Assembly (NCBI GenBank): GCA_023137315.1
Contig: JAGLPP010000087.1
Location: 1 to 64,000, forward strand
DNA from: Bacteriovoracaceae bacterium
GTDB taxonomy: Bacteria > Bdellovibrionota > Bacteriovoracia > Bacteriovoracales > Bacteriovoracaceae
Length of the DNA stretch: 64,000 nucleotides
Reading direction: 5' to 3'
Shown here one piece after another: positions 1 through 64,000 of this stretch. The number at the start of each line of letters is the position of its first letter. Within the stretch, counting starts at the first letter, position 1. Under the pieces are notes generated by a model. It worked only from the letters and a program-made list of their open reading frames with translations, ran no database searches and was not told the DNA's origin. The translations under genes were made by a program, and so were the position numbers.

Positions 1-83
1 AGTGATTTCACGGCAGCGGCAACAGAAATCAGCAACAGTGGCCGAGACTGCAGCAGATCGCGGAAAGCGGATAGCTGCTGCTA
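1..83. other. Window edge, no gene assigned
   Basis: These bases are more GC-rich than what follows. The first plus-strand frame is open from base 1 to a TAA at 85-87, and one minus-strand frame is also open, so the stretch could be the tail of a gene that begins outside the window. There is no start or recognisable protein motif, so nothing is called. Confidence 0.3.
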
Positions 84-977
84 CTAAAACGTATTACCAC
101 AGGAAAAACTGATCATTGAATCATTACCGGCCACACCCTTTGTCAAAAGATAATACTGGAACTTCGTCCTCAGGTAAAAATCCCCTGCGAAATACTGCTT
201 GAATGAAAAAATATATTTATTACCTGCAACCGAGGCACTGGATGAACCATCATCCAATTCAACATTCCCGCTGATTGCCCTTCCGTACAAAAACTGCATA
301 ACACCTTCTTTTGGCAGTCCAAGAAAATCAAAATGATATTCCAATCCAAGCTTCACCCACAATATTTTCAATTTTGCAGTTTTAACAATCCCTAACAAGT
401 CACTTTCAATAAACGTCTTGGTTGTATCCACGTTAAGACCACTTAAAATCCCCAGTTCCTCGCGCTCCAAAGATGCATATTGATACAGACCTGGCCAGGT
501 AACCGGAATACGCTTTAATCCAAGTTCAAAGGTAAACATTTTTGCAGTTTCGTAGGATATCCCTAGCTCACCCTTTCCCTGGTGTTCAAAATACTGGTAC
601 TTCGCAAGACCGAATACAGGCCAGCGATACTTCCAATACCATGTTCCCATTAATTCAAAAAACGGCCCGTAGCTTGAGGAGGACACCACATTGTCCTTGT
701 ATGAAAATGATTGTAATCCGGCAATAGTATCAAACACAGGAGACTTTCGTTGTGCAAAGATACTCACCCCATCCTCAAGATCTTTCCAATCCTTAATGTG
801 CTTGTTCCAACCCTTGATTTTTTTTTTCAATCCTTTTCTGAATTCAGGATCATCACTGCGATGAGAAGTGAAATAATTATCCATAAGGAAGTTGAGACTT
901 TTTTTCTCGCTGTCCAGAACGGACTTGGGAACATGAATCACCTCGGCCATGGCAATTCCAGCGAAAGCAAACAACAA
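84..977 (-). CDS. Exported protein, probable outer-membrane beta-barrel
   Basis: No family recognised. The product is about 297-305 aa with a hydrophobic N-terminal signal sequence ending in AMA before EVIHV. The body has many short aromatic-rich stretches of alternating polarity, and the last residue is phenylalanine, as in outer-membrane beta-barrels. The end given is the first conventional start, a TTG at 977. In frame, however, an ATA at 1001 would add the residues IKKFFLSV, supplying the positive N-terminus a signal peptide needs, and it follows a purine-rich GGGAGGAG; a stop at 1025-1023 closes the frame. The true start may therefore be ATA, or there is a one-base error in the A6-G-T8 tract near 985-999. 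It lies about 67-90 bp downstream of the lipoprotein gene on the same strand and is probably co-transcribed. The barrel assignment is inference. Confidence 0.6.
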   Translation of the reverse strand: MLFAFAGIAMAEVIHVPKSVLDSEKKSLNFLMDNYFTSHRSDDPEFRKGLKKKIKGWNKHIKDWKDLEDGVSIFAQRKSPVFDTIAGLQSFSYKDNVVSSSSYGPFFELMGTWYWKYRWPVFGLAKYQYFEHQGKGELGISYETAKMFTFELGLKRIPVTWPGLYQYASLEREELGILSGLNVDTTKTFIESDLLGIVKTAKLKILWVKLGLEYHFDFLGLPKEGVMQFLYGRAISGNVELDDGSSSASVAGNKYIFSFKQYFAGDFYLRTKFQYYLLTKGVAGNDSMISFSCGNTF

Positions 978-1067
978 AACAGATAAAAAAAACTTTTTTA
1001 TCTTCTCCTCCCTTTTCTTCCATTATCACTGGGAGGGATATTTTTGGCCATGTGGCGAAATTTTCCA

Positions 1068-2837
1068 CTAATAGGGTGGTTCCTGAGCCTTTGAGCAATC
1101 AGGATTCTCAGGATCAAACTCTGGAACTGGTGGAGTGTCAGGAGTCACACATACACCGTTTTTACAGTCCCCAAAAGTTGGAACGTTATAGCATCTGAGA
1201 GCACAACTTTGCTTTCCAACGGAATCCACACCTGTTTTTACAACATAGCATTCAACAACATTAATCTGCTGACAGAATTCCTTTGTCACACAACTTGATC
1301 CAATTGGACTTGAACACAGAACCTGCTCCCCTTCACGATTAATATGAGGCGAGCATCTTCCAGTTAAACCATTACAGCAAAGACTTGAGCACTGATAATC
1401 GGAACTGCATACGGCCCCAACGCCAAGATTTCCCTCTCCAAACACATCACTCTTACAAATTCCGCCAACAAGATCTTTTCCCCAACAAAAACCATTGTAG
1501 CAACACTCATTACCTCCACATCCACTATCAGAACTGCATGTTTTAAGACCGGAAACTCCTGTCAGATTTTTTACCAATTGAAGTTTTATATCCCTGGAGC
1601 TTGCTATCTTTATCTCCGCGCCACTGCTTGTGTCGTATGTGAATATTTCAATTTCGGCAGTCACATTACATGCCGAAAGATCGGGTGTTTTTGCCCTTAA
1701 ATTGCAGCCATCCATGTAATCGCTGTCTCCTGAACTCAAAAGGGACTTGACGCTCCCTTCTCCAAAAGGACTTGTTGAACTCAAATGCTCCACTCCGGCC
1801 TGAAAAGACAGCTTTCCTGAACGCGGAAAGAGTTTGGATCTGTAACCGGTATCAGGATCAAGGCTCCCATTGATTGAATCCTCAAAAAGTCCAAAATCTC
1901 CAAACAAGGCACCATCCCCAATCTCCCACAACGAAAAGGCCTGTGATCTAAACGGGCCTTTCCAATAATAGTTCGTACCATCCAGAGGAATCTGCACACC
2001 ATAACCAAATGATGAGATGGTTCCACCAGCAAGCGAAAGCGATCTTTCAAGATTGTCCCTGGAATTATTATCTGGAAGACACTTTGTCAGCGCATTCGAC
2101 AGTAAATCATTCATATATCCACCACCTGAAATATCCAATTGCGCCTCAGATGGAATCGTTGTCAGACCATTTTTATCATAAAGACCGGAATCCTTGATCT
2201 TGGCATACGAATACAAACATTTTGCACCGGAATAATTACATTTCTCGTGTTCCAGAGTCGGCGTAAACGTCGAATCATACGCTGTCTTGAGTCCACGACA
2301 ATAGAGATTGCCATCACGAATGTCCGTTTTAGGAACATCACCGTGGGCGTATGAATTATAATCGAAAAGATCATATAACAATCGAATATTTTCAAACTCC
2401 CCGCCGGAAAGATCAACGATAATCACATCAATATCAGTTTGCGGAGTAATACCGCTGGCACGTGCCACAGCGGATTGAAGAACGACATCCTCCATTTCAC
2501 GGCCAAATTTAAAGCGAACATAAACAAGACGATCTCGAAGTGAAGTGACATTAAGGCCGGATAATTTCAAAAGACCGTTAAAATCCGCCGGCATTGTGAT
2601 TTTTGTCTTGTAGGTTCCATCAATCGGATCAACCAGATGACGAAGCTCTACTTTGGGAGGGGCATCCTCCACTGGATAAACTGTTTTCTCATCACTTTTT
2701 TCATCTACCAAGGAAGCTTCATCAGTCTGTTGCAATGAAGCATTTTTCCTCTTCTTACTCAATCCCTGGTTTTCAATACACGAAACCGCAAAAAACAGGA
2801 CAGCAAATATTAATAAAAATTGAAATCTATAACGCAT
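1068..2837 (-). CDS. Large cysteine-rich lipoprotein
   Basis: No named family recognised. The 589-aa product begins with a lipoprotein signal: a positive N-terminus, a hydrophobic run and the lipobox FAVSC, giving a lipidated Cys20. The first ~430 residues are rich in Asp, Ser and Gly. From about residue 430 onward the protein is cysteine-rich, with repeated units of the form C-x4-C-x3-CC-x(2-6)-C, including GGNECCYNGFC and SSLCCNGLTGRC, which resemble secreted disulfide-knot modules. It is therefore probably an envelope-anchored, disulfide-stabilised protein. There is no Shine-Dalgarno sequence before the ATG; a TATAAT sits six bases upstream, suggesting a leaderless message. The exported protein at 84-977 follows and probably shares its transcript. 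The function is unknown; adhesion or surface binding is only a guess from the cysteine modules. Confidence 0.7.
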   Translation of the reverse strand: MRYRFQFLLIFAVLFFAVSCIENQGLSKKRKNASLQQTDEASLVDEKSDEKTVYPVEDAPPKVELRHLVDPIDGTYKTKITMPADFNGLLKLSGLNVTSLRDRLVYVRFKFGREMEDVVLQSAVARASGITPQTDIDVIIVDLSGGEFENIRLLYDLFDYNSYAHGDVPKTDIRDGNLYCRGLKTAYDSTFTPTLEHEKCNYSGAKCLYSYAKIKDSGLYDKNGLTTIPSEAQLDISGGGYMNDLLSNALTKCLPDNNSRDNLERSLSLAGGTISSFGYGVQIPLDGTNYYWKGPFRSQAFSLWEIGDGALFGDFGLFEDSINGSLDPDTGYRSKLFPRSGKLSFQAGVEHLSSTSPFGEGSVKSLLSSGDSDYMDGCNLRAKTPDLSACNVTAEIEIFTYDTSSGAEIKIASSRDIKLQLVKNLTGVSGLKTCSSDSGCGGNECCYNGFCWGKDLVGGICKSDVFGEGNLGVGAVCSSDYQCSSLCCNGLTGRCSPHINREGEQVLCSSPIGSSCVTKEFCQQINVVECYVVKTGVDSVGKQSCALRCYNVPTFGDCKNGVCVTPDTPPVPEFDPENPDCSKAQEPPY

Positions 2838-2843
2838 ACAGAC

Positions 2844-2870
2844 ATTATATGCTAGCTACCATCTTTTCAA
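2844..2870 (-). promoter_or_regulatory. Candidate promoter for the Cys-rich lipoprotein (leaderless)
   Basis: On the minus strand TTGAAA (2870-2865) is followed after 15 bases by a perfect TATAAT (2849-2844). The ATG at 2837 begins only six bases past the -10 box, so transcription should start at or within a base of the start codon. Confidence 0.5.
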
Positions 2871-3030
2871 TGGCCCATAAACATAAACCTCTATGATTTC
2901 CATCTGTTATAAAGATTTTTAATTAATTTTTATCAATTTCCACAATATAAAAGCGTCCAAAAAAGATGGCAATAAGCCATTTTACCCATATATATTTTTT
3001 ATTTATTAAAAAAAAATTTCGATGGCATCC

Positions 3031-3058
3031 TTGACGGTGGTAGAAACCATACCATATT
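3031..3058 (+). promoter_or_regulatory. Candidate sigma-70-type promoter for htpG
   Basis: TTGACG at 3031-3036 is followed after 16 bases by CATATT at 3053-3058, giving a leader of about 28 bases before the htpG start at 3093. The -10 box matches consensus at four of six positions. No CIRCE-type inverted repeat was seen here. Confidence 0.35.
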
Positions 3059-3092
3059 GGATGGGTAACCATAAACCCAGAGGAGAACTTCC

Positions 3093-5063
3093 ATGAGCGA
3101 AAGAAAAGGTAACATCTCTGTCCAAACAAACGACATCTTCCCAATTATTAAAAAATGGCTGTATTCAGAACATGATATTTTCCTGAGAGAACTTGTGGCC
3201 AACTCAACTGATGCCATCACAAAAAGGTCAACATGGGCCAGAACAAAAAATGTCGAGGTTCCAGAGGGCCAGATACTCATTGATATGGACTCCAAAAACA
3301 AGACAATAAAAATTCACGATAACGGCATTGGAATGACAGAGGGAGAGGTTGAAAAATATATTGCCCAACTGGCATTCTCCGGGGCTGAGGATTTCGTCAA
3401 GGAAATGAAATCTGCAGACGATGCAAGCAAATTCGACATCATCGGAAAATTCGGTCTTGGATTTTTCTCGACATTCATGGTCTCCTCCAAGGTTGAGGTG
3501 GATACGCTGTCAACTGAAGATGGCTCAAAATCCGTTAAATGGATATGTGAAGGCGAAACGGAATATGTTTTCACTGAATCTGAAAGAAAAGAAATCGGAA
3601 CAACAGTCACCATGCATATGAACGATGATGGAAAGGAATTCCTTGATTTCCACAAAGTCACCTCGTCTCTCAGAAGATTCTGTGACTTCATGCCATTTCC
3701 AATTACAGTTTATGACGTTGAGGCAATAAAAAAAGAAAAAAAGGAAAACGAAAAAAAGAAAAAGGAAGAAGAAAAGACAACTTACGCACAGGACGGATCA
3801 AAAATAAACGAAACAAAACCACTATGGAGAAAGGACCCTAAAACAATCTCCGATGATGAATACAAGGAGTTTTTCAGAAAACTCTATCCAATGGATCCAG
3901 AGCCACTTTTCTGGATACATCTGAAGGTGGATCATCCATTCACCCTTGATGGAATCCTGTACTTTCCAAAATTGAACATGAACAAGCCATTTAACGAATC
4001 GAATATCAAACTTTACTGCAAGCAGGTCTTCGTTTCCGATAATGTAAAAAACATCATCCCGGAATTTCTTTCCCTGCTGAAAGGTTCCATTGACTCTTCT
4101 GACATTCCTTTGAATGTTTCCCGCTCATCACTGCAAGGTGATCCCAATATCAGAAGAATCTCCAACTACATCATCAAAAAAGTGGGAGAATCCCTGAAGA
4201 AGCTGCACAAAAAAGACAGACAAAAATATGAGAGCATCTGGGAAGACATCGGAATCTTCATCAAATACGGATGCGTCAGCGATACCAAGTTTGATGAAAT
4301 GATGAGGGATATGGTGGTCTACAAAAACTCCGAAAATAAATTTGTCACAATGGCCGAATATCAGGATTCAGTTCCTGAAAATTACAAAGAGAAAATGAAG
4401 GACAAGATTATCTATTTCATCAAGGAAAAGTCCGACATCTCACTAAAAAAACAGCTTCTAACCGAAGGAATCCATGTCATTGAAACTGATGAAATGATTG
4501 ATCCGCACTTCATGCAACATGTGGAATTTTCAAAAACAGATGATAAAAATATTCAATTCAGTTCCGTTGATTCAGAGATTGAAAAAATCCTCAGTACTGA
4601 AAACACAAATGAAGAAGACATTAAAATAAAAGATCTTTTTAAAACCATCCTCGTCGGAGAAAGCGCAAGTGACGATTCCAAGGAAAAAAATGGCGATCCT
4701 GCCGCCCAAATCAGTGATTCCATGGATGTCGAAATCGCCAAACTGAAAAATGCCGAATCACCGGCCTTCTTTAGAGTTGACGAACAAATGAAAAGATACA
4801 GGAACATGGCACGTTCCATGGGACAGGCAAACATGGCCTTTCCTCTGAAGCGCACACTGGTAATCAACCCAAATAACACCCTGGTTAAAAATACACTTAA
4901 GATCTGGGAGAAGGGTGAACATAAGGATCTGGTTGAAAAAATCTGTCAACATGTTGAGGATCTGGCGTGTATTTCCTCGGATGGTCTGAAGGAAAACGAA
5001 AAAAACAATTTTGTAAAACGAAGCCAGAATCTTATTCAGGAATTAAGTCAATTCATAGCATAA
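3093..5063 (+). CDS. htpG: Molecular chaperone HtpG (Hsp90 family)
   Basis: Cytosolic ATP-dependent chaperone that refolds and remodels client proteins. The N-terminal GHKL ATPase signatures are clear: FLRELVANSTDA (the conserved Asn/Asp helix), DNGIGMT (nucleotide-binding Asp and glycines) and IGKFGLGFFS (the lid glycines). The middle domain includes the conserved SRSSLQGD segment with its catalytic-loop arginine, and a dimerisation domain follows. At 656 aa it is about 30 residues longer than E. coli HtpG. Much of the excess is a highly charged Lys/Glu run at about residues 210-227, recalling the charged linker of eukaryotic Hsp90 and unusual in bacteria. The start is supported by AGGAGAA seven bases upstream of the ATG. 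It is monocistronic, with a promoter candidate upstream and a terminator immediately after. Confidence 0.97.
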   Translation: MSERKGNISVQTNDIFPIIKKWLYSEHDIFLRELVANSTDAITKRSTWARTKNVEVPEGQILIDMDSKNKTIKIHDNGIGMTEGEVEKYIAQLAFSGAEDFVKEMKSADDASKFDIIGKFGLGFFSTFMVSSKVEVDTLSTEDGSKSVKWICEGETEYVFTESERKEIGTTVTMHMNDDGKEFLDFHKVTSSLRRFCDFMPFPITVYDVEAIKKEKKENEKKKKEEEKTTYAQDGSKINETKPLWRKDPKTISDDEYKEFFRKLYPMDPEPLFWIHLKVDHPFTLDGILYFPKLNMNKPFNESNIKLYCKQVFVSDNVKNIIPEFLSLLKGSIDSSDIPLNVSRSSLQGDPNIRRISNYIIKKVGESLKKLHKKDRQKYESIWEDIGIFIKYGCVSDTKFDEMMRDMVVYKNSENKFVTMAEYQDSVPENYKEKMKDKIIYFIKEKSDISLKKQLLTEGIHVIETDEMIDPHFMQHVEFSKTDDKNIQFSSVDSEIEKILSTENTNEEDIKIKDLFKTILVGESASDDSKEKNGDPAAQISDSMDVEIAKLKNAESPAFFRVDEQMKRYRNMARSMGQANMAFPLKRTLVINPNNTLVKNTLKIWEKGEHKDLVEKICQHVEDLACISSDGLKENEKNNFVKRSQNLIQELSQFIA

Positions 5064-5070
5064 TCGAATC

Positions 5071-5103
5071 AAAGGTGGAGGTGTTATCCTCCACCTTTTT
5101 TTC
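5071..5103 (+). terminator. Rho-independent terminator after htpG
   Basis: A perfect 11-bp stem (AAAGGTGGAGG at 5071-5081 pairing with 5088-5098), a six-base loop and a T-tract lie eight bases after the htpG stop. The stem is flanked by A/T runs on both sides, so it may also terminate the convergent dksA-like gene that ends at 5113. Confidence 0.9.
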
Positions 5104-5112
5104 AAGTTTGTA

Positions 5113-5604
5113 TCAAACCTCAAAGGCATGTGCCGAAAGACGATTTCTGTTAAATCGTATAACCTTCTCATGAAGAACTTCGTCGGTTTTTACCGGAATT
5201 TTGTCCACATTATCGTTGGCAAAAGTGCGTCCGAGTGTATGGGATTTCTTCTGATACGGAACATGATCCTCCTCCCTTTCACGCTCTTCTTTGCATGTAA
5301 TACAATAATTTGCCGTGGGTCGCGCCAAAAGTCTCCTATACTCAATTTCCTCCCCACAATCCAGACAAGTTCCAAAAGTGCCATTTTCAATTTTGAACAG
5401 TGCCAGTTCAATTTTCTTTGCATAAAACTTATCCCTTCCGCGCAATTTTATGCTTAAATTCCTCTCACGTTCCTCCTGTGAAAGATCAACCACGTCATCA
5501 CCGGTTGTCTCCACCAATTTTTCAGTATCATAAGATTTGTTTTCCAACTCTTCCAACATACCCAAAAAAAGATTTTTTAAAAGGCCGAGTCTTTCAGTAT
5601 CCAT
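5113..5604 (-). CDS. DksA/TraR-family RNA polymerase regulator
   Basis: 163-aa member of the DksA/TraR C4 zinc-finger family, which binds the RNA polymerase secondary channel and modulates transcription, often with ppGpp. The zinc finger is intact as CLDC, 17 residues, then CITC. A long Lys/Glu-rich coiled-coil precedes it; at its tip DVVDLS stands where canonical DksA has DxxDxA, so the second acidic residue is kept but Ala is Ser. The frame is open 54 bases further upstream, but the ATG at 5604 is chosen because ACAGGAGTT sits directly before it; the upstream candidate has no ribosome binding site. The gene is convergent with htpG and shares its terminator region. Whether it is the true DksA orthologue or a paralogue cannot be told from this window. 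Confidence 0.9.
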   Translation of the reverse strand: MDTERLGLLKNLFLGMLEELENKSYDTEKLVETTGDDVVDLSQEERERNLSIKLRGRDKFYAKKIELALFKIENGTFGTCLDCGEEIEYRRLLARPTANYCITCKEEREREEDHVPYQKKSHTLGRTFANDNVDKIPVKTDEVLHEKVIRFNRNRLSAHAFEV

Positions 5605-5707
5605 ACCAACTCCTGTTTTTTTTTGTGCCTGAATATCCTTCATCGCGATGGCATCCATGCCATCAAAGGATTCAATGGAATGGTTAAATGCGAGAAAGAT
5701 GCCAAGA

Positions 5708-5803
5708 ATTTTACTGTAAAATCAATAATTTGGAGGTTTTGTTTTTATAGGCAAAATGGCCGGGGTCAGACTGCTACTCTTTATTGGTGCCGGACAGTAA
5801 AAT
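5708..5803. repeat. Long-range 10-bp inverted repeat
   Basis: ATTTTACTGT at 5708-5717 is the exact reverse complement of ACAGTAAAAT at 5794-5803, with 76 bases between. The left arm is itself part of a shorter palindrome (TTTTACTGTAAAA). It could be the ends of a tiny degenerate mobile element or a pair of binding sites. Confidence 0.4.
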
Positions 5804-5804
5804 G

Positions 5805-5858
5805 CCACGTGTCCAAAGTTTAGACGGCCATAAACTTTAACTCATTTAAATCACGTGG
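5805..5858. repeat. Nested inverted repeat (hairpin within hairpin)
   Basis: The outer arms CCACGTG (5805-5811) and CACGTGG (5852-5858) enclose an inner perfect stem AAAGTTTA (5815-5822) and TAAACTTT (5831-5838) with an eight-base loop. It is about 90 bp upstream of the large exported protein gene and is not followed by a T-tract on the plus strand, so it is more likely a regulatory structure or binding site than a terminator. Confidence 0.45.
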
Positions 5859-5948
5859 GCTCATTTTATTTCAGTTGGGCATCATCCTTGCACTAAATTT
5901 ATTTGTGTTTGTGTATTTTATCTAGTTTTTTTTTCAACGGGAGTTGAT

Positions 5949-8900
5949 ATGAACGGTGTACATCTTTGGTTCAAGCAATTTGTGCTATTACCATTAATCA
6001 TTTGGTCATTTATTGTAGTGCAGGCATTCCCATCCAGCGATTATCTAAACCGTGTGACGGAAGACAATATTGTCACCACGAGACATGAAACCTTAAATGT
6101 GATTAATGGACTTTCCCGCAGTATTGTTATGCTGAAGAAATGGCAGAACATTGTGGACGTACACAATATTCTTGGTAATTTACTGGAATTGAATTCCGGC
6201 AAGGGTTACAAGCTGCCGGAGATGGTCAGAAAACGTATTGAACTTGCCCGCGATATCCTGTGGAAGTTTCCCATCAAGAAAAAGGTCAACGAGATCAAAG
6301 GGTCACCAATAGAATACGTTCACGCCACAAAGGCCATTTTGGCACGGATATTTTTACATGATGCCCTTGCTTTTATGCGTCTTAGATTGAATGTTGCCTC
6401 CAATATGGAGGTCAAAAATGTTAAAAAACTTCTATCGACTTACTTTGCTCCAGGAGAGGATTTTTCAAGGGTCCAAATCGAATTGCCTTCTGAATCCTCA
6501 ATTTTAAGTGCCCGTCCAAAGTTTGACGCCACCCAGGCGGATGGACAGCTATTGCATAACTCACGTCAGGAACATAATACGGAAATTCTGCCTGAAGCCT
6601 ATAAGAAGATGCTGGCCGAGAAACTTAAAAAACACAAGCCTCTTCTCGCCAAGTGGTTTGCCTCATTTGCAACCGGCAAGCAAAATCCTGATAAAGAGGG
6701 CACAGAAGCCGAAGAGAGTGTCAGTGAAGATGAAGGCAATGCCGATGAAAATATTGATCGCGAAAGAATGACCGAGCTAGCTGAAGGGGTTGGCGAAGCC
6801 TTGGTTGCCACTCTTGAAAAATCTTTGGAAGATGATGATCTCAATTCATATAAAAACACATGGCTTCCGGAATCCATGCTCCTGCAAGCTCTGACCATGC
6901 CGGATTTATTAAAGATGGATCCACAGTTGGTTGAGTTTATAAAGGGTGTCAGGGTTTCCTATAAGTTGCATGAAGGATCGCTTACTGACAGAACCGAAGA
7001 CGGTGAAGCTATTCAGGACGTTATGGATTCTTATGGTATGCAGTCAAAAACCAGCAAATATCTTACAGAAAAGGAGATTGCCGAACTCTCCAGCGGTTAT
7101 AGATATATAAGCTTTGGAAGTCGTTACGGAATTGATCCTGTTACCGGAAATGAACTTACCGAGGGTTCCCAACGGGGAACCAACAGAGCGGAATTGATAA
7201 AGTCCATTGAACAATACCGTGTTGTCGAACGCGGAAAGGGACTTCAAATCTGGACCGAAAAAATCACCACCAGTGACAAATACACCATATGGATCAAGGC
7301 AAAACTTTCAGGCAATCCATCAATGTCCAATTTGATTACCTGGAATACCATTATTGCCGGGATTAGAATGCTAACCACTTATGACAAAATCACTTTAACT
7401 GGAAGGCAAGCCTCAAAGGTATTGCGTATGGATTCAATACTAAAAGCACGTCTGGGAATAAAAGCCTATGGCAAAATTTCACAGTGGACTGAAGCGATGG
7501 CCAAAGGGGCAACGGACGGCAAGACAATGGGAACTGCAAAGTTCTTTAGCCGTGGAGGCGGACATATCAGTAAATGGGCATTGCATTTGTTGTTTTTCCC
7601 GAATTCCACTCTAAAAAAGAATGTTGTAGCTGAAAATATTGGTAAAATGATGAAGCGGGCGCGACAGGAAAAACTTTTTAAGACGGGTTTTGTTCTCAAG
7701 GGTCTGGTCGCGGCCCATGTTATAACCGAAGCTTTTAATTTTATGACCTACACCAGGGCTTACTCTAAAAATTTGATTGATGGAAACGAGTGGTTGCAGC
7801 ATTGGTATGTAACCGCCGGTGAATTGATTTCGGATGCTCTTATATACGGAACTGTTGCCAATCAGACTGCCGATTCAGTGGCAAACTCTCTTGCACGTCA
7901 TGAAATGGCATATAAAAATTTTCTGGAAGCTGAAGGCAATCAGATTAAGCACAAGGCCCGCCAACAATTTTTAAAGGCACATAACCAGCTTGAAGCTATT
8001 AAGAATCCGGTTAAACCACCCAAAAAACTTCCAGTTGAACCAAAAATTTCGACAAAAGACCCGACATTAATTGAAGCACAGAAAAAATATGATGAAGCGT
8101 ATAAAAAGGCACGTCGTCTTACAGGCGAAAATGCCGATGATATGCTGGAGAAACTCAAAAAAGCTGATAGTGATACCATAAAGGAAAACTATCGCAAGAC
8201 CAGCAGGAAATTACATAACTTTGAAGGGCTGGTTGATGAGCGCAACAAGCTCAAGGTGGAAAAAAAATTAACCAAGATACAAAATCATCTGGCTTCCAAA
8301 GGTGATGATCTCGCAACAAGGGTTCCAACCAGATCCCATTTCAAAGTGGTGGATCACTTTCAATATGGAAAACAAGTGGAACTTTCGGAATCGGCCAAGA
8401 CCTTTGAAGCAAAACTTAAAAGCAGAAATTTCAAAACCAAGAGTTTGTACTATAAGTATAAGTCTGCCGCCATTAACCGCAATCTTATGAAGGCAGCCAA
8501 TGTTGTTCACGAAACCGCACTCAAGAATTATCAAAAGACTTTCCGTACTGATTTCAATGGTAAGATTTACAGGGATGGTTCCCATCAAATCATTAAAAAC
8601 CAGCTTCAAATTGAAAGACAGGCAATGATAGATGAAGTCGGTTCAGGCATCAAAAACGAAAAAAATGCGATTAGATATCAATCCAAGCGTTCCTATCAAA
8701 AACTTGAAGGTTCCTGGAGAACATACAGAAAGAATCCATCCGCCACCAATCGCGCAACCTTGGAAGTGGCCTACAAAAGGGCCCGTATCACCAACGGTGC
8801 TTCCAAGGCAGTCATGAAATATTCACCATATTTGGATGATGCTTCCAAGACACTAAGGGCCGCTACGGTAAAGGCAAAATCTCTTGGTGTGCGTGGACTG

Positions 8901-9566
8901 TCACTTAGACGTATGGCATGGTTGAGTAAATATACAACTCGATTGCCATTTCCAAAGGCGCAAAAATCAACCTTTGATTTTTTAATGAGACAGACCGGGA
9001 AAAAAGCATATGCAGCAAAATTATTGGCACAATCTCCAAGAATACTTTTCAATGCTGCTTGCTGGGCATCACTGGTTCTGGATATCGGTTCCATGTTTGA
9101 TGAAGATATACCAACAACTGCAGAATTGGTGCATAAATTGGGAACCGAAACCATACCTAATATTCTGCTTGGTATTTTCAATGACACCAGTATTGAAGAA
9201 ATCAATCTGGATGAAATCGAGGGCCGACTTTCGCTTATTTCGGCAGATATGATAACGATCCGGACCAATAATAGCATTGCCAGGATGAAAAAGATTGCAG
9301 AGAACGAAGAACTGGATGTCGACGAAAGGTTAATGCAAATTAATATGATTCGTGACAATATGCTTTCAACATATCGTGAATTTGCATGGAAACGTTTGAT
9401 TGCTATTTATATGTTTGGCATGAAATATCTGGAAAAGAAAAGTTTTAAACGAGAAATCGGTGAAAGAACCGGACTTGGCTACAAGCTGGATCTTGAGACT
9501 TACCAGTTGAGTGCTGAAGATCTGCGTAATAATTACCTTGAAATAACGGATGAATTGAAAAGATGA
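5949..9566 (+). CDS. Very large exported protein of unknown function (first of a coupled pair)
   Basis: No family recognised. The 1,205-aa product has an N-terminal signal sequence or anchor (hydrophobic residues ~10-27, ending VVQA). It is rich in Lys, Arg, Ala and Tyr. The section from about residue 640 to 1010 is highly charged and probably helical or coiled-coil, with a proline-rich patch KPPKKLPVEP near residue 685. Moderately hydrophobic segments near 545-560, 580-600, 620-640 and 1030-1045 could be membrane helices. The ATG is preceded by GGGAGTTGAT. The last codon overlaps the start of the next gene as ATGA, so the two products are made together and probably act together. The size and lack of domains suit a lineage-specific secreted or envelope protein; any link to predation would be speculation. 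Confidence 0.75.
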   Translation: MNGVHLWFKQFVLLPLIIWSFIVVQAFPSSDYLNRVTEDNIVTTRHETLNVINGLSRSIVMLKKWQNIVDVHNILGNLLELNSGKGYKLPEMVRKRIELARDILWKFPIKKKVNEIKGSPIEYVHATKAILARIFLHDALAFMRLRLNVASNMEVKNVKKLLSTYFAPGEDFSRVQIELPSESSILSARPKFDATQADGQLLHNSRQEHNTEILPEAYKKMLAEKLKKHKPLLAKWFASFATGKQNPDKEGTEAEESVSEDEGNADENIDRERMTELAEGVGEALVATLEKSLEDDDLNSYKNTWLPESMLLQALTMPDLLKMDPQLVEFIKGVRVSYKLHEGSLTDRTEDGEAIQDVMDSYGMQSKTSKYLTEKEIAELSSGYRYISFGSRYGIDPVTGNELTEGSQRGTNRAELIKSIEQYRVVERGKGLQIWTEKITTSDKYTIWIKAKLSGNPSMSNLITWNTIIAGIRMLTTYDKITLTGRQASKVLRMDSILKARLGIKAYGKISQWTEAMAKGATDGKTMGTAKFFSRGGGHISKWALHLLFFPNSTLKKNVVAENIGKMMKRARQEKLFKTGFVLKGLVAAHVITEAFNFMTYTRAYSKNLIDGNEWLQHWYVTAGELISDALIYGTVANQTADSVANSLARHEMAYKNFLEAEGNQIKHKARQQFLKAHNQLEAIKNPVKPPKKLPVEPKISTKDPTLIEAQKKYDEAYKKARRLTGENADDMLEKLKKADSDTIKENYRKTSRKLHNFEGLVDERNKLKVEKKLTKIQNHLASKGDDLATRVPTRSHFKVVDHFQYGKQVELSESAKTFEAKLKSRNFKTKSLYYKYKSAAINRNLMKAANVVHETALKNYQKTFRTDFNGKIYRDGSHQIIKNQLQIERQAMIDEVGSGIKNEKNAIRYQSKRSYQKLEGSWRTYRKNPSATNRATLEVAYKRARITNGASKAVMKYSPYLDDASKTLRAATVKAKSLGVRGLSLRRMAWLSKYTTRLPFPKAQKSTFDFLMRQTGKKAYAAKLLAQSPRILFNAACWASLVLDIGSMFDEDIPTTAELVHKLGTETIPNILLGIFNDTSIEEINLDEIEGRLSLISADMITIRTNNSIARMKKIAENEELDVDERLMQINMIRDNMLSTYREFAWKRLIAIYMFGMKYLEKKSFKREIGERTGLGYKLDLETYQLSAEDLRNNYLEITDELKR

Positions 9567-11248
9567 AACTTTTAATGATCATATCTTCCATGTTTTTTCT
9601 TCTTCACAGCACTTTTGCCGTGGAGATGGATACCAGGTTAAAGGTTGCTCAGAAAAAGATTGATCATTATGAAAAGATTATTAAAATGATTGACGGGTTT
9701 ATTGAAAATGAGCAGGATTTCAAGTCGACTTACGCTACTGCAACAACACTTAAAAAAAGTGAACAGGTCATTGCAGATTTTTCATACAAAACCAAGAATA
9801 TATACGTTTACAAGGTAAAGGATTCTGAAACAAGGTCATGGAGTGAGCTTACCTCCAAACTCATAATGCTCAAATATGAGGGTGTTGATCCTGAAAAAGA
9901 GCGTAACATCGTTAAAGGATTCAAGAAAGTTTTGAAATATATTCGAGTCCTTGTCTATTACAAGATGATGAGGGTCTCGGATGTCTATGAGGCTGATTTT
10001 GTCGATGGTCTTGAACCGGAATTAAATATTTCCGTAGAACCAAGAAATATGCCATCTGTTATATGGCATGAAGGCAGGATGAAAAATGATATAGGCCGTA
10101 ATTTTGAAAAATTGATTCGCACGATTGATGGAGAGGAGTATTTTCAGGTTGATGCCAATGACCCAAATATAGTTGTCAAAGGTGTAGCCGATGAACTAAT
10201 ACGAAATGACGAGCTTGCAAATGAATTAAATCTTTATCTGAATAATGAAAAAGAACGCAGCCACGAAAAGGATATTGAATGGATTGGAAGGCTTGCAGAA
10301 GAGGATTACTTCAAAAACTGGTCTTTCAAATTGGAAATATCATACGGGGATAACCCGGATATTAGTTTTGAAGACATGTATCTGATTATTAAAAGCAAGT
10401 ATGAGGATATCAGAGATAAAAAGAATTTGGATTTGCGGGAGAAACTTTTTTTAAAAGAGGTGAAAAAGTTCATCCGATGGTCCTACGCAACCTATGTTGT
10501 TAAAGTGGTATCTTCTCTTGAGCGTGAACATGTAAGCCAGACAACAGCTATCAAGGTTGACAAGCACAATGGCCGCAAAAGAATGGGATTTTGGACAGCC
10601 TATTATGCATGGAAGGCTTCCGATATTATTTGTAGTGGAGTAATCGATATTATGGGACTTATCGGCCGCGGCCCACTGGAAATAAATTCAATTCGTATTT
10701 TGGATTTGATTAATGACAACATGGGACACGCCAAAAAAATGCTGGCCGATCTTGAAAAAGACGGCAAAAAAGATTTTCGAAAAGAAAAAGATATTACTGT
10801 TTCCATTGCCTATCTTGAGCATTTGGTTGAGAGCTACCCAATGTTCATGAAAATGCAGTTTAAAAGCAAGATCACTTTTGAACAGGTTGTTCAAAAGATA
10901 ATTGAATTTCAGCAAAAAAATATTTCCAATACACAAATTATTGATGATTTTTTACCGTTGGTTAATAAATTCGCCCACTCTGCACAATCACGTTTGGTTG
11001 GTTTTCTTATTCCGGCAATGAAATACCGCATTCGTGACATGGAGGCACATAACTGGCAATTACATCACAACAAGAATAAACATTTGGGACATGTTGTGCG
11101 TTTCGGTAACAACATTATAAGAAAAGGCGAAGTCATGTTTGAATCAATCGAAAAATATGTAATGAAATGGACTGATAATCTCCAGCTTCGCAAAAGCCAC
11201 AAGAAAGTTCTCGAGTATATTAAAAAAAATGATTCCCGCCATATGTGA
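9563..11248 (+). CDS. Exported protein of unknown function (second of a coupled pair)
   Basis: No family recognised. The 561-aa product carries a clear signal peptide (positive start, hydrophobic core, STFA before VEMD). The rest is mostly charged and probably alpha-helical, rich in Lys, Glu, Ile and Tyr, with a conspicuous DIICSGVIDIMGLIGRG segment near residue 355 that is its only hydrophobic interior stretch. Translation is coupled to the preceding 1,205-aa protein by a four-base ATGA overlap. It shares its Lys-rich exported style with the proteins at 27166-28668 and 31380-33590, but I could not establish homology by eye. Confidence 0.72.
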   Translation: MKLLMIISSMFFLLHSTFAVEMDTRLKVAQKKIDHYEKIIKMIDGFIENEQDFKSTYATATTLKKSEQVIADFSYKTKNIYVYKVKDSETRSWSELTSKLIMLKYEGVDPEKERNIVKGFKKVLKYIRVLVYYKMMRVSDVYEADFVDGLEPELNISVEPRNMPSVIWHEGRMKNDIGRNFEKLIRTIDGEEYFQVDANDPNIVVKGVADELIRNDELANELNLYLNNEKERSHEKDIEWIGRLAEEDYFKNWSFKLEISYGDNPDISFEDMYLIIKSKYEDIRDKKNLDLREKLFLKEVKKFIRWSYATYVVKVVSSLEREHVSQTTAIKVDKHNGRKRMGFWTAYYAWKASDIICSGVIDIMGLIGRGPLEINSIRILDLINDNMGHAKKMLADLEKDGKKDFRKEKDITVSIAYLEHLVESYPMFMKMQFKSKITFEQVVQKIIEFQQKNISNTQIIDDFLPLVNKFAHSAQSRLVGFLIPAMKYRIRDMEAHNWQLHHNKNKHLGHVVRFGNNIIRKGEVMFESIEKYVMKWTDNLQLRKSHKKVLEYIKKNDSRHM

Positions 11249-11288
11249 AAAAATCCGACAATATCACGTATGACGAGACAATCCCTTG

Positions 11289-12806
11289 CTATTTGTCAAA
11301 AAGCGGCAACTTCACTTCGTTCGGCAACCCCTCAAAATTTGCCACTGCTGTTTTGATTTTCTTTTCCAGCATTTCCTCTTCAGCGCGAATAAGCGGGTTG
11401 TAATTTTGAAGATTTCTTTCGCCGTTTGGTGCTCCTGCCTTGAACCATAATTTTTTTGAAACCGAACCGTACATAAGCGGCATATATGGCAAAAATTCCG
11501 ATGAACCCTCAGTTGAACGATGTGAAAAGAAGGCCGTATAACCACCTACTTTTATGTTCTCAAGTGCCTTCTCGATGGATTTAATTCCAAGTTCCTTGAG
11601 TTCCCTATTTACATAGGCAAGATCCTTGCGTGTCTTTAAAAATTCCTCCACTTCAGCACAATCGGCAATCCCTAGAACAATGTCAGTGGCAAGCCTGGTT
11701 TCAGTGAAAGTTCCCGCCTGATTAAGCTTGATTAAAATGGAGTTACCACAACGACGTTCTCTGATTGGAGAAGCAAGAAATGGAATGATAAAACGCATCT
11801 GCGTCACTGCAGCATCGTCGCAGACGATTTGAACACGATTGCCATATTTTCCATTCATCATCTTATGTATCTGCTTGTCAACCTCACTACCAGGGTCTTC
11901 CATTGTTACAAAATTTGGAGCGGAAGAAACAACCGACCAATTAAACTCAACCATCTCATCACGATTTTTGATACCTCCACCTGAAAAATGAAGATCATAT
12001 TTACCTTCACGCCTTAGCTCCTCTGTTTTTTGAATCTCGCTGAAGGCATTATCGGTTCCAACTGCATAGTCAGTATCAGCAAGTCCCAGCTGACTGGCAC
12101 ATTCCTTGATCCTGTTTATTCCCTCAAAGTTATCCTCTACAGGAAAAACAAATCCACGCTCTTTGGCGGTTCCTGTAGGTTTCCTGTCACGAACAAGATT
12201 TTTTTCAAACTGCTTGAAAAATTTGGTTCCTGTTAAAAACACACCCTTGACAGATTTTTCCTTCATTGGAAGAAAAAACATTTCCTGGATATCCTGCTTG
12301 GTTCCAGGAACATGCTCTCCACCGCAAACCATATTGAAAGCGATATTCGGGAAGTGAAATTTCTTCATTCCCTTCGGCGCCAGAATTTCCCATGCCTTGT
12401 ATCCACTGGCATTGAGTAATGTCTGGAAAAAAACCGTTGAAGCGGCCAGGGTGGCATTTCCTCCCCATTTTTTCTTATTTGGGCCCGCATTTTTGACCAT
12501 TTTCAAATCAAAGTCACTACACGCCTTTAGAATATCCCTTGGAGTTTTTATAACAACTTTTTTGGGAAGAAGTGGAGCTATGTTTTTTTCAATGGACTTT
12601 ATCGCACGATTATTAGGGATGTAGATTGCCTCCTCTTCACCGTCGGAAGTTCCCTTGGCAATCCCGTTTCTTTCCTCGATGGTAAAGACTTCCTTTCCTC
12701 TCTTTACTTTTGCACTCATCACTCCTTCCAGAGTAAAAGACGCGTACGATGAAAGTATCTCTCTTCCTTTTAACTTAAAACCGGTAACAATAGTTTCACG
12801 GGGCAT
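11289..12806 (-). CDS. Divergent enolase (phosphopyruvate hydratase-like)
   Basis: 505-aa enolase-superfamily protein that should convert 2-phosphoglycerate to phosphoenolpyruvate if active. Enolase signatures occur in the right order: GGNATLAASTVF (cf. GANAILAVS), CGGEHVPGTKQDIQEM, NSILIKLNQAGTFTET (nearly canonical) and FSHRSTEG. By alignment in the head with E. coli enolase, the catalytic and metal residues appear conserved: H165, E175, E216, D252, E303, D330, K360, H429-R430-S431 and K456. The N-terminal domain is much altered: SSYASFTLEG replaces the canonical DSRGNPTVEV, and the flexible SGAST loop reads KGTSDGEEEA. It is about 75 aa longer than usual, with insertions. The start is the ATG at 12806, eight bases after GGAGG; an earlier ATG at 12821 overlaps that ribosome binding site. 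It may be the sole enolase of the organism or a paralogue. Confidence 0.85.
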   Translation of the reverse strand: MPRETIVTGFKLKGREILSSYASFTLEGVMSAKVKRGKEVFTIEERNGIAKGTSDGEEEAIYIPNNRAIKSIEKNIAPLLPKKVVIKTPRDILKACSDFDLKMVKNAGPNKKKWGGNATLAASTVFFQTLLNASGYKAWEILAPKGMKKFHFPNIAFNMVCGGEHVPGTKQDIQEMFFLPMKEKSVKGVFLTGTKFFKQFEKNLVRDRKPTGTAKERGFVFPVEDNFEGINRIKECASQLGLADTDYAVGTDNAFSEIQKTEELRREGKYDLHFSGGGIKNRDEMVEFNWSVVSSAPNFVTMEDPGSEVDKQIHKMMNGKYGNRVQIVCDDAAVTQMRFIIPFLASPIRERRCGNSILIKLNQAGTFTETRLATDIVLGIADCAEVEEFLKTRKDLAYVNRELKELGIKSIEKALENIKVGGYTAFFSHRSTEGSSEFLPYMPLMYGSVSKKLWFKAGAPNGERNLQNYNPLIRAEEEMLEKKIKTAVANFEGLPNEVKLPLFDK

Positions 12807-12927
12807 AGTAGAATCCTCCATTATCCTTCAGTATTTAAAATTACAATTCTATACACTTTTTTTAAAAACAAAAGAAAATATAAATGGCCGACACCTTTCA
12901 TCAGAGATTCACGCATTCATTGACCTT

Positions 12928-13452
12928 TTACATTCCAACTTTTCTGCCACGCCCTTTCGACATAATCTGAAGATCAAGTTTGATAATCTGCTCCTCCGTC
13001 AGAATTTTGCGAAGCCCTTTTAAAAACTGATATTTCGATTTCATAAGTTTTTTATCATTCTCCCCTATTTTCTCTATAAGATTTATAATTTCCTTGTCAT
13101 TAAGTTTTGTCTCCATCATTTCCATCTGTAAAAGATGCTTGTAGTTTCGAATTTTTGACTTGTATTTGAACTCCTCTTTCATATTCGCTTTTTTAAGCTC
13201 CAGAACCTGTTTTTGCTGTTTTGCATTCAGCTCAAGTTGTTTAAAAATAAGATCCTGGCTACGACCTCTACGATGTTCCCTTTTACCTATTTTTTCACGT
13301 TTACCAATTTTTCCGCCACCTCTGCGGCCACCATTCCGTTCAAACCTCTGACCATCCCCTCCTCCGTCATAATACGATAAGGCCGGAGTTATCATGGCAG
13401 TCTCAAAAACAAACACAATCAATATCAAATAAAAAATTTTCATCCGTTTCAT
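12928..13452 (-). CDS. Periplasmic Spy/CpxP/ZraP-like LTxxQ protein
   Basis: 174-aa exported protein with an N-terminal signal (MKRMK then a hydrophobic stretch ending ALS). A Gly/Arg/Lys-rich low-complexity linker at residues ~30-65 follows, then an all-helical region with two LTxxQ-like motifs, LNAKQQ and LTEEQ, as in Spy, CpxP, CnrX and ZraP. Such proteins are periplasmic chaperones or metal sensors that control envelope-stress signalling. The ATG at 13452 is chosen because GGAGGG precedes it. It is the last gene of a three-gene set with an ECF sigma factor and a small membrane protein, the same logic as CnrX-CnrY-CnrH. Metal sensing is inferred from that context only; Met and His residues are present but no site was proved. 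Confidence 0.8.
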   Translation of the reverse strand: MKRMKIFYLILIVFVFETAMITPALSYYDGGGDGQRFERNGGRRGGGKIGKREKIGKREHRRGRSQDLIFKQLELNAKQQKQVLELKKANMKEEFKYKSKIRNYKHLLQMEMMETKLNDKEIINLIEKIGENDKKLMKSKYQFLKGLRKILTEEQIIKLDLQIMSKGRGRKVGM

Positions 13453-13466
13453 ACTTCCCTCCACAT

Positions 13467-13784
13467 TTAAAGAATTTCATAATGTTCAAAATAACTGTCC
13501 AGACCGTCCTCGTCCTCTTCTGAAGGCCCAATGAAATTCAACGCATCAACGTAATCATTGGCAGTAAAAAAGATCTGGTCATTTGTCGGATACCAGCTCC
13601 AGATTGATATCCCCAGCAGAACAACCATCAACACTGAACCTGCGTAGACGAATTTTTTCCAAACATACCGTCCTTTGCCTTCTTTTTTCAGAATATTACT
13701 CCAAAGATCTTCCTCTCCTTTCCAATCCTCATAAAGCTCTTTTTTTGAAGAGGAAAACAATTCCCTTAATTCATGTTTATCCAT
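13467..13784 (-). CDS. Small single-pass membrane protein, probable anti-sigma factor
   Basis: 105-aa protein with a hydrophilic N-terminal cytoplasmic part of ~40 residues, one transmembrane helix at about 43-64 (VYAGSVLMVVLLGIS) and an acidic C-terminal tail ending EEDEDGLDSYF. No named domain is visible. The sigma-factor gene ends with TAA one base before this ATG, so the two are translationally coupled, and the Spy-like gene follows 14 bp later. Position, size and topology match CnrY-type anti-sigma factors: short cytosolic sigma-binding segment, single helix, periplasmic tail. The role is inferred from context. Confidence 0.7.
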   Translation of the reverse strand: MDKHELRELFSSSKKELYEDWKGEEDLWSNILKKEGKGRYVWKKFVYAGSVLMVVLLGISIWSWYPTNDQIFFTANDYVDALNFIGPSEEDEDGLDSYFEHYEIL

Positions 13785-13785
13785 T

Positions 13786-14259
13786 TTATTTCCTCATTCC
13801 TTTTAATACCCTTGAAACTCTTGCCTTCAAGGTTCCTTCTGGAATATTCATCAATTCGCTTATCTGTGAATATTCCATTTCCTCCATGAATTTCAAAATC
13901 AGCACCATCCTGGTTTTTGCCTCCACTTTCGTTAATATTTTTTCAAGCTCATTTCTCACTTCGACGTCCTTTAAATCATTCATTCCGGTTTTTTCCGCGG
14001 CCATCTGAAAGAGCATGCCAAAATGCTTCGCCCTGGTTGCAATCCTTCTTTTAATATCCAGACAGCGGTTGATGGCAACCCTGTACAACCATGCCTTTAA
14101 ATTAACCTCTTCATCGAATGATGAAAAATTGGCAAGCAGCTTTACAAAGACTTCCTGTGTAATATCCTCAGCTTCTTCGAGATTCCAGGTATAATGATAA
14201 CAAATCGCCAGAACGTCCTTATGGTACTTTGTAAATATTTGCCTTGGCCCGTCCATCAT
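13786..14259 (-). CDS. ECF-type RNA polymerase sigma factor
   Basis: 157-aa sigma-70 family protein of the extracytoplasmic-function group. Region 2 is recognisable in the N-terminal half as YTWNLEEAEDITQEVFVKLL (the conserved D-x-x-Q-E-V-F core), followed by AWLYRVAINRCLD. Region 4 ends the protein with a helix-turn-helix, EYSQISELMNIPEGTLKARV. Region 1 and most of region 3 are absent, as expected. The ATG at 14259 is preferred because GAGGG precedes it; the open frame extends 11 codons further. It heads a set with a probable anti-sigma factor and a Spy-like sensor and is divergent from a DsbD-like gene that may be one of its targets. Confidence 0.92.
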   Translation of the reverse strand: MMDGPRQIFTKYHKDVLAICYHYTWNLEEAEDITQEVFVKLLANFSSFDEEVNLKAWLYRVAINRCLDIKRRIATRAKHFGMLFQMAAEKTGMNDLKDVEVRNELEKILTKVEAKTRMVLILKFMEEMEYSQISELMNIPEGTLKARVSRVLKGMRK

Positions 14260-14317
14260 TTTTGTGCCCTCAATTATTAAAACGTTTAACAATCATGCAA
14301 GGTTGCATTTTTTTTTG

Positions 14318-14323
14318 TACAAT
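14318..14323 (+). promoter_or_regulatory. Candidate -10 box for the DsbD-like gene (leaderless type)
   Basis: TACAAT lies eight bases before the ATG at 14332, directly after a long T-tract and a G. The same T-tract plus G(A)TACAAT arrangement recurs before the gene at 26517. No Shine-Dalgarno sequence is present, so the message is probably leaderless or has a leader of one or two bases. Confidence 0.35.
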
Positions 14324-14331
14324 GATAGCTC

Positions 14332-16515
14332 ATGAAAATAAAACGTCCATTAAACATCTTTTATTGTACTGGTTTGTTTATGAAAAAAACCTTTATTACC
14401 GCCATCATCACACTTTTCTGCTTGAATCTTGAAACCATGGCAAGCGAGACATACATCCAAACGGCAATTTCAGGATTCTCATACAACGATGAAAATTATC
14501 TCACCGTAATTTTTAAAAACACACCATCATGGCACACCTACTGGAAAAACCCTGGTTCGGCCGGTATGGCGCCAGTATTTAATTTTAAAATCAATGGGGA
14601 AACCTTGAACCTTACAGAGCTTCCATGGCCTGCTCCACACAAATTTAAAGGAGCAAGTGGATTGCACTCATATGGTTATGAAGGGGAATATGCCTTCTTC
14701 TTTAAAATTCCGGCCAAAATCACACAAAAAATACTGCAAAAAAAAATTGATCTTCATCTAAAATGGCTGGCCTGTAAAAACACCTGCAAACAGGAGGAAA
14801 AAAAAACCATAATTACATGGGGGCCGGATAAAACTTTTGTTTCACCGGAAAACACTTTTCTCTGGGCAGAGGGCCGGTTAATAGAAAAACTAAAAGAGCT
14901 TCCACGTGAAAAATCCTTTCCGAAAAATCTTGACATTAAAATGGTCATCTCACAAAAAACAAAAAAGGAAATTTTCCTCAAATATACACTAATGGAAAAA
15001 GGCCCCTCCTTTCCACACGAAAAACACAATCTTCTAATTCCCTATCCTGCAAATATTGTCTCCTTTGAAGAGGAAGAACTTTTCAAAGACAAAAACGGAA
15101 ATCTTCATGGAAAAATGAAATTCATCTGGGAGGGGGATTATCTGGAACCAAAGGTTCCACTACCGGAAAACGGCCGATTCAAGGGTCCTCTCAAACTGAG
15201 ATTTCTCCACTACAATCCCCTATCCGGACAAACATCAATCATCCAAAAAGAGTTCCTGTTTTTCTCTATCATTCACGATACCCCGTCAAAAACACAAAAT
15301 GGCATATTCGTCATCCTTCTTTTTGCATTTTTGGGCGGACTTATCCTGAACCTGATGCCTTGTGTTCTTCCCGTTATTTCGCTGAAACTTTTCAGTCTGA
15401 TAAAGCACAGGGAATATTCGCAGAGACAAATTATCAAACATAATATTTTTTATACTTTGGGAATTTTGTTCAGCTTTTTTATTCTGGCCACAATTGTCTA
15501 CCTGATTCGATTTACCGGACATGAAGTTGGTTGGGGCTTTCAATTCCAGTCCCCTACATTCATCTCACTTACATCCATCATACTTTTTGTCTTTGCTCTG
15601 AATCTCTTCGGACTCTTTGAACTGCAAACACCCGGAGGTCGTTTTCTTGGTGGCACAAAATTAAAAGATGGAGTATTGGGGGATTTTGCAAGTGGCATTA
15701 TTGCCACCATACTCTCCACTCCGTGCAGTGCCCCTTTTCTGGCCACGGCCGTTGCCTTTGCTTTTACATCGCCATCAAACCATTACATCTTTTCCGTCTT
15801 CGGTGTAATCGGCCTTGGACTGGCCTTTCCGTTCCTGCTAACAGGACTTTTTCCATCTTTTTTGAAATTTCTTCCAAGACCCGGAATGTGGATGAATCAT
15901 CTCAAGAAGGTGATGGGTGTAGCCCTTGTTTTAACGGTCGCATGGCTAATGGACATTTATCATCACCTTGAAATTGGAAAAAATTCCCTGATATGGATGT
16001 ACCTGTCGTATGTCGCCATCTTTCTCGCCATCTTATTCCACAAGAAAATAAAGCTTCCTAAAATCATCACTGTAGTTTTTTATCTTTCAGCGGTACTGAT
16101 CATATACCTTAACATCTCCGATCACATGACCCCGGTAAAAGTCGTCCATGGACAGAAACATACCGGCACAAACAATATTGAATTCACAGCATGGTCTCCG
16201 GAAAAAATGAAATCCTGCACTGATATCCTGTTTATTGACTTCACGGCCCACTGGTGCCTGACATGCAAGCTCAACAAGGTCACGGTACTCTCAAGTAATA
16301 AGTTTAAAAAACTCGTCTTAAAACACAATATAAAACTGCTACGTGCGGATTGGACAAATCCAGACCATGTTATCGAAAAATGGCTTAAGGAACACGGAAA
16401 GGCCGGCGTTCCGGCATATTTCGTTCGTGACAAACAAGGAACACTACATTCGTTGAGCGAGATTCTCACTATTTCGGAATTAAAGAAAACCCTATCATCT
16501 TCCCAGGATCGTTAA
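14332..16515 (+). CDS. Thiol:disulfide interchange protein, DsbD/ScsB type
   Basis: 727-aa inner-membrane protein that passes electrons from cytoplasmic thioredoxin to periplasmic thiol proteins. After a signal peptide there is a large periplasmic domain (to ~residue 310) with the HSYGYEGEYAFFFKI strand typical of the ScsB-type N-domain. An eight-helix DsbD/CcdA-like membrane domain follows with both redox cysteines, NLMPCVLP and STPCSAPF. A C-terminal thioredoxin domain has the active site WCLTCK. An alternative start at 14380 (MKKTFITAI) gives a tidier signal peptide; 14332 is kept because the -10 box points to it. It is divergent from the ECF sigma set and overlaps the convergent FecR-domain gene by 21 bp at its 3' end. 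It probably belongs to envelope redox homeostasis, fitting an envelope-stress regulon. Confidence 0.93.
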   Translation: MKIKRPLNIFYCTGLFMKKTFITAIITLFCLNLETMASETYIQTAISGFSYNDENYLTVIFKNTPSWHTYWKNPGSAGMAPVFNFKINGETLNLTELPWPAPHKFKGASGLHSYGYEGEYAFFFKIPAKITQKILQKKIDLHLKWLACKNTCKQEEKKTIITWGPDKTFVSPENTFLWAEGRLIEKLKELPREKSFPKNLDIKMVISQKTKKEIFLKYTLMEKGPSFPHEKHNLLIPYPANIVSFEEEELFKDKNGNLHGKMKFIWEGDYLEPKVPLPENGRFKGPLKLRFLHYNPLSGQTSIIQKEFLFFSIIHDTPSKTQNGIFVILLFAFLGGLILNLMPCVLPVISLKLFSLIKHREYSQRQIIKHNIFYTLGILFSFFILATIVYLIRFTGHEVGWGFQFQSPTFISLTSIILFVFALNLFGLFELQTPGGRFLGGTKLKDGVLGDFASGIIATILSTPCSAPFLATAVAFAFTSPSNHYIFSVFGVIGLGLAFPFLLTGLFPSFLKFLPRPGMWMNHLKKVMGVALVLTVAWLMDIYHHLEIGKNSLIWMYLSYVAIFLAILFHKKIKLPKIITVVFYLSAVLIIYLNISDHMTPVKVVHGQKHTGTNNIEFTAWSPEKMKSCTDILFIDFTAHWCLTCKLNKVTVLSSNKFKKLVLKHNIKLLRADWTNPDHVIEKWLKEHGKAGVPAYFVRDKQGTLHSLSEILTISELKKTLSSSQDR

Positions 16516-17985
16516 TTCCCCTATATTGGACGGAAACTCCACCTCAAGACCGTCATCGAGAATACATTCCTCGACATCCGGACATTTTCCCTTTTTTGCC
16601 TTGCAAATAGCTACATCATTAACCTTGTCCCCGTTAAGATTACAGACGACCCTGGCCTGACAAAAACCTCCTCCCATCTTGATTAAAAGAGGTATTTCCT
16701 TGTAGTGACATTTTATATCAATCCGTGGTTTTGACATGGAACCGGAGGATGCATTCGACTGACCAACAATGCCTGACATTTTGTCGAGTTCCTTCTGATT
16801 CAGCCCCTTGCTCTTGGCATACTTTTTGTTTTTCATTCTTTCACGAAGAAACTCATTGCAGGCGACGGCATTATGCTGAACGCAGTACTTTGCCAAAACC
16901 AGATGAACAGACTTTTGAAAGCCTGTGGAAATTTCCATACGAAAGGAATCATATAACGGATCAGCTTCAAATTTTCTTTTCCCGGCCTCGAAACAGGACT
17001 TGTGATCCCCCTGAAAACAACTTTCCATCACCTGTTTTATATCCAATTTTTCCTCTACATCAGGAGAAGGAAATTCACGATCAAGTGTATCTTTAAACTG
17101 TTCGAGTTTTGAAGGATCAAGTGATCCCAGAATAAAACACCCATAGCGCGATTTTCCAAGACATGATTCCTTGAGAAATTTTGGATCATCCTGCTGCATC
17201 CTCGCAAGTTTGCCACAGGCCTCAGGATCGCCGGAAGAGCATTCCTGCATAAACATTTCCTTCAAACCAAGCGAACTCCCATTGGTGGTTGTCACCTTTT
17301 TCGATTTCCCGGTATTCATTGCCGCCCGTTCCATCATTTTCAGAAGTGCGGCCTCATGTTCAAGCTTTCCCTGCTCAGGGTCCAGATTCCAATTAACGGA
17401 TTTCACCCAGTCGAAGCTACCGGGAGAGGTGAGGTTCTGTAATATATCAAGCACAACCGCCTTTTTTTTGCCAACAAGACGGAGCTGTGAACCATCACTT
17501 TTTTTGACTTCCACCTCACCATTATAAACGGTGACTCCTCCAAAGGTTTTATCCCCCTTGCTTAAATGAGTAAAAAACCTGGTTCCACGAACCCCCACGC
17601 TGATACTTTCGGAATCCACACGTAATTTTTGATCCTTTCCAGGATTTTTAAAATCAAATAAAAGATTTCCAAAATAAAGAAACAGGGATGTTCCCTTGAC
17701 TCCACCTTTATTTTCAAGAACGCTATCCACCTTGAATTTTGAATTCTTCGTGATCTTGATTGTTGATTTTCCAAACTTGAGAATCACAATGGAATTATCA
17801 GCCGTTCTGATCACATGCCCCTTGGAAAGTTTTCCGCCGACCTTCAATGGACCGAAGTTCACCCCATCGCCGCTATACTCGACCTTGTTTTTTACGTAAG
17901 TTACAAGCAAGTCATCGGCGAAGGTGCATAATGGAGATGTCAAAAGAAATACACATGAAAAACAAATAAATAAATTTAGTCTCAT
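16495..17985 (-). CDS. Exported FecR-domain protein
   Basis: 496-aa protein with a strong signal peptide (hydrophobic core ending CTFA before DD). A FecR domain covers about residues 30-155, including SVGVRGTRFFTHL and the beta-rich stretches before it. The remainder is less conserved, with many cysteines (about 15) spaced as in small helical repeats such as CLGKSRYGCFILG and CFQGDHKSCFEAG, which resemble Sel1-type units. In iron-uptake systems FecR couples an outer-membrane receptor to a sigma factor, but exported FecR-domain proteins without a transmembrane segment, like this one, are more often envelope proteins of unknown role. AGGGGG precedes the ATG. The 3' end overlaps the convergent DsbD-like gene. 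Confidence 0.8.
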   Translation of the reverse strand: MRLNLFICFSCVFLLTSPLCTFADDLLVTYVKNKVEYSGDGVNFGPLKVGGKLSKGHVIRTADNSIVILKFGKSTIKITKNSKFKVDSVLENKGGVKGTSLFLYFGNLLFDFKNPGKDQKLRVDSESISVGVRGTRFFTHLSKGDKTFGGVTVYNGEVEVKKSDGSQLRLVGKKKAVVLDILQNLTSPGSFDWVKSVNWNLDPEQGKLEHEAALLKMMERAAMNTGKSKKVTTTNGSSLGLKEMFMQECSSGDPEACGKLARMQQDDPKFLKESCLGKSRYGCFILGSLDPSKLEQFKDTLDREFPSPDVEEKLDIKQVMESCFQGDHKSCFEAGKRKFEADPLYDSFRMEISTGFQKSVHLVLAKYCVQHNAVACNEFLRERMKNKKYAKSKGLNQKELDKMSGIVGQSNASSGSMSKPRIDIKCHYKEIPLLIKMGGGFCQARVVCNLNGDKVNDVAICKAKKGKCPDVEECILDDGLEVEFPSNIGELTILGR

Positions 17986-18215
17986 TTTTCCCCCTATCTG
18001 AAAGATAACACAATTCTACTTAATTTGATTTCAGAATTAGTGAAAATCCAATGATTTTAATTGAAAAAACAAATAGTTAGATGGGCGACTTAATTCCACA
18101 AATAGCAAACACGGGCCAATCATACTGCAAATCTTTTGTGGCATAATCAAACTTTACTACAGAATTTATTGCACGATTTCCAATAGTTACAATTTAGGAT
18201 AAGCTATACATCAAG

Positions 18216-19535
18216 ATGCTGATAAATTTTAAATACATATGTCTTTTGACCATACTAATTTCTTGTTTTTCCAATACGCTGTGGGGACGTACAAGGATAC
18301 GCACAGGCCATCAGGACCAGGATCTATATGCACGTGTAAAACACTATGTGTACCAGATAAAAACCGCTACCGATGCCAAGTCGTCAAAAGCATCCTACGG
18401 AACCGGATTTGTTGTTGATAAAAACGGACTTGTAATCACCAACTATCATGTTGTTGCCGACGCTCTTCAGGACGAAGACAAGAACTTCAAAATTTTTCTC
18501 GTTGATGGTGACAAATCCATTCCTGCCAGGATCGTAAACATCAGCGTAATTCACGATCTTGCGCTTTTAAAGGTAAAAAAGAAATTCAAAAATGCTCTTT
18601 CCATATCCAAAAAGCCCCCAACCCAGGGGGAAACAATCTATTCCATAGGTCTGCCAAAAGACCTCAAAATGTCGATCGTTAAAGGAATATATAATGGTGT
18701 TATAAAGAGCAGCCTGTATGAACAAATTCTCATGTCATCCCCTATCAACTCCGGAATGAGCGGCGGACCTACATTGAACAGCAACGTGCAGGTCGTTGGT
18801 ATCAACGTATCAATACTTTTAAATTCCCAGAACATTTCATTTGCCATCCCGGCTGCACACGCCGGAAAACTCGTCAAGGAATATCTCAAAAAGGGTGATC
18901 CTGATCTGAAAAACAATGTCGATAAAATAATTGAGGCCCAGCTTCATAATGTCGAAAAAAACCTGATGGTGGACATGAAGAAAAATCCTGGTGACAACTT
19001 TACCATTGGAAACTGGACTTTTGCCCCTCCATCAAAATCACTAAAGTGCTGGTCACAAAATATTAAACATGACAAAAAAACCTATGAAGTCACAAACCAG
19101 ACCTGTTTTTTACAAGACGGTTCCTACGTATCAGACAGCATATATAGCGGAAGTTATGAAGTACAATACCGGATAGTTAAAAATATAAGCAGAAACAGCA
19201 TTCAATTCTTCAACCTCCTCAGAACCCTCTATAACAAGGGCCATGCCTTTTCAAACGCCTATCTTAAATACTACGATAACGAACTCATTTCCAAGTATGA
19301 TTGCAACGAAAAAATCGTAGTCAACAAGCATGATATTCCAATCAAAATAAATTACTGCGTCAATGGATTCATCAAATACAGCAAACTTTACCGCTTGTAT
19401 GTAAAAGGTGTGACGATATTAAATCGAAACGATGCATTGATTTTCAATGCAAAATTGGACGGTTTTAGCAAGAAGAGTATGATTGATTTTCTCAAATACC
19501 AACTTTCGAAAATCAAGTTGAAAAACAAGAAATGA
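18216..19535 (+). CDS. Exported trypsin-like serine protease (DegP/HtrA-like, no PDZ seen)
   Basis: 439-aa protein with an N-terminal signal sequence (hydrophobic residues 4-21). A chymotrypsin-fold S1C domain follows with a complete triad: His78 in NYHVV, Asp114 in IHDLALL, Ser182 in NSGMSGGP. No PDZ domain is recognisable; the C-terminal ~200 residues, with four or five cysteines and many Tyr/Asn, match nothing I know. The gene overlaps the FHA-domain gene by four bases (ATGA), so the protease and a phosphothreonine-reading membrane protein are made together. No good Shine-Dalgarno sequence precedes the ATG; a TATACA box lies five bases upstream, so a leaderless message is possible. It probably acts in the periplasm or outside the cell. 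Confidence 0.9.
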   Translation: MLINFKYICLLTILISCFSNTLWGRTRIRTGHQDQDLYARVKHYVYQIKTATDAKSSKASYGTGFVVDKNGLVITNYHVVADALQDEDKNFKIFLVDGDKSIPARIVNISVIHDLALLKVKKKFKNALSISKKPPTQGETIYSIGLPKDLKMSIVKGIYNGVIKSSLYEQILMSSPINSGMSGGPTLNSNVQVVGINVSILLNSQNISFAIPAAHAGKLVKEYLKKGDPDLKNNVDKIIEAQLHNVEKNLMVDMKKNPGDNFTIGNWTFAPPSKSLKCWSQNIKHDKKTYEVTNQTCFLQDGSYVSDSIYSGSYEVQYRIVKNISRNSIQFFNLLRTLYNKGHAFSNAYLKYYDNELISKYDCNEKIVVNKHDIPIKINYCVNGFIKYSKLYRLYVKGVTILNRNDALIFNAKLDGFSKKSMIDFLKYQLSKIKLKNKK

Positions 19536-20530
19536 TTACATTAAAAATATTCAAACAGAACATAGTTACTCCAACGGTACAAAAGATCGAAACCTTCCCG
19601 TGTCGGATCGGTCGTTCCATAAAAAACAGGGTGGTTCTTGACGATCCAAGTATCTCAATTGATCACGCAATCATAAACTTTGATTCAGAAGGATATTATA
19701 TACAGGATCTTGGGAGCACAAACGGAATCATCTTTGAAGGCGAACGCAAGGATATTGTAAGAATAAATCAAAATTGTACATTCTATGTAGGTTCGCTGCG
19801 TGTGGAAATCATTTTCGGAGAGGAAATACTGGATAAAACCCGCATCATCCATCTTCCTGCCAGCATCGTTTTCCACAACCAGAAAAAAATGATAATTCTG
19901 TCAGTATTGTATTTTTCAATTCTCACACTTCTCAGCTATCTTCATGAATATCTACTGAATCCAATCGACAAAAAAAACTTTCTGAATATCATCTGGATAA
20001 TTGTAAGCGGATTTATAGTTCTCCTGATTACATCAGGGGCATTTTCGATATTTTCCAAGATACACGTAAAAAAATACCGTTTGTTCACGTTTTTTTCATT
20101 TTTTGCATTATGGTCCTGCATTTTTATACTTATTTTTGATTTTTTACCATACATTGCCTTTTACATTAATCATAAAACCTCCTACACCATCATTGAAACA
20201 GTGGCCAACTACTGTTTTCTTCTATATTCGACCTATCTCCTGGCAACAATGTCCTTTATTCACACATCCAGAAAAAAAATTGCCATTGTAGCCGGAAGCC
20301 TTTTTTGCATAATCCAGGGCCTGCTTTTTATTACAGATACACTCAGGGAAGATGACAACTTCTCCTATCAAGGCTCCCTGTCTTATCCAATCTCTTCATA
20401 TAAACGCGTAAATTACCGGCCCCATGGACTCTACAACATCATCGACAAAAGCGTTACAAAAGTGGATAAGCTCAGAATTGATGAAATCAAAAAAAGGGAA
20501 AAGGAAAAAAAGAAAAATAATAAAATGTAG
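19532..20530 (+). CDS. FHA-domain integral membrane protein
   Basis: 332-aa protein with a cytoplasmic N-terminal forkhead-associated domain (residues ~1-95). Phosphothreonine-binding residues are present: Gly27-Arg28 in IGRS, the SxxH motif at Ser42 and His45, and the DLGSTNG loop. Five probable transmembrane helices follow between about 118 and 275, then a charged tail ending in a run of Lys, Arg and Glu. FHA domains read threonine phosphorylation by Ser/Thr kinases, so an Hpk-type kinase is expected elsewhere. Its coding start overlaps the protease stop by four bases. It probably links cytoplasmic phospho-signalling to envelope proteolysis; that link is inferred from the coupling only. Confidence 0.9.
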   Translation: MITLKIFKQNIVTPTVQKIETFPCRIGRSIKNRVVLDDPSISIDHAIINFDSEGYYIQDLGSTNGIIFEGERKDIVRINQNCTFYVGSLRVEIIFGEEILDKTRIIHLPASIVFHNQKKMIILSVLYFSILTLLSYLHEYLLNPIDKKNFLNIIWIIVSGFIVLLITSGAFSIFSKIHVKKYRLFTFFSFFALWSCIFILIFDFLPYIAFYINHKTSYTIIETVANYCFLLYSTYLLATMSFIHTSRKKIAIVAGSLFCIIQGLLFITDTLREDDNFSYQGSLSYPISSYKRVNYRPHGLYNIIDKSVTKVDKLRIDEIKKREKEKKKNNKM

Positions 20531-20656
20531 ATTTCACTTTCCAGCAAACCTCCTTCAAACCATAAAAAACAGCGTATTTCCAATAGGTTGGGTAAAAACA
20601 GATTTTTCCATATTTTGTATTCAGGAATGGGGCAAAAAATGCCGATAAAGGAGTGA

Positions 20657-21517
20657 ATGCATATTGGAAACATCAAGATGGGAAAACAGAAGAAAAATTT
20701 GCCACCAAAAAGACTCAGGGGACCTCTCACCCTCCTGAGAAATGATTCGCACCATAAGGGTGCCCCGGATGTTTACAATCCTGAACCAAACTACTTTGAG
20801 GAAATCATCCTGAATAAGAATGTCCGTATTTTTTTCCAGCCTATCGTAGACATGGAGGGCCGGAACATCCACGCTTTTGAGGCCCTGTCACGTGGGCCGA
20901 AAAACACACCTCTATCGGAAAAATCCCCCTTTGCGGTCATCGACGTCAAAAATCACTCAAAACTTGACCGGATTTGTCTTGAAAATATTATCAATTCCAT
21001 CGGCCGGATCAACCAATCTGAAACCTTCTACTTCATTAACTGCCTGCTTACCAATATCGATTTCCTGAGATCACTTCCTGTCCCGGATGAAATAAAATCG
21101 CGTATCGTTGTCGAATTTGATTTAAACAATACATTTTTTGACCTGTCGCAATTTCTAAAAAATATTGAAAGACTCCAAAAGGATGGATTCAATATCGCCC
21201 TTGATGATATTGGCGAAACAAACATCGACTTCAATCTCGTCAAGCTAATCAATCCAAAATTCGTCAAGATTGACATCTCGATTATTCGTGGAATTGCCAC
21301 AGACGAAAAAAAACAGATCAGGGCAAAACATATCATCAATCTGGCACATGAACTCGGAGCCGCCGTAATTGCGGAAGGAGTGGAAGTCAGAGAAGACCTT
21401 GAGGTCATCACAAACATGGGCGTCCGCTACATACAGGGTTTCCTTTTTTCAAAAGCTGTGGAACTTATTCCACAAAAAACCGACGAAATCGCAAAAATTG
21501 TCAAACGCGCTATCTAA
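20657..21517 (+). CDS. EAL-domain cyclic di-GMP phosphodiesterase
   Basis: 286-aa soluble protein with one EAL domain from about residue 45 to the end, which hydrolyses c-di-GMP to pGpG. The metal and catalytic positions look intact: Glu75 in FEALSRG, Asn in YFINC, Glu in VVEFD, the Asp pair in ALDDIGE, Lys in KIDISI, Glu in IAEGVEV and Gln in YIQGF. There is no GGDEF, PAS or membrane segment, and the ~40-residue N-terminus is basic. AAAGGAG precedes the ATG with short spacing. It lies 126 bp after the FHA gene on the same strand and may be co-transcribed. In Bdellovibrio c-di-GMP governs the switch between life styles, so a role in such control is plausible. Confidence 0.92.
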   Translation: MHIGNIKMGKQKKNLPPKRLRGPLTLLRNDSHHKGAPDVYNPEPNYFEEIILNKNVRIFFQPIVDMEGRNIHAFEALSRGPKNTPLSEKSPFAVIDVKNHSKLDRICLENIINSIGRINQSETFYFINCLLTNIDFLRSLPVPDEIKSRIVVEFDLNNTFFDLSQFLKNIERLQKDGFNIALDDIGETNIDFNLVKLINPKFVKIDISIIRGIATDEKKQIRAKHIINLAHELGAAVIAEGVEVREDLEVITNMGVRYIQGFLFSKAVELIPQKTDEIAKIVKRAI

Positions 21518-21574
21518 TGTTTTCCTCCACTATATTTAACAGAAAAAAAATAAACAAAAACAGCCCATATGGTT

Positions 21575-21580
21575 TATAAT
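21575..21580 (+). promoter_or_regulatory. Candidate -10 box (TATAAT) for the phosphofructokinase-like gene
   Basis: A perfect TATAAT sits 30 bases before the chosen ATG at 21610. No convincing -35 box lies at the normal distance. Confidence 0.35.
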
Positions 21581-21609
21581 ACCGTAAAAGAATAATGCGG
21601 AGAAACATC

Positions 21610-22770
21610 ATGAAACAAAAGACAATTGGAATTTTAACCGGAGGAGCAGACGTTCCAGCTCTAAATGCGGCACTCCGGGCCGTAACCATCAGGGCCACCA
21701 AGGAAGGATATCATGTTCTCGGGATTGTAAATGGATGGAATGGCCTTATCAACATTGATCAATCAAGAAAAATAAATGAACAGGTATTTTGTCGAACAAT
21801 GAATATTGATTCCACACACTCACTTCAAAGAAAAGGCGGAACCGTTCTTGGAACTTCAAGAATTATTCCCAACATGGTTAAAATCGAGGACGTTCCTGAC
21901 CACCTGAAAGACAAATATAATAATCCGGAAAATGACCTTACTGAAGAGGTATTAAAAAACATCGAATATCTGGAAATTGATACACTCATCGTCATCGGAG
22001 GACTCAACACTCTTACATATGCCGCCTCTCTTCACAAGCTTGGCGTAAAAATCATTGCCATCCCAAAAACGATGGATAACAACATCAACGGAAGTGATTA
22101 CTCTCTTGGTTTCAGTACTTGTGTAACAAGAACTGTTCAGTATACACATCAATTAAGAACCTGTGCCAGCTCACACCATAACTTCCTGATTGTGGAAGTT
22201 TTTGGCCGTTATGCTGGATTTTCCTCCATCATTCCATGCATTACAGGCGCAGCGGACAGATGTCTGATTCCAGAACATCCTTTCGACGTTGAGGAAATAA
22301 CAGAACTTTTGGTTGAAGACAGAAAAAACGGACTGAACAATTATTCCATTCTAATAACGTCCGAGGGAGCAACCCCGACAACCGGATATCAAAACAGCAA
22401 CGATCCTGACAAGAATTGGAGAGGTATCGGACGCTGGCTAAGAGGACAACTCGAAGAAATATCCCCGAAATTCAACAACGGAAGAAAAATCAGTGCAATT
22501 GACCAACATCTTGGCTATATGGTTCGATCCGGTGATCCAGATGCTGTCGATTCAATAGTTGCTGTCGCTTTTGGAAACCTTGCCATAAATCTTTTAACTT
22601 CAGGCAAAACAGGAACCATGGTATCACTAATGAAAAGCCGCTATGAGTACAGGCCCATCGGCATAATTACCAGCGGAAAAAAGACTGTTGATGTCTCAAA
22701 ATTCTACGATTCCAAAAGGTACAGACCGCGATTCACAAACATTGAAGACAAACCAATGTGGATTCTGTAA
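21610..22770 (+). CDS. Phosphofructokinase-family protein with altered active site
   Basis: 386-aa member of the phosphofructokinase family (ATP- or PPi-dependent phosphorylation of fructose-6-phosphate). Family landmarks are clear: TGG at 10-12, KGGTVLGTSR, IPKTMDNNINGSDYSLGF with catalytic-base equivalent Asp156, EVFGRYAG, and LGYMVRSG. Key phosphate-donor residues are changed, however. The loop that reads GGDG (ATP type) or GGDD (PPi type) is GGLNT at 130-134, so the metal/nucleotide-binding Asp is missing. The first loop reads GGADVPALN instead of the usual GGDxPGxN. Asp129 of E. coli PfkA is Asn here. It may be a catalytically weak, regulatory or re-purposed paralogue. The start is the ATG at 21610 because GCGGAG precedes it; a start at 21595 lacks one. 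Confidence 0.85.
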   Translation: MKQKTIGILTGGADVPALNAALRAVTIRATKEGYHVLGIVNGWNGLINIDQSRKINEQVFCRTMNIDSTHSLQRKGGTVLGTSRIIPNMVKIEDVPDHLKDKYNNPENDLTEEVLKNIEYLEIDTLIVIGGLNTLTYAASLHKLGVKIIAIPKTMDNNINGSDYSLGFSTCVTRTVQYTHQLRTCASSHHNFLIVEVFGRYAGFSSIIPCITGAADRCLIPEHPFDVEEITELLVEDRKNGLNNYSILITSEGATPTTGYQNSNDPDKNWRGIGRWLRGQLEEISPKFNNGRKISAIDQHLGYMVRSGDPDAVDSIVAVAFGNLAINLLTSGKTGTMVSLMKSRYEYRPIGIITSGKKTVDVSKFYDSKRYRPRFTNIEDKPMWIL

Positions 22771-22789
22771 AGGCAAAACCTCCAGCAGT

Positions 22790-23233
22790 CTAAACATATT
22801 CCTCGCTGGAACCGGGATTCAAAACAAGCTCCCCACGGTCGACCTTTACTCTTACTATTTTCATGATTCTATCATGGGCATCCTGCACTTTGGACATTGG
22901 AACAGGCTTGCCATTTAAAATTTCCTCGATCTCCTCTCTCATGGCCCTTGAGACATTATCCAGAAAATGCTTTTTAAGATCGTCACCACCTATCTTTAAC
23001 GCCAAGGCCAGATCCTCAATTTTGATCTCCCTTAAAAGTTCCTGGATCATCTGCACCGTCGTATATTTTAGATCATCAAAAAGAACCATGTTCTGCTTTA
23101 AAAGCTCTGCCATTTCAGGATCACGCTCTGCAATCGATTCCAGAACCCTGGTACGATTTTGCACATCAAGTCCGGAAAGCATTTTGGCGGCATCCCTGAC
23201 ACCACCTTTTCGTGTTCCAAATTTCCCTGTCAT
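22790..23233 (-). CDS. FliG middle/C-domain fragment protein
   Basis: 147-aa soluble protein resembling only the central part of flagellar switch protein FliG. KGGVRDAAKMLSGLD and the following LESIAERDPEMAELL match the armadillo helices of the FliG middle domain, and FDDLKYTTVQMIQELLREI, LALALK and the closing DAHDRIMKIVR match the helices leading into the C-terminal domain. The N-terminal FliF-binding domain and the charged torque helix are absent. The ATG at 23233 is preferred because GGAG precedes it. It is convergent with the phosphofructokinase-like gene and divergent from the exported protein at 23329. It may be a stand-alone rotor-associated or regulatory protein that binds FliM- or FliG-like partners, rather than a broken fliG, since the frame is clean. 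Confidence 0.75.
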   Translation of the reverse strand: MTGKFGTRKGGVRDAAKMLSGLDVQNRTRVLESIAERDPEMAELLKQNMVLFDDLKYTTVQMIQELLREIKIEDLALALKIGGDDLKKHFLDNVSRAMREEIEEILNGKPVPMSKVQDAHDRIMKIVRVKVDRGELVLNPGSSEEYV

Positions 23234-23328
23234 AAACACACTCCAGTAGTTATATTTATATTATCATCCATACACCATGTTTCGGGCAATATTTTTCGCC
23301 AATTGATTACATGAAATGATCAGGTAAA

Positions 23329-23970
23329 ATGTTAGTTATGACTCAAGGCTTGTTGATAATTTTTGTTGGTTTATTTTCCATCCAGGTAATGGCCGCAAGA
23401 ATTAATAATCAGCTACTTGTTTGTCTTGGGCAGGAAGAACTTCGAATCCATAAAATAAAATTGACAGGACCCACTTACCGTTTAAACCGCACACTCATTG
23501 AAGAATTTGTCACCTTTAGCGATATTATAATCAAAGAAGACCACCTTAAAAAAATTTGCAACTCAGGATTGTCCTCCCCATCAGTTGAACTTCTTAAATA
23601 TCTTCTAATAGAAAAGACAAATCTCTTTGATTTCAGCACGACAAAAAACAAGACTGAACGCTTACGACTTCAAACCAAGGCAAACGGACTTATAGTATGT
23701 GTTCCGCAGATCTTTTTGAGGTGGATTGCAAATATTCAGGCACTTTGCCCGACGGCCGATTGTCTGGACAAACATATTCCACATCTAAAATATTTAAAAT
23801 TCAGAATTCAATATCTTGAAGACGAACTTCCTGTAGACAAACTAATTGACTCTCCCGAACGGGTAAGATCGGTTTTTAACTCATTAAAAAATCTGGATTC
23901 AATAATAAGAAATTGTAATAAAGACAAAAAAAGAAGGGAAAAACTACTCAAAAAAAAACAACGCCGTTAA
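23329..23970 (+). CDS. Exported protein of unknown function
   Basis: 213-aa product with an N-terminal signal sequence (hydrophobic residues ~7-20, ending VMA before ARINN). No family recognised. The mature part has seven cysteines and a very basic C-terminus (KDKKRREKLLKKKQRR). AGGT lies just before the ATG. The gene is divergent from the FliG-like gene and overlaps the end of the convergent map gene by four bases. Confidence 0.65.
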   Translation: MLVMTQGLLIIFVGLFSIQVMAARINNQLLVCLGQEELRIHKIKLTGPTYRLNRTLIEEFVTFSDIIIKEDHLKKICNSGLSSPSVELLKYLLIEKTNLFDFSTTKNKTERLRLQTKANGLIVCVPQIFLRWIANIQALCPTADCLDKHIPHLKYLKFRIQYLEDELPVDKLIDSPERVRSVFNSLKNLDSIIRNCNKDKKRREKLLKKKQRR

Positions 23971-24731
23971 ATAACTTCTCCAGGTCTTAGCGTCAAAACC
24001 TCATAACCATCCCCTGTAACAAGTATGGTATGTTCAAATTGTGCCGACAGGGATCTATCACTCGTCAGAACCGTCCATTTGTCCTTCTGCAGTTCACAAT
24101 GTTTCTCTCCCATATTAATCATGGGTTCGATGGTAAAAGTCATGCCTTCCTTCAAAACAACTCCGGTATTTCGTTTTCCGTAGTGTAAAACCTGCGGTTC
24201 TTCATGAAAAGCACGTCCTATTCCATGTCCACAATATTCCTCCACAACTGAATAATTATTTTCAGATGCCAGCTTTAAAATGACCGCTCCGATATTTCCA
24301 ATTCTTGCCCCCGGTCTGACCTGGTGAATTCCCTCCTTTAGACATTCATAGGTAACTTCAACAAGCTTTCTTACCTCCGGGGCAACCTCCCCCACAATAA
24401 ATGTCATATTAGTGTCACCGTGAAAACCGTCAAGGCAGGTAGTCACATCAATATTCAGTATATCTCCATCACGAACTATATGTTTTTCAGATGGAATACC
24501 ATGGCAAATCACCTCATTAAGCGAAGTGCATATTGATTTGGGAAATCCATGATAATTCAAAGGAGAAGGGATCGCACCACGCTCAGTAATATAATCATGA
24601 CATAATTGGTTGAGCTTTTCCGTCGTAACCCCGGGCGTTACATATTCCCCAACAAAAAGAAGGGCATCCCTGGCCAGCGCACAGGTTTTTCTCATAAGCT
24701 CAATTTCTCTTTTAGATTTTATAAATATCAT
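23967..24731 (-). CDS. map: Methionine aminopeptidase, type I
   Basis: 254-aa cytosolic metalloenzyme removing the N-terminal methionine from new proteins. The pita-bread fold residues are in place: His of CHGIP, metal ligands Asp in NIDVT, Asp in HGDTNMTF, His in CGHGIGRAFH, Glu in TIEPM and Glu in QFEHT. The N-terminus is short, as in type Ia enzymes, with no SH3-binding zinc extension. The ATG at 24731 is the only reasonable start, because an in-frame stop lies just upstream; the best ribosome binding site (GAGGAG) is about 15 bases away, longer than usual. A good promoter is listed separately. The 3' end overlaps the convergent exported-protein gene by four bases. Confidence 0.97.
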   Translation of the reverse strand: MIFIKSKREIELMRKTCALARDALLFVGEYVTPGVTTEKLNQLCHDYITERGAIPSPLNYHGFPKSICTSLNEVICHGIPSEKHIVRDGDILNIDVTTCLDGFHGDTNMTFIVGEVAPEVRKLVEVTYECLKEGIHQVRPGARIGNIGAVILKLASENNYSVVEEYCGHGIGRAFHEEPQVLHYGKRNTGVVLKEGMTFTIEPMINMGEKHCELQKDKWTVLTSDRSLSAQFEHTILVTGDGYEVLTLRPGEVI

Positions 24732-24764
24732 GAATCGCTATTTTATCTCCTCAAAACCACGACG

Positions 24765-24794
24765 ATTATAGACCTTTCATACGCATCACGTCAA
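24765..24794 (-). promoter_or_regulatory. Promoter of map
   Basis: On the minus strand TTGACG (24794-24789) and a perfect TATAAT (24770-24765) are separated by 18 bases, giving a leader of about 27 bases before the map ATG. This is one of the best sigma-70-type matches in the window. Confidence 0.65.
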
Positions 24795-24868
24795 AACATC
24801 TTTTTATAATGATGATTATAATCTTGTATAGTAATATTCATAAGAAATCATTAAAAAAAGGCCCCTCA

Positions 24869-25825
24869 ATGGCACAAACAATTCAGATTTTCAGAACACA
24901 GGTTTCACCCTACCAAAAAAAAGATTTTCAAAAAAAAGAAAAAAAAACCATTGAAGGCATTAAACACAAAGGCCATAAACTTGAATATACTCTTTCCCCG
25001 CCAACAAAAAATTCAATTATCATCACCAATACGCTGACTAAAATCGAAAAAATCATGGACATTGACTGGAACCTTGTAAAACTGATCGTGCATCCAAATT
25101 CAGGATACGACAATTTCCCGTTTGAATTCGTTGAAAAAGCAAAGTTCCCAATCATCATAGGAAACCCGATCAGGGCACATGCCGTTTGCAATTACATCCT
25201 TTCCTGCCTTTTTGAACATTACAACCCAATCCCAAAACACAAATCATGGCATAAGGGAAGACATTGGAAACGAAAATTCATTCTGACAAACAAACGGGTC
25301 CTTTTGATCGGTTACGGACACATCGGAAAAATTTTACACCAGGTTCTGCTTCCACTGGTCAGAGAAGTCGCAATTTATGACCCATTCAAGGGAAAAGATG
25401 AACTGAACGTTGACGGTATTGATATTGTTATTCCATGCGCCAATTTGAACCCCACATGTCATTACATGATCAACACCAAATTTCTGGAAAAACTTTCAAA
25501 AAATGTTCTCATCATCAATGCCTCAAGAGGAGCAATTATTGATCCAGTTGATCTGACATGCTTTTTACAAACACATCCCACCGCATTTGCCTATCTGGAT
25601 GTATACGAAAAAGAACCGGCCGACTTCAGTGGATTCAGGAAACTTGATAACGTAATAACCACATCACACATTGCCGGCGTTTATCACGGTCTCGACAGGG
25701 CCATTTTGAATTTTGAAAAAACAATCATCACGGATTTTTTAAGCATGCCGGACAAAAGGGCATTTAAAAGAAAACATGCAGCAATTCTTATGAAAAACCG
25801 TATTCATAATGGATTTCTCATCTGA
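24869..25825 (+). CDS. D-isomer-specific 2-hydroxyacid dehydrogenase
   Basis: 318-aa NAD-dependent oxidoreductase of the 2-hydroxyacid dehydrogenase family, which interconverts a 2-keto acid and a D-2-hydroxy acid; the substrate cannot be read from sequence. The nucleotide fold is shown by VLLIGYGHIGKIL (GxGxxG) followed by the Asp of AIYDPF, which favours NAD. Catalytic residues are the Arg in NASRGAIID, the Glu in DVYEKEP and the His in TTSHIAG. The frame is open back to 24809, but family alignment favours the ATG at 24869, before AQTIQIFRTQ. aat follows 18 bases after the stop and probably shares the transcript. Confidence 0.88.
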   Translation: MAQTIQIFRTQVSPYQKKDFQKKEKKTIEGIKHKGHKLEYTLSPPTKNSIIITNTLTKIEKIMDIDWNLVKLIVHPNSGYDNFPFEFVEKAKFPIIIGNPIRAHAVCNYILSCLFEHYNPIPKHKSWHKGRHWKRKFILTNKRVLLIGYGHIGKILHQVLLPLVREVAIYDPFKGKDELNVDGIDIVIPCANLNPTCHYMINTKFLEKLSKNVLIINASRGAIIDPVDLTCFLQTHPTAFAYLDVYEKEPADFSGFRKLDNVITTSHIAGVYHGLDRAILNFEKTIITDFLSMPDKRAFKRKHAAILMKNRIHNGFLI

Positions 25826-25843
25826 TTCTCCGGAGGCCGCCAA

Positions 25844-26473
25844 ATGCCCATAGACAAATTTCCAAGTGTTGAAAATGCCACAGAGGACGGTATTGTGGCC
25901 ATCGGTGGAGATCTTGCAATTGAATCCATTCTACTGGCATATTCGCAGGGAATTTTTCCATGGCCAATAAATGAACAGTATCCGATAGCATGGTTTTCCC
26001 CTGACCCGAGGGGAATTTTGGAATACGACAGACTCCACATTTCCAAAAGCATGCAAAAACTTATCAAAAAAAAACATTTTGAATTTGCCATCAACCGCAA
26101 TTTCAAGGAAGTAATCTATCAATGTGCCCACGGTCGACCCGATCAAAGCGCAACCTGGATAACAGAAGCTCTCATGGATGCCTACATAAAACTTCACAAC
26201 AGAGGATACGCCTACTCCGCCGAAACATACCACAACGGAAAACTTTGTGGTGGTCTATATGGATTCTGTAACGGACACATCATTTCCGGTGAATCCATGT
26301 TTTATCATGAATCAAACGCATCCAAATTTGCCCTTATAAACCTTATGAAATACCTTCATTCAAAAGGAATCAACTGGATAGACACCCAAATGATCACTTC
26401 TGTGGTGAAAAATCTTGGAGGAAGGGAGATTCCACGCACTGATTTTTTAAAAAAACTTAAAAATGCCATGTGA
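25844..26473 (+). CDS. aat: Leucyl/phenylalanyl-tRNA--protein transferase
   Basis: 209-aa cytosolic enzyme that transfers Leu or Phe from tRNA to proteins with N-terminal Lys or Arg, marking them for ClpAP through the N-degron pathway. Hallmarks are the N-terminal GGDL, YSQGIFPWP, WFSPDPRGIL, the GNAT-like core with TWITEALMDAY, GLYGFCNGHIISGESMF and the closing WIDTQMITSV. CGGAGG lies eight bases before the ATG. It follows the hydroxyacid dehydrogenase gene closely, and the downstream outer-membrane gene starts 43 bases later from its own promoter-like box. Confidence 0.96.
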   Translation: MPIDKFPSVENATEDGIVAIGGDLAIESILLAYSQGIFPWPINEQYPIAWFSPDPRGILEYDRLHISKSMQKLIKKKHFEFAINRNFKEVIYQCAHGRPDQSATWITEALMDAYIKLHNRGYAYSAETYHNGKLCGGLYGFCNGHIISGESMFYHESNASKFALINLMKYLHSKGINWIDTQMITSVVKNLGGREIPRTDFLKKLKNAM

Positions 26474-26502
26474 CTCATGTAGTACCCATGAATTTTTTTT
26501 GA

Positions 26503-26508
26503 TACAAT
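26503..26508 (+). promoter_or_regulatory. Candidate -10 box of leaderless type
   Basis: TACAAT, preceded by an eight-T tract and GA, ends eight bases before the ATG at 26517. This is the same layout as at 14318, and no Shine-Dalgarno sequence is present. Confidence 0.35.
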
Positions 26509-26516
26509 TTTCATGT

Positions 26517-27158
26517 ATGAAACTTAATTTGAAGATTGCTATCGCTATATTCATAATTGTTATCGCCATTGCCTTTGCGGCCACGAATGAAGTTTGTGCA
26601 TTTTCCATGGTTCCTGCCCCATCCCACATCCATACGAGGGAACAAATATCCATGAGTTACGGTGTCTTTGAACCTGGAAATAACTGGGTTGCCTCAAGCG
26701 GTGTTGTCAACGAAACAGGTGAGGAGACAAAAGTCCTCGGAAGACAGGTAAAAATAAGATACGAGGATTATAACTGGGATTTTGTGGATTTCAGATTCGG
26801 TGTCGACATGCAATCAATTGATGATGACAATTTGACATTCCAAAGTACATTGCTCGTTATTGAATTTTGCGACAATTTCTGGCGTTCAAAAAAACATCGC
26901 CTAATCAGCGTTGGAACACTGGCTTATTCACCGTACACCATCATTACGGCCGGCCATGAAACTCTCAGGGGAACATCCTATAAATACGAACTTGGTTTTG
27001 AATATGCGTATGCCATGTACAAAAACTGGTCGTTCAAGGCGCAAACAAGCTATCAGTATCACAAATTAAACAACTTCCAGACGACGGATGTTTTCGATCC
27101 AAGCTATATGGTGATAAGAGGTTTGGGATTTTCCGCAGGAATCAATTACATTTTTTAA
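26517..27158 (+). CDS. Probable outer-membrane beta-barrel protein
   Basis: 213-aa exported protein. The signal peptide is strongly hydrophobic (Ile/Ala-rich residues 5-24, ending VCA before FSMVP). The mature chain is made of about eight aromatic-rich strands with alternating polarity, such as YKYELGFEYAYAMY and NWSFKAQTSYQYH, and ends in Tyr-Ile-Phe, the C-terminal signature of barrels inserted by the BAM complex. No named family is recognised. The frame opens at 26463 inside the end of aat, but the ATG at 26517 gives the signal peptide and fits the upstream -10 box. It is convergent with the exported protein gene at 27166. Confidence 0.72.
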   Translation: MKLNLKIAIAIFIIVIAIAFAATNEVCAFSMVPAPSHIHTREQISMSYGVFEPGNNWVASSGVVNETGEETKVLGRQVKIRYEDYNWDFVDFRFGVDMQSIDDDNLTFQSTLLVIEFCDNFWRSKKHRLISVGTLAYSPYTIITAGHETLRGTSYKYELGFEYAYAMYKNWSFKAQTSYQYHKLNNFQTTDVFDPSYMVIRGLGFSAGINYIF

Positions 27159-27165
27159 GAACCCA

Positions 27166-28668
27166 TCAAAATTTTTCAAAAGAGTACGAACGAGGGTCAT
27201 TGGAACAGTTTGATATAAAAATCCGTGATCTTTTCCCAATATGTTCATCTCCAAATCCGGGCATGTACGGTAGATATGTGCTCCGGTTCTTTTTTAAATC
27301 AATATTTTTAAATACTTCCTTTTCCCCTGAATAAATAGTTCCACCACTATCGTTAACAATCATTGCCTCAACAGTACATCCAAGCAGCGTTTTTTCCTTG
27401 CTCTTTAAAACAAGGTAATCAATTTCACTCATCTCGTTCTCATGATTTATAATACGCAACTCAAATCCTGGATCATTTGGTATATATAGACGATCCCTGA
27501 AATCCTCAGACATATCCAGATACGTGGACGGTGAAAGATTCATGACCGGATCTGAGACAAATCCCTTCCACTCTTTCTTTCGAACAATGTCGGCAAGGTC
27601 TTTACCAAAAGAGCCGCCTTTTTTGTTTGCCCACTGTTTTTGAGTTTGATTAATACCCCATCTACTTAAAACATTACTTCCAAGTGCCTCAATCCTACCG
27701 ATCATACTTGAAGAGAATTCACCTGTTACATATCCATAAAGCATCATTCCAAACAAGTGGTACCAAGACCCAAACAGATCACAATTGTAGTTCCATCCAC
27801 TGACATATGATCTTAGTCTCTGGGTGACGGGAAGTTTTTCACGGTTTGGTATTAGGAAATTTTTAGCAAGAACATTTTCAATTGTTAATAATGTTAAATA
27901 AACATCCCCTTTATTTAACTGATAAGATTTTCTGAAAATATCATGAAGCATTAAACTACCCTTTGGCTTGACTAACATCCACTCTATCAACGGTCTTTCC
28001 TGCCCCGTGGTCATATAGATCCACGTAAGACCACCGGCAAGAGCAACAAGTATTTTTTCGAATTTGAATACAACATCCAGACCAAATTTTTCATCTTCAT
28101 AAACTGCATCACTCCATCGATGGGGTGTACCATATTTGGGAACAATTCCGTTTTGAAGCTCATCCACCAGAACCTGGGTCATCATTTTTTTAAATCCTTC
28201 ACGATTGAAAGGATTATCCCTTCCCTGTATAGAAAGTTGCCTGTTTTTTAAAAATACTACCAATCTTCTTTTTTGATGGTCATCAATATCGGTTCTGGCA
28301 TTAACTTCATTAATAGTGAATTCCAGATCATTATCGACGGGATGTGGATATTCCTGGTCAGCAAACGGGTCATCAAGTTCCCAATCTTCCAGTATGTCCG
28401 TATTAATGTCCATCTCGTTACCAATTAATACCCCGAAGAGATTCTTGAAAATATTATAAGTTCGATGATAAAGGGCATAATCGCCAGTGGGGTCTACATA
28501 TTTTAGTTCTTTCTGTCTGTATTCATAACATTTCTTAACGTCGCGCTTGTAATTTTTTTTAGCTATTTGCAACTCTTTCATTTGTTTTTCAAGCGGCATC
28601 GAATATCCGCATTGAAAATTCAATGCAAAAAAGATAACTGTAACAATCATATAAATTGACTTCTGCAA
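27166..28668 (-). CDS. Exported protein of unknown function
   Basis: 500-aa product starting at a TTG at 28668, six bases after AAGGAG. The signal sequence (hydrophobic residues 4-20) ends CGYS. The mature chain starts with a charged helical stretch (LEKQMKELQIAKKNYKRDVKK); the middle part is mixed, with Trp- and Tyr-rich segments such as GLTWIYMTTGQERPLIEW; the last ~130 residues look beta-rich. No known domain. It resembles the other large lysine-rich exported proteins of this window in style only. About 190 bp of AT-rich DNA without a clear promoter separates it from the divergent pseudouridine synthase gene. Confidence 0.68.
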   Translation of the reverse strand: MQKSIYMIVTVIFFALNFQCGYSMPLEKQMKELQIAKKNYKRDVKKCYEYRQKELKYVDPTGDYALYHRTYNIFKNLFGVLIGNEMDINTDILEDWELDDPFADQEYPHPVDNDLEFTINEVNARTDIDDHQKRRLVVFLKNRQLSIQGRDNPFNREGFKKMMTQVLVDELQNGIVPKYGTPHRWSDAVYEDEKFGLDVVFKFEKILVALAGGLTWIYMTTGQERPLIEWMLVKPKGSLMLHDIFRKSYQLNKGDVYLTLLTIENVLAKNFLIPNREKLPVTQRLRSYVSGWNYNCDLFGSWYHLFGMMLYGYVTGEFSSSMIGRIEALGSNVLSRWGINQTQKQWANKKGGSFGKDLADIVRKKEWKGFVSDPVMNLSPSTYLDMSEDFRDRLYIPNDPGFELRIINHENEMSEIDYLVLKSKEKTLLGCTVEAMIVNDSGGTIYSGEKEVFKNIDLKKNRSTYLPYMPGFGDEHIGKRSRIFISNCSNDPRSYSFEKF

Positions 28669-28859
28669 ACAAGACTCCTTAAAGGTTTAAAATTGCAATT
28701 TAACGGCCATGATTATGTCGAATATTCAAGTAATTACATGAACATGATGTAAATAATTGTCAAATATTTAGACGATTGCCAGGCCACATACCGTCAAGAC
28801 CCGAAAATCGAAAGATAAAACGCTATATATGTTTTAATATTTATAGTAAGAATTAGATT

Positions 28860-29777
28860 ATGATTTACACAATTAAAGACGACACTACCGCTCTAAATTT
28901 TATTTGCCGGATAAATAAAGGCATTTCGAAAAGTGGAGCTAAAAAGATTATTAAATACTCAACGATTACTTGCGATGGGGAGAAGATTAAAGTTATTCCT
29001 TCGACCATGTTCAAGCAAGGACAAAAAATTGAGATATCGAAGAATACTGCAAATCAAAAAGCCAAAGCTCATCCTGATAAAAAACATCCTATTGTGATTA
29101 AATATGAAGATGAATATATTCTGGTTGCGATAAAACCAGCGAGTCTTCTCTCCTGTAAAAATAAAACACAGACTGGTGTTTCATTCGATAAAATGCTGGA
29201 AGCTTTTGTGTCGAAGAGAGATCACAAAAAAACATTTCTGTGGATTGTACATCGAATTGATCGGGAAGTTGAAGGCCTTTTGATTTTTGCCAAATCGGAA
29301 AAACTGCAGCAGAAAATTAAAGATAATTGGAGCAGTGTTACCAAAAGATATCTGGCCCTGACTGAAAACAGACCACCTTTAAAAACTGGCAAAATCGAAA
29401 GCTGGTTAAAAGATGATTTTAAACACAAGATGATTGTGTCTAAAACAGAGATTAAGGATTATGTTTTTGCCATTACAGAATATAAATATTTAAAAAGTTT
29501 TGGCAAACATCATCTCCTTGAGATTGTTTTACATACAGGAAAGAAAAATCAAATCAGAGCTCAACTTGGTTCAATCAATTGTCCAATTGTTGGAGATCGT
29601 CAGTATGGCGCAGATAATTCTGTCGTCAGACAAATACGACTGGTTGCTTATCAACTTGAGTTTGCTCACCCCATTACAGGGAAAAATATTTCGCTGAAAT
29701 ATTTACCAAAACCAGGTTTTTATGCACCTTCTAAAAATAATGATGAGAATTATAAAATATGGACGTATAAGGGATGA
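28860..29777 (+). CDS. RluA-family RNA pseudouridine synthase with S4 domain
   Basis: 305-aa enzyme that isomerises uridine to pseudouridine in rRNA or tRNA; the exact target cannot be told. An N-terminal S4-like RNA-binding segment covers residues ~10-60 (SKSGAKKIIKYSTI). The catalytic core has HRIDREVEGLLIFAK, with catalytic Asp134, in place of the usual HRLDxxTSG, and the second signature GKKNQIRAQLG with PIVGDRQYG. The motif I changes (EVEG for TSG, KKN for RTH) are less typical but keep the key Asp and Arg. The gene is more AT-rich than its neighbours, which could mean transfer. A TATAGT box lies about 13 bases upstream; no strong Shine-Dalgarno sequence is seen. Confidence 0.88.
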   Translation: MIYTIKDDTTALNFICRINKGISKSGAKKIIKYSTITCDGEKIKVIPSTMFKQGQKIEISKNTANQKAKAHPDKKHPIVIKYEDEYILVAIKPASLLSCKNKTQTGVSFDKMLEAFVSKRDHKKTFLWIVHRIDREVEGLLIFAKSEKLQQKIKDNWSSVTKRYLALTENRPPLKTGKIESWLKDDFKHKMIVSKTEIKDYVFAITEYKYLKSFGKHHLLEIVLHTGKKNQIRAQLGSINCPIVGDRQYGADNSVVRQIRLVAYQLEFAHPITGKNISLKYLPKPGFYAPSKNNDENYKIWTYKG

Positions 29778-29817
29778 TTATAAAAAACGATCTTATCTTA
29801 ATTGAATCCAATCTTTC

Positions 29818-31383
29818 TTATTTCATATTGGAACTTTTTTTTGTCAGGATAAATGTCACACAGTTCCTGTAAGGCGGAAACGCCATATAGTCTGAAATTG
29901 TAAAATGCTCAAAAAAATAATTCATCTCACTCCTATCAGGAATGCATCCACAAAAGGCATATCGCATTTTGCAAACTGTTCCGTCCTTGGTTGTTTCATC
30001 GACAAATTTCTGCAATTCATCCATATCGTGATATTTAGATGGATATATCCCGCCCATCCCAAATCTTTTCAAAAAGTACCTAAAATGCCAGTCTGGATTG
30101 CATGGATTATATATATAATCGTTTTTTTTATTTTTATTATACATTGTCTTGATGTAGCTAAAAAAATTCAAATATGGCGTTTTTACCGTTCTCCAGTAGG
30201 TATTAATATTAAAAACAAAATGACTCACAAAAAATACGACAAGAAATCCAAACATTGCATTTCTTATCCAGCTCTTTTTTATTTGCATCAGAATTATTGA
30301 CATAAAAAGATAGTAGGAAGGAAGGGTGAACAGCAGATATCTTTCCCGGAATATATTTCTGGAAAACAACACATTTATAATAATAAACACCACTACTGGA
30401 ACAACAATCATTAACAGTGGAACAAGCAATCTATACCGCATAAAATTTTTAAAAGATTCCCTGTCACGGCCAACAAGTAGAGTAATAATCAAAATAGCAA
30501 TATAGACCAGAAAGATCAAATAAACATACTTCGACTCAATGTACTGATTCCCGATATGCCAATAGGTATGAAAGGAGAACGAAAAAAATATCATCCTTTG
30601 TAAATAGTCATATGTTTGCGGCAATTGTCCCGAAACGTTGGAAAATTCATAACTGTATTTCACAATGGCCTCATAAATTCTTGGAATATTCACGGCCATC
30701 AGAAGAAATAAAAAAAACAGTACGTACCTGCTTCTTTTGAATTTCAGAGGGTTCCTAAGGATATAATAAAGAAAAAACACAAATAGAACCAGCAGATTAA
30801 GCCTGTCAACAAGAAGCAACAGGAAAACCACGGCCAGATTCAAAAGAAGCATCTTTTTGTTGATTTTCAAACTGGAAAAAATATTTTTTTCCATCCTCAT
30901 CAGGATCAAAACGAGAATCAATGATGTAAACACAGAAAGCGAGTATCCCCTTGCTTCCTGTGCGTAATAGATTCCGGCACCTGAAAACGCCCAAAGCGTT
31001 GTTGTCATTAACGATGTTTTCCTGCAATAGCTGACAAGATATGAATAACAATACACAAGGTATAGCGAGATTATCCCGAATATTGCGGACGGAATCCTTG
31101 CATAAAATTCATCAATCTCCGTAAAGTAGGATATAAAATGAAGAATAAAATAGTATCCATGGGAATGCAGATTTTTTCGACGTAACATCTCATCCAAAAA
31201 AACACCAAAACTTTTATCAATGGCAAGTGTCACACATTCAAGTTCATCAAACCACAATGACTGAAAGCCAAGATTATACAGACGAAAAGCAGCTCCCAGG
31301 ATCATTACTAAAACAAGATACCTGTTTTCCAAAATCAAATTTTTTATTTTCAAATACATATCATATGCATTGTCCACTATCAC
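29818..31383 (-). CDS. GT-C glycosyltransferase (PMT/ArnT-like, family 39/83 type)
   Basis: 521-aa integral membrane protein with 10-12 predicted helices. The first periplasmic loop carries QSLWFDELE, the acidic Asp46/Glu47 pair shared by protein mannosyltransferases and ArnT, which use polyprenyl-phosphate sugars as donors. RIPSAIFGIISLYLVY and AQEARGYSLSVF are also typical. A soluble C-terminal domain of ~110 residues contains several cysteines. The acceptor (protein, lipid A or another glycan) is unknown. The start is GTG at 31383, overlapping the stop of the preceding 736-aa exported protein as GTGA, so the two are coupled; the exported protein might be its substrate or partner. Confidence 0.85.
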   Translation of the reverse strand: MIVDNAYDMYLKIKNLILENRYLVLVMILGAAFRLYNLGFQSLWFDELECVTLAIDKSFGVFLDEMLRRKNLHSHGYYFILHFISYFTEIDEFYARIPSAIFGIISLYLVYCYSYLVSYCRKTSLMTTTLWAFSGAGIYYAQEARGYSLSVFTSLILVLILMRMEKNIFSSLKINKKMLLLNLAVVFLLLLVDRLNLLVLFVFFLYYILRNPLKFKRSRYVLFFLFLLMAVNIPRIYEAIVKYSYEFSNVSGQLPQTYDYLQRMIFFSFSFHTYWHIGNQYIESKYVYLIFLVYIAILIITLLVGRDRESFKNFMRYRLLVPLLMIVVPVVVFIIINVLFSRNIFRERYLLFTLPSYYLFMSIILMQIKKSWIRNAMFGFLVVFFVSHFVFNINTYWRTVKTPYLNFFSYIKTMYNKNKKNDYIYNPCNPDWHFRYFLKRFGMGGIYPSKYHDMDELQKFVDETTKDGTVCKMRYAFCGCIPDRSEMNYFFEHFTISDYMAFPPYRNCVTFILTKKSSNMK

Positions 31384-33590
31384 TCATCAACAGACAACGA
31401 TGTTGACGCAATTTTCCTCATGCTGTTATCACGCAAAAAATTATCAACGACTCCAAACCCTCTGAACAATCCCTCGTTGTAATTAGTAACAAACGACAAG
31501 CCAGATGCTGTTGTTGCACGAAACTTTCCGTGGGTGAAGACGTTTTCCTTTCCGAAAAAATTCACCAGATGACTTCTGTTTTTTACGTATTTATTCATGG
31601 AACGCAAAAACCCCTTAAGCTCCCACATTGGAAGTTCCTGCCTTCTCTCTCTGACAGTTTTCACACTCCCCTTTAGAATACATTTCTTAAAACTCTTTTT
31701 TCTTTTCCACCACCCGGCCTTTTTTGATTTTTTTCTGCAAAATTCACTATACTGCGCACTTACATTTTTTCTCGTAAACGCAAATACATACTTTCCCCAA
31801 CTGCGCAGCACTTTCCTTTGACACTTCTTCTCCTTGATTTCCCTGCTTACTCTTGTAAAAATATTTCTCTTCTTTCTTTTTGGAATTTCACAAAGATTGT
31901 CGATAAAATCCCTAACCTTGGACTGCGAGAGATCGTTCAAATACTGGATGGCCGCCAAATTCAGATTCGCCTTGATATTGATATTCATCGGTCCTCTGAG
32001 TTGATTCTCATTCACCCAGGAGGTAATCTGCGGATCAACTTCTGCATACATTCCGAGCAGATTCAAGGCCTTGGTCTTGAACGACCTGGAACCCCTTGTA
32101 TGCGTACGCTTGACAAAATAATCCGTCTCCAGAGAGGCTGAAAACTTTTCTTTTCCATCACTTTTTAATTTGAGAATTTCACGGTTCTTCATCAGTTCGC
32201 GCTCATTACGATATTCAACTCTAACGACCCTTTTATGACTGACTATACTTTGAAAAATCGCCTCTGTGTTAAAGAGGTTCTTTAATACTTTTGGTAAAAG
32301 TGTCTGCCAAATGCTTTGAACATAAATCAGATCCTCATAGTAGTGCTTAAAAAAGGTGGTTATCAATCCATCCCTGGTGATTTTCACCTGCTCAGTCTGC
32401 TTGTCTTTTTTTCCACCAAGAAGAAACAAAAGGTAACGCGATTGAACAATCTGCTTGATTCTTTGCTCCTCGGAAACCACATAGGGTTCGAGAAGATCAC
32501 CATCCGGACCTCGCCCCCTGATAGCGCGGGACACAGCCCTGGCCAGATTATCATCGGTTCGTATACTTTCAATGCCATCTTCGTCAAACTTCAAATAAAC
32601 CTTGTAAGCATCGGCCAGTTCATAACTGTAATCAAACGAAAGAAGCGTCAGCTTCAAAACGTAGAAAAAATCCGCCTTTAACTGGGCCGTTGCACCGACC
32701 TCGAGAGATTTCATCTTTTCGGACGAAATTCTCAAGACGTCGTCACTGTCACTGCTTTTTCGATCGTCATCACTCACCTTGTGAATGGTGGATGTCGCCA
32801 CTCTCTCGTATTCTGCAAGAACACCTGCCTGCGCCCAGACATTGACTGCTCCATTCAGGTAAACCGGAACGCTGACCAATCCACCGGCATTGCAACTGAA
32901 ATGATCCACCCTTTCAAGAAATTCATCAGGTTCAATATTGAGATACCCCCTGCCAATGAATTTCAAAAAACCAAAAAACAGCTTGTCAAATCTTGTAGTC
33001 AGTCCATCCAGATAAGAATCTGCAAAATGGGTGTAACGATAAATCCTCTTGAATTTTATTCCAGCAAAGGCGGCCAACTGCTTCTTGGTGATATCAATTA
33101 TCCCACTATCATCAAGATTGCTCAAAAACTTGCTCGCTTTTATCTCTATTAAAAGTTCATCTGTCACAATAAAGCGGGTATCATGAAACAGGTCGGGATC
33201 AATCTGCCTTCGAACTGCAATGGTGTAATCGCCATACGGTTTGTGCCAGTGAAAACCTGGCGTATTGAATCCTCCCACATTAAAGCCATTATCGAGAATA
33301 TTGTTAGCCTGCTCATGCCCAATGGCTTCATAATTCTCAAGATGATTCAAAATTTCCCGATAGAGCGGACTATCATCTCCAGGATCATGTTCATTTTGAT
33401 CGTTGGAACGTCTTTTGAAATGACGTCCGACATTTTTTGAGTCAGAGGAGTATTTCTCCCGAAGGTCATCGATATCTGTAATCTTAAATGAAGACAATTC
33501 GACTTCAGTGGCAAAAACATCGAAACTCAAAAAAATAAATGAAAAAAATAAAACAAAACCGGCAAAACCAATCAAGGTAAAACGCTTCAT
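31380..33590 (-). CDS. Large exported protein of unknown function, coupled to a glycosyltransferase
   Basis: 736-aa product with a classical signal peptide (MKR, hydrophobic core, VFA before TEVEL). No family recognised. Notable parts are an acidic/charged N-terminal quarter; a middle region with Tyr/Phe-rich stretches such as LKLTLLSFDYSYEL that looks beta-structured; and a very basic, Cys-containing C-terminal region (~560-680) rich in KKR clusters, for example KRKKRNIFTRVSREIKEKKC. AGGGGAG precedes the ATG. Its stop overlaps the start of the GT-C glycosyltransferase by four bases. A glycosylated surface or secreted protein is one possible reading, from the coupling only. Confidence 0.7.
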   Translation of the reverse strand: MKRFTLIGFAGFVLFFSFIFLSFDVFATEVELSSFKITDIDDLREKYSSDSKNVGRHFKRRSNDQNEHDPGDDSPLYREILNHLENYEAIGHEQANNILDNGFNVGGFNTPGFHWHKPYGDYTIAVRRQIDPDLFHDTRFIVTDELLIEIKASKFLSNLDDSGIIDITKKQLAAFAGIKFKRIYRYTHFADSYLDGLTTRFDKLFFGFLKFIGRGYLNIEPDEFLERVDHFSCNAGGLVSVPVYLNGAVNVWAQAGVLAEYERVATSTIHKVSDDDRKSSDSDDVLRISSEKMKSLEVGATAQLKADFFYVLKLTLLSFDYSYELADAYKVYLKFDEDGIESIRTDDNLARAVSRAIRGRGPDGDLLEPYVVSEEQRIKQIVQSRYLLFLLGGKKDKQTEQVKITRDGLITTFFKHYYEDLIYVQSIWQTLLPKVLKNLFNTEAIFQSIVSHKRVVRVEYRNERELMKNREILKLKSDGKEKFSASLETDYFVKRTHTRGSRSFKTKALNLLGMYAEVDPQITSWVNENQLRGPMNINIKANLNLAAIQYLNDLSQSKVRDFIDNLCEIPKRKKRNIFTRVSREIKEKKCQRKVLRSWGKYVFAFTRKNVSAQYSEFCRKKSKKAGWWKRKKSFKKCILKGSVKTVRERRQELPMWELKGFLRSMNKYVKNRSHLVNFFGKENVFTHGKFRATTASGLSFVTNYNEGLFRGFGVVDNFLRDNSMRKIASTSLSVDE

Positions 33591-33899
33591 GGGGTACTCC
33601 CCTGCTCACCGTTACCACTCAATTCTCACAACGTGCATCAACAACATGTAAATCGCCAATGGCAATTATCGGGAATCTTACAAGACTCCACATTATACCT
33701 TTTCGGATGCTGCGCCGCAATACTTGATTAAAAAAGAAGGTTTTTTAAGAAAATATTTTTTCATCCATAATTTCCAACACCTCTAACACATGTGCCAATA
33801 ATTAATTGCGATTTCCTTGAACAAATTTCAAAAAATATTAAATTTTTTACTGGTTCAGCAAGGCCACATTGCAGTACAATCCTAACCTGGGAGTAAAGA
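33591..33899. other. Intergenic region between divergent genes
   Basis: About 309 bp, AT-rich, no coding sequence seen. It contains a small AT-only hairpin (TTAAAAAA at 33728-33735 pairing with 33741-33748) and, for the plus-strand gene, a TACAAT at 33875-33880 followed by GGGAG at about 33890, the probable -10 box and ribosome binding site of the gene at 33900. Confidence 0.5.
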
Positions 33900-34682
33900 T
33901 TGAACATTCTTACAAGACATAAAAAAAATGCCGAAAACGGTTTCAAAAAGTTTACATTAAATCTTGAAACAATGACCGAACAAAAGCAAAAGGACATCCT
34001 TGAAATAGCTTTTCTCGAGGATCCTATCTATACCAGATGGATTATTCAAAATATTATTGATATTGACTACCTCCTGAAATTGGATGATTCCGACATACTG
34101 AAAATATACAAGACAATTCCACAACCGCTGGAGATGTTCTTGTACTCCTTCATCAATACCAAATGGGAAAAAACATTTCTGGAACAAAAATTTCCACACA
34201 ATTTAAAAAAACAATATCTTGAAGAAAAAAAACTTTCTGCTGAAAAAATCACAAAATCACAAAAAGACAGTGCAAGATTCGCTATAATCAAAAAGATAAG
34301 GGAATTTCAGGATAGCTGCGAAATCCCCAAATTCGACTGGAAGATACCAACACACAATATTGTTTCAGGTCTTCATATGAATCCTCCCAAAGAAGGGGAA
34401 TTCATCATCAAATACGACGAAGGAACAGTGGCCCTTCAAGGACAGTACAAGGCAAAATTACGCGAAGGTAATTGGAAACATTATTTCCCAACTGGAAGCA
34501 TAATGGCAGAAGGCAACTATGCGGATGGGGAAAAAACCGGAGAATGGACATTTTACTTTCCTTCCACTTCACTGAAGGCGGAAGGTTATTATGATGATAA
34601 TCTTAAAAACGGTGAATGGTTTGTATATGACAAATCAGGAAAAATGAAAATTGTCTTTTTTGAACGCGGCAAAATAATCTAA
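33900..34682 (+). CDS. FliG-like domain fused to YwqK/MORN-type repeats
   Basis: 260-aa soluble protein with two parts. Residues ~25-150 follow the helical pattern of the FliG C-terminal armadillo region: YLLKLDDSDILKIYKTI (cf. DDxxIQxILREV), a long amphipathic helix, then DSARFAIIKKIREFQDSCEI (cf. the AQxxIVxxIRxLxxxGEI end). Residues ~170-260 hold three or four YwqK-type repeats with the pattern G-x-W-x-x-Y/F-x-x-G-x-x-x-x-x-G-x-Y, for example REGNWKHYFPTGSIMAEGNY and KTGEWTFYFPSTSLKAEGYY. The start is TTG at 33900, six bases after GGGAG. The FliG likeness is weaker than for the protein at 22790-23233. Its 3' end overlaps the convergent flavoprotein gene. The function is unknown. Confidence 0.65.
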   Translation: MNILTRHKKNAENGFKKFTLNLETMTEQKQKDILEIAFLEDPIYTRWIIQNIIDIDYLLKLDDSDILKIYKTIPQPLEMFLYSFINTKWEKTFLEQKFPHNLKKQYLEEKKLSAEKITKSQKDSARFAIIKKIREFQDSCEIPKFDWKIPTHNIVSGLHMNPPKEGEFIIKYDEGTVALQGQYKAKLREGNWKHYFPTGSIMAEGNYADGEKTGEWTFYFPSTSLKAEGYYDDNLKNGEWFVYDKSGKMKIVFFERGKII

Positions 34683-36235
34683 AAATGTTTTTCCTTTCGG
34701 ATCATGGACTGTGCTATCTTCACTCCATCCACGGCCGCCGAGGTTATACCTCCTGCAAGACCAGCACCTTCCCCACATGGATACAATCCGTTAATCGTTT
34801 TACTTTCAAGACTCTCCATGTCGCGCAAAATTCTTACAGGGGAGGACGTTCTTGTTTCTGGAGCAATAACAAGTGCATCCCTGGAAATATATCCATTCAT
34901 GCTTTGATTGAATTTTAAAAAGGCATTTTTCAGATGCTCAGTCACGAAACCGGGAAGTATATCATCCATACAGCATGAAAAAATTCCAGAAGGAGATGAT
35001 GTTTTTATCCCTCCAGCATCCTTTTTTCCATCCAAAAATGATTTTATTGTCTGGGCCGGAAGGGAACGACCTCCTGCAAATTCCTTCGAAAATTGAAATG
35101 CCTTCCTTTCAATTTCTCTTTGAAATTTTACTCCTGCAAAAATTTTCGATGCATCGAAATCCATTTTTGACTTTACGGAGACAACTATTGCCGAATTGCT
35201 CCAACGTGAATTACAACTGGAATTGCTCATACCGTTGGTGACAAGTCCGTCACTTTCCGAACCTGAAGACAAAACATATCCTCCAGGGCACATGCAAAAA
35301 CTATAGGTTCCACTCCCCGTTTTTTTATCATGATACGAAAGTCTGTAACGGGCGGCCCCCAGTAGCGGATCACCTGCGTACTTTCCATATTGAATACGAT
35401 CAATAATGGCCTTCGGATGTTCCACCCTGACTCCAACTGCAAAATCCTTTGCTTCCATCTCCACTTTATTTTCGTCAAGAAGGCCGTAAATATCCCTCGC
35501 GGAATGACCTGTGGCCAAAACCACATTCGGTGAAAAAAATTTCTTTCCAGACGAAAGCTCCACTCCTTTCATCTGTCCGTCTTCAATAATAAGTTTACAT
35601 ACTCTTGAATTATAGTGAAACTCCACCCCGGCCTTCTTCAAACCTTCCGTCATTGCACCAATAGTTTTTCTGATCCCATTTGAACCGAGATGTGGATTTG
35701 CCATCCATTGTGTTTCAGCAGGGGCACCGAACTCCACAAATTTTTTCATCACATAACCGACGTGTGGGGACTTGATCCTTGTTGTAAGCTTTCCATCACT
35801 GAAAAGGCCGGCCCCTCCCTCTCCAAAGCAGACATTAGTTTGTGCATCAAGATTTCCATAACGCCAAAAACGTGCAATCTTCCTCATTCGAAGATTTGCA
35901 GAATCTCCACGTTCAAGAAGAATGGATTTTATGCCATACTCAGCAAGTCGAAGCGCACAAAAAAATCCAGCCGGCCCCATACCGACAATAATTGGTTTTT
36001 GTTCAAGCTCGCCAAGATTTGGAAAGCTCTCCTCATTTTGACAAAAACGCTCCCCCTCACCTATCACTTCAATACGATAGACATACTTTGGCACTCTTCC
36101 AGTGCCAGCTCCACGTGCATCAAGATTTCGTGATAAAACACGCCAATCAGATATCCACGGAAATTCTTTTTGTAGATACTTTTCAGGTTTTGCATTAAAA
36201 TCAATGGTAAATTCAATCTTACTGGCCATTGCCAT
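34679..36235 (-). CDS. FAD-dependent dehydrogenase (COG2509 type)
   Basis: 518-aa flavoprotein annotated in many genomes as an NAD(FAD)-utilising dehydrogenase of unknown substrate. A short N-terminal domain of ~85 residues precedes the FAD-binding Rossmann motif IIVGMGPAGFFCALRLAEYG. The family signatures RYGNLDAQTNVCFGEGGAGLFSDGKL, with LTTRIKSP, VVLATGHSARDIY, FCMCPGGYVL and the closing LYPCGEGAGLAGGITSAAVDG, are all present and near canonical. The frame is open to 36265, but the ATG at 36235 avoids overlap with the divergent cinA. Divergent from cinA and convergent with the FliG/YwqK gene, which it overlaps by four bases. Confidence 0.92.
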   Translation of the reverse strand: MAMASKIEFTIDFNAKPEKYLQKEFPWISDWRVLSRNLDARGAGTGRVPKYVYRIEVIGEGERFCQNEESFPNLGELEQKPIIVGMGPAGFFCALRLAEYGIKSILLERGDSANLRMRKIARFWRYGNLDAQTNVCFGEGGAGLFSDGKLTTRIKSPHVGYVMKKFVEFGAPAETQWMANPHLGSNGIRKTIGAMTEGLKKAGVEFHYNSRVCKLIIEDGQMKGVELSSGKKFFSPNVVLATGHSARDIYGLLDENKVEMEAKDFAVGVRVEHPKAIIDRIQYGKYAGDPLLGAARYRLSYHDKKTGSGTYSFCMCPGGYVLSSGSESDGLVTNGMSNSSCNSRWSNSAIVVSVKSKMDFDASKIFAGVKFQREIERKAFQFSKEFAGGRSLPAQTIKSFLDGKKDAGGIKTSSPSGIFSCCMDDILPGFVTEHLKNAFLKFNQSMNGYISRDALVIAPETRTSSPVRILRDMESLESKTINGLYPCGEGAGLAGGITSAAVDGVKIAQSMIRKEKHF

Positions 36236-36268
36236 TGTGTTACCCCATGGATGTATGAAATGCAAGAT

Positions 36269-37492
36269 ATGATCGAACTCATTATAATTGGAAGTGAAAT
36301 ACTATCAGGCGATACAAATGATACAAATGGCCCGTGGCTTGCGTGCTACCTAAAGAAAATGGGATTTTCCCTCTCAAAAGCAACCATCATCCCGGATAAA
36401 CCAGACATCCTCAAAGAGGTTTTTCGCAGATCTTTCAAGGAAAATAACATAGTCATCACATGTGGCGGTCTTGGGCCGACAAAGGACGATCTTACCAAAG
36501 AGATTATCTCCGAAGTATTCGACGCCATCATTTCTGAAAGTGATGACGCAAAAAAAATCGTACAAACAAATTACGAAAGACTTGGAAAAGAATGGGTACC
36601 GGAACATAATTTTTATCATCGAATACCAAAAGGTTTTGAACCTGTTTCAAATCCCACCGGTCTGGCACCGGGTCTCTTTATTGAAAAAAATGGAAAAATG
36701 TTCATGTCCCTTCCAGGAGTTCCATCAGAATTTCGCAACATGTTCCAAAAAGAACTCTTTAAAAAAATTAAAAAGGAAAAAGCGGTCCCACAAACAATAA
36801 TGATCAGAACAAGAAATATTTCAGAAGAAATCATGTTTAACAAAGTCTCACCAACACTTTGGAAAGACCTTTCCAAATTTGGAAATCCATCCTCACTACC
36901 ACGCACGCTGGGAGGAATTGACATTGTTCTTACAATGAATGATCAAAATAGTTCAAATGATCTGAAAAGCTATATTCAATCGTCTCCAATAAAAAAACAT
37001 GTATGGCAGATTGGCAACAAGTCACTACCTGAATACATACTCGACATCTCACGTAAAAAAGGACTCACTATTGCCTTTGCCGAATCATGCACTGGAGGAC
37101 TGTTGTCTTCACGAATAACAGACATCCCGGGAAGCTCTGATTGCTTTAAGGGTACAATTGTAAGTTACTCCAATGAAGCAAAAATAAATGTTCTTGGCGT
37201 AAAAGAGGATACTCTGAAAAACTTCGGGGCAGTCAGTATCCAAACTGCGGAAGAAATGGCCAAAGGAGCAAAAAATATCCTTAACGCGGATATTTGCGTA
37301 TCAATCACCGGAATAGCCGGGCCGGATGGAGGAACAGAGGAAAAACCTGTTGGAACGGTTGGTATTGGTTTTGCAACCTCCGCAAAATCCGGAGGAGAAA
37401 TAAAATTATTCCGAGGCAACAGGAAAGAACTAAAAGGGCGCTTTTCACAAGCAGGACTTTTTTTAATGCTGGATCTACTCATGAATGATTAA
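36269..37492 (+). CDS. cinA: CinA-family protein (NMN deamidase / ADP-ribose pyrophosphatase type)
   Basis: 407-aa two-domain protein. The N-terminal molybdopterin-binding-like domain (COG1058) shows IIIGSEILSGDTNDTNG, TCGGLGPTKDD and PGVPSEFRNM. The C-terminal CinA domain (~residues 255-405), responsible for NMN deamidation in pyridine-nucleotide salvage, carries AESCTGGLLSSRITDIPGSS, GTIVSYSNEAK and SITGIAGPDGGTEEKPVGTV. The start at 36269 (MIELIIIGSE) matches the usual N-terminus; the frame also allows 36251. No clear ribosome binding site precedes either. It is the last conserved housekeeping gene before the AT-rich repeat islet. Confidence 0.93.
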   Translation: MIELIIIGSEILSGDTNDTNGPWLACYLKKMGFSLSKATIIPDKPDILKEVFRRSFKENNIVITCGGLGPTKDDLTKEIISEVFDAIISESDDAKKIVQTNYERLGKEWVPEHNFYHRIPKGFEPVSNPTGLAPGLFIEKNGKMFMSLPGVPSEFRNMFQKELFKKIKKEKAVPQTIMIRTRNISEEIMFNKVSPTLWKDLSKFGNPSSLPRTLGGIDIVLTMNDQNSSNDLKSYIQSSPIKKHVWQIGNKSLPEYILDISRKKGLTIAFAESCTGGLLSSRITDIPGSSDCFKGTIVSYSNEAKINVLGVKEDTLKNFGAVSIQTAEEMAKGAKNILNADICVSITGIAGPDGGTEEKPVGTVGIGFATSAKSGGEIKLFRGNRKELKGRFSQAGLFLMLDLLMND

Positions 37493-37523
37493 AGTCCACA
37501 TATACACCCGGAAATTATTACAA

Positions 37524-37774
37524 GGTACAACATTTAGTAGTTGAAAAAATCTTCTTTTTTGCTAAGTTAGCGAAGAATCATTGCCGTAGTGCTTATTAAG
37601 TGTTCAATAAATTTGAGCCGTAAAATAAGTGGGGCCTTAGTTGCCGGCGATATAATAATAGTATCTGTCTCTCAGATTGTAATTATTAAGAGGTATGTCA
37701 TGTTTATTAAATCAACGAAATTTTTATTTCTATTAACGTTTTTATTATTGTTTATTCAAAATTTTGCTTTTGCC
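37524..37774 (+). repeat. Direct repeat copy 1: promoter, leader and signal-peptide module
   Basis: 251 bp that recur colinearly, with no net insertion or deletion, at 38662-38912. The unit comprises a TTGAAA-type promoter, ~125 bases of untranslated leader, the ribosome binding site and start codon (offset 176 in both copies) and the whole signal peptide ending in FA. The sequences diverge directly after the signal peptide. The leader core around ATAAGTGGGGCCTT and the ATG-proximal part are the most conserved stretches. Confidence 0.9.
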
Positions 37775-37957
37775 AAAAAAGATAATGTTGATCTTTGTGC
37801 AAAAATCGAAAAAAAATGTGATAAAATAAAAATTGACCGACTTTATGATTTTATTTTTTCAGATGAACAACTCAACATAGTTCGGGCCCAAAGAGAGCTT
37901 AAGCAAGCAAGATGTTATCACCGAGTTGCTGAATGCAGGTTAAATGAAGCTTACTGA
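37700..37957 (+). CDS. Small secreted protein with Cys/Lys-rich mature part
   Basis: 85-aa product starting at ATG 37700, seven bases after AGAGG. A signal peptide of 25 residues (MFIKSTKFLFLLTFLLLF..., ending AFA) is nearly identical to that of the putative metalloprotease at 38838. The mature ~60 residues contain four Cys and many Lys/Arg, with no known family. A longer open frame from 37589 runs through the conserved leader and is not the gene. The mature part may be a truncated remnant or a small secreted factor. Confidence 0.65.
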   Translation: MFIKSTKFLFLLTFLLLFIQNFAFAKKDNVDLCAKIEKKCDKIKIDRLYDFIFSDEQLNIVRAQRELKQARCYHRVAECRLNEAY

Positions 37958-38050
37958 CATGTATGAATTTACAGGTACGTTCACAAGAGGATGTCCCCTG
38001 TAGATTGAGAATTTATTTGTGTTGTTATTAAAAACCAGACGGAGGAAATA

Positions 38051-38572
38051 ATGAAAAAAATAATTATGATATTTGCAATTTTAAGTATTCAATGTTCGTG
38101 GGCACAATCTTTAGAAAGGAAAATAGAATTTGCTATCATTCAAATGGAAAGACATTTCTATCGACACGAAACAATGAGTAGAGAAGAGGTTATCAATGAT
38201 TACAAAGATTTTATTACCAGTAAAGGCCATCAGATTCCAGAAAAAAAACTGGATAAATTTAATGCGGATGCTTCAGTTTTTATGACAAAAATAGAAGAGT
38301 TGGAATCTATTAATGATATTTTGTTGTTAGAGTATAATATCATTAACGAGTTATCGACATATGAAACATGGGATTACTTTTCTTGTAGTGAAGAAGTTAC
38401 AACAGGATCCTGGGGAGGCTTACCTGGACTTATTGTTGGGATACCTGTTTTAGCTATTGGTCTATCTATCGATTTAATATCTTCTCCTGTGATATTAATT
38501 AATAATGAAATAGTTCAAAGGAACAAAACGAAATGGTCTCGAAGACTAGCGGCTTTTCTAATCAAATACTAA
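38051..38572 (+). CDS. Exported protein of unknown function with a C-terminal membrane segment
   Basis: 173-aa product with a signal peptide (MKK, hydrophobic core, CSWA before QSLER), a charged helical middle and a Gly-rich hydrophobic segment near residues 118-145 (GGLPGLIVGIPVLAIGLSI). GGAGG lies seven bases before the ATG. No family recognised. It lies between the two repeat copies, 93 bp after the small secreted protein, and may be read from its promoter. A perfect hairpin follows. Confidence 0.65.
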   Translation: MKKIIMIFAILSIQCSWAQSLERKIEFAIIQMERHFYRHETMSREEVINDYKDFITSKGHQIPEKKLDKFNADASVFMTKIEELESINDILLLEYNIINELSTYETWDYFSCSEEVTTGSWGGLPGLIVGIPVLAIGLSIDLISSPVILINNEIVQRNKTKWSRRLAAFLIKY

Positions 38573-38613
38573 GAGTCGTCAACAACGCGACGTTATTTGA
38601 ATTCAGATTTTAT

Positions 38614-38656
38614 AATAATGCTTGCTATTAGGAATCTCCTAATAGCAAGCATTATT
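38614..38656. terminator. Perfect 20-bp hairpin, probable terminator
   Basis: Twenty bases (38614-38633) pair perfectly with 38637-38656 around a three-base loop. The T-tract on the plus strand is poor (ATTATTTACAC), so it may be an atypical terminator, a recombination or replication-related structure, or a processing site. It separates the upstream secreted-protein genes from the second repeat copy. Confidence 0.6.
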
Positions 38657-38661
38657 TACAC

Positions 38662-38912
38662 GGTGCGACATTTAATGGTTGAAAAAATCTTCTCTTTTGC
38701 TATGTTGGAAAAGAACCATTGCCGTAGTGCTTATTTAATTCTTAACAAGTTTGAGATGTAAAATAAGTGGGGCCTTCGTTGCCGGCAATATAATAATAGT
38801 ATCTGTCTTTCAGATTGTAATTATTAAGGGGTATGTCATGTTTATTAAATCAACGAAATTTTTATTTCTACCAACACTTTTGTTAATGTTTTTTCAGAAC
38901 TTTATCTTTGCC
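38662..38912 (+). repeat. Direct repeat copy 2: promoter, leader and signal-peptide module
   Basis: Second copy of the 251-bp unit at 37524-37774. Its promoter is the better preserved one: TTGAAA (38679-38684), 16 bases, then TATGTT (38701-38706). AGGGG precedes the ATG at 38838. Confidence 0.9.
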
Positions 38913-39674
38913 CGGCCAGGAATAGTTGTTGGCGATGGTGGAACAATTGCCGAGCTTCGAGCTGGAACTGCTGACCTTGTAACAATTCTAACCATTGAAA
39001 CTTTGAAAGAGCTTGAAGAAGAAAATTTTTATTCAATTAAAGAGCATTATCTGATTTCTATTGCAAAATATGCAAGTCCTTCAGATATTTCAAAGACTTT
39101 TAAAAATGCAAAAGAGACTTTTACCACAATGACTAAAAATAGGAAATTGCTTGTAAAAGATATGTGGACAACTGTTATGGAGAATGGAAAATGCTCGGAT
39201 AGAGCTACTGCCTGTACTACGAGTTATAAAAAATTCAGTAAAATTACAATTGATTTTGAACAAGTTGTTGACGAATATATGGACGTGGCAGAACTGATAG
39301 GTCTTTTGATGCATGAGTTTTCTCATCATTTTGCCGGAGAGGCCGATCATGAAGAAGGCAATATGCCTCTCGGAAAATATTTTCAAAGATACGTTTTAAA
39401 AAATGATGATATCAAGGGAGTTGTTTTTAAAGGTTATGACTTGATACACGACGGAGACTATGCATACGCGTCAATAAGCGGAGCTGGATTGAAATTTTGT
39501 CAAAGACAAGGATATAATGCAGTTGATTTAGATAAGAGTGTTGTCGATAAGCGATATTGCATTAAGTTGTGGAAGTATGCTGATAAAGCGGGACATGTTA
39601 GAACATGGTATGCATGGGACATTGACGGCTCAGCGCGTGCACAGTGGATTTATACAAAAATAGTTTGTAGATAA
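38838..39674 (+). CDS. Secreted putative zinc metalloprotease (HEXXH)
   Basis: 278-aa product with the duplicated signal peptide (cleavage near residue 25, after IFA). Residues 159-164 read HEFSHH, giving a full HEXXH zinc site (His159, Glu160, His163), followed by Gly167, Asp170 and His171, candidates for the third ligand. The Gly and ligand spacing is one residue longer than the metzincin HExxHxxGxxH. Several Cys and a Trp/Tyr-rich C-terminus follow. No named family recognised. A TIGR02147-type regulator starts 12 bases after the stop, so the two form an operon. Confidence 0.7.
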   Translation: MFIKSTKFLFLPTLLLMFFQNFIFARPGIVVGDGGTIAELRAGTADLVTILTIETLKELEEENFYSIKEHYLISIAKYASPSDISKTFKNAKETFTTMTKNRKLLVKDMWTTVMENGKCSDRATACTTSYKKFSKITIDFEQVVDEYMDVAELIGLLMHEFSHHFAGEADHEEGNMPLGKYFQRYVLKNDDIKGVVFKGYDLIHDGDYAYASISGAGLKFCQRQGYNAVDLDKSVVDKRYCIKLWKYADKAGHVRTWYAWDIDGSARAQWIYTKIVCR

Positions 39675-39686
39675 TTGAGGTGAACA

Positions 39687-40577
39687 ATGGAAATGCCATC
39701 TTCAAAATCTTGTACATCAATTATTGAAGACACTGTATATGGATATAGTGATCACTTGGAGTTTTTTCAAGATAGAAAAGATCAATTAAATGCAATGAGA
39801 GAAAAGGTGACTTTTCTCTCAATTGCAGAAACTATTGGAATATCTTCAAGAACAAAAATGAAAAGGATTTTCAAGGGCGATATGAAAATGTCAAAAAATG
39901 TATTATCGTCACTTGGAATTTTCTTTGGATTGAAACAAAAAGAGATCGATTATCTTGAATTGCTTAGAGTCTTTGCAGAAAACGATAACATCGATAAAGC
40001 AATGGTCGTTTATGATAAAATAATAAAAATAAAAAAGAAGAACAGCGAGAATGATGTTTCATTAAATGAAACCCAGCTTAAAATGTTAGACCAGTGGTAT
40101 TATGCTCCAATATATACCTATCTTGGAATGAGTAATATTTCTTGTGATTTGATAGACATTGCTTCAGCCTTTCATCGAAAACTATCAGTTGAACAAGTTC
40201 GAGAAGCAATTGAAGTTTTAATTACAATTAAAGTTTTGAAATATACAGAAAACGGAAAAATTGTTCCGGTTAACAGTTCTATCAATATTCTTGATGGATT
40301 GCCACGACCTCTTGTAAAAAAATTCCATATCATGATGATTGAACAGGCAAAAAAATCTGTAATGGGCATGCCCAAGGAAAAACGATTTTTGATGAGCGCA
40401 ACTCTTTCCATGAAACAAATAATGGTACCTGTTTTAAAAAAGAAAATTCAAGAATTTATCGTTAAGATTTATAATGATTTTTCAGTGGAAGATGGTAATA
40501 CTATTTATCAAATCAACAGTCAGCTTTTTAATTTAGCCGATTGTAAGAAAGAAATCACATCAAAAGATGACCTGTGA
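39687..40577 (+). CDS. TIGR02147-family (DUF4423) protein, probable transcription regulator
   Basis: 296-aa protein with the TIGR02147 architecture: an N-terminal YSDHLEFFQDRKDQLNAM segment, a helix-turn-helix-like stretch (SIAETIGISSRTKMKRIFKG), then LGIFFGLKQKEIDYLELLRVF, followed by the C-terminal DUF4423-like region (MLDQWYYAPIYTYL, VEQVREAIEVLITI, and SATLSMKQ near the end). The family is expanded in Bdellovibrio and Fibrobacter and is thought to regulate transcription; little is experimentally known. GAGGTGA precedes the ATG. Coupling to the secreted metalloprotease suggests it may control that gene or the duplicated promoter. The whole islet is more AT-rich than its surroundings. Confidence 0.85.
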   Translation: MEMPSSKSCTSIIEDTVYGYSDHLEFFQDRKDQLNAMREKVTFLSIAETIGISSRTKMKRIFKGDMKMSKNVLSSLGIFFGLKQKEIDYLELLRVFAENDNIDKAMVVYDKIIKIKKKNSENDVSLNETQLKMLDQWYYAPIYTYLGMSNISCDLIDIASAFHRKLSVEQVREAIEVLITIKVLKYTENGKIVPVNSSINILDGLPRPLVKKFHIMMIEQAKKSVMGMPKEKRFLMSATLSMKQIMVPVLKKKIQEFIVKIYNDFSVEDGNTIYQINSQLFNLADCKKEITSKDDL

Positions 40578-40614
40578 AATATTTCTGAAAAAATCATGTT
40601 TGATAAAGTCCTGA

Positions 40615-41943
40615 TTATCGTCTTACATTAAAGTACGAAAGTTTCTTTTTAAGTGTATCCAATTGTCTTGTATCCGAAAGCGACTTATCTATTTCTTCAA
40701 TATCGCCTGTTTGTTTTTTTGAAGCATTGTTGATTTCAGTAACCATTGAACTAACCTTGCTGATCATGTCAAAAATCCCGGCAAAAGCTTCAGCGGTACT
40801 TTCGGTTAAAGAAGTTCCATGCCCTATCTTTTTAACAGAATCCTCAATCAGTGAAGTCGTTTCTTTTGCTGCCTTGGCACTTCTAGTCGCAAGATTTCTC
40901 ACCTCATCGGCAACAACCGCAAATCCTTTTCCATGTTTGCCGGCCCTGGCTGCTTCGACGGCAGCATTAAGCGCCAGCAGATTTGTTTGAAAGGCAATTT
41001 CATCAATAACCTTGATAATTTTCGAAATATCAGCGCTGGAAGAACCTATATCACCCATTGATGAAGTAAGGGAGTTCATATGCTCGCTACCAACGTTGGC
41101 ACTTTCCATCGTCTTTGAACTTATCTCAAGTGCTGCGTTTGCACTTTTAAAGTTCTCGGTGATTCCCCCATGAAAATCATTAATTGTATCGCGAATGCCT
41201 TTAAAATGATTAAAAACATAGTCCACCGATGAAACAGATTGCACAATAACGTCGTTGATCGATTTTACGGCATTATTGAAATTTTTTTCTATTTCACAGA
41301 AGTAACTGTAAATCTTCTGCGTATGCTTTTCACTCTTCGGAACACTCAGTTTTATATTCAAATCCCCTTTGGACAACTTCTCAAGACAATCGGTAAGCTT
41401 GTGAACTGCCTCATCCTGATAAATCGCATTTTTTCTTCTTTCCGTAATATCCTGGGTTATCTGTACGTAGCCACGCTGAACATCTTTTATCATCAACGGT
41501 TCCGTACTCATGGCAAAAATAAAGTTTGTAGTGGTTAGTTCATACTCCTTGTTGCCGTTTTTTTCAAAATTATCGATTGCCTGATTATCATACTCGGAAG
41601 ATGGTGTGCCAACCATATCCTCCTCTTTGATGTTCATGCCATTTTGTAAATTTTTGTTTATAAAGCCGACTTTCATATCATCATCAATGACCTTAACAGG
41701 AAACGGAATGGAGTTTACTATACCGCTGTAATAATTAATACGTGACCGCAAATACGTTAGCTGTTTGTGAGAAAAATGGATAAAAACGGCAAAAACCCCG
41801 AATGTCACAGGAATATTAATATAGGCAATTAATGAAATTTTCCCGCCTAATACTGCCATGACAATTGTAGATACTATCAGCCATGCTGCAAAAACAAGAA
41901 ATGCAATTTTAAAATATCCCTTAATATGGCGACTTTTAAGCAT
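40615..41943 (-). CDS. Methyl-accepting chemotaxis protein with PAS domain
   Basis: 442-aa receptor with two N-terminal membrane helices (residues ~12-34 and 38-58) and almost no periplasmic domain. A cytoplasmic PAS-like domain at ~70-170 ([19 protein letters not shown]) suggests that it senses an internal signal. A short HAMP-like linker ([10 protein letters not shown]) leads to the signalling domain with the canonical hairpin tip [20 protein letters not shown] and [15 protein letters not shown], which binds CheW/CheA. There is no C-terminal NWxxF-type tether. The start is ATG 41943, after GAGGG. It is probably monocistronic. Confidence 0.93.
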
Positions 41944-42119
41944 TTTTCCCTCTTCAATAAAAAAAACAATAATAACACTATAGTAATGGATGATCTGAAT
42001 TCTGCAAACGAATGACACTGGGTAAAAAATACAGTGCTATACCTAAATAATAACGCTATCGTGCATTTACTGTTATCCTGCCTGCCAGGTTGATAACTAA
42101 CCAGTAACTGGAGCATCCT

Positions 42120-42785
42120 TTGAAAAAATCAATAATTCTGTTGATTATTGTTACCATCGCAAACATTTCTTTTGCCGGAGAAAAAGATATCCCCACAGAC
42201 GTGATACTTCTCAGGGGCAACATTGAGGGGATTTCAAAGCTTGTAATCAAGGCCCACTACGAAGCGCAAAACAGTTTTTTCATCTGCAAAAAAACAAGGA
42301 ACATTACAATTGATGCCTCCATCATCAACGGACAATATGAAATCAGTTTTCCAATCGCCAGAAAAGCGATTTTGGTCGCAGATTACTGTCAACACCGACT
42401 CATTTACACCAGTATTATGGGCAACAAGAACTTTACGGAAGAAGATTTTGAAAACATGCCCGAATGGAATAAAACGCCGGAGCTTATTCAAAAATACAAG
42501 GAAAATGGATATAACATCGCAATCATGGATGTTTATCAAAAAGGCATGAAAAGTATTTTCGAAATTGATGAATGGTTTGAGGCCAGACAACAAAACGATC
42601 TTGGCGAAATAACCTCCATTGACATTGATTACACTTTTTTTGCAGCAAAACGAATTGTTTCCATAAACGGTTCCGAAAAACTTGTTAATCCGGATATCCT
42701 TGCCACAAAATTTGTCACCGACATCGAAGATGGAACAAACGAATTTGACATCGATCTTTCCGTGGATGCCCGCTATTCTATGTAA
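42120..42785 (+). CDS. Exported protein of unknown function
   Basis: 221-aa product starting with TTG at 42120, seven bases after TGGAG. The signal peptide (KKSIILLIIVTIANISFA) is followed by a mature part that looks beta-rich at first (DVILLRGNIEGISKLVIKA), with three Cys, and acidic toward the end. No known family. It overlaps the convergent DUF1854 gene by 13 bp. Confidence 0.65.
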   Translation: MKKSIILLIIVTIANISFAGEKDIPTDVILLRGNIEGISKLVIKAHYEAQNSFFICKKTRNITIDASIINGQYEISFPIARKAILVADYCQHRLIYTSIMGNKNFTEEDFENMPEWNKTPELIQKYKENGYNIAIMDVYQKGMKSIFEIDEWFEARQQNDLGEITSIDIDYTFFAAKRIVSINGSEKLVNPDILATKFVTDIEDGTNEFDIDLSVDARYSM

Positions 42786-43237
42786 TAAGAAAGTTTTTTA
42801 CGGGCAGCATCCGACAAGGATTCCCTGTCAATCAGCTTATAAATATCCCCGGAAACATCCGTAATCATAACTGTTCCATCACCGCGAACATGAGGCCAGT
42901 CATCCACCTTGGTGTAAAACGTCCGCCCCCCTTTACTTGTAAGCACATCAAATCTTCGAAGCTCATACTCTTCCACAATTGAATATACGTCAGTGATATC
43001 AAGAACAAACCGAAGCCTTTCCAGATGCTTGCAAATATATTCTTTCTCACAAAAACAAAGTTGTTCCAGATCGCGAACAAATAACACCTCGTTGTCATCT
43101 TTATCCCGAAAAGATAAAAATTTTCCAGGCGCACTCCATGGAAAGCTTTCTTTCAAAAACACCTCCGTATTCACTCCCTGTTTTTTTACATAAAGCTGTC
43201 CGTTGTTTCCAATAAATATTTTTCCATCATTTATCAT
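42773..43237 (-). CDS. DUF1854-family protein
   Basis: 154-aa soluble protein with the DUF1854 pattern: VRDLEQLCFCEKEYICKHLE, then ITDVYSI, an RTFYTKVDDWPHVR strand where the family has a TDRG-rTF-xlR motif, and IYKLIDRESLSDAARKKL near the C-terminus. DUF1854 proteins are typically encoded next to an ABC transporter, and in some genomes near cyanophycin genes; no cyanophycin synthetase is present here. The gene lies 11 bp after the ABC transporter gene, so they form a two-gene operon, and it may regulate or chaperone that transporter. Confidence 0.82.
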   Translation of the reverse strand: MINDGKIFIGNNGQLYVKKQGVNTEVFLKESFPWSAPGKFLSFRDKDDNEVLFVRDLEQLCFCEKEYICKHLERLRFVLDITDVYSIVEEYELRRFDVLTSKGGRTFYTKVDDWPHVRGDGTVMITDVSGDIYKLIDRESLSDAARKKLSYYIE

Positions 43238-43248
43238 CTTACCTTCTC

Positions 43249-45537
43249 CTAGAGCGCAAAAAATTCACTCATTTCCTGCTGCATTTTATGGAGCTTACGA
43301 TAGACACCCTTCTCTTTTTCGAGAAGTTCCCTATGAGTTCCCATCTCCTTGATCTGACCATTTTCAATCACAAAAATCCTGTCAGCTTTTCTAAGTGTGG
43401 ACAACCTGTGTGCCACGGCAAACACGGTTCTTCCACCAACAAGCCGATCAAGTGCCTCCTGTATTTTTCTTTCCGTCTCCGTATCCACCGCAGAAGTTGC
43501 CTCATCCAGTATCAAAATCCTGGGATTGATCAACACGGCACGGGCAATGGAAATTCTCTGGCGCTCCCCGCCTGAAAGAGTATGCCCTCTCTCTCCTACG
43601 ATAGTGTCATAACCGTAGGAAAGCCGGCCGATAAAATCATGAGCGTTGGCAATCTTGGCCGCCTCCACAACTTCCTCATAAGTTGCGCCAGGCAATCCAT
43701 AAGCTATATTATCAAACACCGTTCCATGAAAAAGATAAGGGTCCTGCATAACCATTGCCACCTTATTGCGATATGTGGCCAAATCAAGTTTTTTCAGATC
43801 AATTCCATCTATGAAAATTTCTCCTCCACTCACATCATAAAATCTTCCAATCAGTTTTGTGATGGTTGTTTTTCCTCCACCTGATTCGCCAACAAGACCG
43901 ATCATCTCACCTGGAGTCACATTAAAACTTATGCCCTTGAGAACACTTCTGACATCATCGTAGCTAAAACGCACATTTTTAAACTCCACTTTTCCCTTAA
44001 GCTCGTCCACTTTTTTGGCATTCTCCTCCACCTTGATCGAGGATTTTGTATCAAGAACTTCAAAAATCCTGTACGCCGAGGCAAGTGCACGGTTAAGCAT
44101 CCTTGCCACCTGGCCTATCACCTCAATAGGAGTGGCAAACATTGTCATATAAAGCAAAAATGAAACAAAAGTACCAGCACTCAAATAATTTGCACTCCCT
44201 TCAACGGAAATCAAACGTGGCATTGCAAATATCCAAACAGTAAACATGACAGCGTGGATACCAAGCATCAGAAGAGGCCAGAATCTGGTCCAGGAAAGAT
44301 GGATGTTTCGGAACTCATCCGTAACCACATCGTTCGTACGATTAAACCTTTTTCTCTCCCTGTCCTCCTGGGAAAAGGCCTTTACAATCTGCATCCCGGG
44401 AATTGTATTGGAAAGAACATTCGTCAAGTCAGACCATTTTCTCCAGGCCTTCAAAAACAGCTTCTTCATTCTCTCACCATGAACAAAAATAGTGAAAAGA
44501 AGAATTGGCACTGGAATAGTCATAATCAATCCAAGCTTTACATCAAGCAGAATCAGAACCACTCCAAGACTTAAAAGCGTAATCACTGAAATACCTACCT
44601 CGACCACGCCAAAGGCGATAAAATCCCAGAGACGATCCGTATCGGAACTTACACGGCTGATGATACTTCCGGTCTGTTTTGAGGAGAAAAAATCCATCCC
44701 CAAAGACTGCAAATGTGAGTAGAGCTCACTCCTTATATCACGTGCAACGTATTCACCCAAAATAGACATTTTTTTCAACCTTACCCAGAGAAACAATTCC
44801 CTGAAAACATAAACCGATCCATAAAAGAAAAGAAGTATCCATCCAATCTTGAGTGCTTCATCAAGCACGAGTGTTCCGTCCTGAAAAGGTTTCACCACAT
44901 GATCAACCAGATAACCGGAAATATAGGCAGGTACAAGCGACACGAGGGTCGTCAAAACGGCCCCCGCCGTACCAATAGCGAGTTCCTTCCGATATGGTTT
45001 CAGGTATCCCAAAAGCCTCCAGAGAACAGATGCTTTCCTTTTATGAATATTATTCTGAATATCCAAAACAGGTTTTAAAATTGCCCTTTGATATTCCTCA
45101 TCAGGATCACGCCTGTTATTCAATGAAAAATTCCCATCCTTGATTTTTTCCTCGATAACATGCTTCAAGGCACCCATGATTATGTTCTGCCTTCTTGTGT
45201 AGTGAATTGTTGCCATGGAAGGCATATCATCCGCCGTAAGAAATATCATGGTATGACAGCTTGGAGAACTTATCTCCTTGACCCGGGATATTTTCGTAAT
45301 GGGAAAGCTTGTCGTGATTCCAAGGCAATCATCATCCCGTTTGGCGAGGATATAAACTGCCTTGTTTGTAAGCACAATCCAATCTTCTACGATCTTGAGT
45401 TCTTGATTCAAATCAACAAACGCGTAGAGTTCAATCTTCTCATCCTGTGAAAACTTTCTTTCAATTTCCAATTTCGCGGCGAGTGGCAGTTTGTTTTCCT
45501 GTTTAAAATATTTTGTTAGCTCAAGTTGTGTACTCAT
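43249..45537 (-). CDS. ABC transporter, fused permease and ATPase, with N-terminal extension
   Basis: 762-aa half-transporter that should work as a dimer. The first ~165 residues form an extension before the six-helix exporter domain (starting about SVLWRLLGYLKPYRKE). The ATPase domain has Walker A GLVGESGGGKTT, signature LSGGERQR, Walker B ILILDEATSAVD and the switch His in AVAHRLS. It belongs to the MsbA/lipid-exporter-like group, substrate unknown; with the partner DUF1854 it matches the pairing that annotation pipelines call cyanophycin-metabolism-associated. The start is ATG 45537, after GAGGG; the open frame extends to 45630 but has no signals there. Confidence 0.92.
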   Translation of the reverse strand: MSTQLELTKYFKQENKLPLAAKLEIERKFSQDEKIELYAFVDLNQELKIVEDWIVLTNKAVYILAKRDDDCLGITTSFPITKISRVKEISSPSCHTMIFLTADDMPSMATIHYTRRQNIIMGALKHVIEEKIKDGNFSLNNRRDPDEEYQRAILKPVLDIQNNIHKRKASVLWRLLGYLKPYRKELAIGTAGAVLTTLVSLVPAYISGYLVDHVVKPFQDGTLVLDEALKIGWILLFFYGSVYVFRELFLWVRLKKMSILGEYVARDIRSELYSHLQSLGMDFFSSKQTGSIISRVSSDTDRLWDFIAFGVVEVGISVITLLSLGVVLILLDVKLGLIMTIPVPILLFTIFVHGERMKKLFLKAWRKWSDLTNVLSNTIPGMQIVKAFSQEDRERKRFNRTNDVVTDEFRNIHLSWTRFWPLLMLGIHAVMFTVWIFAMPRLISVEGSANYLSAGTFVSFLLYMTMFATPIEVIGQVARMLNRALASAYRIFEVLDTKSSIKVEENAKKVDELKGKVEFKNVRFSYDDVRSVLKGISFNVTPGEMIGLVGESGGGKTTITKLIGRFYDVSGGEIFIDGIDLKKLDLATYRNKVAMVMQDPYLFHGTVFDNIAYGLPGATYEEVVEAAKIANAHDFIGRLSYGYDTIVGERGHTLSGGERQRISIARAVLINPRILILDEATSAVDTETERKIQEALDRLVGGRTVFAVAHRLSTLRKADRIFVIENGQIKEMGTHRELLEKEKGVYRKLHKMQQEMSEFFAL

Positions 45538-45661
45538 AATTCCCTCTTTATTCGTCATGTGTCCTGTTATCAGTATGGAGAATAATCCCCAAACAACATT
45601 CGACACTGCCGAAATCCTCTTTAAATACAAAAATTAAAATGTTTAAAAAATGAAGCAGTCT

Positions 45662-45766
45662 TTAAGTTTGCAGCAAAATTTGATTCTGCACCCCAGGCGA
45701 CACATTTTTACAGACGGAGGCAACCATATTTCCAGCAATAATAATTTTAAAGATAATGCCGTTCAT
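45662..45766 (-). CDS. Possible 34-aa small protein
   Basis: An ATG at 45766 is preceded by GGAGG with four-base spacing and opens a 34-codon frame ending in TAA, in the gap upstream of the ABC transporter and on the same strand. The product starts with a hydrophobic stretch (GIIFKIIIAGNMVAS) and has one Cys. It could be a real small protein, a leader peptide of the ABC operon, or chance; the strong ribosome binding site is the only support. Confidence 0.3.
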   Translation of the reverse strand: MNGIIFKIIIAGNMVASVCKNVSPGVQNQILLQT

Positions 45767-45930
45767 AGTTCCTCCACAATAGAATTTTCCTTCACGACCA
45801 CCCTGTATGGTTAATATATTACTTTAAAAAGTCAACATAAATTTTTAAAAAAATCTTTTCTCATGCTCAACACCAATCATTATGATAGGATTTTCAAAAC
45901 TTATTGTATGTTTCTGGTCGGAGTAACAAT
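45767..45930. other. Divergent intergenic region
   Basis: With the small-ORF region this completes a gap of about 390 bp between the ABC transporter and the Na/Pi symporter gene. TTGACT occurs on the minus strand near 45830 upstream of the small frame, but no good -10 box at the right distance. GGAG, followed by seven bases and ATG at 45931, is the ribosome binding site of the next gene. Confidence 0.4.
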
Positions 45931-47598
45931 ATGAAAACATTCGAAATCATCTACACGCTTTTCGGCGGTCTCGGTCTGTTTTTCTTTGGCATGAAATCCA
46001 TGAGTGACGGCCTCCAAGCCATCGCCGGAGATGTCATTAAAAATGCAATCAATCTCATAACCAGAAATAGATTTCTTGCCGTGCTGGTCGGGGTTTTTGT
46101 AACCATGCTTATCCAGAGTTCCTCGGTCACTACCGTCATGGTTGTAGGTTTTGTCAATGCCGGTCTCATGAGCCTCGTACAAGCCGTCGGCGTCATTTTT
46201 GGTGCCAATATAGGTACAACAATCACTGGTTGGATCATCTCCATCAAGGTTGGAAAATATGGTCTGCTCCTGATAGCAATAGGAATTTTTCCTCTTCTTT
46301 TTTCAAAAACACAAAAATGGAGACAGATTGGAAGAATCTGTTTTTCCATCGGTCTGATATTTGCTGGACTCGAAACAATGAGTGGTGCCTTGAGGCCACT
46401 TCGTGGAAGCCCCGAAGTCATTGAAGCATTATCATATTTTTCAGGAAACAATCACATGGGTTACCTGGCCGCAATTGGCATGGGCTGCATTATAACGATG
46501 ATTTTTCAATCATCTTCGGCCATGCTTGGACTCACAATTGCGATGGCAACCACTGGAATTATTTCATTTCCAACAGCAGTGGCCCTGGTTTTCGGAGAAA
46601 ATATCGGAACAACAATCACCGCCCAGCTCGCTGCAGTTGGCGGCAACGTTAACGCCAAGAGGGCCGCACGAGCACATGCCATCTTCAATGTACTAGGTGT
46701 GATTGTTATCTTCATCATACTTCCACTATACATCTCCTTCGTTGAATGGATTGTTCCAGGAAATGCCGAACTTGTTTCCGCAAACGGCGACAGGCCAAAT
46801 ATCGCATTTCATATTGCCATGTCACACTCCATTTTTAACATTTCATCCACATTAATCTTTATTCCTTTTATCGGGCCCTTAACGAGATTTGTAACAAAAA
46901 TAGTACCAGACAGTGGGGAAAAGGAAATAACCCATCTTGTTGTGCTTGGAAATGCCAGTGAGCTTCTGCCTGCCACGGCTATCGTTCAAGCCTTCGAAGA
47001 AGTCAAAAAACTCAAGGAAATAATCCTGAGACAGTACTCCCTGACCACTGACTATTTTAAATCGGCAACAAACGACCCAAAAATGTTTTCCGGAATAAAA
47101 AAATATGAAGCAATATCGGACAATATCCAAAAAGAGGTAACACTGTTCGTTTGCAAGCTTATGGAAAAAAGCCTTACGCCAACACAATCCAGACAATGCC
47201 AGGCACTTGTAAAACTTGCAGACGAATTTGAAAGTATCGCAGACTACCTCGAACGTATGGCGACATACAAGGATAGATATACCGAAGACGTTCCGATAGA
47301 TGGTGAAACCGGTGCGGAATTTTTCAGCTTTGTCACCAGGGTTTGGGATTATTTTCTGTTAACAACTTCTGGTATCGACGGAATACAAAAACACAACCAA
47401 CAGTATCTTGAAAGAAAGTCAGATGAAATAAAATTGTTTGCAAATAGTATCAAGGACAATCATCTACAGCGAATAAAAGAGAAAAAATACAACGCCAAAA
47501 CAGTTCTGGCATATTCAGACCTCGTTGTTGCGCTCAGAAAAATACGAAGTCACTCAGTCAACATCGCCCAGGCGGCAGAGGCTTTTCACACCAATTAA
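45931..47598 (+). CDS. Na/Pi-cotransporter family protein with C-terminal PhoU domain
   Basis: 555-aa membrane protein. It has two inverted transport repeats, each with the QSSS motif (MLIQSSSVTTV and MIFQSSSAMLG) and nearby GANIGTTITGW and GENIGTTITAQ, the hallmark of NptA/SLC34 sodium-phosphate symporters. After about ten helices, a cytoplasmic all-helical PhoU-like domain occupies residues ~330-550 (ILRQYSLTTDYFK..., LADEFESIADYLERMA). It is expected to import phosphate with Na+ or balance phosphate stress. The ATG at 45931 is preferred over an open frame from 45904 because of the GGAG site. The exported BtpA-like gene follows after 14 bp. Confidence 0.93.
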   Translation: MKTFEIIYTLFGGLGLFFFGMKSMSDGLQAIAGDVIKNAINLITRNRFLAVLVGVFVTMLIQSSSVTTVMVVGFVNAGLMSLVQAVGVIFGANIGTTITGWIISIKVGKYGLLLIAIGIFPLLFSKTQKWRQIGRICFSIGLIFAGLETMSGALRPLRGSPEVIEALSYFSGNNHMGYLAAIGMGCIITMIFQSSSAMLGLTIAMATTGIISFPTAVALVFGENIGTTITAQLAAVGGNVNAKRAARAHAIFNVLGVIVIFIILPLYISFVEWIVPGNAELVSANGDRPNIAFHIAMSHSIFNISSTLIFIPFIGPLTRFVTKIVPDSGEKEITHLVVLGNASELLPATAIVQAFEEVKKLKEIILRQYSLTTDYFKSATNDPKMFSGIKKYEAISDNIQKEVTLFVCKLMEKSLTPTQSRQCQALVKLADEFESIADYLERMATYKDRYTEDVPIDGETGAEFFSFVTRVWDYFLLTTSGIDGIQKHNQQYLERKSDEIKLFANSIKDNHLQRIKEKKYNAKTVLAYSDLVVALRKIRSHSVNIAQAAEAFHTN

Positions 47599-47612
47599 CA
47601 AGTGGAGGAATA

Positions 47613-48470
47613 ATGCGTCTTTTAATCATAACAATACTACTTTTTACGAGTTTCACACTACAGGCAAAAATCAATTTTGATAAACTGTTCAAGGTAAAAA
47701 AACCAGTCATTGCCGCAATTATGCTTGACGGAAATTACGAAACAGCACGTGGAAAACAGAAGATTTTGGATTTCGCCTTAAAGCAGCTTCAAATCTGTGA
47801 AGAGGAAAACGTGAATGCCGCGCTCTATGAATTTCGAGGAGGTGGAATCGGCACACCCCAAATATCCAAAAAGAAATTTGACGGCATGATTGATATCATG
47901 AAAAAAATTATAGGAAGGTCAAAAAACGTGGTGATCGGAGTTGAAATTCTCTGGCATTATCCCAAAAAAACAATTCTTCTTGCAAAAAAATCCGGATCAA
48001 AATTTGTACGACTGGACTTCTTCTCGGACAAAATGATTGCCGGCGGCAAGAAGGTTCCGATTAATCCAGAGGCAATTCAACAGTTCAGAAAAAGTCATAA
48101 TGCCATGGACATCGCCCTTTTCACCGATATCCAGGTGAAATATGCAAAGATGATCAATAAAAAAACAACCATGTCACAATCTGCGGCAAAGGCTGAAAGA
48201 AATGGAAGCGATGGACTCATCGTATCCGGCAAAAAATCCGGTTCCCAGCCTTCAGCCAATCGGGTCAAACTTGCCAAAGATGGATCAAAAAAATTGAAAG
48301 TGATTATCGGCTCCGGATTTTCCTACACGAATGCCGAAGAGCTGATGACTTATGCTGATGCGGCCATTGTTGGCACATCAATATCAACCAAAACCGGTGG
48401 CACTCTTGTTCCGAAAAAAGTAAAAAGATTGATGAATATTGTCCGTAAGATACGTTCAAATATGCGTTGA
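47613..48470 (+). CDS. BtpA/SgcQ-family TIM-barrel protein with a signal peptide
   Basis: 285-aa protein with the BtpA core: KFVRLDFFSDKMI, IALFTDIQVKYA, AERNGSDGLIVSGKKSGSQPS (the GADxLIVSGxxTG motif), LKVIIGSGFSYTNAEEL and ADAAIVGTSI. BtpA is known as a photosystem I biogenesis factor in cyanobacteria, but homologues occur widely with unclear function. Unusually, this one starts with a typical Sec signal peptide (MRLLIITILLFTSFTLQA) and so should work outside the cytoplasm. TGGAGG lies six bases before the ATG. It follows the Na/Pi symporter gene by 14 bp, making an operon likely. Confidence 0.83.
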   Translation: MRLLIITILLFTSFTLQAKINFDKLFKVKKPVIAAIMLDGNYETARGKQKILDFALKQLQICEEENVNAALYEFRGGGIGTPQISKKKFDGMIDIMKKIIGRSKNVVIGVEILWHYPKKTILLAKKSGSKFVRLDFFSDKMIAGGKKVPINPEAIQQFRKSHNAMDIALFTDIQVKYAKMINKKTTMSQSAAKAERNGSDGLIVSGKKSGSQPSANRVKLAKDGSKKLKVIIGSGFSYTNAEELMTYADAAIVGTSISTKTGGTLVPKKVKRLMNIVRKIRSNMR

Positions 48471-48476
48471 TTTTTT

Positions 48477-48905
48477 TTATTCAATTGTCTGGATTTTTAT
48501 GTCGAACACAAGAACGTGTCCGGCCAGTATATGATTACCATCCATAATCACAATACCCTTTTCATTGTCAATATGACGGACCACCCAGACCTGATCGGTA
48601 TTATCATCAGACAGCTCCAACCCGATCTCCGGTTCGAACTGAAGATCATCCCTGGGAACCGATACTAAAAGACTCTCATCCCTTTCACCAAAAGCATTCT
48701 GCGGTTCAATCGTGACAGTCTTTTCTTCATCCTTTTTCATTTTCAAAACTGCATCATTTAATCCCTTGATCAGTTCAAATTCTCCAACCTTGAATTGTAA
48801 AAAACCATCCTCTTTCGAAGATGAGAAGAATGTTCCGTCATCAAGTTTTCCTGTATATGAAATGGTGACTGTATCGCCGTTACTGACAAAATCTTTTTTT
48901 TCCAT
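48477..48905 (-). CDS. FKBP-type peptidyl-prolyl isomerase, SlyD-like
   Basis: 142-aa cytoplasmic foldase of the SlyD group. The FKBP part shows VTISYTGKLDDGTFFSSS and ELIKGLNDAVLKMKKDEEKTVTIEP; the inserted chaperone flap domain follows (NAFGERDESLLVSVPRDDL), and the FKBP fold resumes with MDGNHILAGHVLVFDI. The His/Cys-rich metal tail of E. coli SlyD is absent. No Shine-Dalgarno sequence is seen; a TATGAT box lies ten bases upstream. The terminator of the natural-product operon lies directly upstream, so slyD is a separate unit. Confidence 0.92.
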   Translation of the reverse strand: MEKKDFVSNGDTVTISYTGKLDDGTFFSSSKEDGFLQFKVGEFELIKGLNDAVLKMKKDEEKTVTIEPQNAFGERDESLLVSVPRDDLQFEPEIGLELSDDNTDQVWVVRHIDNEKGIVIMDGNHILAGHVLVFDIKIQTIE

Positions 48906-48922
48906 ACAAAATCATATCATAA

Positions 48923-48948
48923 ACAAAAGGTACGTGGCTACCTTTTGT
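48923..48948 (-). terminator. Rho-independent terminator after the MATE gene
   Basis: A perfect 10-bp stem (ACAAAAGGTA at 48923-48932 with its complement at 48939-48948) and a six-base loop are followed on the minus strand by TTTTGTTT, between the MATE stop and the SlyD-like start. It marks the distal boundary of the left biosynthetic arm. Confidence 0.7.
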
Positions 48949-48981
48949 GTGAGAAGAAATAGATCCTTATTTTTGTTGTTG

Positions 48982-50283
48982 TCAGGGACGTTTGAATTTT
49001 TTTTGAACCAAATGAAAATAATTACCGGCATAAACCGTAAAAACAAGCATTTTCAGAAGAAGCATTCCCCAATAAAAAGTCCTGACATCATATCCCTTGT
49101 AGCTGTTCATCCAGATTAAAAACGGCACCTCAATTCCAAAACTGATAATCAGATTCAAAATAAAGATTCTCACAGGGAACCCCATATACATGAGCACAAT
49201 CTGAAAATAAAACACCATGGCGATAAAAAATAAAAACACGGCCACAATACGATTCAGATCCGTGGCAAGACTCATATAACCGGCCCTGCCGAAAAGAATC
49301 ATGCTGAACGTATCAGAACAAATGTAAAACGCTGTTGCCAAAACCCCGTAAAAGACAATCAACATCACTCCACTTTTATTCAAAAATGCCCTGATATCCT
49401 TTTTCTCCCCGATCATATTGCCGGCCATGGAGGAAACGGCAAGCGCATGTCCACCACTAACAACGGCCAGCATGGTGACAATTCTGAGCTGAAAACCAAA
49501 AATTGATGTCACTTCCACGCCATATTTTCCAACAATTGAAATCAGAACAAAAACCGACAGATTGAAAACAAAATAAAAAACGGAGACAGGAGCACCAAGC
49601 TTGATGATTTTTCCCAGCATTTTTTTGGAAATCCCTCTAAAATCCACATATGAAAAATCCATATTCGTCTGTTTTATCTTCAAAAGAACAATCCCATAGA
49701 TAACACCAATGACATGTGCAAATACAGTCGCCCATGCGGCCCCTTCAAGTCCCCATTCAAACCAAAAAATTAAAACGGGGTCTAATATCATATTTGTAAT
49801 GGACACAACCAACAAAACGCTCATAGACCAAAAAGGATTTTTTGTCGTCCTGTACAGGGAAACAAAAAAAACCACAAACGGAACCAGAAGAAAGTTATAC
49901 ACCCCAATCCCGCCATAGGTTATGGCATATTCTGTAACCTCGGACGACGAGGAAAAAGACATAATAATGGTTCGGAAAAAAACAAACGCCACAGCAAAAA
50001 GAACACAGGCCAGTGGAACATTAAAAATCAATGAAGTGGATATGGTTTGCACAAGCTTTTTTCGGTTTTTTTCTCCATAAAAACGTGGCAAAAGGTTGAT
50101 ACTGCCCCCGTTGATAACCAATGTCCAACACTCAACCACTGCAAAAAATGTAACAAACACCGCCACGCCGGAAAGATAATCGGAATTTATTCTCGACAAC
50201 CAGAAATAATCAATAAGGAAATTAAGCTGAAGACATATCATCCCAAGAGTTGCGGCCAGTGAATTATAAATAATAACTCTCAT
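48982..50283 (-). CDS. MATE-family efflux transporter
   Basis: 433-aa inner-membrane protein with about twelve helices in two six-helix halves, of the MATE/MatE superfamily that exports drugs or metabolites by Na+ or H+ antiport. Typical stretches are SGVAVFVTFFAVVECW, LLPRFYGEKNRKKLVQ, TTKNPFWSMSVLLV and KLGAPVSVFYFVF. The ATG lies seven bases after the phosphopantetheinyl-transferase stop, so it is the last gene of the operon that also encodes two radical SAM enzymes. The likely job is export of, or self-protection against, the peptide product; this is inferred from position. Confidence 0.9.
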   Translation of the reverse strand: MRVIIYNSLAATLGMICLQLNFLIDYFWLSRINSDYLSGVAVFVTFFAVVECWTLVINGGSINLLPRFYGEKNRKKLVQTISTSLIFNVPLACVLFAVAFVFFRTIIMSFSSSSEVTEYAITYGGIGVYNFLLVPFVVFFVSLYRTTKNPFWSMSVLLVVSITNMILDPVLIFWFEWGLEGAAWATVFAHVIGVIYGIVLLKIKQTNMDFSYVDFRGISKKMLGKIIKLGAPVSVFYFVFNLSVFVLISIVGKYGVEVTSIFGFQLRIVTMLAVVSGGHALAVSSMAGNMIGEKKDIRAFLNKSGVMLIVFYGVLATAFYICSDTFSMILFGRAGYMSLATDLNRIVAVFLFFIAMVFYFQIVLMYMGFPVRIFILNLIISFGIEVPFLIWMNSYKGYDVRTFYWGMLLLKMLVFTVYAGNYFHLVQKKFKRP

Positions 50284-50290
50284 TCTTCAT

Positions 50291-50965
50291 TCACTTTTGA
50301 AGTTCCACCGATGTAAACACATGATTCTTCCAGACATGGAACCGTCCATAATATTCAAATCCATGATCATATCCACAACCAAGTCGTTTCAGTAAACGAA
50401 ATTTAAAACTCCGCCCGGCAAAATCAACTGATATTATACTTGCATCTGAAAAACCGAAAAAAGTGCCGGTAAGAGGATGAAGACACTTGAAGACACTCTC
50501 TTTTGCTGAAAAAATCAGTGTCACATACTCCCGATACTCCAAATCATTTTTAAAAAAACTTTCATACATCCTCATCTCGGATGGAAGAACTATCTCTTCT
50601 TCCACCTGGCGTACAATCTCTTCTTCAAATTTTTGCTCTACATCTATTCCCAACCCGGCAAGTTTATAGTCGTTGGAAACAGCAGCGCAAGCAAATGTCC
50701 CTGTATGACTGATGGAACCGACAATTCCCGAAGGCCATTGCGGTGACCGGTCATGATTGATCCCAATACCGGAAACCTTCATTCCTGTCAGTTTTTCCGC
50801 TGCCATTTGTGCACAATATCTTCCACGAAGAAATTCAATCCGCCTTTTTCTTGTGGCGGATTTCAAAAGATCCGGGATACATTCCTCCACCTTCGGAACA
50901 AACGTTGTATCCAGAATATGAAAACATGAAAATCTTAAAAAATCCGGTGTTTCGATTTGGATCAG
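50291..50965 (-). CDS. 4'-phosphopantetheinyl transferase (EntD/Sfp-type)
   Basis: Transfers phosphopantetheine from CoA to the carrier domains of peptide synthetases. Seen: TRKRRIEFLRGRYCA, PSGIVGSISHTGTFACAA, GLGIDVEQ (Mg-binding Asp-x-Glu) and LIFSAKESVFKC (the xxKEAxxK motif), all in place. The first GTG in frame (50890) would cut off the N-terminal strand-helix common to EntD-like proteins. Reading back in frame to 50965 gives IQIETPDFLRFSCFHILDTT, a fitting N-terminus, and starts at a CTG whose TG is shared with the TGA stop of the preceding gene. An in-frame TGA lies 10-11 codons further upstream, and there is no ATG, GTG or TTG between it and the CTG. It is probably a 224-aa protein made by translational coupling from a rare CTG start. 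It should activate the T domains of the NRPS at 56783. Confidence 0.88.
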   Translation of the reverse strand: MIQIETPDFLRFSCFHILDTTFVPKVEECIPDLLKSATRKRRIEFLRGRYCAQMAAEKLTGMKVSGIGINHDRSPQWPSGIVGSISHTGTFACAAVSNDYKLAGLGIDVEQKFEEEIVRQVEEEIVLPSEMRMYESFFKNDLEYREYVTLIFSAKESVFKCLHPLTGTFFGFSDASIISVDFAGRSFKFRLLKRLGCGYDHGFEYYGRFHVWKNHVFTSVELQK

Positions 50966-52296
50966 CCCCTGAATTTTCCTTCTATACCGTCATCAACATC
51001 GAATGAAAGTCCAAAATTAACATTCATTTCCCCTTCTACGGTATCCGTATCACCCTGTATGAAAAATTCCCTGTAAACATTGGTATTATAGTTACAACCA
51101 AGCAATGTCAGTCTTATAAAATCATCCTCAATATACATGAATTTCTGGCTGACACATGAATCAATTTCCTTTTCAAAATATTCGCATGGATCATGGCCAT
51201 ATCTTTGCTTGAAGTCACTGATTGAAATTTTTGTCTTTTTAAGGCCACGAATCATGAACCTTCTCATTCTTTCATCCATCGAAAGATGCTTTCCAAGACC
51301 CAATGGCAACTCATCCCTGTTAACCATATTCATATAATCCTTTGCGTTGCCGGTATTTACAAAAAAATCACCATGAATATAGCTCATTGCCCCAACCCCA
51401 AGTCCGACCATTGGTTTATTGTTCCAATAATATTCTTCCATGAAACGACAATGATATTTCGCCTTGTATTCCTTTTTCATGTAACCATAAACAGTCAGCT
51501 GATCGTATCCACTGGAAGTGATCTTTTGGTTGGCAACATCATACATTCTTGCCTCATCGTCCCCACTGCAAACAGAAAAATCACCTTTTTGTGCCTGTTT
51601 GTAAAATGGAGTACCGGGCCACAGTTCAAGACCGTATGTTGAAACAGCAGCAGGATCAAGGGAAACAAGTGTGTCGATGGTTTCACTCCACTTGTCAACC
51701 GTCAGATCAGGAAATGGATAGACCAGATCAAGATTTACGTTCTTGAATCCAGCCTTTTTCATAAGTTCGTGGGAATCAATTGCATCCTGGGCGCTGTGAA
51801 TTCGCCCCACACTCTTCAAGATTTCATCATCGAAGCTTTGCACTCCCATGGATAGTCTGTTAAATCCAGCCTCCTTGTATGAAACGAGCTTCTCCTCATT
51901 GACATTAATAGGATCAAACTCCATGGATATTTCCGGATTGTCTGTAATTTCAAAATTTTCCCTAACGGTATCCAAAATACCAAGCACCTGATCCTGACGC
52001 AAAAGTCCGGGATTCCCCCCTCCAAAATACACACAATCAAATACAAATTCCGGATAATATCGTTTTTGGGAATACAGGTTGATATGTTTTTTCAAGGTCG
52101 TAAGATAATTATCAATGGAGCTTTCATCCAATATTTTGTATGCCTTAAAATTGCAAAAACTGCATTTTTGATTACAAAACGGTATGTGAAGGTACAACGC
52201 CGCTTTTTCCTTTTGCAAAAAACTTTCCTCACTTACCTGTTTATAATGAAAGGGGTAGGTCACCATGTTTCTTCGAGATCTTTTAATTTTGCTCAT
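50962..52296 (-). CDS. HemN/HemW-like radical SAM enzyme
   Basis: 444-aa enzyme with the [4Fe-4S] radical SAM motif CNQKCSFC (Cys41, 45, 48) and the HemN/HemW layout: LYLHIPFC, VYFGGGNPGLL (usually GGGTPS), SMGVQSFDDEILKSVGRIHS, NLDLVYPFPDLT and a C-terminal helical domain. HemN makes protoporphyrinogen, HemW is a haem chaperone, and other members of the branch are methyltransferases or cyclopropanases in natural-product pathways. Its place between a SPASM enzyme and a phosphopantetheinyl transferase favours a tailoring role. The start ATG at 52296 overlaps the stop of the SPASM gene as ATGA. Confidence 0.88.
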   Translation of the reverse strand: MSKIKRSRRNMVTYPFHYKQVSEESFLQKEKAALYLHIPFCNQKCSFCNFKAYKILDESSIDNYLTTLKKHINLYSQKRYYPEFVFDCVYFGGGNPGLLRQDQVLGILDTVRENFEITDNPEISMEFDPINVNEEKLVSYKEAGFNRLSMGVQSFDDEILKSVGRIHSAQDAIDSHELMKKAGFKNVNLDLVYPFPDLTVDKWSETIDTLVSLDPAAVSTYGLELWPGTPFYKQAQKGDFSVCSGDDEARMYDVANQKITSSGYDQLTVYGYMKKEYKAKYHCRFMEEYYWNNKPMVGLGVGAMSYIHGDFFVNTGNAKDYMNMVNRDELPLGLGKHLSMDERMRRFMIRGLKKTKISISDFKQRYGHDPCEYFEKEIDSCVSQKFMYIEDDFIRLTLLGCNYNTNVYREFFIQGDTDTVEGEMNVNFGLSFDVDDGIEGKFRG

Positions 52297-53498
52297 ACAA
52301 CCTGCCTCCCGCAATTTGTAAACAAGTAGGAAAGCTCTTCCAAAGAATTATCATAATCCTTATGGTCGAACATATGGTAATTTTTTAAAATCCCGTCCAG
52401 AAGACTCGTCTGATAAAGACAAACATCAGGATTTGGTTTATTCAAACTTCCTGTTGCAATAAAATGTTCATGTCGGCACCCTCCTCCGCAAATACTTACA
52501 GCACGACAATCCCTGCAGGTTTCATTGTCATAGGCGGACTCATTCCACTCATCGAGAAAGGTTATCTCATCCAATGAAAAACGCTTATCACCTGCCAGTC
52601 GATGACATGGGACAATCTTTTCGTCCGGAGAAAAAGTAAAATAAGCTGTTCCTGCACGACAATGATGAATGGATGACTTTCGATGAACTAGCTGGGAAAT
52701 GATTTGATCGAACTCAAGAATCCCCTTCAGATTTGGAAAATCCTCAAGCAAATTACCATATTCATCAATAAGATTCGTAATATTATCAATCATCCTCAAC
52801 TTGAATGAATGTTCCTTGTCCATCCATGCGCTTATGGATGGATAAATGCTTATATAATCAAAAACCCCCGTATCGGAAAGTAGCCGGACATTTTCAACCA
52901 GATCATCCCCAGGATCATGATAAGTCATCCTCGCCACGGTTTTTGTATCGGGACACGCCTCTTTTATTTTTCTCATATTTTCCAGAATAATATCAAAGGA
53001 ACCTTCCCCATTTTTGAATGCACGCTGCTTGTTTTGAACCTCTCTTCCGCCATCAATTGAAACGGAGATAATAAAATCATTATTTTTGAAAAACTCCAGT
53101 ATTTCCTCCGTCATACAAGTCATATTGGTGGAAATTCTTTTTATAAGTTTTATTCCCATTTCATCAAGCCGTGGATCAAGCCAGTCATTAATATGACTTA
53201 GAACCTTGAAATTCATAAGTGGCTCACCACCAAAATATTCCAATCTAAGGCCTGTATTTTTATTGTAATTTTTTTTGATCAGTGAAAATATCTTCTCGGC
53301 ATAACTTTCATCCATCGCACGGGTAATGGTTCCATAATCCCCACCATTGGCAAAACAGTAGCTGCAGGACAGATTGCAATATGGGCCAAGATTCACATTA
53401 ATGGCCAATGGAAGATCCTCGTTCAAAACTCTTTCGGGCCGTTTCATGCCATCAAGGTTTTCCTCGAAATTTCTGTTTTTACTGCATTTAATTTTCAT
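52293..53498 (-). CDS. Radical SAM/SPASM peptide maturase-like enzyme
   Basis: 401-aa enzyme. The radical SAM motif CNLSCSYC (Cys41, 45, 48) is followed by LEYFGGEPL and SVSIDGGREVQNKQR. The SPASM domain with auxiliary Fe-S cluster cysteines occupies the last ~150 residues: IVPCHRLA, CRDCRAVSICGGGCRHE and a later PDVCLYQ. SPASM enzymes modify peptides or proteins (thioether, C-C bond, epimerisation or sulfatase activation). The start overlaps the stop of the 106-aa gene by four bases. The substrate may be that small protein, the NRPS-bound peptide, or another protein; the sequence does not decide. Confidence 0.93.
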   Translation of the reverse strand: MKIKCSKNRNFEENLDGMKRPERVLNEDLPLAINVNLGPYCNLSCSYCFANGGDYGTITRAMDESYAEKIFSLIKKNYNKNTGLRLEYFGGEPLMNFKVLSHINDWLDPRLDEMGIKLIKRISTNMTCMTEEILEFFKNNDFIISVSIDGGREVQNKQRAFKNGEGSFDIILENMRKIKEACPDTKTVARMTYHDPGDDLVENVRLLSDTGVFDYISIYPSISAWMDKEHSFKLRMIDNITNLIDEYGNLLEDFPNLKGILEFDQIISQLVHRKSSIHHCRAGTAYFTFSPDEKIVPCHRLAGDKRFSLDEITFLDEWNESAYDNETCRDCRAVSICGGGCRHEHFIATGSLNKPNPDVCLYQTSLLDGILKNYHMFDHKDYDNSLEELSYLFTNCGRQVV

Positions 53499-53815
53499 TC
53501 ATCTGAAGCCGAATAGTTATAGATGGAATCACTTGGAAAATGGGCCCTATCCAATATCTCATAAACACTCAATTCAACACCCTTGACATGATTGATAACG
53601 ATAGCGGTTTCCATTGGTGATTCCCTGGTAATAATAAAACGCTTCAAAGTCTCCATTCCTGGAACCTCGAACTCCTCAATCACCCTCTCATCATGCATTC
53701 TCCGAATAACAACCGGAATCTGCTCCGGTGTCGTAGCTCCCATAGCCACATGCAACAACCACTTATCCTCACCCCATCTATAATGATATTCCATATACTC
53801 ATCACGTTCATTCAT
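53495..53815 (-). CDS. 106-aa protein of unknown function, coupled to the SPASM enzyme
   Basis: A small acidic soluble protein with no cysteine, no signal peptide and no family I recognise. It begins MNERDEYMEYHYRWGED and is followed by an alternating beta-like pattern (KWLLHVAMG, PVVIRRMHD, KRFIITRES, ETAIVINHV), then a Ser/Asp/Tyr-rich tail, SIYNYSASDE. AAAGGG precedes the ATG by seven bases. Its last bases overlap the start of the SPASM gene as ATGA, and it heads the left arm. It could be a ribosomal peptide substrate, a partner protein of the radical SAM enzyme or a carrier-binding helper. It is not MbtH-like: the MbtH tryptophan pattern is missing. Confidence 0.6.
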   Translation of the reverse strand: MNERDEYMEYHYRWGEDKWLLHVAMGATTPEQIPVVIRRMHDERVIEEFEVPGMETLKRFIITRESPMETAIVINHVKGVELSVYEILDRAHFPSDSIYNYSASDE

Positions 53816-53848
53816 AGTCTGACCCTTTATAGTAACAGCAGATAGTGT

Positions 53849-53895
53849 ATTATACTTGCAAAACCGGAATTAATCGAGGCATGATATGTATATCA
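53849..53895. promoter_or_regulatory. Divergent promoter region with a 14-bp palindrome
   Basis: For the left arm a perfect TATAAT lies on the minus strand at 53854-53849, 33 bases before the 106-aa gene. For the right arm TTGCAA (53856-53861) and CATGAT (53880-53885) are 18 bases apart. An inverted repeat, TGATAT-GT-ATATCA (53882-53895), overlaps the right-hand -10 box and could be an operator. Confidence 0.45.
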
Positions 53896-53932
53896 AAATA
53901 ATTATTTCGCACTCATAACCACAGAAAAAGGT

Positions 53933-55003
53933 ATGACTGACTATACTAAATGTCCAACACACAATCTGCACAAAACCTGGATCAACAATACAAAAAAGGC
54001 GTATCTATATGAGAGACTGAGCGGTGATAAAGTCAGATGTCATCTTTGTCCACGTCAGTGCATCATACCTGTAAATTCGGTGGGTTTTTGCAAGGTAAGA
54101 AAAAATCTTTCAGGAGAACTCTACGCCCTCTCCTATGAAAAGGCAGTTCAGATCACCACGGAATTCATTGAAACCGAGGCAATATTCCACTACAGACCTG
54201 GTGCCAATATCCTGAGTCTCGGCAATTTTGGCTGCAACTTAAACTGCATGTACTGTCAAAACTGGAACGTTTCGCAATTCCAGTTCACCTCTCCAGACTG
54301 GATTCATACCTATAGCTCTAATGAGGTCATTCAAAGGGCAAAAAAGGACAATATCGAAATCCTTTCCTGGACCTATAATGATCCCGTTGTCTGGTATGAA
54401 TATGTGGTTGATACAGCAAAAAAGGCTCGCGAGGCCGGATTGAAAAATCTATTCAAATCGGCAATGTATATCGGACAGGATGCCCTGACTGAACTCACAA
54501 AGCACATCGACATTTTTGCCGTTTCCATCAAAGCCATCGACGAGGATTACTACACTTCATTTACAAAAGGAGACCTCCTGCCCGTACTGTCAGCGTGTGA
54601 ATATCTGGTGAAAAACCACCCCGAAATCCACGTTGAAATTTCAAATCTAGTGGTAACAGATCTTACAAATAATCTTGAATCATATGACAAAATGATAGAC
54701 TTCGTTTTGGAAAAATTGGGCCCCGAAATTCCAATTCACTTCACACGTTTCCATCCGGCCTATAAATACAATCACGTTCCAAGAACTCCGGTGGAGGATG
54801 TGGCCCTTGCGCGTGAGCGTGCACTTGAACGTGGAATCAAATACGCCTACGTCGGCAACGTCTTTGATCATGAGGGCCTCAATACATATTGCCCCAACTG
54901 CAAAAACATGCTGATCAAGCGATACGGACTTAAGTCAACCATTGTTGATATGACTGGAAACATATGTAACAAGTGCGGCAGCAATATTCTACTTAAACAC
55001 TAG
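53933..55003 (+). CDS. Radical SAM enzyme, AmmeMemoRadiSam/COG1180 type
   Basis: 356-aa enzyme with an N-terminal cysteine motif CHLCPRQC (residues 36-43) and Cys53, the radical SAM motif CNLNCMYC (Cys101, 105, 108), LSWTYNDPVVWYEY, and a C-terminal zinc-ribbon-like CPNC...CNKC (~330-350). It belongs to the pyruvate-formate-lyase-activase-like branch known from the AmmeMemoRadiSam system, but the partner genes (AMMECR1 and Memo) are not next to it. AAAAAGG precedes the ATG. It is the first gene of the right arm, followed after 8 bp by the U32 gene and then the NRPS; a tailoring or protein-modification role is likely but unproven. Confidence 0.9.
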   Translation: MTDYTKCPTHNLHKTWINNTKKAYLYERLSGDKVRCHLCPRQCIIPVNSVGFCKVRKNLSGELYALSYEKAVQITTEFIETEAIFHYRPGANILSLGNFGCNLNCMYCQNWNVSQFQFTSPDWIHTYSSNEVIQRAKKDNIEILSWTYNDPVVWYEYVVDTAKKAREAGLKNLFKSAMYIGQDALTELTKHIDIFAVSIKAIDEDYYTSFTKGDLLPVLSACEYLVKNHPEIHVEISNLVVTDLTNNLESYDKMIDFVLEKLGPEIPIHFTRFHPAYKYNHVPRTPVEDVALARERALERGIKYAYVGNVFDHEGLNTYCPNCKNMLIKRYGLKSTIVDMTGNICNKCGSNILLKH

Positions 55004-55011
55004 TACTGGAA

Positions 55012-56796
55012 ATGGAAAGATCCAACGTTAGCTTATTTTGTCTGCCTGCCGATTTTGACTTAAAGTCGGCAAAAAACCTTATTGAACTTACAAAAGAATA
55101 TCCTTCAAAAAAAATCAATGAATTTTATGGCTCAATCCCTCTTTACGGCCTTGGATCAGGAAGAAAGAACTCCTCATTAAGAAATATTTCCAGAAAAAAC
55201 TTTTTTACATATATCAGTTTTCTCAAAAATCATGATATTTCCTTCAACTACACCCTGAATGCGATAACTCTTTCCAACATGGAATACACCACGGCAGGTT
55301 ACAAAAAGCTGTTGTACGTAATAGATGAACTCGTAAATGCCGGAGTGGATACTTTCACAGTTTCCATACCCCCTCTGATTGAACTTATAAAAAACCATTT
55401 TCCGCAAATTTCAATCTGTGCCTCCGCAATTTTAAAAATAGACAGTCTCTACAAAATACACGAAGTTTACGACATGGGAGCTGACCGTTTTGTACTGTTT
55501 GAAGACGCCACCAGGGACTTTGGTCTTTTAAGGGAAATAGGGGGGAAATCCCCAATCCCATGTGAAATAATAATCAATCAAGATTGCCTCTTTGGATGCA
55601 TATCAAGAGATTATCACCGCACAGTAAGTGCAATCGACAACAAAACAAATTCATCCGTTGATGTCGAACCATGGCTTAAACGCTGTAAACTAAAAAAATA
55701 CGAACATCCCGAAGAACTTATAAAAACCCCCACCCTGATCCGTCCCGAAGATGTTGTAAAGTACCTTGATACAGGAATCAACTTTTTTAAACTGACAGGT
55801 CGCGAAAGCTATTGGAAAAATTTCCACGATATTCTGAAGTTGTATCTTGAAGGCGAAAATTCCGGTAATTTTCTCGATATTATTCCAAAGACAAAATCCG
55901 GGACACCACCATTTTACATTGCCAATAAAGGCCTGGACAATTTTTTGGATTTTTTCGTTGAAGGTAAAAATCCATGCAAAAGATCATGTCATTCCGATTG
56001 CAACTATTGCAATAAACATATTCCAAAGACAGTGGCGGATTTTAAACATCATACAGAATTCATCAACAAACAAAAAAAGGATTACCTCGATCACGGCCCG
56101 TATTCAAGTATCACTTCCTGCCCATCTGAAAAGATAATTCATATAGGCGCAGACAACAATGATGAACTCATGAAAAAACTCAACAAACTGGATAGTGCCA
56201 TGGAAGCCGAAAAGATAGTTGTCACCATCCAGGATTTCATTCCCGATCTTGATGATTCGTGGATTCTTTTTTTAAGAAAGATAAATGCCAGTTTTATTTT
56301 CAAGAAAAAATCATATAACAGCGAAAACACAAAACTCATAAGAAGACTTCAAGAATCCTTTATTGAGGTCATACACGTCATTATCGTGCCGGAGGAACCG
56401 GATCTCGAACTGTTTCTTTCCAGTCTGCCGCATCTGCCGGGAAGGATCCACATTGAATGGAAAAAATGCCAACTGACACCAGACAATTTGGAACAACATC
56501 CATACCAGATGGAGGTCTTTCACCGCTCATCCAACTCCAGAGGTTTTCTGTTTATGGAAACACCTTACAATGTTCCATTTGTGCAGGCGATTTTGGGCAC
56601 CGAAAAAACACCATTTTACCGTAATCACGAATTTTATCACAACAAATTCTGCCGCGACTGTGAAATTCTTGCGTTTTGCCGCGGAGAATATATTGACTCG
56701 AATCACAGTGACCAAAAAACAGTCTGTGATATGATTAAAACAAATTTTTCATGGGAGATGTCCCATTACCAGAGAATCAGTAATGAAGGACAATAA
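55012..56796 (+). CDS. U32-type protein with two extra cysteine clusters
   Basis: 594-aa protein. The N-terminal ~240 residues match the U32 (collagenase-like) family: a TIM-barrel style start, VSIPPLIELIKNHFP, ADRFVLFEDATRDF, CEIIINQDCLFGCISRDYH and a Cys at WLKRC, the cysteine set that holds a 4Fe-4S cluster in UbiU/UbiV-type members. A second Cys cluster at about 324-336 reads CKRSCHSDCNYC; a third near the C-terminus is CRDCEILAFC. Such members are oxygen-independent hydroxylases rather than peptidases. The ATG at 55012 follows the radical SAM gene by 8 bp; the 3' end overlaps the NRPS start by 14 bp. A hydroxylating or redox tailoring role is likely; alternatively it may be a peptidase. 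Confidence 0.8.
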   Translation: MERSNVSLFCLPADFDLKSAKNLIELTKEYPSKKINEFYGSIPLYGLGSGRKNSSLRNISRKNFFTYISFLKNHDISFNYTLNAITLSNMEYTTAGYKKLLYVIDELVNAGVDTFTVSIPPLIELIKNHFPQISICASAILKIDSLYKIHEVYDMGADRFVLFEDATRDFGLLREIGGKSPIPCEIIINQDCLFGCISRDYHRTVSAIDNKTNSSVDVEPWLKRCKLKKYEHPEELIKTPTLIRPEDVVKYLDTGINFFKLTGRESYWKNFHDILKLYLEGENSGNFLDIIPKTKSGTPPFYIANKGLDNFLDFFVEGKNPCKRSCHSDCNYCNKHIPKTVADFKHHTEFINKQKKDYLDHGPYSSITSCPSEKIIHIGADNNDELMKKLNKLDSAMEAEKIVVTIQDFIPDLDDSWILFLRKINASFIFKKKSYNSENTKLIRRLQESFIEVIHVIIVPEEPDLELFLSSLPHLPGRIHIEWKKCQLTPDNLEQHPYQMEVFHRSSNSRGFLFMETPYNVPFVQAILGTEKTPFYRNHEFYHNKFCRDCEILAFCRGEYIDSNHSDQKTVCDMIKTNFSWEMSHYQRISNEGQ

Positions 56797-59300
56797 CTTC
56801 AGCATACCGCCTTTTCCGCTCAGTCAGGCACAGATAAGCATCTGGATGGATGAAAAAATCCGTCCGGGAACCAGTATCTATAACAACTGCGCACTGCTTG
56901 AACTTGATTCCATAAAAAGTATTGAAGATCTTATTGATGCCTGGAAATATCCTCTTTTGATATTCAAGTCATTCTGGTTGAGGATCATGGACACACCAGA
57001 TGGCCCAAGACAATACTATGATTTTGATCCTGACTTCAAAATCAAGGTTATTGATTACTCGACATTAAACGATGGAGAAAAAAAGGCACATGATTTTATA
57101 AATTCGAAGGCAAAAAAAAACATCAACGTAAACGGCGAACGTCTTTTTGACTCATTTATAATCCTTTGCCCGAAAGGAAAGGCACTTGCTTTTTGTAAAA
57201 CCCACCATATTATTTCGGACGGCCACAGTGGTGCACTTTTTTACAAACACGTCTTGAAAAAATACTCCCTTGGTTCACGCTTTAAGCTATTTTGTCACAC
57301 ACATGACTACAGTAAATTTGTTTCCCATGAACTTGATTTTTTAAAAAGCACGCGGGCAGAAAAATCAAAAGGGTTCTGGATTCAAAATCTGAAGGACCCG
57401 CCAGAGGCACTTTTCCATGATACATGGAAAAATGAGAAATTATTCACAGGAAAATCAACCTCCATTCCGCTTGGAACTGAAAAAACACGCAATATCCTCG
57501 ACTTCTGTCACAAAAGAAACATTTCCCCGACAGTCTTCTTTCAAACCATTGTCTATCTTCTTTTTTCAAGAAGCATGGACAGACGGGACATTATCCTTGG
57601 CACAAACTTCATGAACAGAATCGGAATGGATTTCAAAAACATGATTGGAATGTTCGCCTCAACAGTCCCTCTCAGAATCATTGAGGAAAATAATGCAGCG
57701 GATTTTTCCGAAATATTGGAAATTGTGAGCCGGACCTTCTTGCAATGCCGCAGACATCAGAGCTATCCATATAACAAAATAATCACCGACAGGAACAAAC
57801 TTTTTAATGTCCTCGTAAACTTTGAACCCATGTGGACAAAAGAATCCGACAAAACCGAAGGACTGCATTTTTCCATACCTTTTTCCGGAGGGACTCCACA
57901 TGATCTATCCATTCTATTTCATGACCGCCTGCTCGCAGGATATTTAAGCGTTGAAGCACACTACCTTGAGAGTCTGTTCGACAAATCCGAAATAAAAAAG
58001 CTACTCGAAAATATAGCAAAATTGATCTCGGTTGTTCTGCTTGATCCACTAATGCCACTGACAACATTAGACGCACCATTAATTCAAACAAGAAAAAATA
58101 TAAAAACAATTCACTCCAGCAGCTCCTCCTCTAATAAAAAAGAAATTGCGTCGGTTTGGAAAAAAATTCTGAACGTTGAAGATAGCATTTCAAACGACGA
58201 TAACTTCTTCTCTCTTGGAGGGGATTCCATCAAGGCAATTCGTCTTGTCTCCAGACTCAAGCAGGCAGATTATGAGGTGGATGTCATGGACATTTTTACA
58301 ACGCCTTTATTCATTGATTTTTCAAAGAAGATCACAAAAAAAACACCTGCCTGCAGACATGATGAACCATCATCATGCGTTCTTCCACCTACTCAAAATC
58401 AACAATATCTGTTCAAGACAGTTAAAAACAATATTCATCTTTACAACCACGAAATCACATTCAAAATCGACGAGAACATGGATACGGATGAAATAAGAAA
58501 AAGATGGAACCGAATAATAAAAAAACATGATTCCCTTCGCATCCATTTTAAAAAAGATGCCGATTCATATCAGCAAATAATAAATTCGCCGAAAGAAATC
58601 CCAATTACTGTTTACGCTGTAGATGACACTCACCCACCACTGAACATTCATAAGGCTCCACTTTTTCGCCTTGTTTTTGATAAAAAGGAGCATTCACTCA
58701 CAATTACCGCCCACCATTTGATCATCGACGTACTTTCCTGGTCTGTCATTCTGGATGATTTTTTTGACGACAGGTCTTCAACTTCACCCGATACAAGTTA
58801 TCGGCATTGTACCCGACAAGATTCCACCATGTGCCATCTTGTTTCCAACAATCACAAGCGCAAAAAGCTTTACTGTGCTTTTGAGACTTCAAACAACAAA
58901 CCTTCGGAAAAATCACTAATAGAGCTGCTCAACAGATCGCTCGATGATTTATCAGACCTTCAACCGATATCCACAATACTCGAAAGACATGGACGTTCCA
59001 ATTACAATATGGCCACCACAGGCTGGTTTACGTCCTTTGAAATAAAACCGAACAGTAATGAATCACGTTATGTTCTATTTAACTATCTCGGGGAACTCGA
59101 TAATAGAATTAAAAACATCAGATTGGTAAAACAGGATAATGAAACCTCCCCATATTTGCTTGAAATAAATTGCTACCATCAAAAAGGTCGTTTTTTTATT
59201 TCCCTGGAATATGACTCGGACATGGTCAGCAAAAAAGATGCACATCAACTTCTCGATGAATTTCAAGAGGGTATCATTCATACCACCTTTGTCGATGTTT
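56783..59300 (+). other. NRPS module 1: C-T-E, without an adenylation domain
   Basis: C1 runs to about 58080 and is followed after a ~30-residue Ser-rich linker (HSSSSSSNK) by the carrier domain; no A-domain motif occurs between. The epimerisation domain follows at ~58380-59290 and appears 80-100 residues shorter than usual between its HH motif and ERHGR. The amino acid for this module must be loaded in trans, or the acyl chain of a previous protein is passed on and epimerised. Confidence 0.85.
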
Positions 59301-62300
59301 ACCAGCTTACCCCCCTGCAACAGGGAATGTATTTTCATCTTGCCGCACACCCAGATTCCAATGCATATTTTGAACAACTTTGTATCGAGCTTGGTGGAAA
59401 CTTCAATCAAAAAGCTTTTTTGAATGCAGTCGAACTTGTTATAAATAAACACCAGGCCCTTCGGTCCGTCATCACGGAGATTGATCATTCACCATATCTT
59501 GGAATACTGAAAAAATTCGATCTCAAACCGGAAATTAAAAACAATGTCACAGAAAAAGAACTTGAATCAATCAAGGCCGGGGATTTAAACACACCATTCA
59601 ATCCTGAAGAGAAACCTCCTTTACGAATAACAATTATAAAAACAAATGATGGCCGCAATATCATGTTATGGTCACATCACCACATAATTCTTGATGGATG
59701 GAGTCTGGGAATTATTCTTTCCGATCTTCTCGAAACCTACAACAACAAAGCTGGTTGCGCGGAGAAGAACTCCCCTGCACCACTTTACGAGTGGATAAAT
59801 TCACGCAGATATGAAGATGATTTAAAATTCTGGAAAGACAAACTTTCAACTTTTGAATCCTCCAGTGATCTTCCCAAATGCATGCCCCTTCATGGCGAAA
59901 AAGAACTTAAACGCCTGAACTTTGATTTTGACACCTGCCTTACACTTAAAACCTCTGAATTTTGTAAAAGAAACTCAATAACCATCAATACCTTTATCAG
60001 AGGGTTGTGGACGATTCTACTTTCAAAATATTCAGGCCGCGATGACATGACATATGGAATTACAATCTCCGGCCGCTCCCCTGAAATACCTGAAGCGGAA
60101 AAATTCACAGGCATGTTCATAAACACAATTCCCGAAAGAGTGACACTGGAAAAAGATAACAAATTTTGTGAATTTTTATCATCACTCCAAACAAGCTTCA
60201 TACATGCTGAAAAACATGGACACTGCCCTCTCTCCCATATCCAAAAAGACCATCACCTTGGAGCAAATCTCTTTGATCATCTTCTTGTTTTTGAAAATTA
60301 TCCACTAGACAAAACACATCTATCGAGTGATGGTTCAAAACTTTATATTAAAAATATCTCTCTTTTTGAAATGAACGAATTTCCATTCACTATTGTCATA
60401 AGACCAGAAGAGCAAATTCATTTTGAGATACAATATCTATCCCGGTTTTATCCTGACCATTTTATAACCTCCATCAGAGATCATCTTCTAAAACTGGCTT
60501 CTCAAATGATATCCTTTCCAAAAACAAGACTTCGTAATATTGACATCCTGACTGAAAATGAAAAATCACTCATCCTCGAAAAATTCAACAATCACACCAC
60601 AGAAAACTATAAAAACGACATTCCTGCTCATATTCTTTTTGAACGACAAACCTCACTGACACCTGACGCGAATGCCCTGGTTTTTCACGAAAGGGTTTTG
60701 ACCTACAGGGAACTCAATACAAGAAGCAACCAGCTTGCACATTATTTAAGGGAAAAATTCAAAAGCTCCGCAAACAGAAGAATTGGAATCTATCTGGATC
60801 GAAATTTCAATATGATTATTGCCCTGCTCGCAATCTTAAAATCCGGCGCAGGTTATGTCCCCATCTCCCCTCAATATCCTGACGAGCGTAAAAAATACAT
60901 GATCACCGACAGCGATATTGAAGTTATTTTAAGCGAGACTGGATTTCAGAATGAACTTTCAATATTCGAAAGGCCTGTCATTTTTCTTGATAATCCTGAA
61001 CCTGTTATTTCCCGGATGCCTGAAACAAATCCAAAACACATAAACAACATGGAGGATCTGGTATACCTGATCTACACCTCCGGCTCCACCGGAAAACCAA
61101 AAGGTGTCATGCAAAATCACCGCAGCGTATGCAATATGCTTCTGTGGAAAAAACATCATTCAAAAATTGACCATCGTCTAAAAACACTTTTTTTCACTTC
61201 AATCAGCTTTGATGTCTCTTTCGAGGAAATATTCACCACACTCACCAACGGAGGAGAGCTTTATATAGTCGATGAGGAGACAAGAAACCATCCCGATCTT
61301 CTCGCAGAATTCGTTCATAAAAACAATATAAATATTGTTTCCATGCCGTTTTCCTATTTAAACCTTCTTTTCGACAAAAACTCACCGACCTATGACAAAA
61401 TTTTAAAAAGCGACATCCGATACATCATTCATGGTGGTGAACCTTTCAACGTAACGGATGGGATTTCAGATTTTCTAAAGGCACATCCTCAAACAGTCCT
61501 TCATAACAACTACGGCCCCTCCGAAACCCACATGGTGACCTCGCATACACTCAGTCGAGAAAATTATTCAAGCATTCCTGTCGGACGGCCGCTTACCAAA
61601 TGCCGTATCTATATTCTATCTGATGATCTGCGCACGGTTCCAATTCACGTTCCGGGAGAAATTTACATAGGAGGTGAACAGGTCGGAATCGGTTATTTTG
61701 GAAACCAAACACTGACCAACGATCGTTTCGTGAGTGATCCTTTTGTGAATGACAAAAATGCGAAAATGTATAAAACCGGTGATCTCGGACGCTTCCTTGA
61801 AAACGGGGAGATTGAATATATTGCAAGAAGCGATCATCAAGTGAAAATTCGTGGAAACCGTGTTGAGCTTACGGAGGTTGAATCACACCTTCTGGGCATT
61901 ACAGGAATAAAGGAAGCTGCTGTAACCGCCCAAACAGATTCAATAAATGGAACAGCACTTGTTGCCTGGTATGTTGGATCAAATGACTTGTCAGTAAATG
62001 ATCTTCGCCAGAAACTTTCATCGACCCTCCCCGATTACATGATCCCCTCTTACTTTGTCCAACTTAAAAAACTTCCAAGAACTCCAAACGGAAAGCTCGA
62101 CCGCAACGGTCTTTCAAATATTTCACCACAAAAAAGTGAAAGCACATTTGAAGAACCAAAGGGTGACACTGAACAAAAACTTGCAACAATATGGCGTGAA
62201 ATACTGAAACTTAAAAAGATAGACCGACATACAAGTTTTTTCGATCTTGGAGGCCATTCACTCAAAGCACTAAGGATCATTTCCATGATCTATGGCGTCT

Positions 62301-64000
62301 TAAAGAAAAAAATCACACTTAAGGAATTTCTCGATCACCCAACTATTTCACACTCGGCCGCTATAATTGATAAAAAAGAGGACAATGTACATGTTCCCAT
62401 AAGACAAACTCATAATACAAAGAATTTTGCAGACCTGTCTCCGGCACAAAGAAGAATATGGGCCGTGAACAATCTGGACTCCTCTGGCAAGGCGTATATT
62501 CTTTCCGGCGTTTTTCAGATTTGTGGAAAATTTCCAAAAGAGATTTTTGAAAAACGTATGAACAAAATCATTGCAAATCACGAAATCATGCGTACCCGTT
62601 TCACAAAGACAGAAGCCGGAACACCAAGACAGGAAATCCTTCACTCTTTTGAACTCAAGGTAAAGGTTATCGATTTATCAGACCTTGATACAACCAACGA
62701 CCAACTTGACAATATCGTGGACAATGAGGCGAATCAGGCATTTGACCTTGAAGCGGCCCCGCCAATAAGAGCGGTTTTTATAAAAACCGGGCCTGAAAAT
62801 GGCCGTTTTGTTCTTTGCATTCACCATATTATCAGTGACGAATGGTCAATTCGCCTGATTCTGGAATCCCTGACAGAAGATACTCCTCCATCTTGCGACA
62901 TTCAATATCGTGATCTTGTCTCTGAAAAAACGGACTTCGACTACTGGGAAAAAATATTTCAAAAGCCAGTCCATGAGATAAATCTTTTTCAAGGAATCAG
63001 ACGCAGAAATATTCAAAAATTCACCGGAAGATCAAAGAAATATATTTTTTCAAAAAATCTGTCACACAAACTTGAACGTGTCTGCTCACAATTCAAACTA
63101 ACCCCGTTTGTGGCCTTGATATCATCCGTTGTGGTTTTAATCAGCAGACTAGGCAACACAAATGACATAACTTTTGGAACTCCATCCCTTGGGCGGGACG
63201 ATCATGCGACTCATTCAATGCTTGGTGTGTTCATCAACATGCTTGCCTTGAGATTTGATATTGATCAAAAAATGTCATTTGCAGATGTTCTGAAAGAATC
63301 CAAAAATATCGTGTCAGATGCCTTTGAACATCAAAATGCCCCATTTGACAGAATCATTGAAAGACTTGGAATAAAAAGATCTCCCGGACGATCACCTCTT
63401 TTTGACATAATGGTTGTCCTTGCTGACTCAAACCCGCAAGAAGAGATGTTTACAATTGAAAACACCGATTTCAAACGAATTCCATCACATAACAAAAGCA
63501 GTAAGTACGATCTCTCATTCTATTTTTCCACAGATAAGGATCAGCTCAAACTCGATCTTGAATACAACAGCACTCTTTTACCTGAAAATTATATCGACTC
63601 GCTAATACAATCCCTGGACAGTCTTCTGGATGATGCCCTGACATCACCGGAACTCAACATATACGAATTATCCATTCTCTCAAAGAAACATCATGAGTTT
63701 TGGAATAAGACCAACCTGACGGAAAATCATGGACACAATTATCGACAAACAGTCATTGAGGTCATTGAAAAAACCGTAAAGGCGCATCCTGAAAATATTG
63801 CCCTGGAATACCCGGAAGGACAACTTTCCTACAAGGAACTATGGGAAAAATCGACCTCTCTGAGTAATTTACTAATACATGAATATGGATTAAAACCACA
63901 AACAAATGTGGCACTTTGTTTGCCACGCTCCCCTGAAATGGTCGTCTCAATTCTCGCGGTACTCATGGCCGGATGTGCCTATGTTCCCATTGATCCAAAC
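56783..64000 (+). CDS. Nonribosomal peptide synthetase (partial, runs off the window)
   Basis: At least 2,406 codons of one uninterrupted frame. The ATG at 56783 lies inside the end of the U32 gene. Domain order from visible motifs: C1 (HHIISDG near 57203), T1 (LGGDS, Ser at 58226), E (HHLIIDVLSW at 58712, ERHGR, GWFT, FNYLG), C2 (HHIILDGWS near 59677), A1 (YTSGSTGKPKG near 61075, FDVSFEEIF, NNYGPSE, YKTGDLG, TPNGKLDR), T2 (LGGHS, Ser at 62258), C3 (HHIISDEWS near 62822), and the beginning of A2 (KELWEKSTSLSNLL, GCAYVPIDPN). T domains need the phosphopantetheinyl transferase encoded at 50291. Minus-strand and other-frame open stretches here are shadows. The terminal part, including any thioesterase, lies outside. 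Confidence 0.95.
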   Translation, partial: MKDNNFSIPPFPLSQAQISIWMDEKIRPGTSIYNNCALLELDSIKSIEDLIDAWKYPLLIFKSFWLRIMDTPDGPRQYYDFDPDFKIKVIDYSTLNDGEKKAHDFINSKAKKNINVNGERLFDSFIILCPKGKALAFCKTHHIISDGHSGALFYKHVLKKYSLGSRFKLFCHTHDYSKFVSHELDFLKSTRAEKSKGFWIQNLKDPPEALFHDTWKNEKLFTGKSTSIPLGTEKTRNILDFCHKRNISPTVFFQTIVYLLFSRSMDRRDIILGTNFMNRIGMDFKNMIGMFASTVPLRIIEENNAADFSEILEIVSRTFLQCRRHQSYPYNKIITDRNKLFNVLVNFEPMWTKESDKTEGLHFSIPFSGGTPHDLSILFHDRLLAGYLSVEAHYLESLFDKSEIKKLLENIAKLISVVLLDPLMPLTTLDAPLIQTRKNIKTIHSSSSSSNKKEIASVWKKILNVEDSISNDDNFFSLGGDSIKAIRLVSRLKQADYEVDVMDIFTTPLFIDFSKKITKKTPACRHDEPSSCVLPPTQNQQYLFKTVKNNIHLYNHEITFKIDENMDTDEIRKRWNRIIKKHDSLRIHFKKDADSYQQIINSPKEIPITVYAVDDTHPPLNIHKAPLFRLVFDKKEHSLTITAHHLIIDVLSWSVILDDFFDDRSSTSPDTSYRHCTRQDSTMCHLVSNNHKRKKLYCAFETSNNKPSEKSLIELLNRSLDDLSDLQPISTILERHGRSNYNMATTGWFTSFEIKPNSNESRYVLFNYLGELDNRIKNIRLVKQDNETSPYLLEINCYHQKGRFFISLEYDSDMVSKKDAHQLLDEFQEGIIHTTFVDVYQLTPLQQGMYFHLAAHPDSNAYFEQLCIELGGNFNQKAFLNAVELVINKHQALRSVITEIDHSPYLGILKKFDLKPEIKNNVTEKELESIKAGDLNTPFNPEEKPPLRITIIKTNDGRNIMLWSHHHIILDGWSLGIILSDLLETYNNKAGCAEKNSPAPLYEWINSRRYEDDLKFWKDKLSTFESSSDLPKCMPLHGEKELKRLNFDFDTCLTLKTSEFCKRNSITINTFIRGLWTILLSKYSGRDDMTYGITISGRSPEIPEAEKFTGMFINTIPERVTLEKDNKFCEFLSSLQTSFIHAEKHGHCPLSHIQKDHHLGANLFDHLLVFENYPLDKTHLSSDGSKLYIKNISLFEMNEFPFTIVIRPEEQIHFEIQYLSRFYPDHFITSIRDHLLKLASQMISFPKTRLRNIDILTENEKSLILEKFNNHTTENYKNDIPAHILFERQTSLTPDANALVFHERVLTYRELNTRSNQLAHYLREKFKSSANRRIGIYLDRNFNMIIALLAILKSGAGYVPISPQYPDERKKYMITDSDIEVILSETGFQNELSIFERPVIFLDNPEPVISRMPETNPKHINNMEDLVYLIYTSGSTGKPKGVMQNHRSVCNMLLWKKHHSKIDHRLKTLFFTSISFDVSFEEIFTTLTNGGELYIVDEETRNHPDLLAEFVHKNNINIVSMPFSYLNLLFDKNSPTYDKILKSDIRYIIHGGEPFNVTDGISDFLKAHPQTVLHNNYGPSETHMVTSHTLSRENYSSIPVGRPLTKCRIYILSDDLRTVPIHVPGEIYIGGEQVGIGYFGNQTLTNDRFVSDPFVNDKNAKMYKTGDLGRFLENGEIEYIARSDHQVKIRGNRVELTEVESHLLGITGIKEAAVTAQTDSINGTALVAWYVGSNDLSVNDLRQKLSSTLPDYMIPSYFVQLKKLPRTPNGKLDRNGLSNISPQKSESTFEEPKGDTEQKLATIWREILKLKKIDRHTSFFDLGGHSLKALRIISMIYGVLKKKITLKEFLDHPTISHSAAIIDKKEDNVHVPIRQTHNTKNFADLSPAQRRIWAVNNLDSSGKAYILSGVFQICGKFPKEIFEKRMNKIIANHEIMRTRFTKTEAGTPRQEILHSFELKVKVIDLSDLDTTNDQLDNIVDNEANQAFDLEAAPPIRAVFIKTGPENGRFVLCIHHIISDEWSIRLILESLTEDTPPSCDIQYRDLVSEKTDFDYWEKIFQKPVHEINLFQGIRRRNIQKFTGRSKKYIFSKNLSHKLERVCSQFKLTPFVALISSVVVLISRLGNTNDITFGTPSLGRDDHATHSMLGVFINMLALRFDIDQKMSFADVLKESKNIVSDAFEHQNAPFDRIIERLGIKRSPGRSPLFDIMVVLADSNPQEEMFTIENTDFKRIPSHNKSSKYDLSFYFSTDKDQLKLDLEYNSTLLPENYIDSLIQSLDSLLDDALTSPELNIYELSILSKKHHEFWNKTNLTENHGHNYRQTVIEVIEKTVKAHPENIALEYPEGQLSYKELWEKSTSLSNLLIHEYGLKPQTNVALCLPRSPEMVVSILAVLMAGCAYVPIDPN
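59300..62370 (+). other. NRPS module 2: C-A-T
   Basis: C2 follows an E domain, so it should be of the D-donor accepting type. The specificity-conferring A-domain positions, read by aligning with GrsA by eye, are D-V-E-S-I-G-N-M-V-K. Glu at position 239, with Ser278, Ile299 and Gly301, resembles codes for Lys (D-A-E-S-I-G-S-V-C-K), so a basic amino acid is a cautious prediction. Confidence 0.7.
62430..64000 (+). other. NRPS module 3: C-A, truncated by the window end
   Basis: C3 has HHIISDEWS, with Glu where the Gly of HHxxxDG normally stands. The A2 domain begins about 63740 and reaches only its A2-type motif (GCAYVPIDPN), so its substrate code lies outside the window. Confidence 0.8.

Follow-up and report, generated by a model that had tools for sequence, protein, structure and literature searches.

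Oxidative tailoring in known NRPS pathways is mostly carried out by O2-dependent enzymes, such as P450s, Fe/2OG enzymes and flavin enzymes. How anaerobes introduce hydroxyl groups into their natural products is not well understood. The U32 hydroxylases known so far require prephenate and Fe-S cysteines (PMC11574389, PMC6747719). UbiU-UbiV take their oxygen from prephenate, and U32-dependent RNA hydroxylation probably does so too (PMC11574389). The known U32 oxidases possess a four-cysteine motif, CX6CX15CX3/4C (PMC6747719).

Other described systems resemble individual components of the locus reported here. The SPASM maturases of the SCIFF/CteB, PapB and nif11 types share the radical SAM core and the SPASM cysteines with one of its enzymes, at roughly 25–31% identity. 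A second enzyme scores above the curated cut-off of the AmmeMemoRadiSam family (TIGR04337; 285 vs. 220 bits). The N-terminal condensation (C) domains of EntF (enterobactin) and MxcG (myxochelin) align with the first C domain of its NRPS, and EntF has a Ser-like code, as does the third module of this NRPS. Moreover, HemN-like enzymes such as C10P act in natural-product pathways (PMC6050322), and C10P is, like the HemN-like enzyme of this locus, a HemN-type radical SAM enzyme of a biosynthetic cluster.

Gene content and completion of the NRPS

The window, i.e., the whole stretch of 64,000 nucleotides analyzed from a Bdellovibrionota genome, contains a locus of eight genes in two divergent arms. 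All eight genes of the original prediction were present at the positions given, with the families that it had assigned to them (Table 1).

Table 1. Features of the locus, with their positions in the window and the evidence for their assignment.
Feature	Position	Strand	Evidence
MATE-family exporter, 433 aa	48982..50283	-	Pfam MatE 72 bits, cut-off 24.9
Sfp/EntD-type phosphopantetheinyl transferase (PPTase), 199 aa by GTG start	50291..50890	-	4PPT_N 74 bits, ACPS 44.6 bits
HemN/HemW-superfamily radical SAM enzyme of the cluster, 450 aa	50962..52314	-	PF04055, PF06969; TIGR00539 232 bits, cut-off 205.4
SPASM radical SAM enzyme, 401 aa, lacking the N-terminal region of its relatives	52293..53498	-	Best sub-cut-off matches TIGR04064, PapB, SCIFF maturases
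p106, small partner domain of COG1180 radical SAM enzyme, 106 aa, no Cys	53495..53815	-	Homologs adjoin COG1180 radical SAM enzymes or are fused to them
Divergent intergenic region, 117 bp, presumed shared promoter region	53816..53932	.	Gene coordinates
COG1180-type radical SAM enzyme, 356 aa, AmmeMemoRadiSam rSAM family	53933..55003	+	TIGR04337 285 bits, cut-off 220
U32 protein, 594 aa	55012..56796	+	PF01136 34.3 bits, cut-off 22.4
NRPS, 3,307 aa when completed with contig C104	56783..64000	+	Pfam/NCBIfam domains, contig join, active-site motifs

The CX3CX2C motifs of all three radical SAM enzymes, as read from the sequence, were intact (FCNQKCSFC, YCNLSCSYC and GCNLNCMYC), and the SPASM protein also carried the SPASM cysteine set. 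The MATE protein showed weak similarity to the BGC exporters SolL/WgkD. The genes within each arm had been described as overlapping or lying no more than 8 bp apart. This was borne out by the overlaps of 4 (p106/SPASM), 22 (SPASM/HemN-like) and 14 bases (U32/NRPS) and by the other gaps of 7–8 bp, but not by the PPTase gene, which by its listed GTG start lies 71 bp behind the HemN-like gene. The PPTase frame is open further upstream, and the true gap may be smaller. A promoter scan of the divergent region gave results at chance level. Foreign origin was also considered from base composition and rejected, as no shift was found across the locus, whose GC content of 39–40% was like that of most of the window. 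None of the other genomes searched contained the same gene set, and the set as a whole cannot be called conserved on this basis.

The NRPS frame was open at the window end (64000) and still open where the contig ends (66636). The 25 bases that close this contig are identical to the reverse-complement start of C104, an overlap for which the chance expectation among contig ends is ~8e-13 if equal base frequencies are assumed. Joined in frame with C104, the NRPS reaches its stop after 70 more bases. A gene of the TIGR02147 family follows on C104 in convergent orientation and thus marks where the cluster ends on the right.

The domain order of the completed NRPS is C1-T1-E1-C2-A2-T2-C3-A3-T3-C4, with three carrier (T) domains and two adenylation (A) domains. 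The C, A and T domains all have intact motifs, as expected of a modular NRPS. Modular NRPSs usually, albeit not universally, have an A domain in each module and release their product by a TE or R domain, and both features are missing here: the first module is C-T-E without an A domain, and the C-terminal end is a condensation domain. The protein differs from EntF and MxcG in the same two respects, as an A-less T-E follows its first C domain and a terminal C domain stands in place of TE or R. E1 is ~100 residues short and may be dead; it scores 26 bits for TIGR01720, whose cut-off is 74. No thioesterase (PF00975) match was found anywhere in the genome.

All condensation-domain matches of the genome fall in this one NRPS gene. 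Other AMP-binding genes are located on contigs C92, C158, C84, C170, and C176, but none on the contigs of the cluster. The A-domain protein encoded on C84 was ruled out as a remainder of the NRPS, because it is a Pls/PosA-type protein; a match between C205 and the U32/NRPS DNA was attributed to chance. The C84 protein (L051:5410-9396, same genome) consists of A-T and a terminal Pls domain, scores 388 bits against TIGR02353, just below the cut-off, and is possibly a homo-poly-amino-acid synthetase. The only other ACPS match of the genome, besides the PPTase of the locus, is on C202.

The A-domain codes were read by eye. Read against the core motifs, the code of A3 is DVWHISLVDK, a Ser-type Stachelhaus code, while that of A2 is DVESIGNMVK, to which no residue was matched. 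One Ser is thus predicted in the product from the A3 code. In the assembly line that we propose, the PPTase would prime the carrier domains of the NRPS. Given that C1 aligns with the N-terminal C domains of EntF and MxcG, it would accept a donor from outside, and the A-less T-E module would depend on loading in trans. A residue of uncertain specificity (A2) and the predicted Ser (A3) would follow, and the terminal C4 would release the chain either onto an external amine or by cyclization. The MATE protein would export the product.

p106 and the radical SAM enzymes

No match to p106 was found in Pfam or NCBIfam. Among 369 Bdellovibrionota genomes, only a few contained p106 homologs, and a profile built from the good ones confirmed exactly six genomes, including that of the window. 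In the other five, p106 always abuts or is fused to a COG1180 radical SAM enzyme. In two of them (G028 and G041), p106 is a 97-aa gene that directly follows the COG1180 gene or overlaps it by 4 bases, and the COG1180 enzymes of these two genomes are 57–58% identical to that of the window. In G113 and G159, p106 forms the C-terminal domain of the COG1180 enzyme; it is likewise C-terminal in G311, where the gene is frame-split. The latter fusion (L167/L174, G311:C236) is broken into two ORFs by a frame change that may reflect either an assembly error or a pseudogene. All four of the p106-linked COG1180 enzymes that were scanned pass TIGR04337. The p106 family has nine invariant residues (W14, H22, R38, R59, R64, D89, R90, A91, and P94) and a C-terminal end of DRA[H/Y][F/Y]P. 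The AlphaFold model of p106 alone had a pLDDT of 47 and was unusable, and no p106 match was found in plasmids.

In the window, p106 and the COG1180 gene are the first genes of the left and right arms, respectively. The domain that is fused to the enzyme in some relatives is separated from it here by the presumed divergent promoter (53498-53815 vs. 53933-55003). Judged by sequence and genomic association, p106 and the COG1180 enzyme look like partners across this promoter, and they would together constitute a two-component radical SAM enzyme. Different from AmmeMemoRadiSam systems, the partner of the COG1180 enzyme is p106 instead of MEMO or AMMECR1, neither of which was matched by any of the eight genes of the locus, and the enzyme heads an NRPS arm.

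That two genes associated in other genomes stand at the heads of the divergent arms is the strongest argument for a connection between the arms. It is unlikely that the right arm makes a peptide while the left arm serves another pathway and became its divergent neighbor by chance. The divergent arrangement itself would fit such a history, as would the p106-COG1180 pairs that occur elsewhere without an NRPS and the fact that no further genome with this gene set was found. However, one of the two partners is located in each arm, the genes inside each arm are tightly coupled, and the left arm contains the exporter and the Sfp/EntD-type PPTase that an NRPS pathway and its carrier domains need. The original proposal that the two arms form one system is thus strengthened by the pairing in five of five other genomes and by this PPTase. 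A left arm conserved away from an NRPS, which would have pointed to separate systems, was not encountered: no ortholog of the SPASM enzyme was found in the 369 genomes of the phylum. Nor was one found in 50 U32-bearing genomes, where maturase-type matches reached only 26–31% identity, or on plasmids, where the best match was ~29% identical.

Four COG1180+p106 neighborhoods were read at length, and none contained a SPASM or NRPS match. Three of the pairs (L170, L171, and L173, from G028, G041, and G159, respectively) are located near genes for IorAB-like (2-oxoacid:ferredoxin oxidoreductase-like) subunits and a PLP enzyme of Cys/Met metabolism, as well as near a B12 radical SAM enzyme, ketosynthase/FabA genes and large membrane proteins. 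From their gene content, these neighborhoods probably represent another uncharacterized pathway of Bdellovibrionota.

The profiles closest to the SPASM enzyme were those of nif11, PapB, and SCIFF maturases, all under cut-off, and its nearest solved relative was CteB (5wgg). Its core begins at residue 32, compared with residues 75–110 in its relatives, which have ~75–105 extra N-terminal residues. A split-off recognition domain in the form of p106 was considered and rejected, since comparison of profiles between p106 and the N-terminal regions of the relatives was negative (hhalign probability <=0.1%). The SPASM enzyme thus differs from the SCIFF/CteB, PapB and nif11 maturases by the lack of the N-terminal region and of a precursor and by its NRPS context. 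No RiPP precursor gene was found in the locus, which has no unassigned gap longer than 120 bp.

The original prediction had taken the SPASM enzyme as a sign of a ribosomal-peptide hybrid. In such a hybrid, the enzyme would modify a ribosomal peptide, either p106 or an unseen precursor, that is then joined to the NRPS chain, e.g., by serving C1 as its donor or by being carried on the A-less T1. The relatedness by profile to the nif11, PapB, and SCIFF maturases, the 4-base overlap of the p106 and SPASM genes and the absence of any in-cis substrate source for C1, T1 and C4 are consistent with it. However, p106 accompanies a COG1180 enzyme in all five other genomes found to have it and, with no Cys of its own, was ruled out as the precursor; neither SPASM nor NRPS genes were matched around it in the four neighborhoods described above, and no other gene fits the gaps. 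The SPASM enzyme, moreover, lacks the recognition region of its relatives, which p106 does not resemble. We consider this hybrid improbable and do not retain the prediction, while an unusually tailored peptide, as also foreseen at the outset, is still the best reading. The SPASM and HemN-like enzymes would carry out further radical modifications.

A second HemW-like gene was identified on C204, with a TIGR00539 score of 195.7 bits, i.e., below the cut-off of 205.4, compared with 232 for the HemN-like enzyme of the cluster. Given these two scores, the HemW label is not safe for the latter. Different from HemN-like natural-product enzymes such as C10P (PMC6050322), the HemN-like enzyme has no partner methyltransferase in the locus, and the HemW profile gives it the top score.

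The U32 protein and its subfamily

The barrel of the U32 protein comprises residues 1 to ~340, and its top Foldseek match is the U32 peptidase Mk0906 (5d88; E 1.6e-9). It shares the U32 barrel fold and conserved cysteines with UbiU-UbiV, TrhP, and RlhA (PMC6747719, PMC6599085, PMC11574389). The cysteine spacing, however, is different. C192, C196, and C225 of the barrel form the pattern CX3CX28C and C322, C326, C330, and C333 the pattern CX3CX3CX2C (322-333), neither of which corresponds to the known four-cysteine motif or to its UbiU/UbiV variants. The protein further differs from these hydroxylases by its four extra cysteines after the barrel, by a C-terminal extension of ~250 residues and by a context of NRPS instead of quinone or RNA.

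Among 50 aligned relatives, C192, C196, and C225 were invariant, and C326, C330, and C333 were kept wherever the sequence reached them, while the extension was seen in none of the relatives. The final cysteines of this extension are similar to one half of a SPASM motif, in a part where pLDDT was mostly <50 and the model is unreliable. The extension was considered as a possible degenerate radical SAM/SPASM domain, for which the signals were weak (TIGR04085 with E 0.02, and hhalign with E 0.03 and a probability of 0.8%).

When 84,980 species were scanned, each represented by one genome, 80 loci of this U32 subfamily were identified; no match was found in plasmids. The subfamily recurs beside peptide- and polyketide-making genes, and many of its hosts are anaerobes. 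In L077 and L111, an NRPS gene abuts the U32 gene (2–3 bp). U32 and NRPS genes overlap in L057, the U32 gene of L092 starts 94 bp behind an NRPS gene, and in L099 an adenylation-type gene lies 2.3 kb from U32. Type III PKS-like genes were found near U32 in 9 of the 80 loci, two of which were checked by Pfam. These nine are L065, L071, and L088, all from Bdellovibrionota, and L082, L083, L087, L091, L094, and L108; their U32 proteins form one side of a weakly supported branch of the tree, and the context would fit hydroxylation of type III PKS products by a U32 oxidase.

Chorismate mutase, the enzyme that forms prephenate, was encoded beside U32 in seven of the 80 loci, in three arrangements. 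It was detected by Pfam in L070:9905-11360, where it stands alone, L098:3220-5851 and L106:8487-11251, and by tblastn in L095, L096, L101, and L102. In the loci other than L070, it is fused to DAHP synthase. The adjoining chorismate mutases are possible suppliers of prephenate for U32 oxidases, which suggests that the U32 proteins of such clusters may use prephenate; none was found in the locus of the window.

In the tree, the window U32 groups with the two U32s of an NRPS/PKS cluster of Pseudobacteroides cellulosolvens (support 98/90), away from those Bdellovibrionota U32s that are linked to type III PKS. This placement is held loosely because of the long branch of the window U32. In the P. 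cellulosolvens cluster (L057), which has the U32s nearest to that of the window, the U32 genes are interleaved with NRPS genes. Different from the locus of the window, it contains a second U32 gene together with a PIG-L-type gene and additional NRPS/PKS-like genes, and no SPASM, COG1180 or p106 match was found in the 21 kb read. From its family and genome contexts, the window U32 would most likely be an O2-independent hydroxylase of a building block, either carrier-bound or free, and its oxygen would come from prephenate, similar to UbiU-UbiV and TrhP.

The tailoring genes could in principle be housekeeping homologs, i.e., HemW, AmmeMemoRadiSam and a U32 protein that modifies RNA or acts as a peptidase, and only happen to flank the NRPS; the HemN-like and COG1180 enzymes do pass the cut-offs of the HemW and AmmeMemoRadiSam families, respectively. 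The other HemW-like gene of the genome and the lack of a MEMO/AMMECR1 gene in the locus speak against it, as do the 14-base overlap of U32 with the NRPS and the recurrence of U32-NRPS coupling in other anaerobes. Such an origin of the tailoring genes is hence improbable as well.

A candidate pathway for O2-independent peptide tailoring

Taken together, the gene set and its coupling, the intact motifs, the sole condensation-domain gene, the p106-COG1180 pairing and the contexts of the U32 subfamily suggest that the locus is one complete NRPS cluster for a short peptide with O2-independent tailoring, in which U32 hydroxylates with prephenate. We assign this reading a probability of about 0.6. 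The deviating cysteine pattern and long branch of U32, the absence of a chorismate mutase from the locus, the short and possibly dead E domain, the codes read by eye and the lack of a second copy among the genomes searched count against it. A broader proposal is more tentative: the seven-cysteine U32 subfamily might serve O2-independent, prephenate-fed hydroxylation in NRPS, PKS and type III PKS assembly in general, accompanied here by a new COG1180+p106 enzyme that makes or modifies the residue on the A-less module. The cluster is apparently undescribed, and no report of U32 in NRPS clusters was found in the literature searched, a non-exhaustive set.

The interest of this cluster, carried by a member of Bdellovibrionota, a phylum of predatory bacteria, lies in O2-independent tailoring rather than in a RiPP-NRPS hybrid. 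The p106 family offers an entry point to the radical SAM enzymes of the COG1180/AmmeMemoRadiSam type, which are still little understood. If U32 in these clusters uses prephenate, it would represent a general route for O2-free hydroxylation in secondary metabolism, and U32 would then also be a simple marker for genome mining.

Follow-up and report, generated by a model that had tools for sequence, protein, structure and literature searches.

Modules of nonribosomal peptide synthetases (NRPS) that lack an adenylation (A) domain of their own are rare, as the original prediction for the locus described here had held for a trans-loaded one, yet they are documented. The mannopeptimycin NRPS, with the domain order C-A-T-E-C-A-T-C-T-E, contains an A-less unit of condensation, carrier and epimerisation domains (C-T-E), and one A domain is reported to be common to two carriers (PMC8949500). 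In the case of capreomycin, the A-less CmnI was experimentally shown to be loaded by CmnA-A1, and VioI of viomycin is listed alongside (PMC12400406). Other modules without an A domain are paired with a free-standing A-T protein, namely module 9 of SyrE with SyrB1 (PMC8949500) and module 8 of EndB with EndD (PMC13320435).

The locus analysed here resembles each of these systems in part. Like the mannopeptimycin NRPS, it has an A-less C-T-E unit; there, an adjacent A domain within the protein serves the T domain. Unlike in that NRPS, where the A-less unit is internal and follows the common A domain, the present unit comes first, before the A domain, and carries a starter-like C domain and a compact E domain. 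CmnI and VioI share the A-less module, but they are separate proteins and are not described in PMC12400406 with an E domain or as initiation modules. EndB and SyrE also contain a module without its own A domain; a free-standing A-T partner like theirs was not found for the present cluster. The new element is the first-module position together with the starter-like C and the compact E domain, and not the A-less module as such.

The NRPS gene belongs to Bacteriovoracaceae bacterium and lies on contig JAGLPP010000087.1 (66,636 bases) of GCA_023137315.1, a draft assembly of 223 contigs that is 95% complete. The window, i.e. the whole stretch of DNA that was analysed, comprises 64,000 nucleotides. 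The open reading frame starts at position 56783 on the forward strand, is open throughout, with 7.2 kb within the window and no frame break, extends past the window and is truncated inside C4 by the contig end. Pfam profiles and the HMMs built here agree on the domain series C1-T1-E1-C2-A2-T2-C3-A3-T3-C4 (Table 1). As the contig stops within C4 and a search of the assembly for a thioesterase came up empty, the last part of the synthetase is unassembled, and with it part of the cluster.

Table 1. Features of the window and, in the last four lines, NRPS genes of other U32 loci that start with a partial C domain.
Feature	Coordinates	Strand	Evidence or remark
Phosphopantetheinyl transferase, in principle able to prime T domains	50291..50890	-	PF17837/PF01648
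AmmeMemoRadiSam-type radical SAM gene, immediately preceding the U32 gene	53933..55003	+	TIGR04337, 285 bits vs cut-off 220
U32-family Fe-S protein gene; 14-base overlap with the NRPS start	55012..56796	+	PF01136; conserved Cys
C1, condensation domain, starter-like, HHIISDG intact	56807..58099	+	PF00668; HMM; placed by tree among first-position C domains (0.97 support)
C1-T1 linker, 13 residues, without A domain	58100..58138	+	HMM boundaries; sequence
T1, carrier domain, FFSLGGDSIKAI; phosphopantetheine Ser (residue 482) at 58226-58228	58139..58330	+	PF00550; GGDSI type
E1, compact epimerisation domain without the motif E6 region	58373..59284	+	tree, E-model score, motifs, structure model
C2, condensation domain, D-donor (DCL) type	59294..60571	+	DCL HMM; tree
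A2, adenylation domain with the Arg-like code DVESIGNMVK; proposed to load T1 and T2	60632..62128	+	
T2, carrier domain, GGHSL	62174..62365	+	HMM
C3, condensation domain, LCL type	62423..63700	+	HMM
A3, start of adenylation domain, continues past the window; code DVWHISLVDK, Ser-like	63758..64000	+	
NRPS gene with partial C start, L083	12230-14824		
NRPS gene with partial C start, L084	11226-17117		
NRPS gene with partial C start, L092	11184-17195		
NRPS gene with partial C start, L114	5968-10020		

A profile search with C, A, T and E models placed C1 at residues 9-439 of the NRPS, T1 at 453-516 and E1 at 531-834, with A2, from residue 1284, as the first A domain. Module 1 combines a C domain with an intact HHxxxDG motif (HHIISDG) and a T domain with the phosphopantetheine serine (FFSLGGDSIKAI, PF00550), and it has no A domain between them, exactly as had been claimed. 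The linker, previously put at about 30 residues, proved shorter, as the HMM boundaries leave only about 13. A divergent A domain at this place was rejected, because an A domain needs about 490 residues and none fits in this space. T1 must, as judged from this layout, be loaded by some A domain outside module 1. An A domain could conceivably have been dropped at the C1/T1 join when the contigs of this draft were assembled. However, such a deletion would need to be in frame and to fit the edges of both domains; E1 of this gene is itself shortened in frame at several separate points, and natural A-less C-T modules occur in relatives. We consider such an artefact highly improbable.

The clade of six that contains C1 in a tree built from 137 C-family domains comprises, besides C1, four C domains from the first position of their proteins and one from mid-protein; an earlier tree had placed C1 with two starters (support 0.92). 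HMM scores were 145.6 bits for the LCL model vs 58.5 bits for the starter model, the latter built from three sequences only. The best reading, held with moderate confidence, is that C1 is a starter (lipo-initiation) C domain, for which an acyl-CoA donor would provide the starter.

This reading bears on the possibility, also raised in the original prediction, that T1 accepts and epimerises a chain built by another protein. Eight relatives of the same family (L048-L052, L054, L056, L057) encode C-T-C-A-T proteins of about 1860 amino acids in which, as here, an A-less C-T lies directly before C-A-T, though without an E domain. The C-T-C-A-T protein of L048, the only locus scanned in this respect, possesses a thioesterase. 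In L048-L052 and L054 an adjoining protein carries A-T and a further T; in L048 it reads as an A-T-KS-AT-T-aminotransferase protein and precedes the C-T-C-A-T protein. Hand-over of a chain is plausible in a family where a separate A-T-KS-AT-T protein precedes the A-less C-T protein. However, C1 falls with the starter C domains, away from the C1 domains of these relatives, and no other condensation domain or multi-domain NRPS was detected in the genome, which makes a chain received from elsewhere very unlikely indeed. The A-less C-T of the relatives was also rejected as a homologue of C1-T1, as the comparison of C1 and the tree show them not to be orthologous.

Regarding the domains that flank E1, T1 is of the GGDSI type, present in 22 of the 23 reference carriers that precede E domains, while HSL occurs in carriers preceding C domains (44 of 55 references). 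C2 scored 322.6 bits with the DCL model vs 250.3 bits with the LCL model, and the trees are consistent with the DCL type. Because of the GGDSI signature of T1 and the DCL type of C2, a D residue is expected to leave module 1.

The predicted epimerisation domain after T1 was recovered as well: E1 falls among E domains in one tree (support 0.993), stands beside the reference E domains in the 137-domain tree and scores 67 bits with the E model. Yet the domain is shortened, to about 310 residues vs 421-483 in the references, i.e. by about 110-170 residues. The motifs HHLIIDVLSW (HHxxxDxxSW), ERHGR (ExHGR), GWFTS (GWFT) and FNYLG are kept, at spacings of 90, 13 and 19 residues; the 21 E domains used as reference have 133-153, 18 and 55-73. 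Motif E6 (KGxGY), searched with a pattern that matched 14 of 22 references, is absent from E1 together with the surrounding stretch. Altogether, residues are missing at three or more points of E1, this stretch included, and the frame is kept at all of them. The structure model of E1 had the TycB3 E domain as its best structural match. It reached a pLDDT of 62 and a pTM of 0.46, vs 83 and 0.81 for a C2 control modelled with the same twelve sequences, a gap that the divergence of E1 may explain in part, as the alignment was made of C domains and not of E domains. Confidence was limited to the N-terminal lobe of E1, and the C-terminal lobe was modelled poorly.

With at least about 110 residues lost and a poor C-terminal lobe model, E1 may be inactive. 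Taken further, the whole of module 1 could be a relic that has lost its A domain and whose E1 is degenerating, with synthesis truly beginning at A2; the shortenings and the missing E6 region would fit such a history. It is hard to reconcile with the intact HHIISDG of C1, GGDSI of T1 and HHxxxD and ExHGR of E1, with the long undisturbed frame and with a C2 that is still of the DCL type. We therefore regard a relic as quite improbable, and compact E1 as a putatively active epimerase.

Which A domain could load T1 was approached by an inventory of AMP-binding profile matches in the assembly. Besides A2 and A3, it contained one Acs-like and one FadD-like enzyme, an A-T protein of the Pls-like kind, and two weak matches to PaaK-like proteins; the acyl-CoA enzymes (acetyl-CoA synthetase-like and long-chain acyl-CoA ligase-like) and the PaaK-like proteins were named by reading and not by model. 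A free-standing amino-acid A domain elsewhere on the genome, for which the original prediction had suggested a search, was not found in this 95% complete assembly. The code of A3 is Ser-like when set beside those extracted alike from bacillomycin D synthetase and further reference enzymes. The code of A2 agrees at seven of ten positions with DVESIGGVTK, which is an Arg/homoarginine code (PMC12283262).

The Pls-like protein, on another contig (C84), scored 388 bits with TIGR02353, under the cut-off of 423, and has a T domain of its own. Full-length orthologues, 55-59% identical, are present in three genomes (G017, G028, G041), in which a search for the C1-T1-E1 unit gave nothing at 1e-20. As a loader of T1 this protein is disfavoured, since its orthologues occur in relatives where the NRPS was not found.

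The earlier claim of loading in trans holds insofar as T1 must be loaded from outside its module. Trans is neither the sole nor the likeliest route, as the polypeptide itself contains two A domains and a free-standing one for amino acids was lacking from the assembly. Loading in trans, by an A domain from the unassembled part of the cluster or by the Pls-like protein, would agree with the truncated contig and the missing thioesterase, and with the service that SyrB1 and EndD provide to SyrE and EndB. Against the absence of a free-standing loader in the rest of the assembly, we judge it possible, if somewhat unlikely. A2 is the A domain nearest to module 1, only one C domain away. We give roughly even chances to the proposal that T1 of an A-less initiation module C1-T1-E1 is loaded from within its own polypeptide, with A2 as the likeliest A domain to do so. 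Against this proposal stand the higher LCL score of C1, the possible inactivity of E1 and the truncation of the gene at its 3' end; with that end lacking, a further A domain of the cluster may have gone unassembled.

If A2 is the loader, synthesis could proceed as follows. A2, with its Arg-like code, would charge both its own T2 and T1. The residue carried by T1 would be acylated by C1 and turned to the D form by E1. The DCL-type C2 would then hand the N-acyl-D-aminoacyl group to the residue of A2, after which Ser would be added by A3. Domain order, absence of the A domain, intact catalytic motifs, C2 subtype and T1 signature can be read from the sequence itself, as can the lack of a free-standing loader in the assembly; the loader, the substrates, the acyl starter and a working compact E1 are what we infer from them.

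The C1-T1-E1 unit had no close relatives among GTDB genomes. In 369 genomes of the phylum only C-T-C stretches, 23-25% identical, were detected, in three of them, and no match in plasmids covered 80% of the query. A scan of viral contigs for E domains gave one locus, which was left out of the analysis.

The U32 gene that overlaps the NRPS start represents a further feature of the locus. A scan with a U32 alignment found this subfamily beside NRPS C domains in seven of 78 loci, a raw count. These loci, in as many other genomes (L083, L084, L086, L087, L092, L103, L114), belong to Clostridia, Bacteroidetes, Nitrospirae and Aminicenantes records. In four of the seven, an NRPS gene near or after the U32 gene starts with a truncated C domain, of which the C-terminal part alone is present (profile positions about 182-448; Table 1). 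Among the papers searched, those joining U32 peptidase and nonribosomal peptide were unrelated by title. Studied U32 proteins have a role in oxygen-independent hydroxylation (PMC6747719, PMC6599085). It is conceivable, though unlikely, that the U32 Fe-S protein modifies a carrier-bound residue in an oxygen-independent type of NRPS, in which an E1 of about 310 residues works and is loaded from the downstream A domain. Positions 48982-53498, on the strand opposite to the NRPS, encode a MATE transporter, the phosphopantetheinyl transferase, and HemW-like and SPASM-type radical SAM proteins.

If A2 does load an upstream carrier, product prediction by counting A domains would overlook one residue where the chain begins. 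Such loading would also offer a simple one-protein system in which the choice of an A domain among carriers can be tested. Should the compact E1 be active, it would show how far the epimerase fold can be reduced.
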